From Erysipelotrichales bacterium (GTDB taxonomy: Bacteria; Bacillota_I; Bacilli_A; RF39; UBA660): a stretch of DNA of 40,840 nucleotides. The notes under the pieces were generated by a model. It had not been told where the DNA came from and did no database searches. It saw nothing but the letters and a program-made list of their open reading frames with translations. The stretch spans positions 1 through 40,840 of the forward strand of contig JAFLUY010000010.1 in NCBI GenBank assembly GCA_022508565.1, given 5' to 3'. Positions 1-40,840 of the stretch are shown here, in pieces. The position numbers were made by a program, and so were the translations under genes. How positions within the stretch are numbered: the first letter of the stretch is position 1; every line of letters begins with the position of its first letter.

Positions 1-55
1 AGAGCATTAGCCTTCCAAGCTAAGGGTCGCGAGTTCGAACCTCGTTCATCGCTCT
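1..55 (+). tRNA. tRNA-Gly (TCC), 5' end outside the window
   Basis: The 3' part of a tRNA is visible. The anticodon stem TTAGC/GCTAA closes the loop CTTCCAA, giving anticodon TCC for glycine. A T-arm with loop TTCGAAC follows, then the acceptor 3' strand ATCGCTC and a U discriminator at 55, which fits tRNA-Gly. CCA is not encoded. The D-arm and 5' acceptor strand lie before base 1. First member of the tRNA cluster. Confidence 0.9.
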
Positions 56-234
56 AAATCACTTCAAATAGTCATAATAAGACTTACTTCGACTAAAGCC
101 GAAGCTTCCTTTTAGGAAATTTCGATAATTTTTACTTGTACTTCTTAATTATGAATATTGTAATAACTCTGACTAATCACGTTTGATTCGTGATATTTTT
201 AGATGTCTTGTTAGATATTCTTTTGAAGTGATTT
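56..234 (+). ncRNA. candidate structured RNA closed by a 13-bp helix
   Basis: No reading frame of note occupies this gap between two tRNAs. Bases 56-68 (AAATCACTTCAAA) are perfectly complementary to 222-234, which would close a 179-nt domain. Inside, 79-83 pairs with 205-209 (AAGAC/GTCTT), and three hairpins are seen: 87-91/100-104 (CTTCG/CGAAG), 106-110/114-118 (TTCCT/AGGAA) and 176-181/189-194 (ATCACG/CGTGAT, 7-base loop). I know no matching RNA family. It may be a phage small RNA or a processing scaffold for the tRNA transcript. The strand is assumed from the flanking tRNAs. Confidence 0.4.
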
Positions 235-242
235 TTATTTAA

Positions 243-316
243 GGTCTCATAACTCAACTGGTCAGAGTGCCAGTCTCATAAACTGGGAGTTCAAGGTTCA
301 AGTCCTTGTGGGACCA
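243..316 (+). tRNA. tRNA-Met (CAT)
   Basis: Full cloverleaf: acceptor GGTCTCA pairs with TGGGACC, discriminator A at 316. The anticodon stem CCAGT/ACTGG closes the loop CTCATAA with anticodon CAT. The G1-C72 pair argues against an initiator, which has an unpaired 1-72 position, so this is elongator Met or, if C34 is lysidine-modified, Ile. The sequence alone does not decide. CCA is not encoded. Confidence 0.93.
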
Positions 317-325
317 CAAAAATAT

Positions 326-399
326 AGGGGTGGAGTCTGTCGATATGGACGCTTGATTTGGGATCAAGTATGAAGTGGGTTTAACTCCCATCGCCCCTA
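326..399 (+). tRNA. tRNA-Pro (TGG)
   Basis: Acceptor AGGGGTG (326-332) pairs with CGCCCCT (392-398), discriminator A399. The anticodon stem CTTGA/TCAAG closes the loop TTTGGGA, anticodon TGG with G37 as in proline tRNAs. The T-stem is GTGGG/CCCAT with loop TTTAACT instead of the usual TTC-type loop. Positions 8-9 read GA rather than TA, and the 1-72 pair is A-U rather than the C-G usual in bacterial tRNA-Pro. The gene is therefore divergent, though all four stems form. Confidence 0.85.
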
Positions 400-416
400 C
401 AAAGAATTTTAGTTCG

Positions 417-452
417 AGTTTTATAATTTCGATTATTTTTAATTATAAAACT
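417..452 (+). other. 12-bp hairpin ahead of the homing endonuclease gene
   Basis: AGTTTTATAATT (417-428) is complementary to AATTATAAAACT (441-452), with a 12-base loop. It lies between tRNA-Pro and the endonuclease start at 468. It may end the tRNA transcript or fold over the leader and limit translation of the endonuclease, as seen for T4 homing endonucleases. The role is inferred. Confidence 0.4.
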
Positions 453-467
453 TAATAAAAATATATT

Positions 468-1562
468 ATGATAGAAGAAGAATATTTCAAAAACCCAAAT
501 TATTGTAAACATTGCAATAAAATTTTATCATTTAAACAAAGAAATAATAAATTTTGCTCATGTTCATGTTCTGTATCATTTAATAACAAATTAAGAACAA
601 AAACTGAAGAAGAAAAGAAAATAGCTAAAGATGTAAGAGAATTACCATTACGTGAAGAATATAATAAAAATCCTAGAATATGTAAATGTGGAAATATAAT
701 TCCTTTTGAAAAACGTTTTAATAAATATTGTTCACAATCATGCGGAACAAAATATTCTAATATTGAGCGTGGTTCTAGATCAGAAGAAACAAAAAGAAAA
801 ATTAGTAAAACACTTAAAATTAATTCATCATTTTATAAAATAAATAAATTAAATAAACAACAGACATTATTAAGAAAAGATTCAACTAGAACATTATATG
901 ATGAATTATTAGATAAAAATTATAAATTTATTGATAATATTTGTACAGCATATACAAAAGATTGTGTTGATTTAGGCATAGTTAAAAACATTAATAATTA
1001 TAGATTAAAAGATAGCCAAAAAATAAACACAATAAATTATAAATTAAAAGAATGTATAATATGTGGAAATAAATATTTTGCAAAAATAACTAAAACTGGA
1101 AGACTTGATCATGGCGGTAAAACATGTTGTGATAAATGTCATAAAGAATTGGCTTCTAGAAGAGCCAAAGAATCTGTTAGAAAACGTATGGAAAATGGAA
1201 CATTTCAAGGTTGGAAACCTAGAAATAATCGTAGTTATGCAGAAAAATTTTGGATGAAAGTTTTAGAAAATAATAATATTTCATATATTTCTGAATATCC
1301 TATTGAACGAAAAGGTACACAAAATTATTTTTTAGATTTTTATATAGAGAAAAATGGAAAGAAAATAGATTTAGAAATAGACGGAAAACAACATAAATAT
1401 TCTGATAGATTAGAATTTGATAAAATTAGAGATGAATATTTAGAAAAATTAGGATATATTGTATATAGAATTGACTGGAATAAAATGGATGGTTCAAAAG
1501 AATTATCAGATTTGACTAAAGAAAAAATCGATAAATTTTTAGATTTTTATAATTCACTATAA
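468..1562 (+). CDS. free-standing homing endonuclease, zinc fingers plus Vsr/DUF559-like nuclease domain
   Basis: The protein of 364 residues has three Cys clusters that look like zinc-binding modules: about C13/C16 with C30-C34, C72/C74 with C88/C92, and C196/C199 with C220-C224. Between them, a stretch around 102-118 (SEETKRKISKTLK) resembles NUMOD3 DNA-binding motifs. The C-terminal 100 residues match the very-short-patch-repair PD-(D/E)XK fold: E259, D290 in YFLDFYIE, then E303-x-D-G-K-Q-H309, and RDEYLEKLGYIVYRIDW at 321-337. Such EDxHD-type nucleases act as phage homing enzymes. Its position inside a tRNA cluster, with no intron around it, suggests spread by cutting a neighbouring phage locus. 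Codon use is very AT-rich. Confidence 0.8.
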   Translation: MIEEEYFKNPNYCKHCNKILSFKQRNNKFCSCSCSVSFNNKLRTKTEEEKKIAKDVRELPLREEYNKNPRICKCGNIIPFEKRFNKYCSQSCGTKYSNIERGSRSEETKRKISKTLKINSSFYKINKLNKQQTLLRKDSTRTLYDELLDKNYKFIDNICTAYTKDCVDLGIVKNINNYRLKDSQKINTINYKLKECIICGNKYFAKITKTGRLDHGGKTCCDKCHKELASRRAKESVRKRMENGTFQGWKPRNNRSYAEKFWMKVLENNNISYISEYPIERKGTQNYFLDFYIEKNGKKIDLEIDGKQHKYSDRLEFDKIRDEYLEKLGYIVYRIDWNKMDGSKELSDLTKEKIDKFLDFYNSL

Positions 1563-1569
1563 AAGTTAT

Positions 1570-1642
1570 GCTACTTTAGCTCAGTTGGCAGAGCGTCGGA
1601 CTGTTAATCCGCAGGTCCCTGGTTCGAGCCCAGGAAGTAGCG
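1570..1642 (+). tRNA. tRNA-Asn (GTT)
   Basis: Canonical cloverleaf: acceptor GCTACTT/AAGTAGC, D-arm AGCTCAGTTGGCAGAGC, anticodon stem CGGA/TCCG around CTGTTAA (anticodon GTT), T-arm CCTGG-TTCGAGC-CCAGG, discriminator G1642. CCA is not encoded. It starts eight bases after the endonuclease stop codon. Confidence 0.96.
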
Positions 1643-1650
1643 CTAAAAAT

Positions 1651-1814
1651 CTCCAAACTGTGGTGGAATTGGTATACACTAGTGATCAACCGGAAATCAT
1701 CCCGGAATTACTTTGTCAGATGAAATCCAATCTGGCTGCGAAATTGTTTCGTGAATCGTATAGCATTATTTATGCAAATATCTCTCTTGGTTCAAATCCA
1801 AGCAGTTTTTGGAG
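1651..1814 (+). ncRNA. oversized tRNA-Leu-like RNA
   Basis: The 5' part reads like a leucine tRNA: acceptor-like strand ending AAACTG, then TG and the D-arm GTGGAATTGGTATACAC (1663-1679). The 3' part has a perfect T-arm, CTTGG-TTCAAAT-CCAAG (1786-1802), followed by CAGTTT. Outer bases extend the pairing: CTCCAAACTG (1651-1660) against 1803-1814 with a two-base bulge. At the expected anticodon-stem position, AGTGA (1681-1685) pairs with TTACT (1708-1712), but it closes a 22-base loop holding its own CCGG/CCGG helix. A 73-base region with three hairpins (1717-1734, 1739-1751, 1763-1775) replaces the variable arm. It may be a functional tRNA-like RNA, an interrupted tRNA or a decayed one. No anticodon can be assigned. 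Confidence 0.5.
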
Positions 1815-1831
1815 AATTTTTTAATCCTATG

Positions 1832-1853
1832 AAACTCCTATCACTAGGAGTTT
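1832..1853. terminator. hairpin between the convergent tRNA cluster and capA-like gene
   Basis: AAACTCCTA (1832-1840), loop TCAC, TAGGAGTTT (1845-1853): a 9-bp perfect stem sitting on the stop codon of the minus-strand gene. It could terminate transcription from either side. On the plus strand only four T residues follow before a G run. Confidence 0.55.
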
Positions 1854-2920
1854 TGGGGGATATCTTCAATAACATCTAAATTATTATTGCTTAAGAATTC
1901 TCTAGCTTCATCTCTAAAATCTTTAGCAAACTTATTATTGACATCATCTACCCATTTGATTTCGAAGTTATCTTTTTCATTATTTAGTGAAGTAAATATC
2001 AACCTATATTTTACATCTTCTATATTGACTTTTCCGGAGATATCTTTAATTAGATTCACCTCAACAATCATTCCTCCTTTTGTATCTTTAGCTTTATGAT
2101 AATTTCTTTTCATACAAGATACAAAATTTCCTAATGAATATACTATTAATTTATCATTTTCAAATATTATAGGTTGAATTACATGAGGATGAGTGCCAAT
2201 AATTGCATTTGCTCCAAAATCTAAAATTTGTTTTGCTAATTTCTTTTGTTCTTGTCCAGGAATAAGTTCATGTTCTTTTCCCCAATGAAGACATACAAAT
2301 ATAAATTCTGCTCCTTTTTCTTTAGATTTTTTAATATCCACTTCAATTTGTTTTATATAAATAAAATCTACAATACTATTTACGTATCTTCCGTCATTTG
2401 GTTTTGGATCAGCAGTTTTATATGTATAATTTAAAAAAGCGATTTTAATATTGTTTATTTCTTTAATAAATGGAGTCTTTAAAATCTTTTCGTATGTATC
2501 TTTATAAGTACCAATATGATCTAATCCTCTTTGGTCAAGTGACCATAAAGTCGTCATTATTCCATCTTTGGTTTGATCCTGTGCATGATTGTTAGCAGTT
2601 AGAAATAAATTGAATCCGGCTTTTTCTAATTCATCAAGATAACTTTCAGGAGCCCAAAATATTGGGCGCGATTCCTTTTTAGTAAAATATTCTTGAGAAT
2701 GTATTGGAGTTTCAAGATTTACAACGGAATAATCATGAGACTTAATATATTCAGATATGTTATCATAATATCCTGAAAAATCATAAGTCGAACCATTTTT
2801 AGCCTTTTCTAATTGTTCAGGACGTGCCATTGCATCTCCAACAAACAATATTGAAGCTTTTGAATCGTATTTTATATAAGAATTGGACTGTTCAATAATA
2901 AAATCTTTTAAAGAAATCAT
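1844..2920 (-). CDS. CapA-family metallophosphatase-like protein with capsid-targeting-like N-terminus
   Basis: The 358-residue protein matches the PGA_cap/CapA family, a calcineurin-like fold found in poly-gamma-glutamate synthesis. Visible motifs are GDAM (28-31), NLETP (68-72), TANNH (108-112), LHWGKEHE (211-218) and GTHPHV (242-247), covering the predicted metal ligands. There is no signal peptide or membrane anchor, unlike capsule CapA proteins. The N-terminus MISLKDFIIE matches the tag shared by many genes here, with I-x-E at 8-10. Its start overlaps the stop of the upstream minus-strand gene by four bases (ATGA type), so the two form an operon. A capsid-packaged phosphohydrolase is my inference; the substrate is unknown. 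Confidence 0.85.
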   Translation of the reverse strand: MISLKDFIIEQSNSYIKYDSKASILFVGDAMARPEQLEKAKNGSTYDFSGYYDNISEYIKSHDYSVVNLETPIHSQEYFTKKESRPIFWAPESYLDELEKAGFNLFLTANNHAQDQTKDGIMTTLWSLDQRGLDHIGTYKDTYEKILKTPFIKEINNIKIAFLNYTYKTADPKPNDGRYVNSIVDFIYIKQIEVDIKKSKEKGAEFIFVCLHWGKEHELIPGQEQKKLAKQILDFGANAIIGTHPHVIQPIIFENDKLIVYSLGNFVSCMKRNYHKAKDTKGGMIVEVNLIKDISGKVNIEDVKYRLIFTSLNNEKDNFEIKWVDDVNNKFAKDFRDEAREFLSNNNLDVIEDIPQNS

Positions 2921-4182
2921 TCTTCTAAATCTTCGTATTCTTTTTTAATCTCATCAACTTTTTCGTTTGTTAATGGTTTAATATTATTGATTTCTAAAAA
3001 TTTCTTTATAGTTTCTACTTCAAAGAATTGATTTGGGCCAATATTATATTTTAATATGATATCTCTTTCTGCTTTGGTCATCTTATCGACCATTTTATAT
3101 CCTCTGAAATAATCTACATCTCCAGACCAGCAACCAAGACGATCAGTGTTTATAACAGATCTTTTGCATCTCATTAATTGAGAAAATATAGATTTATCTG
3201 TATAGTCTGAACCTTTTACTAATTTTTTAAGTTTATCAAATGCTTCACAAAAATCGTATTGCAAACAATAATAACATGCAATATACGACATAGCAATTTT
3301 AAAATACGAATTAGGTTTTTGATCATCAATAAGATTAAATGTATTCCAAATAGCTAGTCCTTCATCGAATATATTTTTACCATCTAATCCAAAAACAAAT
3401 AAGAATAATCCTGTCTCGTATCCGTAATATCTTTTTGCAACATGTGATTGAATTTCATGAGCGACTAAAGATTTTATATCCACTTCAGAAAATTTTGCAT
3501 GAGACCTAATTCTAAAAGTTTTTTCTGGATTGACTCCCATACGAGGAAGCATATTAGGTTTTATAACGATTTTCCAATCATAACCAAGCTCATCTAATTT
3601 TTTCTTGATTTCTTCTGCCGCTTCTTTTGCTCCAAGTACTTTTTTATATTTTTCTTCTGTAGGTTCTTTGTATGGATGTTCTTTAATTATTTTTTCTGCT
3701 TCATCTACCAATTCTTTATCAAAACTTAATAGTTTATCAGTAATGTCGGGTTGAAAATCTCTATCATCTAAAGTTTTGAGATAATCAATCTTATTTAATA
3801 TTCCCTCTAAATTATCTATATAAAATTTTGTAAGATAACAATTCAAATTTCTAAATTCTTTAATTAAGGATTTTGTTCTGGTTTCTAAATTATATTCTTT
3901 CCATTTTAATGGTTTATGATTTAATGTAGGATAATATTTTATTCCTTTTTTAATATAATTTAATTCGAATTTTTCCCATTCATCTTCTTTATTCGAAACT
4001 TCACGAACAATAGTTTCATATCGGGCGATAAGCATTAATTTACCGTATTCTAAATCTAATTCAAGAAGTCTTTTCTTGTCTTTATTAGAAAGCTTCAAAT
4101 ATTCATCTTCATAAGATTCTTTAATTAAATCGGATATACTATTTAAATTTCTATCTATGGCAAATTCATTAAAACTTTTCAT
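2917..4182 (-). CDS. DUF1704 (MATCAP/tyrosine carboxypeptidase-like) zinc metallopeptidase, tagged N-terminus
   Basis: Of 421 residues, the C-terminal half carries the HExxxH motif HEIQSH (242-247) in LVAHEIQSHVAKRYYGYETG, followed by DEGLAIWNT (273-281). This pair is the signature of DUF1704 proteins, the family that includes the tubulin carboxypeptidases MATCAP; the downstream Glu (E274) is the expected third zinc ligand. The first 180 residues are helical and Lys/Glu-rich. It starts MKSFNEFAID, a divergent form of the tag with Asp at position 10. It is the first gene of a two-gene minus-strand operon with the CapA-like gene. Phage role unknown; removal of C-terminal residues from a host protein is a guess. 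Confidence 0.75.
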   Translation of the reverse strand: MKSFNEFAIDRNLNSISDLIKESYEDEYLKLSNKDKKRLLELDLEYGKLMLIARYETIVREVSNKEDEWEKFELNYIKKGIKYYPTLNHKPLKWKEYNLETRTKSLIKEFRNLNCYLTKFYIDNLEGILNKIDYLKTLDDRDFQPDITDKLLSFDKELVDEAEKIIKEHPYKEPTEEKYKKVLGAKEAAEEIKKKLDELGYDWKIVIKPNMLPRMGVNPEKTFRIRSHAKFSEVDIKSLVAHEIQSHVAKRYYGYETGLFLFVFGLDGKNIFDEGLAIWNTFNLIDDQKPNSYFKIAMSYIACYYCLQYDFCEAFDKLKKLVKGSDYTDKSIFSQLMRCKRSVINTDRLGCWSGDVDYFRGYKMVDKMTKAERDIILKYNIGPNQFFEVETIKKFLEINNIKPLTNEKVDEIKKEYEDLEE

Positions 4183-4254
4183 AATTATTATAACTAAATT
4201 CTATTACTATATATAAAAATAATTTATGAAAACCTATCTTAATTTATATTACCT

Positions 4255-4285
4255 TTTGAAAAATCTTAAAAATTTACTATCTTTA
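4255..4285 (+). promoter_or_regulatory. TTTG-N19-TATCTTTA promoter
   Basis: TTTG at 4255-4258, exactly 19 bases, then TATCTTTA at 4278-4285, about 25 bases before the topoisomerase start. This fits the Bacteroidetes -33/-7 promoter form. A second candidate -7 box, TATATTTG (4299-4306), lies just before the ATG but has no -33 element at a proper distance. The 128-base gap separates divergent genes. Confidence 0.6.
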
Positions 4286-4310
4286 ATAAGAATTAAAATA
4301 TATTTGTACT

Positions 4311-5675
4311 ATGCAGAAAAGAAATATTACAGATTATCTTAATAAAGAATATAAAGATTATGCTTCATACGTTCTTGAAAATCGAGCCATTCCCTCGGTT
4401 TGCGATGGGTTTAAACCGGCGGCAAGAAAAATTATGAATGCTTCCTTAAAAGGATCTTTAAAAGATGGTAAACTATATAAATTGCTAGTTCTCTCCGGAG
4501 ATACTATGAGACTATCACTCTACTCGCATGGCGACGCAAGCCTCAACAGTAACTGTACTGGACTTGCTCAAAGATGGCATAACAATTTAGTTCCGTTTGA
4601 TGGTGAAGGTCAGTTCGGTACACTTAGAGATCCGAAATCCGTAGGTAGTCCTCGATATCTTTATATCAAGCATAGCAAATATATGGATCTTATATATAAG
4701 ACTGATCAAGACCTTCTTGAATATATATTTGATGAAGGACAATATGTAGAACCCACACATTATTATCCTATTATTCCTACTGTACTTTGCAACATGACAG
4801 AAGGAATTGCTGTTGGTTATGCTTTTCATACAATGGCTTACAATCCTCTTCATATAATCGATGCTTGTTTAGAAGAACTTAATGGAGCAAAGAAATTTGT
4901 TGAGATAAAGCCTTATTTGAATGATCTGAATAACAAGCAGTTTGAACTTCAATCAGATGGTACCTATATTGCGAAAGGAAAATGGAAATTAGATCCGAAA
5001 AAAGATATCATGTCGGTCACCGATATCCCTTATAATATATCTTTTGAGGCATTTGAAAAACTTCTTAATAAATATTGTGATAATGGATATCTTAAAGATT
5101 GGAAAAATTATTCGGAAGGAAACAATATAAAATATGATCTGATATTTCCAAAAAATCAATTAGCAAAAGAAATTAAAAAAGATCGTTCAGGAAATCGCCT
5201 AGCAAATCATTTCAAATTGATTTCAAAAGTTACTCCTGATCTTCTTTGGCTACTTGACGAAAATAATAAATTGAAATTTTTTCAAGACAGATATGCTGTA
5301 GTAAAATATTTCGTAAATTGGAGAAAAACTATATATACTCTTCGCAAAAAGAAACTTGTAAAGATCCTAGAAGAAAAATATAAGAATAATTCTGATTTGG
5401 TAAGGTTTATTGAATTAGTTTGCAAAGGTAAACTTAAGATTCGTAATCGTTCTAAAAAGGATATTACAGAAGATATGAAACAATATAAGCTTCCTTATTC
5501 TTTAGTAACTTCTACTCCAATGTCTAAATGTACTATCGAAGAAAGAGATGCTCTATTGAAAGAAAATGAAAATATTAAAAAGGAACTTGAATATATTAAG
5601 AATACTTCAGAAGTAGATATGTACAAGAATGATTTGGTTAAGCTTCGTAAAGAGATTGAAAAGGATTTTAGATAA
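4311..5675 (+). CDS. type II DNA topoisomerase, DNA-cleaving subunit (T4 gp52-like)
   Basis: The 454-residue protein is a short GyrA/ParC-type subunit close in length to T4 gp52. Seen: the N-terminal AIPSVCDGFKPAARKIM (27-42) typical of the breakage domain, HGDASLNSNCTGLAQ (73-87), and the DNA-cleaving tyrosine Y116 after R115 in GSPRYLYIKHSKY. The NMTEGIAVGYAF stretch also fits the family. There is no C-terminal beta-pinwheel domain, and the end is coiled-coil-like. It would act with an ATPase subunit, not present here, to unlink phage DNA. Its codons are less AT-biased than those of the tagged genes. It lacks the N-terminal tag. Confidence 0.92.
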   Translation: MQKRNITDYLNKEYKDYASYVLENRAIPSVCDGFKPAARKIMNASLKGSLKDGKLYKLLVLSGDTMRLSLYSHGDASLNSNCTGLAQRWHNNLVPFDGEGQFGTLRDPKSVGSPRYLYIKHSKYMDLIYKTDQDLLEYIFDEGQYVEPTHYYPIIPTVLCNMTEGIAVGYAFHTMAYNPLHIIDACLEELNGAKKFVEIKPYLNDLNNKQFELQSDGTYIAKGKWKLDPKKDIMSVTDIPYNISFEAFEKLLNKYCDNGYLKDWKNYSEGNNIKYDLIFPKNQLAKEIKKDRSGNRLANHFKLISKVTPDLLWLLDENNKLKFFQDRYAVVKYFVNWRKTIYTLRKKKLVKILEEKYKNNSDLVRFIELVCKGKLKIRNRSKKDITEDMKQYKLPYSLVTSTPMSKCTIEERDALLKENENIKKELEYIKNTSEVDMYKNDLVKLRKEIEKDFR

Positions 5676-5684
5676 TTTTCATAT

Positions 5685-6641
5685 ATGAAAAGTTTAATTG
5701 AATTTATAAAACAAGAGATTGAAAAAGAAAATGATTTTTTTAAAGATAATCCTTCTAAAGATGGGTTTTTCTATAAAAGATTAAATAATATAGAAAGTTA
5801 TGAAAAATTAAATGATTATATTTTTTCTAAAAAACAATTATATATAAACTCTAATAATAAAGATAGTTTTTATGTAGACTTAAGAAAATTAACTAAAAAA
5901 GAATATAATAAATATATCAATGAGTCTTTATATTCGGCTTCTATAAAAGATTTTATTATAGCACTGGAGAAAAAATATAATAAATCTATAGATGATATAG
6001 AAATAATTGATGGGATAAATGATATTGAAAGGTCTGGCGCAATTAAAATTAAATTTGATAAAAATATATTAAATGATAAAGAATTAATAGAGATTTGTAA
6101 ATATTATAAATATTATATATCTTCAATAAATAAAAATGATATTATATTTGAGCCGGTAAATACAAAAAATATTACACAAATTATCAAAGAAAAATATCAT
6201 AATAAAGTATATCATCTAACTAAAAATGAAAATATAGAATCAATTAAAAAACATGGTTTAATTGTAGCCGGATTTGCAAATTCTAATTATGATGACATTA
6301 TATGGAAAATTTCTATTGAAGAATATAAAAATACTTTTATTAATTTGAAAGATTCAATAAGAAAATCTATAATTAAAAATCTAATATATAGAAATTTTTC
6401 GGAAAGAGTTTTTGTATTTTATACAAATGAAAATATAAATGATACAATTGAAATACTTGGTAAAACAATAGATAAAGGATTTAATCCATCAAACTATTCA
6501 GTAATAGAAATCGATTTGAAAAACCATAAGATTCCATTTTATCATGATTCTATGATGCCTATTAATAATCAAATTAATTATGCTTACTCTACAATAGATA
6601 TTCCTCCAAGTTTAATTTCAAATATAATTAAATTAAAATGA
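5685..6641 (+). CDS. tagged protein with possible ADP-ribosyltransferase-like C-terminal domain
   Basis: The 318-residue protein begins MKSLIEFIKQEIEKE, the shared tag. The C-terminal half has VYHLTKNENIESIKKHGLI (175-193), which resembles the first conserved strand-helix of ADP-ribosyltransferase-fold enzymes such as the DarT/DUF4433 and KptA groups (Y-H-x-T, then an N-x-x-x-I-x-x-x-G-L helix). RVFVFYT (241-247) and NYAYSTIDIPP near the end could be later core strands. I cannot place the catalytic Glu with certainty. T4 packages the ADP-ribosyltransferase Alt in its head by a similar tag, which makes the assignment attractive. The next gene overlaps its stop codon. The rest is extremely Lys/Asn/Ile-rich. 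Confidence 0.5.
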   Translation: MKSLIEFIKQEIEKENDFFKDNPSKDGFFYKRLNNIESYEKLNDYIFSKKQLYINSNNKDSFYVDLRKLTKKEYNKYINESLYSASIKDFIIALEKKYNKSIDDIEIIDGINDIERSGAIKIKFDKNILNDKELIEICKYYKYYISSINKNDIIFEPVNTKNITQIIKEKYHNKVYHLTKNENIESIKKHGLIVAGFANSNYDDIIWKISIEEYKNTFINLKDSIRKSIIKNLIYRNFSERVFVFYTNENINDTIEILGKTIDKGFNPSNYSVIEIDLKNHKIPFYHDSMMPINNQINYAYSTIDIPPSLISNIIKLK

Positions 6642-7258
6642 TAGATTTTGACATTAAGAAAAAATTGAAGTTTGATTCTTCAAAAGATAAAATATTCTTT
6701 ACTTCGGACACTCATTTCGCGCACGAAAACATAATGAAGTATTGCAATCGTCCATTTTCATCTATTGAAGAGCATGATAAAACTCTTATTGAACGATGGA
6801 ACGAGATTATTCCGGAAGATGGCATCGTATTCCATCTAGGAGATTTTGCATTTGCTTCAACTCAATATATAAAAGATATTTTAGAACAATTGAATGGACA
6901 AAAGTATTTAATATTTGGAAACCATGATTGGAAAAGAATGACAAAAGAAATCTGTATTAATTATTTTGAAGATGTTTCCCAACAAATGGTTATACGAATT
7001 GATGATAAAATAATTTATCTAAACCATTTTCCGTTTCTTTGTTATGCTGGTTCTTGGAGAAGAGAGAATTCTTCTTGGCAAATTTTTGGACATGTTCATA
7101 GCGGACCAAATTCAACTTCTGGATTAGATTACAATAGATTGACAAATTTGTTTCCGGCTCAATTCGATTGCGGAGTAGATAATAATAATTATTATCCATA
7201 TTCTTATAATGATATTAAAGAAATAATTGAAAAACAAATGAATTTAAACAATAAATAA
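6638..7258 (+). CDS. calcineurin-like metallophosphoesterase
   Basis: All metal-binding motifs of the family are present in 206 residues: SDTHFAHENI (23-32), HLGDFAF (67-73 region), GNHD (94-97), LNHFP (129-133) and GHVH (151-154). The architecture, with the HENI helix and the RPF loop, resembles small phage and bacterial phosphoesterases of uncertain substrate. The start codon overlaps the upstream stop (ATGA), so it is translationally coupled to the tagged ART-like gene. It does not carry the tag, so it probably acts in the infected cell after expression. Confidence 0.9.
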   Translation: MIDFDIKKKLKFDSSKDKIFFTSDTHFAHENIMKYCNRPFSSIEEHDKTLIERWNEIIPEDGIVFHLGDFAFASTQYIKDILEQLNGQKYLIFGNHDWKRMTKEICINYFEDVSQQMVIRIDDKIIYLNHFPFLCYAGSWRRENSSWQIFGHVHSGPNSTSGLDYNRLTNLFPAQFDCGVDNNNYYPYSYNDIKEIIEKQMNLNNK

Positions 7259-7278
7259 TTTTAAAATATTTTATAAAC

Positions 7279-7752
7279 ATGATTACTAGAATTTTTATTT
7301 TTGTATTATTTTTCTATATTTGTGGAGGACTATTCGGCCCAACAATTTTTGGTACAGAAGTCAATACCTCATATTGTATTATAGAATTAATGTGTATGCC
7401 TTTATATTTTGTAATGTTATCGTTTTTCTTTTGGATGAGTCCTAAAATCAGAAAAGATAGACGAATAAAAAATTATGAAGATAAAGAAAAATTAGAATTA
7501 TTGATAAACCATTCTAATATGATTGCTACGATGAATTTAGTTATTTTGTGGATTACTAGTATGCTTACTTTTATTCCAAATAATAGTTATTTTAGTTTTA
7601 ATTGGGCATTCTCTTGGTTATTTATATATCTAAGTATTAGAATTACTTTACAAGTATATCATCTTATGAAATTCCGTTTTGACATAACTGAAAATATAGA
7701 AGATGGTAGAGATATGATCGAAAAATTCAGGAAAAATAATAAAGATAATTAA
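7279..7752 (+). CDS. small integral membrane protein
   Basis: I do not recognise the family. The 157 residues contain about four hydrophobic spans: roughly 4-20, 33-53, 82-100 and 105-125, separated by a charged Lys/Arg-rich loop at 54-75 (PKIRKDRRIKNYEDKEK) and ending in a charged tail. No cleavable signal peptide is evident. It could be a holin-like or host-membrane-modifying protein, but nothing in the sequence favours one role. Confidence 0.75.
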   Translation: MITRIFIFVLFFYICGGLFGPTIFGTEVNTSYCIIELMCMPLYFVMLSFFFWMSPKIRKDRRIKNYEDKEKLELLINHSNMIATMNLVILWITSMLTFIPNNSYFSFNWAFSWLFIYLSIRITLQVYHLMKFRFDITENIEDGRDMIEKFRKNNKDN

Positions 7753-7785
7753 AATCTAATAATTAATATATCTATCTTTATTTAT

Positions 7786-8055
7786 ATGATAAATATACAA
7801 AAAGAATTTATCTTTGATATAAAAGAAACTTTATATGATGCGTTTATTGGAGGAAGTTATTTTGATATCACTATCCAAACAAAATTATATAAATACACAA
7901 TTGGTAAATTCGAATTTATAAGGACAAAATCTTATTATCCAAAATTTCATAGTTATTATGATGGTGATTTTAATACAAAAAATAAGATAAAAGCTATAAT
8001 AAGTTTACAGAAACAAAAACTAAAAAGTAAATATGAGGATTATATAAATGAATGA
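7786..8055 (+). CDS. hypothetical protein, 89 aa
   Basis: Not recognised. The protein is rich in Tyr, Lys and Ile, with no Cys clusters or membrane spans. It overlaps the next gene by eight bases, so the pair is probably co-translated. A TATCTTTA box lies at 7773-7780, just before its start, but has no TTTG at 19 bases upstream. Confidence 0.7.
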   Translation: MINIQKEFIFDIKETLYDAFIGGSYFDITIQTKLYKYTIGKFEFIRTKSYYPKFHSYYDGDFNTKNKIKAIISLQKQKLKSKYEDYINE

Positions 8056-8563
8056 TTTTAAGAAAGCTGAAAATATCGTTCAGTTAATGAAAGAACTTAG
8101 ATATCTTCCAAATAGTTGGGAAGTTATTTCCGTTGAATTGATGGAAAATGACGATATAAATATTGTTTTTAATTATGATGATTGTGAAGATTATGAAAAT
8201 GTAGTTGTGCCACAAAAAATTTGGGAATTAGATTCTTATGAAGTCTATAAAGCTTGGATAAATCTTTTGATTGAATCTGATCGAGAACAATCTATTACAA
8301 ATTATAGATTTGATGGGAAAACAGAATATGTTCCAATTAAACAAATAAAAGTTAAAGCATTAAAATATACAGGTAAAAATTATAAAGAAGTTGAAGATTT
8401 TTGTGGGAAACATGCATTTATTTCATTGTTATCTGCATATATTTTTATAGATGATTCGTGGAAGCTTTTATGTTATGACGACATTATTGTAAAATATCCA
8501 TTTGATTCTGGATTTAGTGTCATGACAGAAAATCAATTTAAAGAAATGTTTAAATATGAATAA
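8048..8563 (+). CDS. hypothetical phage protein with a 'GDYIVK'-type C-terminal domain
   Basis: Of 171 residues, the C-terminal half (about 95-171: VKALKYTGKNYKEVEDFCG ... DDIIVKYPFDSGFSVMTENQFKEMF) has the order of a small domain common in phage proteins: a start of type 'A-x-x-W/Y-T-G-x-N', a short helix, then 'D-x-I-V-K ... F-x-x-x-F/Y'. The same layout appears more clearly in the gene at 33237-33812. Function unknown. It overlaps the genes on both sides. Confidence 0.7.
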   Translation: MNDFKKAENIVQLMKELRYLPNSWEVISVELMENDDINIVFNYDDCEDYENVVVPQKIWELDSYEVYKAWINLLIESDREQSITNYRFDGKTEYVPIKQIKVKALKYTGKNYKEVEDFCGKHAFISLLSAYIFIDDSWKLLCYDDIIVKYPFDSGFSVMTENQFKEMFKYE

Positions 8564-8711
8564 TGATATCTTAAACTATCTTAACAATATAAAAGATAGA
8601 ATAAACGAAAGCGGAATGTATTCAAATTGTCAAGATGATACAAATTGGTACCGAGCACAATTAGAACTTATTAATGAGATTATAGATTATGTTGATAAAA
8701 ATTTTAAATAA
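8556..8711 (+). CDS. small hypothetical protein, 51 aa
   Basis: An ATG at 8556 opens a 51-codon frame (MNNDILNYLNNIKDRINESG...) that overlaps the previous gene by eight bases and ends exactly at the left edge of a strong terminator. The overlap, the position and the amphipathic helical composition support a real gene. No family recognised. Confidence 0.6.
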   Translation: MNNDILNYLNNIKDRINESGMYSNCQDDTNWYRAQLELINEIIDYVDKNFK

Positions 8712-8739
8712 AAATGGGACACTTATCGTGTCCCATTTT
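8711..8739. terminator. bidirectional terminator
   Basis: AAAATGGGACAC (8711-8722), loop TTATC, GTGTCCCATTTT (8728-8739): a perfect 12-bp stem flanked by A and T tracts. It lies between convergent genes, with the minus-strand stop codon at 8747-8749, so it can serve both. Confidence 0.9.
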
Positions 8740-8746
8740 CTATAAT

Positions 8747-11700
8747 TTAAATTTCTAAAATCTCTTCACTTTCGTCGATTCTATCATACCAATAGATGTC
8801 CCAATCTCTTTTTAATATTTCGATATTTGCTTCAAAAATCATCAAATCAGCATAATCTTCTAATCCTTCTTCTACTTTAGCTTTTCGTTTATCTTTTCTA
8901 ATAGATGCACATTTTAATGCTAATTCTTTTAATGCTTCAGGATCAATCTCATCTACTGGATTGTTTTCGTCTTTTTTCTTTTTACCGAATAAGAAGTCTT
9001 TGATTCTCGAGAATAAACCTTTTTTCTTGTTTTTACCTAAGTAATTTTTTTCGATTCTAAATAGATTTCCTGAGATTGCTTCTACCGCATCTTTTTTGAC
9101 ATTTCCTTCATCATCTAATAAAGCAGTTTTTAAAGATTTATTTTTATCGATAATATCTTTTACCTCTTGATTATTCTTTATAATCTTTTCATATTCTTCA
9201 ATCGCTTTATCATGTTTTTCTTTATTCTTTTCAGAATCAGTCTTTTCTACTGTTCTTTGTTTAGTATTATATTCTCCTCCGAGATAATTTGATAATGTTT
9301 TAGGATTATTGAATATGTCTGTCAATTCTTTATTTGTAAAATCTCCAAAATCTAAACGAGGTTTATCTTTCCAAACTGATTCTTCATTTTCTATATAAGT
9401 TTTTCCATCTTTAATACAAGGAACATCAGGATTCATATCATAACATGCTTTTAATGATTCTTCAATGAGATCTGTAAACATATTTATAATATCTTCTAAA
9501 TTCATTCCTTTATCTGTAGGTAAGAATTCAAGATGACTAAATAATCCTTTAGCATAATAAGGATTGGTTCTAGGACCTTTTGATTTAGATCTAGGAGCTA
9601 AATCTATTCCGGCCATCATTATTGGATTATATAAGAATACTGGAGTAAGTCCTTTATCATTTATTTCTTTTTCTTTTTTCGCTTCTTCAACTTTTTTATC
9701 ATCTCCAGAATCTGCTTTCGTATAAAATACTAAAACTTTATATTCGGCTGATCCTTCTTTCATTTTTTCAATCTGTTTAGTTAACTTTTTAATTTTCTTT
9801 TTATCGGATCTAGATAAATCTTTTTGTGCTTCTAATTCATCTTTATATTTTACAATAGCTTCATAGTTTTCTTTAGAAATTTTTGACATATTTGTAAAGC
9901 CTTTAGAATTAGTAGATCCATATTTAGAAGAAGCTTCGGAAAAACTCATTTCTTTAATTCCGTCCGCTGGGATTTCATAAATCTTATTTGTTTTGGTTCT
10001 TCCTGAACCTAATCTCATTTTGAAACCTCCTGATTTCATCTTTTTAGATGCTATAGGGAATAATCCGGCGAATGCAGAAAATGAATTTTTAAAAGTTTCT
10101 ACAGGAATTTTAGAAACTAATTTAATAGGATTTAATTGTGATGGATCTATTACTTTACTCATTACATGACAAAATCCTTTACCCATATGATGGTTTTTAG
10201 CAATTGTTGCAACCGCATTCATCGCTTTATCAGTAAATTCTTTAGTAGCATCACCTTTAACAATTACTTGAAATACTGTACCAGCTTGATGTTTTGTAGC
10301 ATTCATCAAAGCAGTATTTGATATTTGTGAAATATCTATGTCAGAAGGATTTAATTTTAATTGTTTAGCGATTAATTCAATATATTCTTTTCGGCCAATT
10401 TTTCCTAAAGTTGCTCCGTCAACAGCAAATGTAGTTACTCCTGGAGTTTCTACATTGACATCTTTAATCGCATTTATCATCTGTCCAGAGCTTTTACATT
10501 TAGTATCAATAATTTTATTTTTAATCTCTTGAGCATATTCGTCCCCTGCAAGAGATTTCATTTTTTCAACATTATTAGTTTCTCCAGATTTAAATTCTCC
10601 GTGATTAGAATTTTTATCAAAGTTTTCTTTACCTTGATCAGATGCCTCTTTAGATTTTGATGTTACTTCTGTAATCTTTTCAAATGTTTGATTTTGGGCT
10701 TTTACTAAGGCTTCATATCCTCCGGCATTTTTACCACTCATCGCTTTATACCAATTATTTAAGATTTCTGTTACTTTTTGCACCATATCAGAAGGTAATA
10801 CTTGATCAGCGGCTCCTTTAAATATTTTCAATCCAATTTCATATCCGTCTTTAATCGCTTTACCTCCAGCAAAAGCCGCAAATCCTATAGACATGAAGAA
10901 CATCGCCCAACGAAGAACTTTCATCCATTTAGGAGAATTCTTATATTCTTCAGACTTATATGTTTTTCGCATATCTTGTACTTGTTTATAAATAACAGCA
11001 CTTGACCAAATAACTTTACAAAGAACTTCGGCTACTGCTCCAGCGAGAGGACCTCCAATAAGAGTTATGACTGCAGGTAATACTACAGTGACAGCATAAT
11101 AAGCTATCATCTGAAGCAATATCTTCAATCCTGCTTTACCAAGCATCGAAAGTTTGCCTTTAATTTTTGATTTCTTTGAAGTTTTTGCTGATGATGCATC
11201 ATCATATTCATTCTCGCGAACGAACGTTTCATATTCATTCTCACGAACGAAAGTTCCATATTCATTCTCGCGAATGTATCCTAATGACGTATTTAATTCT
11301 AAAGATAAAGTTTCATATATATTCTCTTTAGAGACTTTTTCGTCTTTTAATGCTCCTTTAATTTTCTCATGTAAGAAATCATAAGACTCTTTTTCATCTC
11401 CTCCTAATTGATTGATAAGTTTTTGTACAGAACTACCGAAAGATGTCATCATCTCTCCGATTTTATCAACTAACTCTTTCGCTGATTTAATTGTATTATT
11501 AATAATTTTTTGAATAAAATCTTTAACTATTTTAATTTTATCTGAAACTTCTTTTAATCCTTGAGAAATTTTATCTTTAGCGTCTTTTGCTTTTTTAGCA
11601 ATTGTATTTATTAAATCTTTAGCACTTTCATTTATGACAATATTGTTTTCTAATGCATATTCTAAGCAAATACTATTTAAATACTCATTACAAATAGCAA

Positions 11701-11968
11701 TTAATATATTTCTAGCGGTAAATTGTTCATCTACATCAAATAAAACATTTTGATCAGATTCATTAATATAATTAGAACTAGAAATTCGATGAGTATATAC
11801 ATCTATTTTATGTAATACACTATCGAGATATTTTCCGTCATTTTTTATAAGTTCAAAATAATTTTCGGAAATTTCATTATTAATATTTGCGGATAATGAA
11901 GTATACCAATTATTTGAAGATATATTTCTTATTTTTGTATTGTTAATATACTGTATTAAGTTTTCCAT
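8747..11968 (-). CDS. giant (1073 aa) probable virion protein with tag-like N-terminus and 9-residue tandem repeats
   Basis: No family recognised. The N-terminus MENLIQYINN is a divergent version of the shared tag. Residues 115-185 are amphipathic helix (Lys/Ala/Ile-rich). Residues 231-255 hold three copies of a 9-residue repeat, [VI]RENEYxTF. A hydrophobic block at about 282-325 (LLQMIAYYAVTVVLPAVITL and on) and another near 352-370 could be two to three membrane spans. The remainder is charged with long Lys/Glu-rich linkers. Size, membrane-active segments and tag suggest a capsid-internal or injected protein, perhaps one that enters the host membrane during DNA entry. That is inference. It forms its own minus-strand transcription unit. 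Confidence 0.8.
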   Translation of the reverse strand: MENLIQYINNTKIRNISSNNWYTSLSANINNEISENYFELIKNDGKYLDSVLHKIDVYTHRISSSNYINESDQNVLFDVDEQFTARNILIAICNEYLNSICLEYALENNIVINESAKDLINTIAKKAKDAKDKISQGLKEVSDKIKIVKDFIQKIINNTIKSAKELVDKIGEMMTSFGSSVQKLINQLGGDEKESYDFLHEKIKGALKDEKVSKENIYETLSLELNTSLGYIRENEYGTFVRENEYETFVRENEYDDASSAKTSKKSKIKGKLSMLGKAGLKILLQMIAYYAVTVVLPAVITLIGGPLAGAVAEVLCKVIWSSAVIYKQVQDMRKTYKSEEYKNSPKWMKVLRWAMFFMSIGFAAFAGGKAIKDGYEIGLKIFKGAADQVLPSDMVQKVTEILNNWYKAMSGKNAGGYEALVKAQNQTFEKITEVTSKSKEASDQGKENFDKNSNHGEFKSGETNNVEKMKSLAGDEYAQEIKNKIIDTKCKSSGQMINAIKDVNVETPGVTTFAVDGATLGKIGRKEYIELIAKQLKLNPSDIDISQISNTALMNATKHQAGTVFQVIVKGDATKEFTDKAMNAVATIAKNHHMGKGFCHVMSKVIDPSQLNPIKLVSKIPVETFKNSFSAFAGLFPIASKKMKSGGFKMRLGSGRTKTNKIYEIPADGIKEMSFSEASSKYGSTNSKGFTNMSKISKENYEAIVKYKDELEAQKDLSRSDKKKIKKLTKQIEKMKEGSAEYKVLVFYTKADSGDDKKVEEAKKEKEINDKGLTPVFLYNPIMMAGIDLAPRSKSKGPRTNPYYAKGLFSHLEFLPTDKGMNLEDIINMFTDLIEESLKACYDMNPDVPCIKDGKTYIENEESVWKDKPRLDFGDFTNKELTDIFNNPKTLSNYLGGEYNTKQRTVEKTDSEKNKEKHDKAIEEYEKIIKNNQEVKDIIDKNKSLKTALLDDEGNVKKDAVEAISGNLFRIEKNYLGKNKKKGLFSRIKDFLFGKKKKDENNPVDEIDPEALKELALKCASIRKDKRKAKVEEGLEDYADLMIFEANIEILKRDWDIYWYDRIDESEEILEI
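11203..11283 (-). repeat. 27-bp tandem repeat, three copies
   Basis: Units at 11203-11229, 11230-11256 and 11257-11283 each begin CATATTCATTCTC on the plus strand. They are nearly identical for about 22 bases and encode the peptide RENEY(x)TFV three times in the 1073-aa protein. The third copy diverges after about 18 bases. Confidence 0.9.
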
Positions 11969-12052
11969 TTAGATAAAATAAGTTTTTAATTTATAGTTAA
12001 AAATACTTTTTTATTTTTCTATTTTATTAAAAGAAAATAACAATTTATAAAT

Positions 12053-13138
12053 ATGAATAAAGTAGGAACAAGAGCTTTTGGAGTCAAACTTCCAATTATT
12101 AAACAAGGAGACAATCTTATCGATATTATTGTTAAAAATCTTAGAAAAGATACCGATAATTGTGAATATCAGTTAGAAGAAAATGATATTTTTGGATTGA
12201 CCGAATCTATCGTCGCCAGAGCTTATGGACAATATGTTACGGTGGATGATGTCACAAATTGGCTAATCAAACATTTTGATATGAATATGGGATCAGTTAT
12301 CGTTTTTAATCCTATATTTTCGCGTAATAGATTTTCAATCATTCTTAGGGCTATTGCGAGAGCATTCCATAATATTATATTTGTTATGGATGATATAGAT
12401 GAAGTTGGTAATCATATTAAGCATGATATAACAAAAGTAAATTATATTGATCTTTATAAAAATATTTGTGAAGAAGAATCTTGCGGATTTGGACATCTAA
12501 ATTTTGCGCAGTTCGAAGAGTTGTCACATAATCTTAGAAATACTCCTATTGTTGATTGTACGCTTCATGGAGAATTGTATAATTATCCTATGTGCATAAC
12601 TGCTTTTCCTCATATAGTGTCATTAAAAGACATTTGCAACAATTCCTCAGAATGGGGGCTTCTTGGTTCAAATAAAATGGGAGAAGAACTTCTCAAACTA
12701 TATCCAGATAGTCGTTATCAAGAATTTGTAGATGAACTTAGAAATAAAATTTGTGAAGAATTCGAATTGAACAATGTTGACGTAATGATTTACGGAGATG
12801 GGTGCTTTAAAGATGCTGATTCTGGCATTTGGGAATTCGCTGATCCGGTAGTTTCTCCTGCTTATACAAAAGGCCTAGAAGGAGGTCCTGCAGAACTTAA
12901 GCTTAAATATCTCGCTGATGATGAATTTAAGAATCTATCTGGAGATAAATTAGAAGAAGCAATTAAGAATAGAATATCTAATAAGAATGTTGAACAAGGA
13001 GAAATGGAAACTCAAGGAACAACTCCGAGAAAATATGTGAATCTTCTTGGATCACTTATGGATCTTGTTTCCGGATCAGGCGATAAAGGAACTCCGATGG
13101 TCATTGTTCAGAACTATTTCAACAACTACAGTTCGTAG
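12053..13138 (+). CDS. coenzyme F420-0:L-glutamate ligase-like protein
   Basis: The N-terminal 210 residues match the CofE/FbiB-N fold: GTRAFGVKLPIIKQGDNLIDIIVKNL, then LEENDIFGLTESIVARAYGQY, the hallmark of the F420_ligase family (PF01996). The C-terminal part, YGDGCFKDADSGIWEFADPVVSPAYTKGLEGGPAELKLKYLAD, resembles the long form found in Firmicutes and related bacteria that do not make F420, so the true reaction may be another gamma-glutamylation or amide ligation. Length is 361. The gene is monocistronic, followed by a series of hairpins, and its codons are less AT-biased than its neighbours'. I know of no usual role for this family in phages. Confidence 0.8.
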   Translation: MNKVGTRAFGVKLPIIKQGDNLIDIIVKNLRKDTDNCEYQLEENDIFGLTESIVARAYGQYVTVDDVTNWLIKHFDMNMGSVIVFNPIFSRNRFSIILRAIARAFHNIIFVMDDIDEVGNHIKHDITKVNYIDLYKNICEEESCGFGHLNFAQFEELSHNLRNTPIVDCTLHGELYNYPMCITAFPHIVSLKDICNNSSEWGLLGSNKMGEELLKLYPDSRYQEFVDELRNKICEEFELNNVDVMIYGDGCFKDADSGIWEFADPVVSPAYTKGLEGGPAELKLKYLADDEFKNLSGDKLEEAIKNRISNKNVEQGEMETQGTTPRKYVNLLGSLMDLVSGSGDKGTPMVIVQNYFNNYSS

Positions 13139-13255
13139 TTGTTGAAAACTTTTGTGCTTCGCACAACATATTTCGATGATTATATTTTATAGTTATCAAA
13201 AACTTTTGCATTTCATGCAACATATTTCACCAAATTATTCGGAATAATTTGTGAA
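13117..13255 (+). repeat. array of hairpins with a direct repeat after the ligase-like gene
   Basis: The gene's stop codon lies inside a 13-bp hairpin (13117-13129/13135-13147, loop AGTTC). Then come two imperfect direct repeats, AAAACTTTTG-hairpin-CAACATATTTC: TTGTGC-TTC-GCACAA at about 13152-13166, and TTGCAT-TTC-ATGCAA at about 13206-13220. A last stem, TTTCAC-C-AAATTATT with AATAATTTGTGAAA, ends near 13255. The arrangement looks like a duplicated 3'-UTR element that stabilises or terminates the messenger. Confidence 0.7.
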
Positions 13256-13295
13256 AACTCTACATAATTTATAAAAATCTATTTTTAATCATAAG

Positions 13296-13324
13296 AGCAC
13301 GTCGAAAATAAGATGTGCTTTTTT
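13296..13324 (+). terminator. Rho-independent terminator before the endolysin gene
   Basis: AGCACGTC (13296-13303), loop GAAAATAA, GATGTGCT (13312-13319, one G-U pair), followed by TTTTT. An 8-bp stem with a U tract. Confidence 0.75.
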
Positions 13325-13361
13325 AGTATTTAAAGAGATAAAAATATATTATGAAATAATT

Positions 13362-14291
13362 ATGACAACGATTAGAAATGGCAGCAAAGGAAATGATGTT
13401 AAACTTTGTCAGCAATTGTTAAATAAATTTGGTAATTATGGTTTAGTTGAAGATGGAATTTTTGGAGCAAAAACCGAAAGCGCTGTAAAAGATTTTCAAA
13501 AGAAGAATGTACTTTCAGTAGATGGCATAGTTGGTCCAAAAACTTGGGAGGCTTTACAAAAAAATGATAATAACGGTAATTGCAATTGTACTTGCGATTG
13601 TTGTGAACGTCCAAATATTACTACTCCAGAATTGATTATCAAAAATTCCTATTTAGATGCAGGCCAATATGTAAATACCAAATCTACTAAAGATTTTATT
13701 GTATTACACCATACCGCTGGTTGGAATAACCCTTATAATACTATTAGTAGTTGGAATAGAGATTCACAAGGTAGAGTAGCTACCGAATTTGTTATTGGAG
13801 GAATCAAATGTACAGATGGTGATGTGACATATGATGGAGAAGTAGTAAGAGCTTTTCCAGAAGGATATTGGGGTTATCATATTGGATCGCCTACAGGAGT
13901 ATCTGGATTAGATAAACGAAGCGTCGGAATCGAAACTTGTTGCTTTGGACATATTAAAGATGGCAAAACTTATACAGGAGCAGCTTGTCTTCCAGATCAA
14001 ATTTGTACTTTAAATAAGAAATTTAGAGGATATCAACAATTCAATCAATATTCTGATAAACAATTAGAATCACTTAGAGCATTATTAATTTATATTGCAA
14101 ATAGAGATAATATTGATTTACATACAGGATTATATCAATGGATTAAAAAACAAGGAGCTGATGCATTCGAATTCCAAGCAGATGCTTATAATGGTAAAGT
14201 TAAAGGAATTGTTACTCACGCGAATATTCGTAAAGATAAAGAAGATATGTTCCCACAACCCGAACTTATAGATATGATTCTTACTCTCTAA
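13362..14291 (+). CDS. N-acetylmuramoyl-L-alanine amidase endolysin with peptidoglycan-binding domain
   Basis: Residues 1-67 form a PG_binding_1 domain (GSKGNDVKLCQQLLNKFG ... DGIFGAKTESAVKDFQKKN ... VDGIVGPKTWEAL). Residues 105-309 form an Amidase_2 (T7-lysozyme-like) domain: zinc ligand candidates are H116 in VLHHTAG, H173 in YHIG and the late His in VTHANIRKDKEDMFP. The enzyme cuts the amide bond between MurNAc and the stem peptide at lysis. There is no signal peptide, so it needs a holin. The linker at 73-82 is odd: five Cys in NCNCTCDCCE. It is a single-gene unit between terminators. Confidence 0.92.
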   Translation: MTTIRNGSKGNDVKLCQQLLNKFGNYGLVEDGIFGAKTESAVKDFQKKNVLSVDGIVGPKTWEALQKNDNNGNCNCTCDCCERPNITTPELIIKNSYLDAGQYVNTKSTKDFIVLHHTAGWNNPYNTISSWNRDSQGRVATEFVIGGIKCTDGDVTYDGEVVRAFPEGYWGYHIGSPTGVSGLDKRSVGIETCCFGHIKDGKTYTGAACLPDQICTLNKKFRGYQQFNQYSDKQLESLRALLIYIANRDNIDLHTGLYQWIKKQGADAFEFQADAYNGKVKGIVTHANIRKDKEDMFPQPELIDMILTL

Positions 14292-14316
14292 ATTTATATA
14301 TTATATAGCTATTAGT

Positions 14317-14353
14317 GAAACTCTTGAAATTTTTTCAAGAGTTTCTATCTTTT
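14317..14353 (+). promoter_or_regulatory. terminator hairpin fused to a promoter
   Basis: GAAACTCTTGAAA (14317-14329) and TTTCAAGAGTTTC (14333-14345) form a 13-bp stem. The left arm contains CTTG (14323-14326); exactly 19 bases later, right after the stem, comes TATCTTTT (14346-14353). The element would stop the endolysin transcript and start that of 14381. Confidence 0.65.
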
Positions 14354-14380
14354 ATATATTAATGTAAAAAATAAAAAGTA

Positions 14381-15001
14381 ATGAAAACAGACCAAGGAAA
14401 AATTATTGATAGAGATTCTATAATGACTGAAGCTATTTGGAGATGTTTAGAAGAGATGTATCGGATCTCTCAGCCTTCTTGTTCTTTTATTGAAGAAGAT
14501 AAAAAAGCAAAAGAAAAAATAGCCAAAGGAGAAGAAATTAATGATAATATTATTAATGAGCATTATATTTCTAGTTATGAATATGAAACTATCATAAATA
14601 AATATCTAGATTCATATAGGTTAGAAGCTCAATTTAAAGATGATTGTGATTTAATTAAGAATTACCTAGAAAAAGGTGGAATGAAAAGAATTTATAAATC
14701 TGATGAATTCGGACATTCTCATAAAGATTATGAAAAATTAGATCCGATTGCAAATATTATAGGAGAAGATAATGCTAAAAAAGTATTTAAATATATTGAA
14801 GAAGCAAAAGATTTTTATCGATTCGATGTGGACGAATCTCAATTTAAATTTGCAATGATGCAATATGCTCCTAGTTGCAATAAAGAAGCTGTTAAAAAAA
14901 TATGGGAAGATAAAGGCATTTCTATTGATATTAGAGATAGAGATGATGAAGAATCATTTGATCTTATATATTATGGAGAATATATTCCCGAATCTGAATA
15001 A
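14381..15001 (+). CDS. hypothetical protein, 206 aa
   Basis: Not recognised. It is acidic and helical (MKTDQGKIIDRDSIMTEAIWRCLEEMYR at the start), with no membrane span or Cys cluster. MKTDQGKII is not the shared tag. It is the first gene after a terminator-promoter element and is followed after two bases by a membrane protein and then dCMP deaminase, so it probably heads that operon. Confidence 0.75.
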   Translation: MKTDQGKIIDRDSIMTEAIWRCLEEMYRISQPSCSFIEEDKKAKEKIAKGEEINDNIINEHYISSYEYETIINKYLDSYRLEAQFKDDCDLIKNYLEKGGMKRIYKSDEFGHSHKDYEKLDPIANIIGEDNAKKVFKYIEEAKDFYRFDVDESQFKFAMMQYAPSCNKEAVKKIWEDKGISIDIRDRDDEESFDLIYYGEYIPESE

Positions 15002-15003
15002 AT

Positions 15004-15252
15004 ATGAATAAGATATCTTCTTTAGGAGCATATATATCATTAATATCATTTGTTCTATTGATATTATATATATGTTATTTAAACCTTTCTACCAAATCTA
15101 ATAATATATTAATAGATTCTTCTATTGAATCTTATATAATTTGGATTGTATCTGGAATTGTTATTTTTGGAATGGCTCTCGGGTTTATCGGGCTAATGAT
15201 TGAAGACGACTCTAATAAGAATAATAAAAAAGATGACAAAAGAAAGAATTGA
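15004..15252 (+). CDS. small two-span membrane protein
   Basis: The 82 residues have two hydrophobic spans (about 8-27 and 43-65) and a highly charged, Lys/Asp/Asn-rich tail (DDSNKNNKKDDKRKN). It overlaps the dCMP deaminase start by 20 bases. Topology is holin-like, but the endolysin is in another transcription unit, so the role stays open. Confidence 0.7.
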   Translation: MNKISSLGAYISLISFVLLILYICYLNLSTKSNNILIDSSIESYIIWIVSGIVIFGMALGFIGLMIEDDSNKNNKKDDKRKN

Positions 15253-15667
15253 AGAATATGATAAGGCTTATATGAATATGGCCGAAACTTTTTCGAGATT
15301 ATCCCAAGCAAAACGTGCACAAGTCGGATGTTTAATTGTATCGAAAAATGGTCAAATATTAAGTCAAGGATATAATGGAATGCCTCATGGAATGGAAAAT
15401 GAATGTGAATATATCGGAGAAGATGGAATAGAATATACAAAACCTGAATTGATGCACGCAGAGACTAACGCTATATTGAAATGCGCAAAAGATGGAGTAT
15501 CTACAAATGGAGCCAAAATATATATTACATTATCACCTTGTTTAGAATGTGCTAAAGTAATAATTCAAGCAGGCATTTCTGAAGTCTATTATAGAGAATT
15601 ATATAGAAAGACTGAAGGATTAGATTTATTGAAAAAATGTGGGATAAAAGTTTTTCATATTGAATAA
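15233..15667 (+). CDS. deoxycytidylate (dCMP) deaminase
   Basis: The 144-residue protein has the zinc-dependent deaminase signature: H75-A-E77 in LMHAETNAI, and P102-C-x-x-C106 in SPCLECAKVI. The early QVGCLIVSKNGQILSQGYNGMPHG stretch is typical of T4-like dCMP deaminases. It converts dCMP to dUMP for thymidylate synthesis. A longer reading with start at 15200 exists, but the ATG at 15233 begins the conserved MTKERIEEYDKAYM and is preferred. It overlaps the upstream membrane gene by 20 bases. Confidence 0.93.
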   Translation: MTKERIEEYDKAYMNMAETFSRLSQAKRAQVGCLIVSKNGQILSQGYNGMPHGMENECEYIGEDGIEYTKPELMHAETNAILKCAKDGVSTNGAKIYITLSPCLECAKVIIQAGISEVYYRELYRKTEGLDLLKKCGIKVFHIE

Positions 15668-15680
15668 AATTATTTTTAAT

Positions 15681-15717
15681 GAAACCTTTGAAAAATTTTC
15701 AAAGGTTTCTATGTTTA
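15681..15717 (+). promoter_or_regulatory. terminator hairpin fused to a promoter
   Basis: GAAACCTTTGAAAA (15681-15694) pairs with TTTTCAAAGGTTTC (15696-15709). TTTG (15687-15690) in the left arm is followed by 19 bases and TATGTTTA (15710-15717). The element lies between dCMP deaminase and the VWA gene and has the same layout as 14317-14353. Confidence 0.7.
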
Positions 15718-15738
15718 TATTGAATTTAAAAAATAAAT

Positions 15739-17628
15739 ATGATGATATATTCACAAGATTGGTTTTCAAACAGAAATGAGCTTGGAAAATATAAATTTGA
15801 TACTTCTAATGCTATATATAATTTTAGCAACCAAACAGTATCAAGTATTCTTTATGGAGCAAGATTGAAAGAACTTTATAAAGATCCAAGAATAATTGAA
15901 ATTGAATGTGAAGCAATAAATCATCTTATAAATACTCAAAATCCTGTAACTGTCACTATTCAGAATAAAGATAAAAGTTGTTATACGGATGGCAAATCAA
16001 TAGTAATTTCTGGCGAACCTTTAATTAATCTAAAAGAAAGAGGATTAGATATTATTCTTGGTTTAACTTGTCATGAATCTTCTCATATAAGATTTACAGA
16101 TTTTTTCTTAAGTAAAGAATCAGCAAAGAAAAGTCCTTGTATAAAATGGATCTGGAATTTGATTGAAGATGAAGTTATTGAAGAAATGCTTCAAATCGAA
16201 AAGCCAGGTCTCGGAAATCTTTTAGGGCCAGTAAAAGATTATATGTTTACTGTTAAAGATCGTCCAACATTTAAAGACGATATAGAAATAATTTTATTTA
16301 TATTATTTTCAATAATAAGATATCCAAAAAACTTAGACTATATAAATAAAACGGATTTGAATAGATTTGAAAATCTCTTTAATGATATTTATTCTATTAT
16401 GAAGATTAATAATATCTTCAATATTCGAATTAAAGAAAAATGTACTGAAGAAAATTATAAAGCAGCATTAGAGATTTATGAATTAATCAAACATTATATC
16501 CACGAAAACCAAGATGATTTAGATTTACCAAATGGCAGTGAAGACTCCGCATCAGATGAAAATAAATCACTTGAAGAGGTTGAATCTGATTTAAATTCAA
16601 AGTTTGATTCTGATGGAGAACCTAATGAAGAAGCTTTTGGAAATATGAATGGTACATTATTGGCGGATTCAACAGCAGAAAATAATGATAAAGATTTTGT
16701 AAGAGATCAAATAAAAAATCTTTCAAAATATCCAATTAAAATTACTGATTATGATCCTACTTATCAAGAAACTGATTTTGACGGAGCAAGAGGTTTTAGT
16801 CCAACTTCAGGATTAAAAATGATCAATTATTCTGCTAGAGCCTTTGCTGCAGGAAAATATGCAACTCTTAAAGAATCTTGCAAATCATTCATCGATACTA
16901 TTAAAAAAATAGATATCAAATCTAAAGAAAAAAGTCAGTCTTTATCTAAAGAAGAATTTCAAAGAAATGGATCATTAGATCCGAGATTATTGGCTTCAGC
17001 ATATCAAAATGAAAAAAATGTATATCAAAGATTCGGAATTAAACATACAAGAGAGAAAAAACAAAAATTCACATTATTATTGACTCTTGATGAATCAGGA
17101 TCAATGGGAAGCAAGCAAACAAGAGAAACAGTCTCTAAAATCGCTTTGTCGTTCGCTGAAGCGTTTTCAAATAATCCAAATATTGATTTATATGTTTATG
17201 GACATAGTGATTATGTAGTAAAATATATCGATCCATCAACAAAAAATTTTAATATGCTTGGAAATAGATATCAAGGTTATGGACAAAATGAAGTAGAAGC
17301 ATATAATACAATATTAAAAGATGTTACAAAAAAATCTAAAAATAATATTCTATTAGTAAATATTACAGACTCTCAATATCTTTCTAATTATTCCGAAATC
17401 GAGAATGAATTGAATAAATGGAGAAAATATAAGAATTCACATATCATTCAATCTCTTATTGTAATAAATGATTATTTTACTAATAAAGACAGTAATATTA
17501 ATAATAAAATTTACGGAATAAATAAATGGATATATATTAAAGATATTAATAACATTTCTGAAACTAATACACAAATCAAGAAATTTGTAAGATTCATTCA
17601 ACAAAAATATGATACGTTAAAGAAATAA
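15739..17628 (+). CDS. VWA-domain protein with N-terminal metallopeptidase-like motif (CobT-like)
   Basis: The 629-residue protein combines an N-terminal region with HESSH (112-116, in LGLTCHESSHIRFTD) and IEDEVIEE downstream, a Glu/Ser-rich acidic linker at about 260-300, and a C-terminal von Willebrand factor A domain with the MIDAS motif DESGS at 451-455 (LLLTLDESGSMGSKQTR). This layout resembles CobT and the VWA partner proteins of MoxR-type AAA ATPases, which use ATP to remodel or insert metal into a target. T4-like phages often carry a cobS-like ATPase; none is in this window. It does not carry the shared tag. Start chosen at the first of two adjacent ATGs. Confidence 0.8.
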   Translation: MMIYSQDWFSNRNELGKYKFDTSNAIYNFSNQTVSSILYGARLKELYKDPRIIEIECEAINHLINTQNPVTVTIQNKDKSCYTDGKSIVISGEPLINLKERGLDIILGLTCHESSHIRFTDFFLSKESAKKSPCIKWIWNLIEDEVIEEMLQIEKPGLGNLLGPVKDYMFTVKDRPTFKDDIEIILFILFSIIRYPKNLDYINKTDLNRFENLFNDIYSIMKINNIFNIRIKEKCTEENYKAALEIYELIKHYIHENQDDLDLPNGSEDSASDENKSLEEVESDLNSKFDSDGEPNEEAFGNMNGTLLADSTAENNDKDFVRDQIKNLSKYPIKITDYDPTYQETDFDGARGFSPTSGLKMINYSARAFAAGKYATLKESCKSFIDTIKKIDIKSKEKSQSLSKEEFQRNGSLDPRLLASAYQNEKNVYQRFGIKHTREKKQKFTLLLTLDESGSMGSKQTRETVSKIALSFAEAFSNNPNIDLYVYGHSDYVVKYIDPSTKNFNMLGNRYQGYGQNEVEAYNTILKDVTKKSKNNILLVNITDSQYLSNYSEIENELNKWRKYKNSHIIQSLIVINDYFTNKDSNINNKIYGINKWIYIKDINNISETNTQIKKFVRFIQQKYDTLKK

Positions 17629-17631
17629 TTT

Positions 17632-18036
17632 ATGGATTCTGGCATAATGCATGAACTTAAAGTAGCGTCATTAGCAGCAGAATATGGAATCATTGTATCA
17701 CTGCCATTTGGAGGTACTGAACGATATGATCAAATCTGGGATGTCAATGGCAGGCTATTAAAAATCCAAATAAAGAAATGCGAGATAAATGAAGATGGTA
17801 ACGCAATAAAGTTTTCAAATCAAGCAAAAGTCAAATATGAAGAAGGAGAAATCGATGCTATAGTCACTAGCTATAAAAACAAAATTTATTATTTGCCATT
17901 TGAATATATCAATCGTTCTAAAAAGAAAACTTTATTTTTCTCATTACCAAAAGACCAAATTCCAAATGCTGATAAATATAATTGGGCAGTAGATTTTGAA
18001 ATTGAAAAGCAATTAAATATATCTAAGATATTTTAA
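17632..18036 (+). CDS. PD-(D/E)XK nuclease, I-Ssp6803I/Hjc-like
   Basis: The 134 residues fit the small PD-(D/E)XK group (PDDEXK_5) that contains homing endonuclease I-Ssp6803I: E8 in MHELKVASLAAEYG, D33 in GGTERYDQIWDVNGRLLKIQIKKCE, and the core Q-I-K of LKIQIKK (about 43-49). The enzyme could be a Holliday-junction-resolving or homing nuclease. It follows the VWA gene after three bases and is itself followed by a structured intergenic region. No intron is visible around it. Confidence 0.75.
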   Translation: MDSGIMHELKVASLAAEYGIIVSLPFGGTERYDQIWDVNGRLLKIQIKKCEINEDGNAIKFSNQAKVKYEEGEIDAIVTSYKNKIYYLPFEYINRSKKKTLFFSLPKDQIPNADKYNWAVDFEIEKQLNISKIF

Positions 18037-18048
18037 AGAGCTCCGCAC

Positions 18049-18142
18049 AAGCATTCTGGGAGCCGTCAGACTAATTTAAAATTTCATTAATATAATTTTA
18101 TATCTTTGAAAATAAAATGGTCCAGCGGGTCCCAGAATGCTT
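18049..18142. ncRNA. candidate structured RNA or long inverted repeat
   Basis: AAGCATTCTGGGA (18049-18061) and TCCCAGAATGCTT (18130-18142) are perfect 13-base complements separated by 68 bases with no gene. The arms are far more GC-rich than the surroundings. The interior has a TATCTTTG box (18101-18108), a perfect match to the Bacteroidetes -7 consensus. After the right arm comes ATTTTTG. Options are a small RNA, a protein-binding or replication site, or a large terminator. The rest of 18037-18213 shows no other feature. Confidence 0.45.
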
Positions 18143-18213
18143 ATTTTTGTAAATTTTAAAATCGATAGTCTTGTCTTTATTTTTAACTATATAAATAGAA
18201 ATATTCTAAAACT

Positions 18214-19296
18214 ATGTCTTTAAATTTGTTGCAACCTACTATTATAAAATTTGAAAATTCTTATGATTTACCCGAAACAATAAGAAACAAATATGCTATA
18301 AATTATAATTTAGCCGGCATAGAATATGAATCGACCGATATTTGTAGAATATATTTTGTCATTAAAGAAGATTTAAAAGAAAATGATATAATAAAATTTA
18401 TTTCTAAAGCTTTAAAAGATTTAAATATATTATATAATGGTACTAAAAAGTTTGTACCAGGGATAGATTATTTTCTGAATGAAACATTATATGATTATAT
18501 TATTGAAAAGTTATCGCTTATAAAAAATACTGATTTAGTATTACCGAATTATCTATTAGAAAATTATGAATTGAATTCGGAAATCTTTAGTGAATTATGT
18601 GGATGTGAAAGAGATTATAATAATTTAGATTTCTATTATAAGAAAAATATTGCGACGGATTATAAATTTACTGACTTAGAAATAAATCAAATTTGTAAGA
18701 CTTTTGCTAATCTTATATTAGAACAAACAAACATTACTCCTGAAGATTTGTTAGATCCTAAAAATCAATCTTATAAGACTGTATTAGAATATTTTGCTAA
18801 CGGAGGAACTGATTGCTGCACAAGATTGTTGCAATTAATATTAGGAAATAATTTTGTTAGTCTAAATACAATATCAACATTGGGTAGTTGTGGAACTTGC
18901 AATTCAAACAAATCTGATATTGATAGCGGATCTTGTCTTGATTTATATATCCAAGGAATAAAAGAGCTTTTTAAATCTATGCTTGGGGATATTGAATTCT
19001 ATGAAGATTGGTTCTGTACTTCTATAGATGATGTACTAATCCCAAATAGCTGTTTGATACAATTAATTAAAGATTTATTAGACGAATTCGTCAATAGCCA
19101 CCCAATGACAATTTCACAAAATTCACATTGCGGTTGTCCTAGAGTTTCTAATTCAGATACTGATTATATAGATTTTGAAAACTATAAGAAAGTTTTAGAT
19201 TTTATAGATGCTTGTATATTATCATCAAATAAAAACAAAACAAAACTATTTGGGGAAGAATTTGCGCAGAAATTATTAGAGATCTGCCAAATGTAA
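18214..19296 (+). CDS. hypothetical protein with Cys-rich C-terminal half, 360 aa
   Basis: Not recognised. The N-terminal half is a mixed alpha/beta region. From about residue 190 on, Cys is frequent (GGTDCCTRLLQL, STLGSCGTCNSNKSD, SGSCLDLY, DWFCTS, NSHCGCPRVS), in short C-x-x-C and C-x-C units that could bind zinc. It ends with a helix before the convergent gene at 19306. A structural role is possible but unproven. Confidence 0.7.
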   Translation: MSLNLLQPTIIKFENSYDLPETIRNKYAINYNLAGIEYESTDICRIYFVIKEDLKENDIIKFISKALKDLNILYNGTKKFVPGIDYFLNETLYDYIIEKLSLIKNTDLVLPNYLLENYELNSEIFSELCGCERDYNNLDFYYKKNIATDYKFTDLEINQICKTFANLILEQTNITPEDLLDPKNQSYKTVLEYFANGGTDCCTRLLQLILGNNFVSLNTISTLGSCGTCNSNKSDIDSGSCLDLYIQGIKELFKSMLGDIEFYEDWFCTSIDDVLIPNSCLIQLIKDLLDEFVNSHPMTISQNSHCGCPRVSNSDTDYIDFENYKKVLDFIDACILSSNKNKTKLFGEEFAQKLLEICQM

Positions 19297-19305
19297 AAAA
19301 TAATA

Positions 19306-19755
19306 TTAATATAGAAAAATTTTAATTCTATCTTTTCTATTTTGAGCAGCACCTCCTGTATCATAATAGACAGTCTTTACAGTAAATGCTGGAAAAAGCA
19401 ATTTATTGTTCGCTCTGTTTCTATATAAGAAGGCAGCGATTGTTAATGGTTTCTGGCGATTTTTTCTAGCATCTATTATAACAATTTCATTACCATTTCC
19501 ATTTCTATCAGCTTCAAATTCTCGGTCCTTAAATTTTTGGTTCAACTGACTCCATGCTGCATAGAAAGCATCAACAATTTGTTTTTCTGAAACTTTTCGT
19601 TCATTCATCCGTTGACGGCCGTGATCTCCTACCCAAATTTCAAATTTAGTTCGCTTATCTTCAGAACCGGGATAAGGGTACATCTTTTCATTTCTTTCAA
19701 AAATCATTTGAGATTCGAATATCTCATCATCTAAAAACTCTAATAAAGATCTCAT
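19306..19755 (-). CDS. tagged small protein with DUF4258/RelE-like features
   Basis: The 149 residues start with the tag MRSLLEFLDDEIFE, with further I-F-E at 12-14 and 18-20. The core WVGDHGRQRMNERKVSEKQIVDAFYAAW (about 42-69) resembles the 'H-x-x-x-R-M-x-x-R-x-I-s-x-x-x-I' helix of DUF4258 and BrnT/RelE-superfamily RNA-targeting toxins, followed by beta strands ending TVYYDTGG. The similarity is suggestive only. It is the only minus-strand gene in the region 12-40.8 kb. Confidence 0.6.
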   Translation of the reverse strand: MRSLLEFLDDEIFESQMIFERNEKMYPYPGSEDKRTKFEIWVGDHGRQRMNERKVSEKQIVDAFYAAWSQLNQKFKDREFEADRNGNGNEIVIIDARKNRQKPLTIAAFLYRNRANNKLLFPAFTVKTVYYDTGGAAQNRKDRIKIFLY

Positions 19756-19761
19756 ATATAG

Positions 19762-19792
19762 TTTGAAATTTTTAAAATTTTACCTATTTATA
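19762..19792 (+). promoter_or_regulatory. TTTG-N19-TATTTATA promoter
   Basis: TTTG (19762-19765), 19 bases, TATTTATA (19785-19792), about 33 bases before the gene at 19825. It lies in the gap between divergent genes and has no strong hairpin in the spacer. Confidence 0.6.
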
Positions 19793-19824
19793 TTATGTAT
19801 TTCTATAATTAAAAATTTAAAAAT

Positions 19825-20082
19825 ATGGTAAATCAGAAAAAACTCCTCCAAATAGAAGATGAAATAACAAAACTTGGATATACAGTTTTGGACATCAAAC
19901 AAGGTAAAGATAAAGAATATATAATTGAGGAACCTAATGGAGAAAAATACACAGAAGGAGGAAACGAATGGATTGAGGTAATAACTAAAGAAGAGTTTGA
20001 TTATGATACTTTTTATAAAGAATTAATGATATTAGAAGAATCTCTTCCTGATTCAACTCTACTTTTGGTAAATGGAAAATAA
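19825..20082 (+). CDS. hypothetical protein, 85 aa
   Basis: Not recognised. A small acidic protein (MVNQKKLLQIEDEITKLGYTVLDI...), with no Cys or membrane span. First gene after the promoter at 19762-19792 and 11 bases ahead of the next gene. Confidence 0.7.
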   Translation: MVNQKKLLQIEDEITKLGYTVLDIKQGKDKEYIIEEPNGEKYTEGGNEWIEVITKEEFDYDTFYKELMILEESLPDSTLLLVNGK

Positions 20083-20093
20083 AAATCTATATA

Positions 20094-20933
20094 ATGAAAA
20101 TCATATCTAAATTCCAAGATTTTTATGAATTTGATTGTTATCGATATGGAGAACCTTCGATGACTCCATCGTGGCATAGAGTTGAAGGACAAAAAGAAAT
20201 AATTGTAGATTCTAACATTGCCGAAAAGATAAACTCACTATTCATATGTAAAAATCATTCTATAAGATTTGACTATAAAGGAAGATATCATTATAGTAGA
20301 AGAAATGGTTTTCTAGAACCTGTAAATATTGAATCTCAAATTATAGGGATATATCCTTATACTTATTATATTCCAAAAGTTTATTTTAATAAGACTATTG
20401 AGAATGACGATCCAAATACAATAAACATATCAAAAACAAAGAAGGTACAAATTTATCTTTCTGCTCAGGATTCTCTTGATATATTGTCGATCAAAGATTC
20501 ATTCAAAGATATCATGTCTAAATATGGAGTATCATATAAAGATTTTTGTTATCCAGAAGATATTGTAAATCCAATTAAAAGAAATTGGTGGAATAAAAAT
20601 ACAAATAAAGAAGTTTGCAACAAAGATAAAATGATAACAGAATTTCCTGAACTGTTTGATATTGTTGGAGAACCTATTATATCATTTAATAATGGGATAG
20701 AAGGAATTTTCAATAGATGGAAAAAATATGTTTTGAAAGTAAATATTAATGAAAATCTATCTAAAACTGATTTGCTTTCATATTATCCAGAAATAATAAC
20801 AGAACGAGACGTATATACAGAATTAGAAAATTATTTGATATCTAGACATCAAGAACCTATCTCTGAACCTGACAACAAAACAAAAATAACATCTCACGGA
20901 TTTGATTTGAAAACATCATTTAGAAATATGTAA
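20094..20933 (+). CDS. conserved phage-type hypothetical protein, 279 aa
   Basis: The start, MKIISKFQDFYEFDCYRYGEP, is typical of a family of phage proteins of unknown function that I recall as 'MKIISKFKDYYD' proteins. It includes SLFICKNHSIRFDYKGRYHYSRR and IIGIYPYTYYIPKVYF. No catalytic motif stands out. The N-terminus resembles the tag superficially but belongs to this other family. It sits between two unknown small genes. Confidence 0.7.
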   Translation: MKIISKFQDFYEFDCYRYGEPSMTPSWHRVEGQKEIIVDSNIAEKINSLFICKNHSIRFDYKGRYHYSRRNGFLEPVNIESQIIGIYPYTYYIPKVYFNKTIENDDPNTINISKTKKVQIYLSAQDSLDILSIKDSFKDIMSKYGVSYKDFCYPEDIVNPIKRNWWNKNTNKEVCNKDKMITEFPELFDIVGEPIISFNNGIEGIFNRWKKYVLKVNINENLSKTDLLSYYPEIITERDVYTELENYLISRHQEPISEPDNKTKITSHGFDLKTSFRNM

Positions 20934-20952
20934 GAAATAATATATATAAAAT

Positions 20953-21135
20953 ATGAGCGATACTTGGCAATATAAATATGATACATTATTTGGTACATTC
21001 TTTACAGAAAAATTTATTGAATGGCTGAATGAACAAGGACAAAGTGGATGGGAATTAGTTGGATATGAAATAGAAGAAAGTGCAACTTTTATGGGAGCGA
21101 TGAATTATCGTTGCTTATTTAAACGTAGAAATTGA
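20953..21135 (+). CDS. DUF4177-like small protein, 60 aa
   Basis: The core LNEQGQSGWELVGYEI ... NYRCLFKRRN matches DUF4177-type proteins (L-N-x-x-G-x-x-G-W-E-L-V, then a strand and a basic end). A second member is at 27107-27247. Function unknown. Confidence 0.75.
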   Translation: MSDTWQYKYDTLFGTFFTEKFIEWLNEQGQSGWELVGYEIEESATFMGAMNYRCLFKRRN

Positions 21136-21151
21136 TAGAATAAAAGATAAC

Positions 21152-22099
21152 ATGAAAAATAAAATTTCAAAAATGCCATTTATAAAATGGTCCGGTAGTA
21201 AGAGAAAACAGGCTCCATATATAGTATCTCAATTTCCTAAAGAAATCAATACATATTATGAACCTTTCGTAGGAGGAGGTTCAGTTATGCATGAATTGAT
21301 CAATCAGATTGTTGAAGGCAATATAAAGTGCAATAAGATAGTTTGTTCAGATTTGAATAAAGATTTGATAGATGTCTGGAATATATTTAAAGATAGAAAG
21401 ACTAGGGCTCGTCTATATGATTTCTATTGCAATATGTATGAGCAATTGAAGAAACGTTCTAAAATACAAGAAGGAGAAGAGTTTGGTGAAGTCCATGTTA
21501 GAAATGCTCAATCTCTATATTATGAGCAAAGAGACATCTATAATTCGTTAGATAAAGATGATGAATTGAAGCCTTATATATTTTATTGGTTAACTCGTAC
21601 TTGCTTTAATGGACTTATCAGGTATAATCCGAAAACAGGAAATTTCAATTCTTCATTCCATGTCGCAGGAAAGTTAGGAATATCTCCGGAAGAGCTAGAA
21701 AAAGTTTTTGACAATTGGGGTTCAACAATGGATTTAGTCAATATAGAATTCATTAATGATTCTTATGAAAACGTTATATGTAAAGCTAAAAAAGGAGATC
21801 TGGTATATATGGATCCTCCGTATGCAAATATAGGAGGATTATATTTTTGTAATGGATTTGATGAAGATCAATTTTGGAATGAATTGCTAAACATGTCTGA
21901 CAAAAATGTAAAGTGGTTATTAAGTTATGACGGAATATCAGGTAAAGATGATTTGACAGCTAATGTTCCCGAAAATCTTTTTGTAAGACATGAATATGTA
22001 AATTCTGGACACAGCTCATTTAAGAAGCTAAAATCTAAAACAAATAAAGAAATGAAAAATAAAGATACTGTTAAAGATTCATTATATATAAATTTTTAA
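21152..22099 (+). CDS. dam: DNA adenine N6-methyltransferase (Dam, D12 class)
   Basis: The 315 residues contain the D12-class signatures: FIKWSGSKRKQ (10-20), the AdoMet motif PFVGGGSVM (38-46), CFNGLIRYNPKTGNFN, and the catalytic DPPY (221-224) in GDLVYMDPPYANIGG. It methylates adenine, probably in a GATC-type site, which may protect the phage from host restriction or from the nuclease at 22684. A second ATG at residue 8 (MPFIKWSG) is an alternative start. Confidence 0.95.
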   Translation: MKNKISKMPFIKWSGSKRKQAPYIVSQFPKEINTYYEPFVGGGSVMHELINQIVEGNIKCNKIVCSDLNKDLIDVWNIFKDRKTRARLYDFYCNMYEQLKKRSKIQEGEEFGEVHVRNAQSLYYEQRDIYNSLDKDDELKPYIFYWLTRTCFNGLIRYNPKTGNFNSSFHVAGKLGISPEELEKVFDNWGSTMDLVNIEFINDSYENVICKAKKGDLVYMDPPYANIGGLYFCNGFDEDQFWNELLNMSDKNVKWLLSYDGISGKDDLTANVPENLFVRHEYVNSGHSSFKKLKSKTNKEMKNKDTVKDSLYINF

Positions 22100-22101
22100 A
22101 G

Positions 22102-22401
22102 ATGGCTATTGATCAAATTATATGGGGTGATGAAGACGACAATACATATTTCGAATCATTTGAAGAGCTTAAGAAATATTTGATTGAAAATCTTCCTGAT
22201 TATGAAATGGAATTTTCTGAAGTAAAAGAGTTTGAAGATCGAATTGAATTCAGATTAAAATGCAAAGATTCCGTATTATATATAACTAATTGGAGAAATA
22301 AGGAATTTGAAGATATCATGTACGATCTAAACGGGAATGAAATTGGAAGTGGTTGGTCTTTTGGTTCAGAAGGTTTAGAACGAATATTGTATAATTGTTA
22401 A
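22102..22401 (+). CDS. hypothetical protein, 99 aa
   Basis: Not recognised. Acidic (DEDDNTYFESFEELKKYLIENLPDYEMEF...), with a C-terminal stretch NGNEIGSGWSFGSEGLERILYNC. It begins two bases after the Dam stop codon and is last in that operon. Confidence 0.7.
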   Translation: MAIDQIIWGDEDDNTYFESFEELKKYLIENLPDYEMEFSEVKEFEDRIEFRLKCKDSVLYITNWRNKEFEDIMYDLNGNEIGSGWSFGSEGLERILYNC

Positions 22402-22411
22402 GTGTAAATAT

Positions 22412-22443
22412 TTTTGAAATTTTTTCAAAAGTTTCTATTTTTT
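22412..22443 (+). promoter_or_regulatory. hairpin fused to a promoter
   Basis: TTTTGAAA (22412-22419) and TTTCAAAA (22423-22430) form a short stem. TTTG (22413-22416) is followed by 19 bases and TATTTTTT (22436-22443). It lies 51 bases before the start of the gene at 22495. Confidence 0.65.
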
Positions 22444-22494
22444 AAATGTGTTTAATAATATATTCAACATAACAATTTTAAAAAATTAAAAATT

Positions 22495-22665
22495 ATGGCA
22501 ACTATTTCCAAATCTCAGTTTGAAAATTTTCTATCATGTCAGAAATCAGGAAGATTCAACATGCTCGATTATGAATCTTGGAGCCAATATACAAATCTGA
22601 CTAAAGATGAATGGTTTGAGATCATAAGAAATTATGGAGAACTTTACAATAAATATGTTGGTTAA
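22495..22665 (+). CDS. small conserved phage protein, 56 aa
   Basis: A 56-codon frame from the ATG at 22495 gives MATISKSQFENFLSCQKSGR, then FNMLDYESW, LTKDEWFEIIRNYGELYNKYVG. I recall similar short proteins in many large phages (FNMLDY, LTKEEW). Function unknown. It is first after the promoter at 22412-22443. Confidence 0.75.
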   Translation: MATISKSQFENFLSCQKSGRFNMLDYESWSQYTNLTKDEWFEIIRNYGELYNKYVG

Positions 22666-22683
22666 ATTTTAGCATTTTAAATT

Positions 22684-23205
22684 ATGAAAAAAGCCAATTA
22701 TTGGATTTCTGTAGAAGAATGGATTGTCGCTTGTAAAAACGTAGAAAATAGAATAAATAATTCTAAAGATTTATATCCTATTAGGGATAGATTTAAAACT
22801 ATTATACAATCATTATTTGAATGTTATTTAATTGAAGAATTGTCTAAAACTAGGCCATCATTATATCATCCAGATGATAATAGCGGAATGGCTGATATTG
22901 CATGTAGGCTTACAGGAAATTCGACAGAAGTAAAATGCTGCATTCAAAAAAGTGCACAATTTTCAAACGGATCATATCAAACATCAACAGAAAATTTTAT
23001 TTTCATTCTATTTGATCGAGAAGAATATGATAAAACATTTAAAATAAAAATTAAAACTATTTGGTACGGAACATTTTCATATAATAAATGGAAATATAGA
23101 ATAAATAACGCAGGAGACCCGACTAGTATGTGGATATGCGAAAGAGATCTTAATAGATATTCTACAAAAATATATAATATCGAAGAAATTAATATAGCGG
23201 CATGA
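22684..23205 (+). CDS. PD-(D/E)XK restriction endonuclease-like protein
   Basis: In 173 residues the catalytic core D71 (SGMADIACRLTG) and E82-V-K84 (STEVKCC) is spaced as in PD-(D/E)XK restriction enzymes. The N-terminal half is helical (RDRFKTIIQSLFECYLIEELSKTRPS). Its stop overlaps the start of an N6-methyltransferase gene by four bases, the usual arrangement of a restriction-modification pair. Alternative: a nuclease acting on host DNA that the methylated phage genome resists. Confidence 0.75.
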   Translation: MKKANYWISVEEWIVACKNVENRINNSKDLYPIRDRFKTIIQSLFECYLIEELSKTRPSLYHPDDNSGMADIACRLTGNSTEVKCCIQKSAQFSNGSYQTSTENFIFILFDREEYDKTFKIKIKTIWYGTFSYNKWKYRINNAGDPTSMWICERDLNRYSTKIYNIEEINIAA

Positions 23206-25649
23206 GCAAATCAAAATTTTACGATAAGATTTCAAATTCAACTATAGAGAGACAAGTTGAAGATTGCTATAATGAGGGCATAAGCTTCTATTTCAAAGAA
23301 GAAGATGGAAGTCCCCTCAAGATAAGTTATCCATACAAATGTGATGGGCTAATCGAAACGAAAACTCCGAACGGGAAGTTCTTGAAGATGCTTATGGAAT
23401 ACAAATTCGATTTGGATTTCGCAAGTAGAGTTGTTAGAGCTAAAGTGATAACTCAAGCACTATTCTATATAAAGAGATTTGAAATCGATGGAAGCAAACT
23501 CCCAAATGTTATATTGATTGGTGACATAAATGAATGCTTTGTTTTCCATAGTAATGACATTATAAAATATCTCGATAAAGATATCGATTGGAACATTGCT
23601 CCAAGTTCTGCTCCGGAGAAGAATCCTGATCTTGTTCTTGAAATCGCTGAAGATGAAAATCTGAATCCATTCGTTTTCGTTATTGATGAGAATTTCTCAT
23701 TCAAAAGCGTAGTAAACAAAATTTGCGAACTTGCGGATAACGTTCAGAGATTTGTTCATGTGACTGAGCATAACATATCAAATATCTTTGACTATTTCAC
23801 AAGTCGAGTTATCAAGAACGTTAAGAAGATTTCAGCAAATGATATCGTAGCTATCTTTATCGGAATCATAACGAATGACGACAACTATTATATTCATCCG
23901 AAGAAGTCTAACATAATTATTAGCCCGTTCGGTGATATAGCAATAAATGCTGATCAATACAAGAGCTTCATTTCGTATTTCCATCGCAAATACACACCTC
24001 AAGAAAAGATGAAGTTTGCGGAGATATCCGATAGGCTTATTGAAGATACAAATCGAAGGAACAAGGGAGAATTTTACACACCAACACTTTTCGTAGATTA
24101 TGCTCATAAGATGATAAGTGAAGCTCTTGGAGACGATTGGAAAGATGAATACGTAGTTTGGGATAACTGCTGTGGAACTAAGAATCTGACTAGAGATTAT
24201 CGCTTCAAAGAGCTTTATTGTAGTACCCTTGAGAATGCCGAATTGGATATATCTTCAAGATATAATCCAGAAGCAATATCATTCCAGTTTGATTTTCTAA
24301 ATGATGCATTGGAGAAGCTTCCGAAGGGTTTGTTAGAAGCATTCGAACAGAATAAGAAGATCGTTTTCTTTTTGAATCCGCCGTATGCGAGAAATAATGG
24401 TGGAAAATTTATGAATTGTACATCTATTTCTGTGATAAATAATGGTGTAAATAAATCAATGAAAATTGATAATATAGGCGCATGTTCGGCTAATCTATAT
24501 GCGTCATTTCTATATAGAATAACACAAATTAAACAGCTTTATAATTTATCTAATTGCTATATTGGAGTTTATTGTCCAACATTGTTTCTAACAGGGCCAT
24601 CATTCAAAAAATTTAGAAATATTTTTTTAAATAATTTTGAAATGATATATGCTAATCAATTTAATGCAGGTCATTTTGCTAATGTTGCACAAGATTGGGC
24701 TATATCATTTAGTTTATGGGGTCCTGGAGAAGAAAAAGATAAAAATAATTTTAATTATAATTGTATTGATGATATAGATGGAGAAATAAAAATTATAAAG
24801 GAAAAAATAGTCTATAATACTGATAATTTGATTTCTGCATCAGATTGGGAAAATACTATATCAAAAAAATATCCACGAGAAGAAATGCCAGTTTTTTCTT
24901 CTGCTTTAAAATATTCTAATCGCATAGGTAAATGGTGTAAAAATTCTATTGGATTTTTCTGGAATAAATCAAATAATGTGGATAAAAATTGGCAAAGCGT
25001 TGCATTGTTTACAAGTGTCAATTCAGATTCTTCTACCGCCCATTCAATTTTACCAGAAACTTTTGATAAATCTATATCATTTTTTGCTGCACGTAAACTT
25101 ATTGAAAAAACTTGGATCAACTCCAAAGATGAGTACTTAGCACCAAACGAAGATCATCCACAATTTCAGGAGTTTGTTAACGATTCTATAGTCTATTCAT
25201 TGTTTAATGGAAGCTCAAATCAGTCTTCTCTCCGAAACATCTCATATCACGACAAACTCTGGGATATCAAAAACGAATTCTTCTGGATGTCAAAATCAGA
25301 AATTGAAGAGCTCGCTAATGAACACCGCAATGATGAATGCTATTCAGACGTTCATACAGCTCCAGAACGATTTGTCTACGAAAAACTTCAGACAATCGCC
25401 TTATCAGATGAAGCACAAGCAGTACTTGATAAAGCGTCTGAAATAGTTCGAAAGACTTTCAAATATAGACCACTCTTTGATTCTGAAAAGCCTGAATATC
25501 AAATCAATAACTGGGATTGCGGATTCTATCAAATTAAAGCACTCGCAAAAGAATATGCTAAAGATGATTTAGAAGAGTTTAAGAAGCTTTATAAAGCACT
25601 TGCGGATAAGATGCGACCTATGGTCTATGCTTTAGGCTTCCTAAAATAA
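23202..25649 (+). CDS. N6-adenine DNA methyltransferase of a restriction-modification system
   Basis: The 815-residue protein has an N-terminal region (1-200) of DUF-type/nuclease-like look (SYPYKCDGLIETKTPNGKFLKMLMEYKFD), then NRRNKGEFYTPTLFVDY before the AdoMet motif D321-N-C-C-G-T and the catalytic N392-P-P-Y395 (VFFLNPPYARNNGG). This order fits Type I HsdM or Type IIG N6 methylases. The EYKFD strand could be a nuclease core, which would make it a fused Type IIG enzyme. Codon use is mosaic: about 24400-25090 (residues 400-630, the expected target-recognition part) is much more AT-rich than the flanks. Coupled to the nuclease gene upstream. Confidence 0.85.
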   Translation: MSKSKFYDKISNSTIERQVEDCYNEGISFYFKEEDGSPLKISYPYKCDGLIETKTPNGKFLKMLMEYKFDLDFASRVVRAKVITQALFYIKRFEIDGSKLPNVILIGDINECFVFHSNDIIKYLDKDIDWNIAPSSAPEKNPDLVLEIAEDENLNPFVFVIDENFSFKSVVNKICELADNVQRFVHVTEHNISNIFDYFTSRVIKNVKKISANDIVAIFIGIITNDDNYYIHPKKSNIIISPFGDIAINADQYKSFISYFHRKYTPQEKMKFAEISDRLIEDTNRRNKGEFYTPTLFVDYAHKMISEALGDDWKDEYVVWDNCCGTKNLTRDYRFKELYCSTLENAELDISSRYNPEAISFQFDFLNDALEKLPKGLLEAFEQNKKIVFFLNPPYARNNGGKFMNCTSISVINNGVNKSMKIDNIGACSANLYASFLYRITQIKQLYNLSNCYIGVYCPTLFLTGPSFKKFRNIFLNNFEMIYANQFNAGHFANVAQDWAISFSLWGPGEEKDKNNFNYNCIDDIDGEIKIIKEKIVYNTDNLISASDWENTISKKYPREEMPVFSSALKYSNRIGKWCKNSIGFFWNKSNNVDKNWQSVALFTSVNSDSSTAHSILPETFDKSISFFAARKLIEKTWINSKDEYLAPNEDHPQFQEFVNDSIVYSLFNGSSNQSSLRNISYHDKLWDIKNEFFWMSKSEIEELANEHRNDECYSDVHTAPERFVYEKLQTIALSDEAQAVLDKASEIVRKTFKYRPLFDSEKPEYQINNWDCGFYQIKALAKEYAKDDLEEFKKLYKALADKMRPMVYALGFLK

Positions 25650-25718
25650 GTCTCTTAAAGCCTTAAGATGTACGAATTGGGGTTCTTGAAATGATTTTTT
25701 GATAGATATTTGGAAAGG

Positions 25719-25758
25719 AAAGCTCATTGAAACAAATCAGTGGGCTTTTCTATCTTTA
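25719..25758 (+). promoter_or_regulatory. terminator hairpin with promoter
   Basis: AAAGCTCA (25719-25726) pairs with TGGGCTTT (25741-25748, one G-U pair), followed by TTC. A -33-like ATTG (25726-25729) is followed by 21 bases and TATCTTTA (25751-25758). The gap 25650-25825 otherwise holds only AT-rich sequence with short dyads. It ends the restriction-modification operon and opens the region of tagged genes. Confidence 0.6.
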
Positions 25759-25825
25759 TTTATGAATATTAAATTCATAAAACTTTAAGTTTCACTTAAA
25801 TATATAATATATTTAAATTTAAATT

Positions 25826-26716
25826 ATGAAGAGTTTAAAAGAATATATAGAAGATTATCATGAAATAGAATATGATTTTTTGGATGAATGTGTTTTAAAC
25901 CATTGCTATATTCATTATAATTTTAATTATAGAAAAGCTTCAGAATATCATATATATGAATCAGATGGAGCATTTCCTGGAGAGCATGAACTTGTTAAAA
26001 TTATCAAAAAAGAAATAGAACAAACGAATGATGCAAACCTTTCAATAACTATAGATAATAATATTGTTGAAAAAATTAGTATTCATTTAAAACATAATAA
26101 AGAAAATGATATATCTGGATCTTATGTTATAGATAATGAAAAATATGATGATTATAATGATATCAGATGGGATAATAATAAAAAACGTTTTATTTTTGTA
26201 GAAATAAATATTTATAATTATGATAAAAATCCTGCTGGATTAGAAGAGATTCTATATCATGAACTAGAACATTTATGGGAGGATTATATATTTAAATCAA
26301 AGAAAAATATTTTTTTATCTGATCATGTTATAAAAACTTTATCAAATAATCTTGAAGATACTAATGAATTGGTTGATAATATAACTTATTATGGAGAAAA
26401 ATTCGAAATATCTGCTTATATAGCACAATTAAATGGTTTATTTGGTAACAAAAAATTTGATGACATTAAAAATGCATTTAATGAAATAGTTGAAAAATCT
26501 TCTATTTATCAAAATTATAAATATCTTTATTATGCTATAAATAATGAAGATAAATTAGAAGAACTTAAAAATTATTTATCAGATAAAGATATAAAATATT
26601 TTATAAAAAATATAAATGACGCTTGGCATAAAATTATAAATCACTCATATACGATTTGCGGAAAACATATTTCTAAAAAAAGATTAGGAAAATCGACCAG
26701 AAGAAAAATAAATTAA
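25826..26716 (+). CDS. tagged HExxH zinc metallopeptidase A
   Basis: The 296 residues begin MKSLKEYIED (tag, Asp at 10). The zinc motif is H145-E-L-E-H149 in GLEEILYHELEHLWEDY. A downstream E194-x-x-x-Y198 (GEKFEISAYIAQLNGLF) is shared with the three related proteins at 27816, 30472 and 39078, and is the likely third ligand of a gluzincin-type site. A region of beta strands (ISIHLKHNKENDISGSYVID) precedes the motif. No signal peptide is present. Substrate unknown; I infer delivery in the capsid and action on a host protein early in infection. Confidence 0.75.
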   Translation: MKSLKEYIEDYHEIEYDFLDECVLNHCYIHYNFNYRKASEYHIYESDGAFPGEHELVKIIKKEIEQTNDANLSITIDNNIVEKISIHLKHNKENDISGSYVIDNEKYDDYNDIRWDNNKKRFIFVEINIYNYDKNPAGLEEILYHELEHLWEDYIFKSKKNIFLSDHVIKTLSNNLEDTNELVDNITYYGEKFEISAYIAQLNGLFGNKKFDDIKNAFNEIVEKSSIYQNYKYLYYAINNEDKLEELKNYLSDKDIKYFIKNINDAWHKIINHSYTICGKHISKKRLGKSTRRKIN

Positions 26717-26727
26717 AAATATAATTT

Positions 26728-27041
26728 ATGAAGACTTTAAAAGAATATTATTAGATGAATATGGAAAGAAAAATGCTTTATAATTTTATGATAAATTTAC
26801 GTATAAGTATAACATTTCATCAACTCGATAAAATATATAACTATTCATTTAATAAACAAATAGGATTTATTGAATGTCATAGAATTCAGGAAGATATTAA
26901 AAAACATATTTCTAATAGAATTTATTTATGGTTGTTTACGCAACTTATGAATATTGGGAAGAACTAAAAAATAATAAAAATAGTTTTGAAAATGATTTGT
27001 TAAGCAAATTAATGAATGCATTTAATAATAGAGAGAACTAA
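26728..27041 (+). pseudogene. decayed tagged gene
   Basis: ATG AAG ACT TTA AAA GAA TAT encodes the tag start MKTLKEY, but a TAG follows at codon 9. In the +1 frame the tag would continue LLDEYGKKNAL before another stop. Near the end, a frame reading ATYEYWEELKNNKNSF and on to NNREN ends at 27041. A frame at 26755-26967 is open but has no support as a gene. The pieces in different frames look like a tagged protein ruined by several frameshifts. It lies directly after metallopeptidase A and before a terminator. Confidence 0.65.
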
Positions 27042-27055
27042 ATGTTCTCTTTTTT
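27032..27055 (+). terminator. Rho-independent terminator
   Basis: AGAGAAC (27032-27038), loop TAAAT, GTTCTCT (27044-27050), then TTTTT. It starts inside the last codons of the decayed gene and overlaps the next promoter. Confidence 0.8.
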
Positions 27056-27084
27056 GAAATTTCTTTAAAAATGTCTATATTGAT
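27053..27084 (+). promoter_or_regulatory. TTTG-N19-TATATTGA promoter
   Basis: TTTG (27053-27056) is formed by the terminator's T tract plus the next base. Nineteen bases later comes TATATTGA (27076-27083). It precedes the small gene at 27107 by about 24 bases. Confidence 0.6.
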
Positions 27085-27106
27085 TATGAATTAAAAAATA
27101 TGAATT

Positions 27107-27247
27107 ATGCCTAAATACGAATATAAAATAGAAAAGATTTTCCTTAATGGAAACGAAATAATTATGAATAAACTTGGCGAAGAAGGTTGGGAATTAGTTA
27201 GTGTGTATAATTCAGCAATGTATTTTAAAAAACGAATAGAAGAATGA
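27107..27247 (+). CDS. DUF4177-like small protein, 46 aa
   Basis: The frame from 27107 reads MPKYEYKIEKIFLNGNEIIM, then NKLGEEGWELVSVYNSAMYFKKRIEE, matching the DUF4177 pattern (Y-E-Y-K, L-x-x-G-x-x-G-W-E-L-V, F-K-x-R). It is a paralogue of 20953-21135. Its stop overlaps the start of the next gene (ATGA). Confidence 0.8.
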   Translation: MPKYEYKIEKIFLNGNEIIMNKLGEEGWELVSVYNSAMYFKKRIEE

Positions 27248-27660
27248 AAACAATCAAAGTTATTCCGATTGACAAAATCGAAGATGGGTTTTATCATGAA
27301 GATTATGACAACTTGACAAAATCTCTATATGATGATCCATGTGTTGTCCTATATAATTTCTTTTATCTTCATGGAGAATTAGAGCAAGATCTTGGGTATG
27401 ACAAATGCGAGATAATGAATCTTGGAGATTTGGATATTCAATATCATAAATTAGTCGATAGAGAAGATACGTCTGTAATAACTATTCCGGACGGGATTTA
27501 CAATGTTAAAGTTGTTGGAATAGATAAGCCCTGTATAGGATATTTTTGGAATTCTAATGATTCTAATAATTATCAACGAGGTTTAATTTGCTATGAGACC
27601 GATATTGAAGCTTGTCAATATGCTATGGATAGATTTAATGAAAAGGCAGAATGGCTATGA
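27244..27660 (+). CDS. hypothetical protein, 138 aa
   Basis: Not recognised. The start MKTIKVIPIDKIEDGFYHEDYDN is not the tag (no aromatic-aliphatic-x-E ending). Overlaps on both sides (four bases with each neighbour) put it in a tight operon 27107-27809. Composition is acidic, with no motifs I can name. Confidence 0.75.
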   Translation: MKTIKVIPIDKIEDGFYHEDYDNLTKSLYDDPCVVLYNFFYLHGELEQDLGYDKCEIMNLGDLDIQYHKLVDREDTSVITIPDGIYNVKVVGIDKPCIGYFWNSNDSNNYQRGLICYETDIEACQYAMDRFNEKAEWL

Positions 27661-27809
27661 TAGAAGACTGGGTTAACGATGTTATTGAATTTCACAATAG
27701 AGAAAAAGATCCCGAATTAAAGAAGATAAATGATAAATGGTATTCATATTGTGGATGTGAAGGCGGTTGCTCTCACCATATCTTTATAAATAAGCAAAAG
27801 AAATTTTAG
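27657..27809 (+). CDS. small protein with Cys/His cluster, 50 aa
   Basis: The frame from 27657 gives MIEDWVNDVIEFHNREKDPE, then a C-terminal YCGCEGGCSHHIF. The three Cys and two His in eleven residues could bind one zinc ion. Coupled to the previous gene by an ATGA overlap. Confidence 0.65.
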   Translation: MIEDWVNDVIEFHNREKDPELKKINDKWYSYCGCEGGCSHHIFINKQKKF

Positions 27810-27815
27810 AAAGTT

Positions 27816-28850
27816 ATGAAAACCATTAGTGAATTTCTGTTAGAAAGGTTAGAATTAGAAAAAATATATAATAATATTTTAAATTCGTTTAATTTAACAT
27901 ATCAGTTAAATGAATCTGAAGGTTTATTTAAAGATTGTGAAGAGTTAGCAGATTATATATTAAGTTTATTTACTAAAGGTGTTTCTTATGGCAAATTTAA
28001 AATGAACTCTCCTGAAGTTTTTTCATATCAAAATACAATAACAAAAGAAGATTTTAGAAAATTATTTTGTGATAAATTAAGATGTGATTTTTATATATCT
28101 AAAAAATATCATTCGATTCATGCAGTAACGCATTCTGGAGAAAATATAAATAAAGGTAACCCGGATGTTATTGGAATATTTTTGCCAACTAAAAAGATCT
28201 CTCTATACGAATTAAAAGGAGCAATTATTCATGAATTGCTTCACTATTATGGAGCTCAAATGATGTTTAATATAGATTCGAAAAATAATTATTTTGATAC
28301 AACTAAATTTAAATCATTTTATTTACAATATCAAAATCTGGATGATGCATTATTAGGAGACTTAATTTATGAAATTCAAAAGAATGAATTGAATAGTTTT
28401 GCAGGAATGTTAAAGACTGAAATAGATAAATTGCAAAAAGATGATCCAAATGAAGCTTTTAAATCTTTACAAGAAACCAAAATATTTAAAGAAATAATTA
28501 GCTTATATTTATTCTTCAAAGAAAATAAGAAATATAATAAAGATAAATTAGAAAAATCTCGATATAAAAACATTATAAATATATATAGAGATTCTAAAGA
28601 AATTATAGATAGAAAAAATTGCAATGATAAAGATTACCAATTATATTCTGATTTAAAGAGTAAAATATTTAAAGCATATAGTAAATTTACAGAAGTTATT
28701 GGTAAAATGTGTTCGAAATATGCAAATAAAGAACAAATAAAATATAGAAAATATTCACAAGAAGAAATAAATTTATCTTCTTTTAATGAAAATTATATAG
28801 TGGACTATTTTGATGAATGGTCTGAATTTGTTTATGAAAATTTATTTTAA
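27816..28850 (+). CDS. tagged HExxH zinc metallopeptidase B
   Basis: The 344 residues start MKTISEFLLE, with L-x-E at 8-10 as in a prohead-protease site, and a second L-N-E at 31-33. The zinc motif is H139-E-L-L-H143 (LKGAIIHELLHYYGAQ), followed by the family's downstream E191-x-x-x-F195 (KNELNSFAGMLKTE). The C-terminal half is helical and Lys-rich. It shares layout with the proteins at 25826, 30472 and 39078. It starts a few bases after the preceding operon's last gene. Confidence 0.75.
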   Translation: MKTISEFLLERLELEKIYNNILNSFNLTYQLNESEGLFKDCEELADYILSLFTKGVSYGKFKMNSPEVFSYQNTITKEDFRKLFCDKLRCDFYISKKYHSIHAVTHSGENINKGNPDVIGIFLPTKKISLYELKGAIIHELLHYYGAQMMFNIDSKNNYFDTTKFKSFYLQYQNLDDALLGDLIYEIQKNELNSFAGMLKTEIDKLQKDDPNEAFKSLQETKIFKEIISLYLFFKENKKYNKDKLEKSRYKNIINIYRDSKEIIDRKNCNDKDYQLYSDLKSKIFKAYSKFTEVIGKMCSKYANKEQIKYRKYSQEEINLSSFNENYIVDYFDEWSEFVYENLF

Positions 28851-28856
28851 AAAATC

Positions 28857-29519
28857 ATGACTAACAAAGAATTTATAAAGATGTTATGCATATCTTGTGG
28901 ATATCATAACGAAATATCTATAGAATCATTTAGAGATGATTATAATGATGTGCTATATGAAGTTTATGCAAAAGATGATGATGGATTTGAAATTTGTGTA
29001 AGAGATAATAATTTCTTGTATACATTAACAGAAATTGTTCAAGAAATTCACAATAACGCAAATTGGAAATATGAAAACCCAGATAAGAAACTTGATTCTG
29101 AAAGTACAGAAATTATAATTCCGGAAAATAATTCTAATGTCGGAAGTGCTCCTTGGTACCTCTTGCATCTTCCAAAAGATAAATTATTAGACGATAAATT
29201 AAGAGCCAAGTTAAAAAGAAATGAGGATAGACGAATAGAATATATAAATAAATGCACTGAATTAGAAAGACCATTATATAACGAATTGATGGAAGTACCA
29301 TGTAAGGGAGAATGCAAATTTAGAACTCCAGTCATTTCTTTATACGATGGTAGAATAATAGAAGATTCTGTTAATTATAATTGTAACCATCATTTTTTAA
29401 ATAATTGTGAAATTGTTAAAGAGCATAGAGATAAATTTTGGAAAAAATTAAAAGAACTTCGTGAATCTGAAGAATGGATAAAGATGCAAAAAGATTATGA
29501 AAATAGATTAGAAAAATAA
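28857..29519 (+). CDS. hypothetical protein, 220 aa
   Basis: Not recognised. It starts MTNKEFIKMLCISCGYHNE, which lacks the tag's spacing. There is a Cys-containing segment (VPCKGECKF, NYNCNHHFLNNCE) that could bind metal, and a charged coiled-coil-like C-terminus. Six bases separate it from metallopeptidase B. Confidence 0.7.
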   Translation: MTNKEFIKMLCISCGYHNEISIESFRDDYNDVLYEVYAKDDDGFEICVRDNNFLYTLTEIVQEIHNNANWKYENPDKKLDSESTEIIIPENNSNVGSAPWYLLHLPKDKLLDDKLRAKLKRNEDRRIEYINKCTELERPLYNELMEVPCKGECKFRTPVISLYDGRIIEDSVNYNCNHHFLNNCEIVKEHRDKFWKKLKELRESEEWIKMQKDYENRLEK

Positions 29520-29552
29520 CATATTTTTATATATAAAAAAAATGATTTTCAT

Positions 29553-29885
29553 ATGAAAAGTTTAAGTGAATATATTGGCGATGCTTTGATCGAAGAAGGA
29601 GCAGCAGATGAAATGTACGTCGTTTATTTAGAAGGTGGTTCTATAGGAGATTCAAAGCACTGCAACGCTAGAGTAGGTTCAAAACATGTTAATGTTTATA
29701 AAATGAATCTAACAAAAGAAGAAGCAATGAAAGAAAGAAAAGATTATAATAAATTACTAAGCCCAGGCGAAAAGAAATATTATAGAATGAAATATTGTAT
29801 CGCTCCTGAATCAAAAGTTAAATGGGATTCTGAAGAAAAAAGAGAAGAATTATTGAAGAAACAAGAAGAAAGAAATAATTATTAA
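29553..29885 (+). CDS. tagged small protein, 110 aa
   Basis: It starts MKSLSEYIGDALIEE (tag, Asp at 10, L-I-E at 12-14). The following core, EMYVVYLEGGSIGDSKHCNARVGSKHVNVYKMNLTKEEAMKERKDYNKLLSPGEKKYYRMKYCIAPES, is a compact alpha/beta domain I cannot name. The size is like T4 internal proteins. It is followed by a strong terminator. Confidence 0.7.
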   Translation: MKSLSEYIGDALIEEGAADEMYVVYLEGGSIGDSKHCNARVGSKHVNVYKMNLTKEEAMKERKDYNKLLSPGEKKYYRMKYCIAPESKVKWDSEEKREELLKKQEERNNY

Positions 29886-29905
29886 AAATTAAAGACATTT
29901 TAAAG

Positions 29906-29938
29906 CTCCTTAAGAATTAAACTTCTTAAGGAGTTTTT
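29906..29938 (+). terminator. Rho-independent terminator
   Basis: CTCCTTAAGAA (29906-29916), a 6-base loop, TTCTTAAGGAG (29923-29933), then TTTTT. A perfect 11-bp stem. Confidence 0.9.
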
Positions 29939-29973
29939 CTATAAAAATTTTATTCTAAAATTTTTAACTGAAA

Positions 29974-30004
29974 TTTAAAATGAAATTTCAAATTTCTATA
30001 TTTT
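29974..30004 (+). promoter_or_regulatory. TTTA-N19-TATATTTT promoter-like site
   Basis: TTTA (29974-29977) in place of TTTG, 19 bases, TATATTTT (29997-30004), just before the start at 30009. The terminator plus this site repeats the arrangement at 34965-35073 closely. Confidence 0.45.
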
Positions 30005-30008
30005 CAAT

Positions 30009-30467
30009 ATGAATAAGTACTACGAATATAAGCAAGGGCGTCATAAAATAGTCTTTATTAAAGTTTATGATGATAAAGACGAATTAGAACTTCCAGAGTT
30101 ATTTAAGAAGTCCAATTTAGTTTGTTATGATAAGATAAGTATAGAATGTTTGTTTCATAACTCTAAGAACATCAGTATAGAAAAGAAATCATTGACAACT
30201 AAAAGAGAGCTACAGTATGATTTGAAGATATATAAAGCGACTGAGATATATGATTTCGAATATAATAGCATGACTAATCTTATCATAGCTCAAGCGGAAA
30301 GAACTGAAGATATCTTTAATGAAATCAAAGCAAATCTTAGAAATTCTAATGAAGAGACTGATAAGGAAACGATTGAAGCAAATTCGAATAAAGTTAAAGA
30401 CTTCAAGAATTTAGATTCGAAATTTGGAGAAATCCTTAATGAAGATATGGATAAATTGATGTTTTGA
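30009..30467 (+). CDS. hypothetical protein, 152 aa
   Basis: Not recognised. Starts MNKYYEYKQGRHKIVFIKVY, without the tag. The N-terminal half is beta-rich and the C-terminal half helical and charged (TEDIFNEIKANLRNSNEETDKETIEA). Its codons are less AT-biased than those of the next gene. It sits four bases before metallopeptidase C. Confidence 0.7.
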   Translation: MNKYYEYKQGRHKIVFIKVYDDKDELELPELFKKSNLVCYDKISIECLFHNSKNISIEKKSLTTKRELQYDLKIYKATEIYDFEYNSMTNLIIAQAERTEDIFNEIKANLRNSNEETDKETIEANSNKVKDFKNLDSKFGEILNEDMDKLMF

Positions 30468-30471
30468 TATT

Positions 30472-31524
30472 ATGAAAAAGTTTAGTGAATTCATTATTGA
30501 AAATATGGAATATTCTCAAAATTCCATTAAGGAACAAAAAATATATGAAGATATTCTAAGAGAAGATTCGAACATTCTTTTAGAAGAACTTAGAAGATCA
30601 TTGCTTATATGGTCTTCATTTGGTATTTCTTCTAGAATGTATTTATTTGAAAGTTCAAAATATCATTTCGAACATTTGGATGATATTGTTAATGATATAT
30701 TTAAATGGATAAACGAACAAGATATCCCAGAAAAACAAAATAAAATGTTTGATTTTTCAAAATATGATGTTTTCTTTAAAAAATTAATTTTAAAAATTCG
30801 ATTAGCAAATAAATTAGAAGGTGGACATGAAAAGGAAAATTTAGAATCAGATACAGTATCATTTGAATTATCTCTAATAAAAAACAAACCAATAGATGAA
30901 TATTCTTTATATGAAACTAAACGACTAAATTATCTTATTATACATGAACTTTGTCATATATATGAAAATAAAATAATGATAGATGATGGTAATCCAAATG
31001 GAATATTTTACGATATAGATTCTAAAGAATATAAGAAATATTGGAGGGCTGTAGATTATCTAATAAGTGGTAGAAATATTCCGAAAATTAAAGAAGAATT
31101 AGTGCTATGTGGTTATTTTCTAGACGATAGAGAGAAATTTGCATATATTGGAACAATTAAACAAACTATTAAAAATATTTTTAGTAAAATTAAACCTACA
31201 TATGAAGATTTAAAGTTCGAAGAAATTTTAGAATTGTTTAGTGAAGAGTTTATTTGGGATAAATATGTAAAAATTGATGTCTTTATTAAATCATTAAATG
31301 AAAATAAAGATAAAGATTTACAATATAAAATATGGAGAATATATAATGGGTTATATGATGAAGAAATTCCTGAGGAAGAAATACTTGAAGAATTAAAAAA
31401 TAAATGGAAATACTTTAAGAAAGAGTTTATGGAAGAGTTTTTAATCTCTTATGATGAATGTGTCAATACGATGAAATTAGAAAAATTTATAGATATGGAT
31501 TTTTCGGATAAGATTTATGAATAG
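30472..31524 (+). CDS. tagged HExxH zinc metallopeptidase C
   Basis: The 350 residues start MKKFSEFIIE (I-I-E at 8-10). The zinc motif is H158-E-L-C-H162 (LNYLIIHELCHIYENK), with downstream E221-x-x-x-Y225 (DREKFAYIGTIKQT). It is clearly related to the protein at 39078: both carry IKP[TS][YF]EDLKF followed about 20 residues on by W-x-x-Y, and both end in a K-x-F-x-x-EF helix. I infer a packaged, injected protease; the substrate is unknown. Confidence 0.78.
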   Translation: MKKFSEFIIENMEYSQNSIKEQKIYEDILREDSNILLEELRRSLLIWSSFGISSRMYLFESSKYHFEHLDDIVNDIFKWINEQDIPEKQNKMFDFSKYDVFFKKLILKIRLANKLEGGHEKENLESDTVSFELSLIKNKPIDEYSLYETKRLNYLIIHELCHIYENKIMIDDGNPNGIFYDIDSKEYKKYWRAVDYLISGRNIPKIKEELVLCGYFLDDREKFAYIGTIKQTIKNIFSKIKPTYEDLKFEEILELFSEEFIWDKYVKIDVFIKSLNENKDKDLQYKIWRIYNGLYDEEIPEEEILEELKNKWKYFKKEFMEEFLISYDECVNTMKLEKFIDMDFSDKIYE

Positions 31525-31567
31525 ATTAAATATATTATTTTTAATCATATAAATATTTTTTATAACA

Positions 31568-31978
31568 ATGAAAAGTTTAGTACAATTTATATCGGAAAAT
31601 ATGAAATTTTCCAAAATCTCATTAAATGAGGCTCAGCACACTACAGTAAAAATGACATGGCCTAAGTTATTATGCACTGTTTATAATACATCATGGGGTG
31701 GTCCTGATGCTGGCTTAGAAGATATTACAAAAGGAATGCTTGAAACCGCATATAAAGATGGATGTTTCGCAGTTACTCCGTTCATGAAAGACGAAAAGGA
31801 ATTATTGAAATATCTTTTAGAAAAATCATCTGATAATAAAACTAAATTAGAAGTTATGAAATACACTGATTCTGATGGTTTTAGTCGTGAAAAAGTATTT
31901 ATTTTTGAATTTGATGATGAAAAAGGTTCTTGGAAATTTGAAGCTGTAGGTAAAAAACTTATTGGACCAAAGAAATAA
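31568..31978 (+). CDS. tagged small protein, 136 aa
   Basis: Starts MKSLVQFISENMKFSKISLNEAQ: tag with I-S-E at 8-10 and a second L-N-E at 19-21, both fitting prohead-protease cleavage. The rest, VKMTWPKLLCTVYNTSWGGPDAGLEDITKGMLETAYKDGCFAVTPFMKDEKELLKYLLEKSSD, is a compact domain I do not recognise. It ends before a terminator-promoter element. Confidence 0.72.
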   Translation: MKSLVQFISENMKFSKISLNEAQHTTVKMTWPKLLCTVYNTSWGGPDAGLEDITKGMLETAYKDGCFAVTPFMKDEKELLKYLLEKSSDNKTKLEVMKYTDSDGFSREKVFIFEFDDEKGSWKFEAVGKKLIGPKK

Positions 31979-32002
31979 GAAATAATATTAATTTTTTATA
32001 TA

Positions 32003-32051
32003 AAAACTCCTTGGAAATTATTTGAAATTTCTGAGGAGTTTTCTATTTTTA
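32003..32051 (+). promoter_or_regulatory. terminator hairpin fused to a promoter
   Basis: AAAACTCCTTGGAAAT (32003-32018) pairs with ATTTCTGAGGAGTTTT (32027-32042, two G-U pairs). TTTG (32021-32024) lies in the loop. Nineteen bases later, just after the stem, comes TATTTTTA (32044-32051), 32 bases before the next gene. Confidence 0.75.
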
Positions 32052-32082
32052 TTATGAATTTAAATAAATAAAGTTATTAAAC

Positions 32083-32418
32083 ATGAAAACACTTAAAGAA
32101 TTTATAAAAGAATCATCAAAAATTGATCATAATGTAACGAAAGCAAAAGTTAAAAATGATCTAAATAATCTTTGGAAAGAAGTTTCAAACAATAAATATG
32201 AAGATATGAGAAGCGTAATTAAGACTATTCAAAAATCTTTAGATGATAAATATGGATACGATATAGTTAATATAAACTATTATCCTGAAGACGATAAATA
32301 CATCTTAGAAATTGAATATAATGACCAAACCATAATTAAAGGACATATCGATTATAATTATGATGGATCGATAGAAAATCCTTCTGCTATTTATGATTTA
32401 GTTTTGAATATTGATTAA
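32083..32418 (+). CDS. tagged small protein, 111 aa
   Basis: Starts MKTLKEFIKESSKI: tag with I-K-E at 8-10. After the predicted cut, the mature part (SSKIDHNVTKAKVKNDLNNLWKEVSNNKYEDM, then a beta-rich end) would be about 100 residues, like T4 internal proteins. No family recognised. First gene behind the promoter at 32021-32051. Confidence 0.72.
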   Translation: MKTLKEFIKESSKIDHNVTKAKVKNDLNNLWKEVSNNKYEDMRSVIKTIQKSLDDKYGYDIVNINYYPEDDKYILEIEYNDQTIIKGHIDYNYDGSIENPSAIYDLVLNID

Positions 32419-32430
32419 AATTATATAAAT

Positions 32431-32748
32431 ATGAGTAAATATCTTATTAAACTTGGAAGAGATAACGAACCTAAAGTGTTTGACCTTGTTCCTGAAGAAG
32501 TTTGTATTTTTTATGGTATAATTTCAGAATATTATGCTGGCACCGAGGATTCTGGATATATAATTAAAATTCCTGATTTTGATATCAAAAAGATAAAGAA
32601 GTTTATGGAGTTTACCGGAATTGAGGATATCGAAGAAGGGTTTATCAAATTTACCTTATATCATGTTGAACAACTTCCAGACGAGATTTCTCTTGGCGCT
32701 TATGATGATCTCGTAAAACATTTTGTTGAACTTATTAAAAACTCTTAA
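32431..32748 (+). CDS. hypothetical protein, 105 aa
   Basis: Not recognised. Starts MSKYLIKLGRDNEPKVFDLVPEE, acidic, no tag. It is followed after four bases by the next gene and probably shares its messenger. Confidence 0.7.
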   Translation: MSKYLIKLGRDNEPKVFDLVPEEVCIFYGIISEYYAGTEDSGYIIKIPDFDIKKIKKFMEFTGIEDIEEGFIKFTLYHVEQLPDEISLGAYDDLVKHFVELIKNS

Positions 32749-32752
32749 AATC

Positions 32753-33235
32753 ATGACAAAATATCTGACAATTCTTAATTTCAATATAGGCGAAGTCAAT
32801 ATATATGAAATCGATGAGAATCAATACGATTTCTATATGGAAGATGAAGAAGCTTTTGTAAGAGAAGTTATTGGATTGAACTATGATGAAGTCTGTACAA
32901 TGATATCTGATGAAGAACCATTCATAACTAAAGAAAAGTTAATAACAAAGATTAAGAATTATTCTCATTCTCAAGCGTTCAAGTGGTATAGAAAGCAAGT
33001 TAAACAATTAAATAATCTTCTGAAGGCTAATGAAGATCTTAAATCTATTCGAAGAGATCGCGTAAGAGAATTAAAGAAGTCTCCGGGATATGATCCTTCG
33101 AAACTTGATGAAATATATTATTTAGGAAAATTCATTAATAGAAATTTAGTTGACATTAAAGTTTTGAATGATATGTGTAAAATTCTTAAACATAAAGTCA
33201 TTCAAGCTAATAAGAAACTTAATAAGAAGCGATAA
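32753..33235 (+). CDS. hypothetical helical protein, 160 aa
   Basis: The ATG at 32753 (MTKYLTILNFNIGEVNIYEI) is chosen over an upstream in-frame ATG at 32723 that would overlap the previous gene. The C-terminal two thirds are helical and basic (HSQAFKWYRKQVKQLNNLLKANEDLKSIRRDRVRELKK), possibly nucleic-acid-binding. Family not recognised. Confidence 0.7.
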   Translation: MTKYLTILNFNIGEVNIYEIDENQYDFYMEDEEAFVREVIGLNYDEVCTMISDEEPFITKEKLITKIKNYSHSQAFKWYRKQVKQLNNLLKANEDLKSIRRDRVRELKKSPGYDPSKLDEIYYLGKFINRNLVDIKVLNDMCKILKHKVIQANKKLNKKR

Positions 33236-33236
33236 T

Positions 33237-33812
33237 ATGCGATACAGAAGCAAAACAAAAGAAATAGAAGCTATTCAGTGGACAGGAGATAACTTCAAAG
33301 AGATTCAGAAATTTTATGGAAAAGATAATATTAAAAAATCAAAAAAATCCCAAGGAGCATTATATTTATCAGATGATGACGATGATGAATATTCAATAAT
33401 TAAAATAGGCGATTATATAGTTAAAGCTAATGATGGGCTTCTTCTTAGATATGAACAAAGATTGTTTGAAAATAGTTATATATCTGAAGACGAATGGGAA
33501 AACATAGATGATGGTTATCATTCTTTCAAAGAGCTTTATGAATATCGTAAGCTATATAATGCTGCATTCTTTAATCTTCTTCCAAAAGATATTGTTCTGA
33601 AAAGTAAAAGACATAGCGATGGCGAAGAATGTTTCGGAGGAGGCTGGTTTATCGTTCAAGCAGAACTTCCGACTGGCCAGATATCGAATCATTACGAAAT
33701 GAAAGATTGGGATCTATTCAAAATTCCCGAGAAAGAATTCGCAAATGAATGGGACGGTCATAGTCCAGAAGATGTTGCAAATAGAATTAGAGAATATATT
33801 TTAAATTATTAA
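33237..33812 (+). CDS. hypothetical phage protein with 'GDYIVK' domain
   Basis: The ATG at 33237, one base after the previous stop, gives MRYRSKTKEIEAIQWTGDNF and so on. It has the small phage domain pattern: I-E-A-I-Q-W-T-G-D-N at 10-19, then IGDYIVKANDGLLLRYEQRLFENSYI. It is a relative of the C-terminal half of 8048-8563. The second half (FGGGWFIVQAELPTGQISNHYEMKDWDLF) is unknown. The longer frame from 33168 overlaps its neighbour and is not preferred. Confidence 0.75.
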   Translation: MRYRSKTKEIEAIQWTGDNFKEIQKFYGKDNIKKSKKSQGALYLSDDDDDEYSIIKIGDYIVKANDGLLLRYEQRLFENSYISEDEWENIDDGYHSFKELYEYRKLYNAAFFNLLPKDIVLKSKRHSDGEECFGGGWFIVQAELPTGQISNHYEMKDWDLFKIPEKEFANEWDGHSPEDVANRIREYILNY

Positions 33813-33849
33813 ATTATATTTTTAAATATATAAATTTATTTTTTAAGAA

Positions 33850-34476
33850 ATGAAATCACTATCGGACTATATCAACGAATCATTGAGAATTTCATCCACA
33901 AATGAATATATACAAGAAAGTTTAATTAATGAATCACAAAATTTGCCTAAAATAGGAAAACCGGAAGAATATATAATGTCAGATGATAGATATGATAATG
34001 GCATTACTGTTAAGATAAAACCCGTTGATGATTTAGTTAAAGATCTAAGAGGATATTGGTACACAAATAGAAACGAATTTGAAGTTGAAGGTTTAGATAA
34101 TGATGAAGATATTAAAAAATATAAAAACCGAGCAAATTTATTTGAAGTTGATGTTAAGAAAGAACGCATGAGTATTATCTTACGTCAAGGTGTATCTATA
34201 AAATTCCCAGAAAATATAAATATAACTCCTAAAGAAGATGAATATCGCAAAGAGGAATTCGGTGAAGAAGATGTTAAAAATGCGCTGAAAAAACGTGATT
34301 ATAGAGGAATAAGCATAAGCCTTAGCCGAGACGGATTTAATAGTATTTTTATAACTGCAAATCCTAATCCTATTGAATATGGATCTTGGGGTTGGGATAA
34401 GAAATCTGTATATAAAATAAATGATGCAGCGATAAAAGAATTTTTAAAAGAACTAAATTTAGGTTTAAAATATTAA
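33850..34476 (+). CDS. tagged protein with three clustered I-x-E sites, 208 aa
   Basis: Starts MKSLSDYINE. Candidate cleavage sites I-N-E (8-10), I-Q-E (21-23) and I-N-E (26-28) fall within 28 residues, as if a propeptide is removed in steps. The mature part (PKIGKPEEYIMSDDRYDNGITVKIKPVDDLVKDLRGYWYTN and on) is alpha/beta with no known motif. Directly downstream lies a short gene remnant. Confidence 0.72.
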   Translation: MKSLSDYINESLRISSTNEYIQESLINESQNLPKIGKPEEYIMSDDRYDNGITVKIKPVDDLVKDLRGYWYTNRNEFEVEGLDNDEDIKKYKNRANLFEVDVKKERMSIILRQGVSIKFPENINITPKEDEYRKEEFGEEDVKNALKKRDYRGISISLSRDGFNSIFITANPNPIEYGSWGWDKKSVYKINDAAIKEFLKELNLGLKY

Positions 34477-34477
34477 T

Positions 34478-34561
34478 ATAGTCGCTACAACAGAAAAGGG
34501 ATTCATTGTAAAATGGACAGATCCCGCAATGAAATTTTTCGTAGAATTCGCAAAAAAATAA
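34478..34561 (+). pseudogene. C-terminal remnant of a lost gene
   Basis: Although there is no start codon, the frame reads IVATTEKGFIVKWTDPAMKF, then FVEFAKK and a stop. The sequence has protein-like composition and sits between two tagged genes, in the +1 frame relative to the gene before it. It may be the tail of a deleted tagged gene or of a longer version of 33850-34476. Confidence 0.5.
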
Positions 34562-34575
34562 ATTAATATATTAAA

Positions 34576-34935
34576 ATGAAAAGCTTAGTACAATTCATAG
34601 CAGAAGCTAAAAATATAGAGTTGACTTTAATCGAATTTTTAGATAAATTATCATCAAGTTTAAATTGTCATATTAAAGAGATTCAAAATGAAAAAGATAT
34701 TGAAAAGATTTTGAATAGCTGTAACGATGTCGTATTATATGATGGTAAGAAATATATTGATGATAAAGATAGAGTCAAATATCTATTGGATAGATTAAAT
34801 GATAACATTAAGATTAACGAAAAGATAGATGAACCCGATGAAGATACTAATGGAGTAACAATGTACGAATGTTATTTTGAAGATAACACACATTTAGATA
34901 TAGTTGTTGACAATCCTATTAGAAACTTAAAGTGA
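34576..34935 (+). CDS. tagged small protein, 119 aa
   Basis: Starts MKSLVQFIAEAKNIEL. The I-A-E at 8-10 and following Ala are the same as in the T4 IPIII start MKTYQEFIAEA. The mature domain (LIEFLDKLSSSLNCHIKEIQNEKDIEKILNSCNDVVLYDG...) is a small acidic alpha/beta protein I cannot name. Followed by a strong terminator. Confidence 0.74.
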   Translation: MKSLVQFIAEAKNIELTLIEFLDKLSSSLNCHIKEIQNEKDIEKILNSCNDVVLYDGKKYIDDKDRVKYLLDRLNDNIKINEKIDEPDEDTNGVTMYECYFEDNTHLDIVVDNPIRNLK

Positions 34936-34964
34936 AAATAAATTTAAATAATATTTTTATATTG

Positions 34965-35004
34965 AAAACTCCTTAGAAATTATTTGAAATTTCTAAGGAG
35001 TTTT
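34965..35004 (+). terminator. Rho-independent terminator
   Basis: AAAACTCCTTAGAAAT (34965-34980) pairs perfectly with ATTTCTAAGGAGTTTT (34989-35004), 8-base loop, U tract included in the stem end. A second dyad, GAAAATTTT/AAATTTTC, follows at about 35010-35032. Confidence 0.88.
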
Positions 35005-35042
35005 TCTATAGAAAATTTTATACTAAAAATTTTCAACTGAAA

Positions 35043-35073
35043 TTTGAAATTTTATTTCAATTTTCTATTTTAT
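35043..35073 (+). promoter_or_regulatory. TTTG-N19-TATTTTAT promoter
   Basis: TTTG (35043-35046), 19 bases containing a small GAAAT/ATTTC dyad, TATTTTAT (35066-35073), about 25 bases before the gene at 35098. Confidence 0.65.
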
Positions 35074-35097
35074 ATATGTATTTAAAATCATTTGTAT

Positions 35098-35265
35098 ATG
35101 GCAACATTTGGAATAATTCTATTTTTTATTGGGTTAGCATTAGGAATGATTTCACCAGTTTTGTTTAAGTTACAACTTAAGCAAAATAAGAATTATAGAT
35201 TTATTCCTATTTTTCTTTCCTCGATATTTATGATGTTTATATCTATTATGATAATTCAATTTTAA
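35098..35265 (+). CDS. small two-span membrane protein, 55 aa
   Basis: The frame from 35098 reads MATFGIILFFIGLALGMISP, then VLFKLQLKQNKNYRF and a second hydrophobic span IPIFLSSIFMMFISIMIIQF. Two spans joined by a basic loop. First gene behind a promoter. No family assigned. Confidence 0.7.
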   Translation: MATFGIILFFIGLALGMISPVLFKLQLKQNKNYRFIPIFLSSIFMMFISIMIIQF

Positions 35266-35270
35266 AAAAC

Positions 35271-35672
35271 ATGAAAACAAGACTGACAACTGAACAATCA
35301 CAACATCTGATTGGCTTGGGAGTGCCAAAAGAAAAAGCAAGTGGTATAAATATAGATAATTTCGATAGTATGATTTTACTTGCTGCTGAAGCGATAGGTA
35401 ATGGTAACGGAGATAAGACTATACGAAGTTTATCAAGCCCTATCTTCCAACTTGATGATTTCCTGAACGGAGAGATACTTCCGAAAGAAATATCTTATGA
35501 TAACAAATTGTATGAACTTCATATTGATTGGATGAATAGCGCATGGTGGACATCATATCAATGGGATGGCATAAAGGGTAGTTCTACACTTGAATGTAAA
35601 TCAGAAGAACTAATCGACGCTCTTTATAAACTTACTTGCGGATATTATGATAAATTTAAACAAAAACAATAA
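35271..35672 (+). CDS. Bacteroidales-type 'TEQSQHLIxLGVPKEKAS' protein, copy 1
   Basis: The N-terminus MKTRLTTEQSQHLIGLGVPKEKASG and the PIFQLDDFLNGEILPKEI segment match a family I recall as widespread in Bacteroidales genomes and mobile elements; function unknown. The C-terminus ELIDALYKLTCGYYDKF is the usual end. It is followed by a second copy overlapping by one base (TAATG). Confidence 0.8.
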   Translation: MKTRLTTEQSQHLIGLGVPKEKASGINIDNFDSMILLAAEAIGNGNGDKTIRSLSSPIFQLDDFLNGEILPKEISYDNKLYELHIDWMNSAWWTSYQWDGIKGSSTLECKSEELIDALYKLTCGYYDKFKQKQ

Positions 35673-36043
35673 TGAAAACAAGGCTGACAAATGAACAATC
35701 TCAACATCTGATTGATTTAGGTGTACTGAAAGAAAAGGCAAGTGGGTCTGTTTCAGTTGCCCCAATTGGAGATGGTATAAGAGGCTTGGTTAAAATTCCT
35801 AAGCGACCAATATTTAGACTTGAAGATTTCCTGAATGGAGAAATCCTACCAAAAGAAATAAAAACCAAAGACGGCGATGTTTATTTGGATATCCAAATAA
35901 TGAATGAAAATTACTGTGTTAATTATGAATATATCGGCCGGGGAACCGTTATAGAATATTATGATTCACCTGAACTTATTGAAGCCTTATATCAGCTTAC
36001 ATGCTGGTATTATGGTGAATATTTAAAAAGCGAAGAGAAATGA
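35672..36043 (+). CDS. Bacteroidales-type 'NEQSQHLIDLGVLKEKAS' protein, copy 2
   Basis: A tandem paralogue of the preceding gene: MKTRLTNEQSQHLIDLGVLKEKASG, PIFRLEDFLNGEILPKEI, ELIEALYQLTCWYYGEYL. The middle part differs, so the duplication is old or one copy was acquired separately. It overlaps both neighbours by one to four bases. Confidence 0.8.
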   Translation: MKTRLTNEQSQHLIDLGVLKEKASGSVSVAPIGDGIRGLVKIPKRPIFRLEDFLNGEILPKEIKTKDGDVYLDIQIMNENYCVNYEYIGRGTVIEYYDSPELIEALYQLTCWYYGEYLKSEEK

Positions 36044-36216
36044 TAACATTAGCATGGTATAACATAGTTGCCATAGTGGTTGGAATTGCATTTATAATTT
36101 GGTTTGTAAAAGATGCTAACGAAGGAGACTATGGGCCTATTCCAACAGGAGGATGTCTACCTTTTATATGTGGTGTTCTTTTCTACCTTATTTGGGGTGG
36201 AATATTCTGGTGGTAA
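36040..36216 (+). CDS. small membrane protein ending LIWGGIFWW, 58 aa
   Basis: The frame from 36040 overlaps the previous stop (ATGA). It reads MITLAWYNIVAIVVGIAFII, then WFVKDANEGDYGPIPTGG and CLPFICGVLFYLIWGGIFWW: two membrane spans with a Gly/Pro loop. I recall the FYLIWGGIFWW ending from small Bacteroides proteins, which supports a Bacteroidales host. Confidence 0.75.
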   Translation: MITLAWYNIVAIVVGIAFIIWFVKDANEGDYGPIPTGGCLPFICGVLFYLIWGGIFWW

Positions 36217-36233
36217 TTAAAAAGTTAAAAAAA

Positions 36234-36479
36234 ATGACGCAAAAATATAGAATAGTTGAAAGAACATGGTCTAATGGTAAAAAAGACTATGAAGTTCAAG
36301 AATATTCAAAGAAATGGTACTCTAAGAAATATAAATGGAGAACGATGAAACGTATACTTAGTACTTTGTTTGATACTTGGAAAGCTCCGGCAATATTCTC
36401 TTCAAGAGAAGAAGCGAAAAAATATTTAAGAGAATATACAAATTGTGTGATTAACGAACAAGTTGTAGCCGAATATTAA
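36234..36479 (+). CDS. hypothetical basic protein, 81 aa
   Basis: The ATG at 36234 (MTQKYRIVERTWSNGKKDYE) is chosen over a longer frame from 36153 that would overlap the membrane protein gene. The protein is basic and aromatic (YSKKWYSKKYKWRTMKRIL), with a FSSREEAKKYLREY helix. Unknown function. Confidence 0.72.
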   Translation: MTQKYRIVERTWSNGKKDYEVQEYSKKWYSKKYKWRTMKRILSTLFDTWKAPAIFSSREEAKKYLREYTNCVINEQVVAEY

Positions 36480-36493
36480 AAAAGAAAATAGAT

Positions 36494-37348
36494 ATGAAAA
36501 CTTTACGAGAATTCATTTTAAATTATAAAGAAAAAGAACGCCAATATTATAATGAATCAAATTGGGAAGATGATTCAGAATATATTCCTGAAGGATTAGA
36601 AATCAACTTAGATGGCAAAATTGTCAAACTTAATGATACATCAGAAGGCGTAGACTTCAACGGTCCGATTTATTGGAATGAAAATGGAATAGAAATCATA
36701 TCTATATTTAAACGAACTAATCTTCCAGGATTTAGCAAAAATACAGACGGAAATCCATTTATTTATGCGCTAAAAAATAAGTTCGGATGGAAGTTTGATA
36801 TAACAGATAAAGAGATATATAAATATTGTAAAAAATTTGTACAGAATTGTGAGAAACTTCAGAGAAAATTTGATACAATAATTATGATTCCTTCTCGTTC
36901 TAAAGTCAATGAACGATTTATGGAAGAGATATCTAAGTTTGTCAAATCTGATAATGAAATAGAAGATTTCTTCGTTAAAGCAACATTATCACATGAAGAT
37001 AATGAAGATTTAATAGATTTAAAAAGATTAGAAAAAGATTTTCCAAATGAATTGGATAGAAGAATAGAAATTCGAAAACTTATAAATCTATTGGATGAGC
37101 AAAATGATATGTATGAACCAAAAGAGTTTGAAGCAAAAAGTTTCCCGAAGAAATATCTTAAATATTGCAAATTTTTACAACTAAACAAAAATGCTGATTA
37201 TGTAGATATGATAACTGATAAAGATGTTTTGATATTGGATGATATCTACTCTTCTGGAGAAACTATATCACATGCTGTAAGAGCTATTCAACAAAATTAT
37301 CTTCCAAAATCTATAACAGTTATCACATTATTATCTAAGAAATTTTGA
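36494..37348 (+). CDS. tagged phosphoribosyltransferase-like protein
   Basis: The 284 residues start MKTLREFILNYKEKE (tag with Asn at 10). The C-terminus has the PRPP-binding motif VLILDDIYSSGETISHAV (245-262: D249-D250 and G255-E-T257), and FDTIIMIPSRSKVNERF (126-142) is a typical early strand and hood of ComF-like enzymes. The PRTase may act on nucleobases or, since it bears the tag, on a host target early in infection. The family assignment is firm; the substrate is not known. Confidence 0.8.
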   Translation: MKTLREFILNYKEKERQYYNESNWEDDSEYIPEGLEINLDGKIVKLNDTSEGVDFNGPIYWNENGIEIISIFKRTNLPGFSKNTDGNPFIYALKNKFGWKFDITDKEIYKYCKKFVQNCEKLQRKFDTIIMIPSRSKVNERFMEEISKFVKSDNEIEDFFVKATLSHEDNEDLIDLKRLEKDFPNELDRRIEIRKLINLLDEQNDMYEPKEFEAKSFPKKYLKYCKFLQLNKNADYVDMITDKDVLILDDIYSSGETISHAVRAIQQNYLPKSITVITLLSKKF

Positions 37349-37374
37349 ATTTTTCTAAAAAGTTTCTATTTTAG
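37344..37374 (+). promoter_or_regulatory. TTTG-N19-TATTTTAG promoter
   Basis: TTTG (37344-37347) overlaps the last codons of the PRTase gene. Nineteen bases later comes TATTTTAG (37367-37374), 28 bases before the next start. The spacer has only a weak dyad. Confidence 0.6.
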
Positions 37375-37401
37375 ATACATAAAATAATTTTATATATTAA
37401 A

Positions 37402-37791
37402 ATGAAAAAATTTTCAGATTTTGTTAAGGAAGAATTTATTTTAGAAATGGCTAGAGTCGGCTATTTAGATAATAAATTAGAAATATATATTCATACTAAT
37501 GATCCTGGAAATATTCCTCATTTTCATATAAGAGATATTCAAACCAGAGGAAATAATTTCCATACTTGTATAGAAATAAAAACAAATAAATATTTTCATC
37601 ACACAGGAAAAGAAGATATATTAAATTCTCATCAAAGAAATTCATTATATGATTTTCTAAAATCAAATGATAAATACGGTGAAAAAAATTGGCAAGTACT
37701 AATTAAGGAATGGAATAGAAATAATTCAGATACGGAAATTCCAATCAATTTAGATATGCCGGATTATAGAAATATCGAAGAAAATAAATAA
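37402..37791 (+). CDS. tagged small protein with His-rich core, 129 aa
   Basis: Starts MKKFSDFVKEEFILEMARVGYL: tag with V-K-E at 8-10 and I-L-E at 13-15, after which a mature protein MARVGYLDNK would begin. The core NDPGNIPHFHIRDIQTRGNNFHTCIEI resembles DUF4160-type 'P-H-F-H-V' proteins, and KYFHHTGKEDILNSHQ adds further His. Metal binding is possible. It starts two genes that end with RtcB. Confidence 0.68.
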   Translation: MKKFSDFVKEEFILEMARVGYLDNKLEIYIHTNDPGNIPHFHIRDIQTRGNNFHTCIEIKTNKYFHHTGKEDILNSHQRNSLYDFLKSNDKYGEKNWQVLIKEWNRNNSDTEIPINLDMPDYRNIEENK

Positions 37792-37793
37792 TC

Positions 37794-39056
37794 ATGAAAA
37801 CAATAGAAGGATATGATATTAAGATCTTCACAGATAATATTGAAGATGAAGCGATAAATCAGATAAAGAATTTGGCCGAACTTGAGCCTTTCAAAGATAA
37901 GAAATTTAGATTCATGCCAGATTCGCATGCCGGATCAGGTTGTGTCATCGGAACAACCGTAGATCTTGGAGATAAAGTAATCCCTAATATAGTCGGAGTT
38001 GATATAGGTTGCGGTGTTCGAGTTATAAACCTCGGAAAAATTGATAACTTATCAGAAGAAACTCTTCATGATTTCCATAACTATATAAACACATTTGTTC
38101 CCTCAGGAATGAATATCCGAAAAGATCTTACAACATTTCCGAAGTCGATGACTAATGACTGCATAGAGATATATAAAGAAGCTAAGAATATTCTTACAAA
38201 TCTATATTGTTATAGAGATCTTAAGAATGTTGAACGACTTCGTATGGCTATTGGGAGTCTCGGTGGCGGCAACCACTTTATATCCATAGAAAGATCTGAT
38301 GATGGTGATAATCATATTCTTATCCACACAGGTTCACGAAATCTTGGAAAACAAGTTGCTGATATATATCAGAACAAAGCCATTAAACATCTGACAGATG
38401 GAGAAGATGAGTTCAACCAACTTATTAAAGATACTATTCAGAAGATGAAAGATGAAGGTAGACGTTCTGAAATTCAAGCAGTCATAGCTAAGATGAAGAA
38501 GAATCATAAAGTTGCTGAGCCAAAATATCCGAAAGATCTCTGTTATGTTGAAGGTGAAGAACGCGAACAATATCTCCATGATATGAGACTTTGTCAAGAT
38601 TGGGCAGTTCTTAATAGAAAACTTATTGGAATGATTCTGACAAACTTCTTCGGGGTAACTCCTATAGAAGAATTCGAATCAGTTCATAATTACATTGGAG
38701 ATGATAATATTATTCGCAAAGGTGCTATATCAGCTTATGAAGGAGAAAAATGTATTATTCCTATGAATATGCGAGACGGATCTCTGATATGTGTCGGGAA
38801 AGGAAATGAAGATTGGAATTTCTCAGCACCTCATGGAGCAGGTCGAATAATGTCTCGTTCAAAAGCTTTTGAAAATATCTCTATAGATGAATTTGTACAA
38901 TCCATGCGAGGAATAAACACCTGGTCAGTTAACGAAAGCACTATCGATGAATCTCCGATGGCTTATAAACCTATGCAGGAAATCATAGACAATATAGGAG
39001 ATACTGTTGAGATTGTTAAGATAATCAAACCTATTTTCAATTTTAAAGCGTCTTGA
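37794..39056 (+). CDS. rtcB: RtcB RNA-splicing ligase
   Basis: The 420 residues carry RtcB signatures: MPDSHAGSGCVIGTT (41-55), VGVDIGCGVR (68-76, Mn ligand D70 and C73), GSLGGGNHFISIE (near 152-164), ILIHTGSRNLGK, and the GMP-accepting His347 in SAPHGAGRIMSR. The enzyme joins 2',3'-cyclic phosphate and 5'-OH RNA ends with GTP and Mn. In a phage with its own tRNAs it likely repairs tRNAs cut by host anticodon nucleases. No tag; codon use is less AT-rich than that of the flanking tagged genes. Three bases separate it from the gene before. Confidence 0.96.
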   Translation: MKTIEGYDIKIFTDNIEDEAINQIKNLAELEPFKDKKFRFMPDSHAGSGCVIGTTVDLGDKVIPNIVGVDIGCGVRVINLGKIDNLSEETLHDFHNYINTFVPSGMNIRKDLTTFPKSMTNDCIEIYKEAKNILTNLYCYRDLKNVERLRMAIGSLGGGNHFISIERSDDGDNHILIHTGSRNLGKQVADIYQNKAIKHLTDGEDEFNQLIKDTIQKMKDEGRRSEIQAVIAKMKKNHKVAEPKYPKDLCYVEGEEREQYLHDMRLCQDWAVLNRKLIGMILTNFFGVTPIEEFESVHNYIGDDNIIRKGAISAYEGEKCIIPMNMRDGSLICVGKGNEDWNFSAPHGAGRIMSRSKAFENISIDEFVQSMRGINTWSVNESTIDESPMAYKPMQEIIDNIGDTVEIVKIIKPIFNFKAS

Positions 39057-39077
39057 AATATAAATTTTTAATTACTA

Positions 39078-40079
39078 ATGAAAAGCTTGCAAGAATATAT
39101 TATAGATGATAAGTTTGAAAATTATTTATTTGATAATTTAAAAACATTTTTAATTTATAATGATTTATATTCTGGGATAATTGAAGAATCTTTAGAATTA
39201 TTTGCTAATTATCAAACCATTTTAGATATCATATTGAATGATATTAAGAAGCTTCATAAGAATTTTGAAGAAAAACAAATTAAAATTTCGATAAATTCTT
39301 CACAAGATTATCCTAAAAATGTTTATATAAATTTATTTCATCGTAAAGAAGGAATATCAGGAGCATTTAATAAAGCTCTAAAAAATGGAGATGTCTATAT
39401 AGACTTAAATCTTGGCGAAAATTTTAGAATAAAATGGAATAGAATTAAGATAATGATTCTTCATGAACTTATGCATGGTTATCATGAGTTTGTTCGTATT
39501 TCAAATAATCAGCCAAGCATTTTCGATGAATATACTAAAGAATATAAAATAGCAACAAAAAATCTTCATAAACAATCGAATTATTTAATTCGATATTTTG
39601 CATTTCTTAAGTACTTCTTTAATAAAGAAGAAATAGAGTCATATTTGGCAACTTTAGAATTGTTATTTATTCAGATTATAGACAAAATCAAACCATCATT
39701 TGAAGATTTAAAATTTGATAATATTAAAAAACTTATTAAAGAAGAAGATGTATGGAGAACTTATTTTAGTTTTGGAAAATTTGTTTTGAATATAGATAAT
39801 ATTGATGACAAAGAATTAGAACAATCTTATGCAGAAATTTGCGAGACAATAGAAGATAAAGATAAGCGAATAAAAGATAGAATCGAATATCTTAAAAAAT
39901 TATCTAAAGGTGAAATAACAATTGAACCCTCGAAAGATAAGATTAGTCCAAAATCTGCAGAAGAAATCCGAAAAGAATGTAAAGATGCTTGGAAAGATTT
40001 TGAAAGAGAATTCAATTCGGTATTTTTAGAAGTTTTCAATGAAAATATTCGGTTAAGCAATATTAATAAATTTGTTTGA
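39078..40079 (+). CDS. tagged HExxH zinc metallopeptidase D
   Basis: The 333 residues start MKSLQEYIIDDKFEN (tag, Asp at 10). The zinc motif is H129-E-L-M-H133 (IKIMILHELMHGYHEFV), with downstream E185-x-x-x-Y189 (NKEEIESYLATLELL). It is closest to metallopeptidase C at 30472: shared IKPSFEDLKFDNI and the final KDAWKDFEREFNSVFLEVF helix. A family of four in 15 kb points to duplication and diversification. Confidence 0.78.
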   Translation: MKSLQEYIIDDKFENYLFDNLKTFLIYNDLYSGIIEESLELFANYQTILDIILNDIKKLHKNFEEKQIKISINSSQDYPKNVYINLFHRKEGISGAFNKALKNGDVYIDLNLGENFRIKWNRIKIMILHELMHGYHEFVRISNNQPSIFDEYTKEYKIATKNLHKQSNYLIRYFAFLKYFFNKEEIESYLATLELLFIQIIDKIKPSFEDLKFDNIKKLIKEEDVWRTYFSFGKFVLNIDNIDDKELEQSYAEICETIEDKDKRIKDRIEYLKKLSKGEITIEPSKDKISPKSAEEIRKECKDAWKDFEREFNSVFLEVFNENIRLSNINKFV

Positions 40080-40106
40080 AATTTTTCAGAATAATTCTAT
40101 ATTGTA
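40075..40106 (+). promoter_or_regulatory. TTTG-N19-TATATTGT promoter
   Basis: TTTG (40075-40078) overlaps the stop codon of metallopeptidase D. After 19 bases comes TATATTGT (40098-40105), about 30 bases before the next start. A small TGAAA/TTTCA dyad lies in the spacer. Confidence 0.6.
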
Positions 40107-40134
40107 TAAGTAAAACAATCAAAAATTTTAAATC

Positions 40135-40653
40135 ATGGCAAAGACTCCAATACTTAAGAAAGATTTAGAAAGACTAAGAGATATGTGGTTATTTTCCTCA
40201 TTAGCAGATCTATCTGTTTCATTTGAAGAGGTTTACGAATATGTCTTAACAAAAGAAAGTCATAAAACCCTAAGAAGAGGTGAAACTGCAGATTTAGTAC
40301 CATTTGAATTTAATTTTGATGGTAAGACCACAAAAGAAATTCGAGATTATTTTCTTGAGAATTTCGATGATAATACAACAATTCATCTCCAAGCAAAAAT
40401 TGAAGAAGATCTTGAATGTGATTTTGAAGATGATTTGACAAAACCATTCGATAAATATGTAGCTTATGTAACTCGGCAGGAAACTTATCAAGAATATATA
40501 GATAGATTATTTGATCTCTTCTATAAGCATAGCGAAACTCTAACTCTTAAAAATATCTTATATAAAGAGCAACTTCAGAGAAAACAAGAAATAGAAAGCC
40601 AAATGGCTTCTCTTCAATCAGAACTTGATTCGATAAACAAAACAATTGCATAA
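40135..40653 (+). CDS. hypothetical acidic protein with coiled-coil end, 172 aa
   Basis: Not recognised. MAKTPILKKDLERLRDMWLF at the start, a very acidic middle (EEDLECDFEDDLTKPFDKYV), and a C-terminal coiled coil (KEQLQRKQEIESQMASLQSELDSINK). No tag. It has its own promoter. Confidence 0.75.
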   Translation: MAKTPILKKDLERLRDMWLFSSLADLSVSFEEVYEYVLTKESHKTLRRGETADLVPFEFNFDGKTTKEIRDYFLENFDDNTTIHLQAKIEEDLECDFEDDLTKPFDKYVAYVTRQETYQEYIDRLFDLFYKHSETLTLKNILYKEQLQRKQEIESQMASLQSELDSINKTIA

Positions 40654-40656
40654 ATC

Positions 40657-40840
40657 ATGATAAAAATGCTTAAAGAATTTGTCAAAGAATCTAAAATAGA
40701 TAATTCGAAAATCGAAAATCTTATCAATGAAATTTTTGATAATTATTCTCTTGGGTATGATGCTGCAAAAGAGTTAAATTCATATTTAAAGAAGAATTTT
40801 AATGCTTTCAAAAATAAGACAAATTATTTTATCAAAATTT
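40657..40840 (+). CDS. tagged protein, 3' end outside the window
   Basis: The frame open from 40657 reads MIKMLKEFVKESKIDNSKIE, with tag-like MLKEFVKE shifted by one residue and V-K-E before the predicted cut. At least 61 residues follow without a stop up to the window's end. The visible part is helical. A second ATG at 40666 could also start translation, but the first keeps the Lys of the tag. Confidence 0.65.
   Translation, partial: MIKMLKEFVKESKIDNSKIENLINEIFDNYSLGYDAAKELNSYLKKNFNAFKNKTNYFIKI

Follow-up and report, generated by a model that had tools for sequence, protein, structure and literature searches.

The DNA analysed here, referred to as the window, is an entire contig of 40,840 bases within a bacterial genome bin of 1.69 Mb and 37 contigs. 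Judged by the proteins that it encodes, the window is a contig of a large gut-type phage. Its topoisomerase II subunit is closest to those of Prevotella Lak megaphages (49% identity) and then of Sphingomonas phage PAU (39%), and an endolysin and an RtcB ligase are also encoded. The gene order at the left end is a cut tRNA, tRNA-Met, tRNA-Pro, a DUF559/intron-nuclease-like gene, tRNA-Asn, and the element at 1651-1814, which is the last gene of the tRNA cluster and is present in one copy in the contig. The features of the element and of its surroundings are as follows.

1570..1643, plus strand: ordinary tRNA-Asn, called by ARAGORN and Rfam, just upstream of the element
1651..1654, plus strand: CTCC, 5' side of a stem that prolongs the acceptor, pairing with 1811-1814 across a UU bulge (sequence and folds)
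1654..1660, plus strand: acceptor 5' strand CAAACTG, paired with 1803-1809 at 6 of 7 positions, C1 and U72 being mismatched
1661..1680, plus strand: Leu-type D-arm TGGTGGAATTGGTATACACT with A14 and G18G19, stem of 3-4 bp (1662-1665/1677-1680)
1681..1712, plus strand: stem AGTGAT/ATTACT replacing the anticodon arm, strands 1681-1686/1707-1712, pair probabilities 0.71-0.90
1715..1736, plus strand: hairpin GTCAGAT/ATCTGGC replacing the variable arm, pair probabilities 0.95-1.0
1738..1752, plus strand: hairpin GCGAAA/TTTCGT, predicted fold
1763..1775, plus strand: hairpin GCAT/ATGC, predicted fold
1786..1802, plus strand: T-arm CTTGG TTCAAAT CCAAG, 5 of 5 pairs, consensus TTCRANY loop
1803..1814, plus strand: acceptor 3' strand CAGTTTT, then U73 and GGAG, without CCA (sequence)
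2917-4182, minus strand: phage protein with a match to the MATCAP (microtubule tyrosine carboxypeptidase) domain, E 6e-19
12053-13138, plus strand: phage protein with a match to F420-0:gamma-glutamyl ligase, E 1e-33
37794..39056, plus strand: phage RtcB ligase, PF01139, E 4e-59, 36 kb from the element

A preliminary description of this DNA had named a D-arm and a T-arm separated by 105 nt, pairing ends, an inner stem with its loop, and three hairpins, and all of these were found where it had placed them. The 22-base loop inside the AGTGA/TTACT stem holds a CCGG/CCGG helix (1690-1693/1702-1705) and offers no 7-nt loop with U33, and the three hairpins occupy the 73 nt 3' of the stem (1713-1785). 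The word "perfect" suits the T-arm but not the acceptor, in which C1 faces U72.

ARAGORN and Rfam at normal thresholds called the neighbouring tRNAs but not the element, and the tRNA model RF00005 (29 bits) gave no match at 1651-1814, either at gathering or with E up to 10. Compared with tRNA-Leu (class II), the element has the consensus D-arm and T-arm (GTGGAATTGGTATACAC; CTTGG TTCAAAT CCAAG), including A14 and G18G19, together with acceptor-like pairing. In contrast to tRNA-Leu, it has U73 for A73, six instead of seven acceptor pairs, and the 73-nt region in the place of a variable arm of 10-20 nt; a 5-bp anticodon stem with a 7-nt loop and U33 was found neither directly nor after one deletion. 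With introns allowed, ARAGORN proposed a tRNA-Thr(CGT) with a 61-nt intron, which we rejected on the Leu-type body and the non-canonical arm. ARAGORN in tmRNA mode and Rfam were both negative for tmRNA. The element shares with tmRNA a design idea, namely a tRNA-like end domain and a middle other than an anticodon arm, but it is far shorter, has a normal D-arm, and neither a tag reading frame nor pseudoknots were identified in it. Group I introns are about 200 nt or longer, so the size of the element bears out the earlier remark that it is too short for one, and there were no Rfam matches; the group I intron in tRNA-Leu(UAA) also interrupts a tRNA-Leu, but in the anticodon loop. An archaeal-type BHB intron, defined by two 3-nt bulges on opposite strands flanking a 4-bp helix at the splice sites, was likewise rejected, the window having a 3 x 1 internal loop, the 4-bp CCGG helix, and an 8-nt loop.

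An oversized frame like that of the element, defined by a tRNA-type D-arm, a 5-bp T-arm, and at least 6 of 7 acceptor pairs, occurred in 0 of 200 dinucleotide-shuffled windows. The whole element folds better than its shuffles (z = -2.97; 2 of 200 equally good), and its middle on its own has a z of -2.32, the third among 58 frames described below. Without constraints, the D-arm and the T-arm pair with each other in the minimum-energy prediction; a fold with the tRNA frame is weaker than this minimum by 1.1-1.8 kcal/mol, a difference that is inside the model error and leaves out tertiary contacts.

Two exact-pattern scans of IMG/VR, each for a Leu-type D-arm followed by a T-arm at an abnormal distance, returned at least 57 further oversized Leu-type frames of 118-162 nt, ordinary tandem tRNAs aside; the patterns fix letters of both arms, and the counts are samples. 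Most of these frames have 7 of 7 acceptor pairs, though the acceptor was absent from the search pattern. Among the matches listed, 75 candidates are not called as tRNAs by ARAGORN; in 58 of them, window included, at least 6 of the 7 acceptor positions pair and the T-stem has no fewer than 4 of its 5 pairs. With a generic D-arm pattern, at least 65 additional oversized frames came up. Taken together, the Leu-type and generic frames indicate that oversized tRNA-like genes are common in phages. A single deletion restores a tRNA-Leu in 10 of the 58 Leu-type frames (mean of 1.3 in shuffles), and no single deletion does so in the other 48, which include the window. We call type B those RNAs that have a Leu-type D-arm, a T-arm and a pairing acceptor, are longer than 100 nt, and yield no tRNA by a single deletion; the pattern that collected them demands intact D- and T-arms. 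By its sequence, the window copy is type B with reservations: its acceptor has 6 of 7 pairs because of C1.U72, it has U73 and no CCA, its terminal stem is longer, and it has no close homologue.

Several observations bear on whether type B is maintained. In one family of five members with similar middles, the acceptor stems are altered on both strands (AGCAAGG/CCTTGCT, AGTTAGG/CCTAACT, GGTCAAG/CTTGACC, AGTCAGG/CCTGACT). In addition, the frame AGTCAGG...ACAGG TTCGAAT CCTGT CCTGACT occurs in three contigs, in 8, 6 and 5 copies, around middles that are unrelated and vary greatly in length; one of these contigs also holds 26 ordinary tRNA calls, two of them tRNA-Leu. The repeats share the constant frame AGTCAGG ... 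ACAGGTTCGAATCCTGTCCTGACT, reach a number of eight in one contig, and lie at the following positions.

L077:984-3290
L010:2223-5802
L108 3515-5060 (minus strand)

The middles of 50 type-B RNAs are better folded than their shuffles (mean z -0.68, t -5.5); for the AGTCAGG-frame middles alone, structure was not significant (t -1.5). A search of 84,980 bacterial and archaeal species genomes with a slightly narrower Leu pattern gave, among the matches listed, one genuine type B, in a Parabacteroides isolate, the middle of which equals that of an IMG/VR locus (L139). Type B is therefore close to phage-specific. The bacterial matches were mostly a truncated 5' half of tRNA-Leu followed by a complete tRNA-Leu in Flavobacteriaceae, and the acceptor test alone can therefore mislead. 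The two-sided acceptor changes, the repeated frame, the folding of the middles, and the near-absence from prokaryote genomes suggest that type B looks maintained rather than decayed. As a separate observation, the arrangement in which a tRNA-Leu 5' half directly precedes a complete tRNA-Leu (L417-L460, mostly Flavobacteriaceae chromosomes) is kept across many genera; the half is possibly an attenuator or an integration relic.

Searches for homologues and for synteny found no close homologue of the window element, which we count against the explanation favoured below. The D-arm of the window shares 22 identical nt with a tRNA-framed RNA of L010, and the nearest look-alike, L010:5641-5802, has a similar hairpin (GTCCGAT/ATCGGGC vs GTCAGAT/ATCTGGC in the window), with weak similarity between the middles (z of about 2.4). 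The synteny queries were the topoisomerase, two neighbouring proteins (PGA_cap and MATCAP families), and RtcB. ARAGORN called no tRNA in the flanks of about 10 kb around three relatives of the topoisomerase (L002-L004); the complete records, searched as DNA, gave marginal, chance-level matches only. The queries with the neighbouring proteins and RtcB led to no usable orthologous locus. The first 25 kb of two Lak megaphage genomes contained no tRNA and no frame, with one Leu-D-arm-like motif each.

Among described RNAs, RNA C (139 nt) and RNA D (119 nt) of phage T4, the species 1 and 2 RNAs, come nearest to the element. Like it, they close a phage tRNA cluster; they are late-expressed, confirmed by Northern analysis, and of unknown function (PMC9697503). 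RNA C has, as does the element, a perfect 3' T-arm (CCGGG TTCGAAT CCCGG) and a long non-tRNA middle, but its acceptor is poor and it lacks a clear D-arm of the Leu type, and RNA D is without a T-arm; neither RNA showed sequence similarity to the window. In the cultured Sphingomonas phage PAU, PAU_8, annotated as a two-piece tRNA-Ser (AGA), is also oversized (141-143 nt) and last in its tRNA cluster, and its acceptor GAAACTG/CAGTTTC is close to CAAACTG/CAGTTTT of the window; unlike the window, it has a generic D-arm and a different middle, and at 45 bits it reaches the Rfam tRNA threshold. Searches of an open-access literature collection found no description, as a class, of type B or of the inserts treated below as type A. 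The oversized Leu-frame RNA type is apparently undescribed so far, and the best reading is that the element belongs to a recurrent phage RNA type to which T4 RNAs C and D come closest.

On balance, we take the element to be a small tRNA-like RNA by which a large phage decodes nothing, most likely a tRNA mimic or a decoy for a host factor. The earlier proposal of a tRNA mimic agrees with this and, if taken broadly to cover any tRNA-like RNA that does not decode, has become the best reading. The same design recurs in many unrelated phages. The element retains the acceptor and elbow parts of a Leu-type tRNA (D-arm, T-arm and pairing ends), and independent hairpins substitute for the anticodon and variable arms. 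It would presumably be transcribed together with the phage tRNA cluster, the tRNA frame may supply processed ends, and the tRNA-like elbow may confer stability and visibility to tRNA-handling proteins. Action would then proceed via the elbow surface and the RNA's own hairpins. Bacterial LeuRS is not known to read the anticodon, and this may be the reason that a foreign middle is tolerated in Leu-type frames; for the window copy, U73 argues against charging with Leu.

The usual view of phage tRNAs is that they are translation helpers. Phages seem to use the tRNA shape also for RNAs that read no codon. We tentatively propose the wider idea that phages commonly carry tRNA-framed non-decoding RNAs, the window RNA included and in some genomes with several copies, in which a constant acceptor and elbow with a replaceable and often hypervariable middle would serve as a scaffold for stable regulatory, decoy or guide-like RNAs. 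If many phage "tRNA genes" cannot decode, tRNA counts are wrong and annotation is missing for a large set of RNAs in phages; the T4 stable RNAs C and D, an old puzzle, would also gain a comparative setting.

The strongest competing explanation, which we nevertheless regard as rather unlikely, is a decaying tRNA-Leu gene, the middle of which was replaced through insertion or recombination and the acceptor of which is now eroding. It would account for the C1.U72 mismatch, U73 and the missing CCA in a single copy that lies last in its tRNA cluster and has no homologue found, and pseudo-tRNAs are frequent in phage tRNA clusters; pseudo-tRNA genes are reported for Erwinia jumbo phages (PMC7760394). 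Against it stand the consensus D-arm and perfect T-arm, a middle whose folding ranks near the top in the set of 58 frames, the additional 4-bp terminal stem that was kept or gained, and the dozens of unrelated phages that retain the same design with intact acceptors. The preliminary description had held that the pairing is too good for random decay: the z values of the element and the mean of its class favour this, but because of the C1.U72 mismatch, U73 and the missing close homologue, decay of the window copy keeps a share of the probability.

A more specific form of the favoured mimic or decoy reading is a decoy for a host anticodon nuclease or another tRNA-cutting defence. An elbow without a usable anticodon, together with the hypervariable middles of related RNAs, would suit a decoy repertoire, and phage tRNAs counter defence systems that act on tRNAs, according to a published account (PMC11555353). 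The known counter-measures, however, are ordinary phage tRNAs and not non-decoding RNAs, and no nuclease or defence system is linked to the element here. Decoy action is our leading guess for the function, but this particular version of it seems unlikely.

It is improbable that the element encodes a tRNA-Leu interrupted by one or several small introns that are removed via a phage or host route. Such a tRNA with a small removable insertion had been suggested earlier, with a possible link to RtcB, but no single deletion in the window yields both a canonical anticodon arm and a Leu variable arm, U73 is unsuited to tRNA-Leu, and the BHB arrangement is absent. RtcB is encoded in the window yet far from the element, and among 122 virus records it was present in 0 of 46 with oversized Leu-type frames (a few restorable ones included). 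It was also present in 2 of the 29 records whose oversized tRNAs are generic, most of them with inserts in the anticodon stem, and in 1 of 47 control records. RtcB-linked splicing of the element is not supported, there being neither a single-deletion product nor enrichment of RtcB. In favour of an intron, the anticodon CAA could be read after U1686, a stretch in the middle of the element is similar to the AGCATTAT...AAATCTC section of L315 (z 4.3), and inserts restorable by a single deletion are frequent in other phage tRNAs and conserved in cultured jumbo phages.

These inserts were found among the generic frames, 38 of 65 of which give a canonical anticodon arm with U33 after deletion of one block (0.6 expected from shuffles). 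The insert is mostly at position 28/29 of the anticodon stem and about 40-60 nt long. We call phage tRNAs that carry such an insert in the anticodon stem type A; the window was absent from the matches to this class (stem 27-31, one block of about 40-60 nt deleted near 28/29). Type A inserts carry at least two groups of motifs, RCAGCAA and GTTACTT. The RCAGCAA insert, of about 49 nt with a varying hairpin, is conserved in tRNA-Lys-like genes of jumbo phages, namely cultured GAP32 (Cronobacter), CBB, BF (Serratia), SNUABM_50 and XbC2 and an assembly of Vibrio phage D479, and its deletion restores a paired arm. These genes are annotated as ordinary tRNAs (in CBB as Phe), and passages of two papers on cultured jumbo phages count tRNA genes with no mention of inserts (PMC5259590, PMC7760394). 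The positions of the two groups are as follows.

L335:905-1026: tRNA-Lys-like gene with insert
L411:1501-1627: tRNA-Lys-like gene with insert
L412:596-715: tRNA-Lys-like gene with insert
L413:594-715: tRNA-Lys-like gene with insert
L414:602-723: tRNA-Lys-like gene with insert
L415:601-722: tRNA-Lys-like gene with insert
L219:4351, L272:783, L317:445, L322:4101, L234:1727, L285:1073 (matching-strand coordinates): GTTACTT-ending anticodon-stem inserts

The GTTACTT group apparently folds differently from the RCAGCAA group. Judging from their sequences, type A inserts behave as real small introns or tolerated inserts, and the tRNA-Lys class in cultured jumbo phages raises the question of how a bacterium removes or tolerates an anticodon-stem insert of about 50 nt. 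In most of the 10 restorable Leu-type frames, the insert is in the anticodon loop.

Three minor observations concern related genes. The anticodon-loop inserts of five tRNA-Leu genes among the restorable frames (L181:2416, L165:7383, L157:2206, L147:8516, L208:1697) end in CCA and resemble a small or armless tRNA, that is, a tRNA nested in a tRNA. In five oversized RNAs with a Leu D-arm (L144, L150, L152, L173, L154), the anticodon arm is normal, with a YTGTCTC loop and GTC as anticodon, position 73 is G, and the variable region measures 75-82 nt; it is possible that they are tRNA-Asp with a giant variable region. In a Bacillus phage phi3T/SPbeta hybrid, a laboratory phage (L380, about 1496-1630), a Leu-like frame that carries no annotation and spans about 135 nt, AATGCGG ... 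CCGCATT, was recognized by eye.
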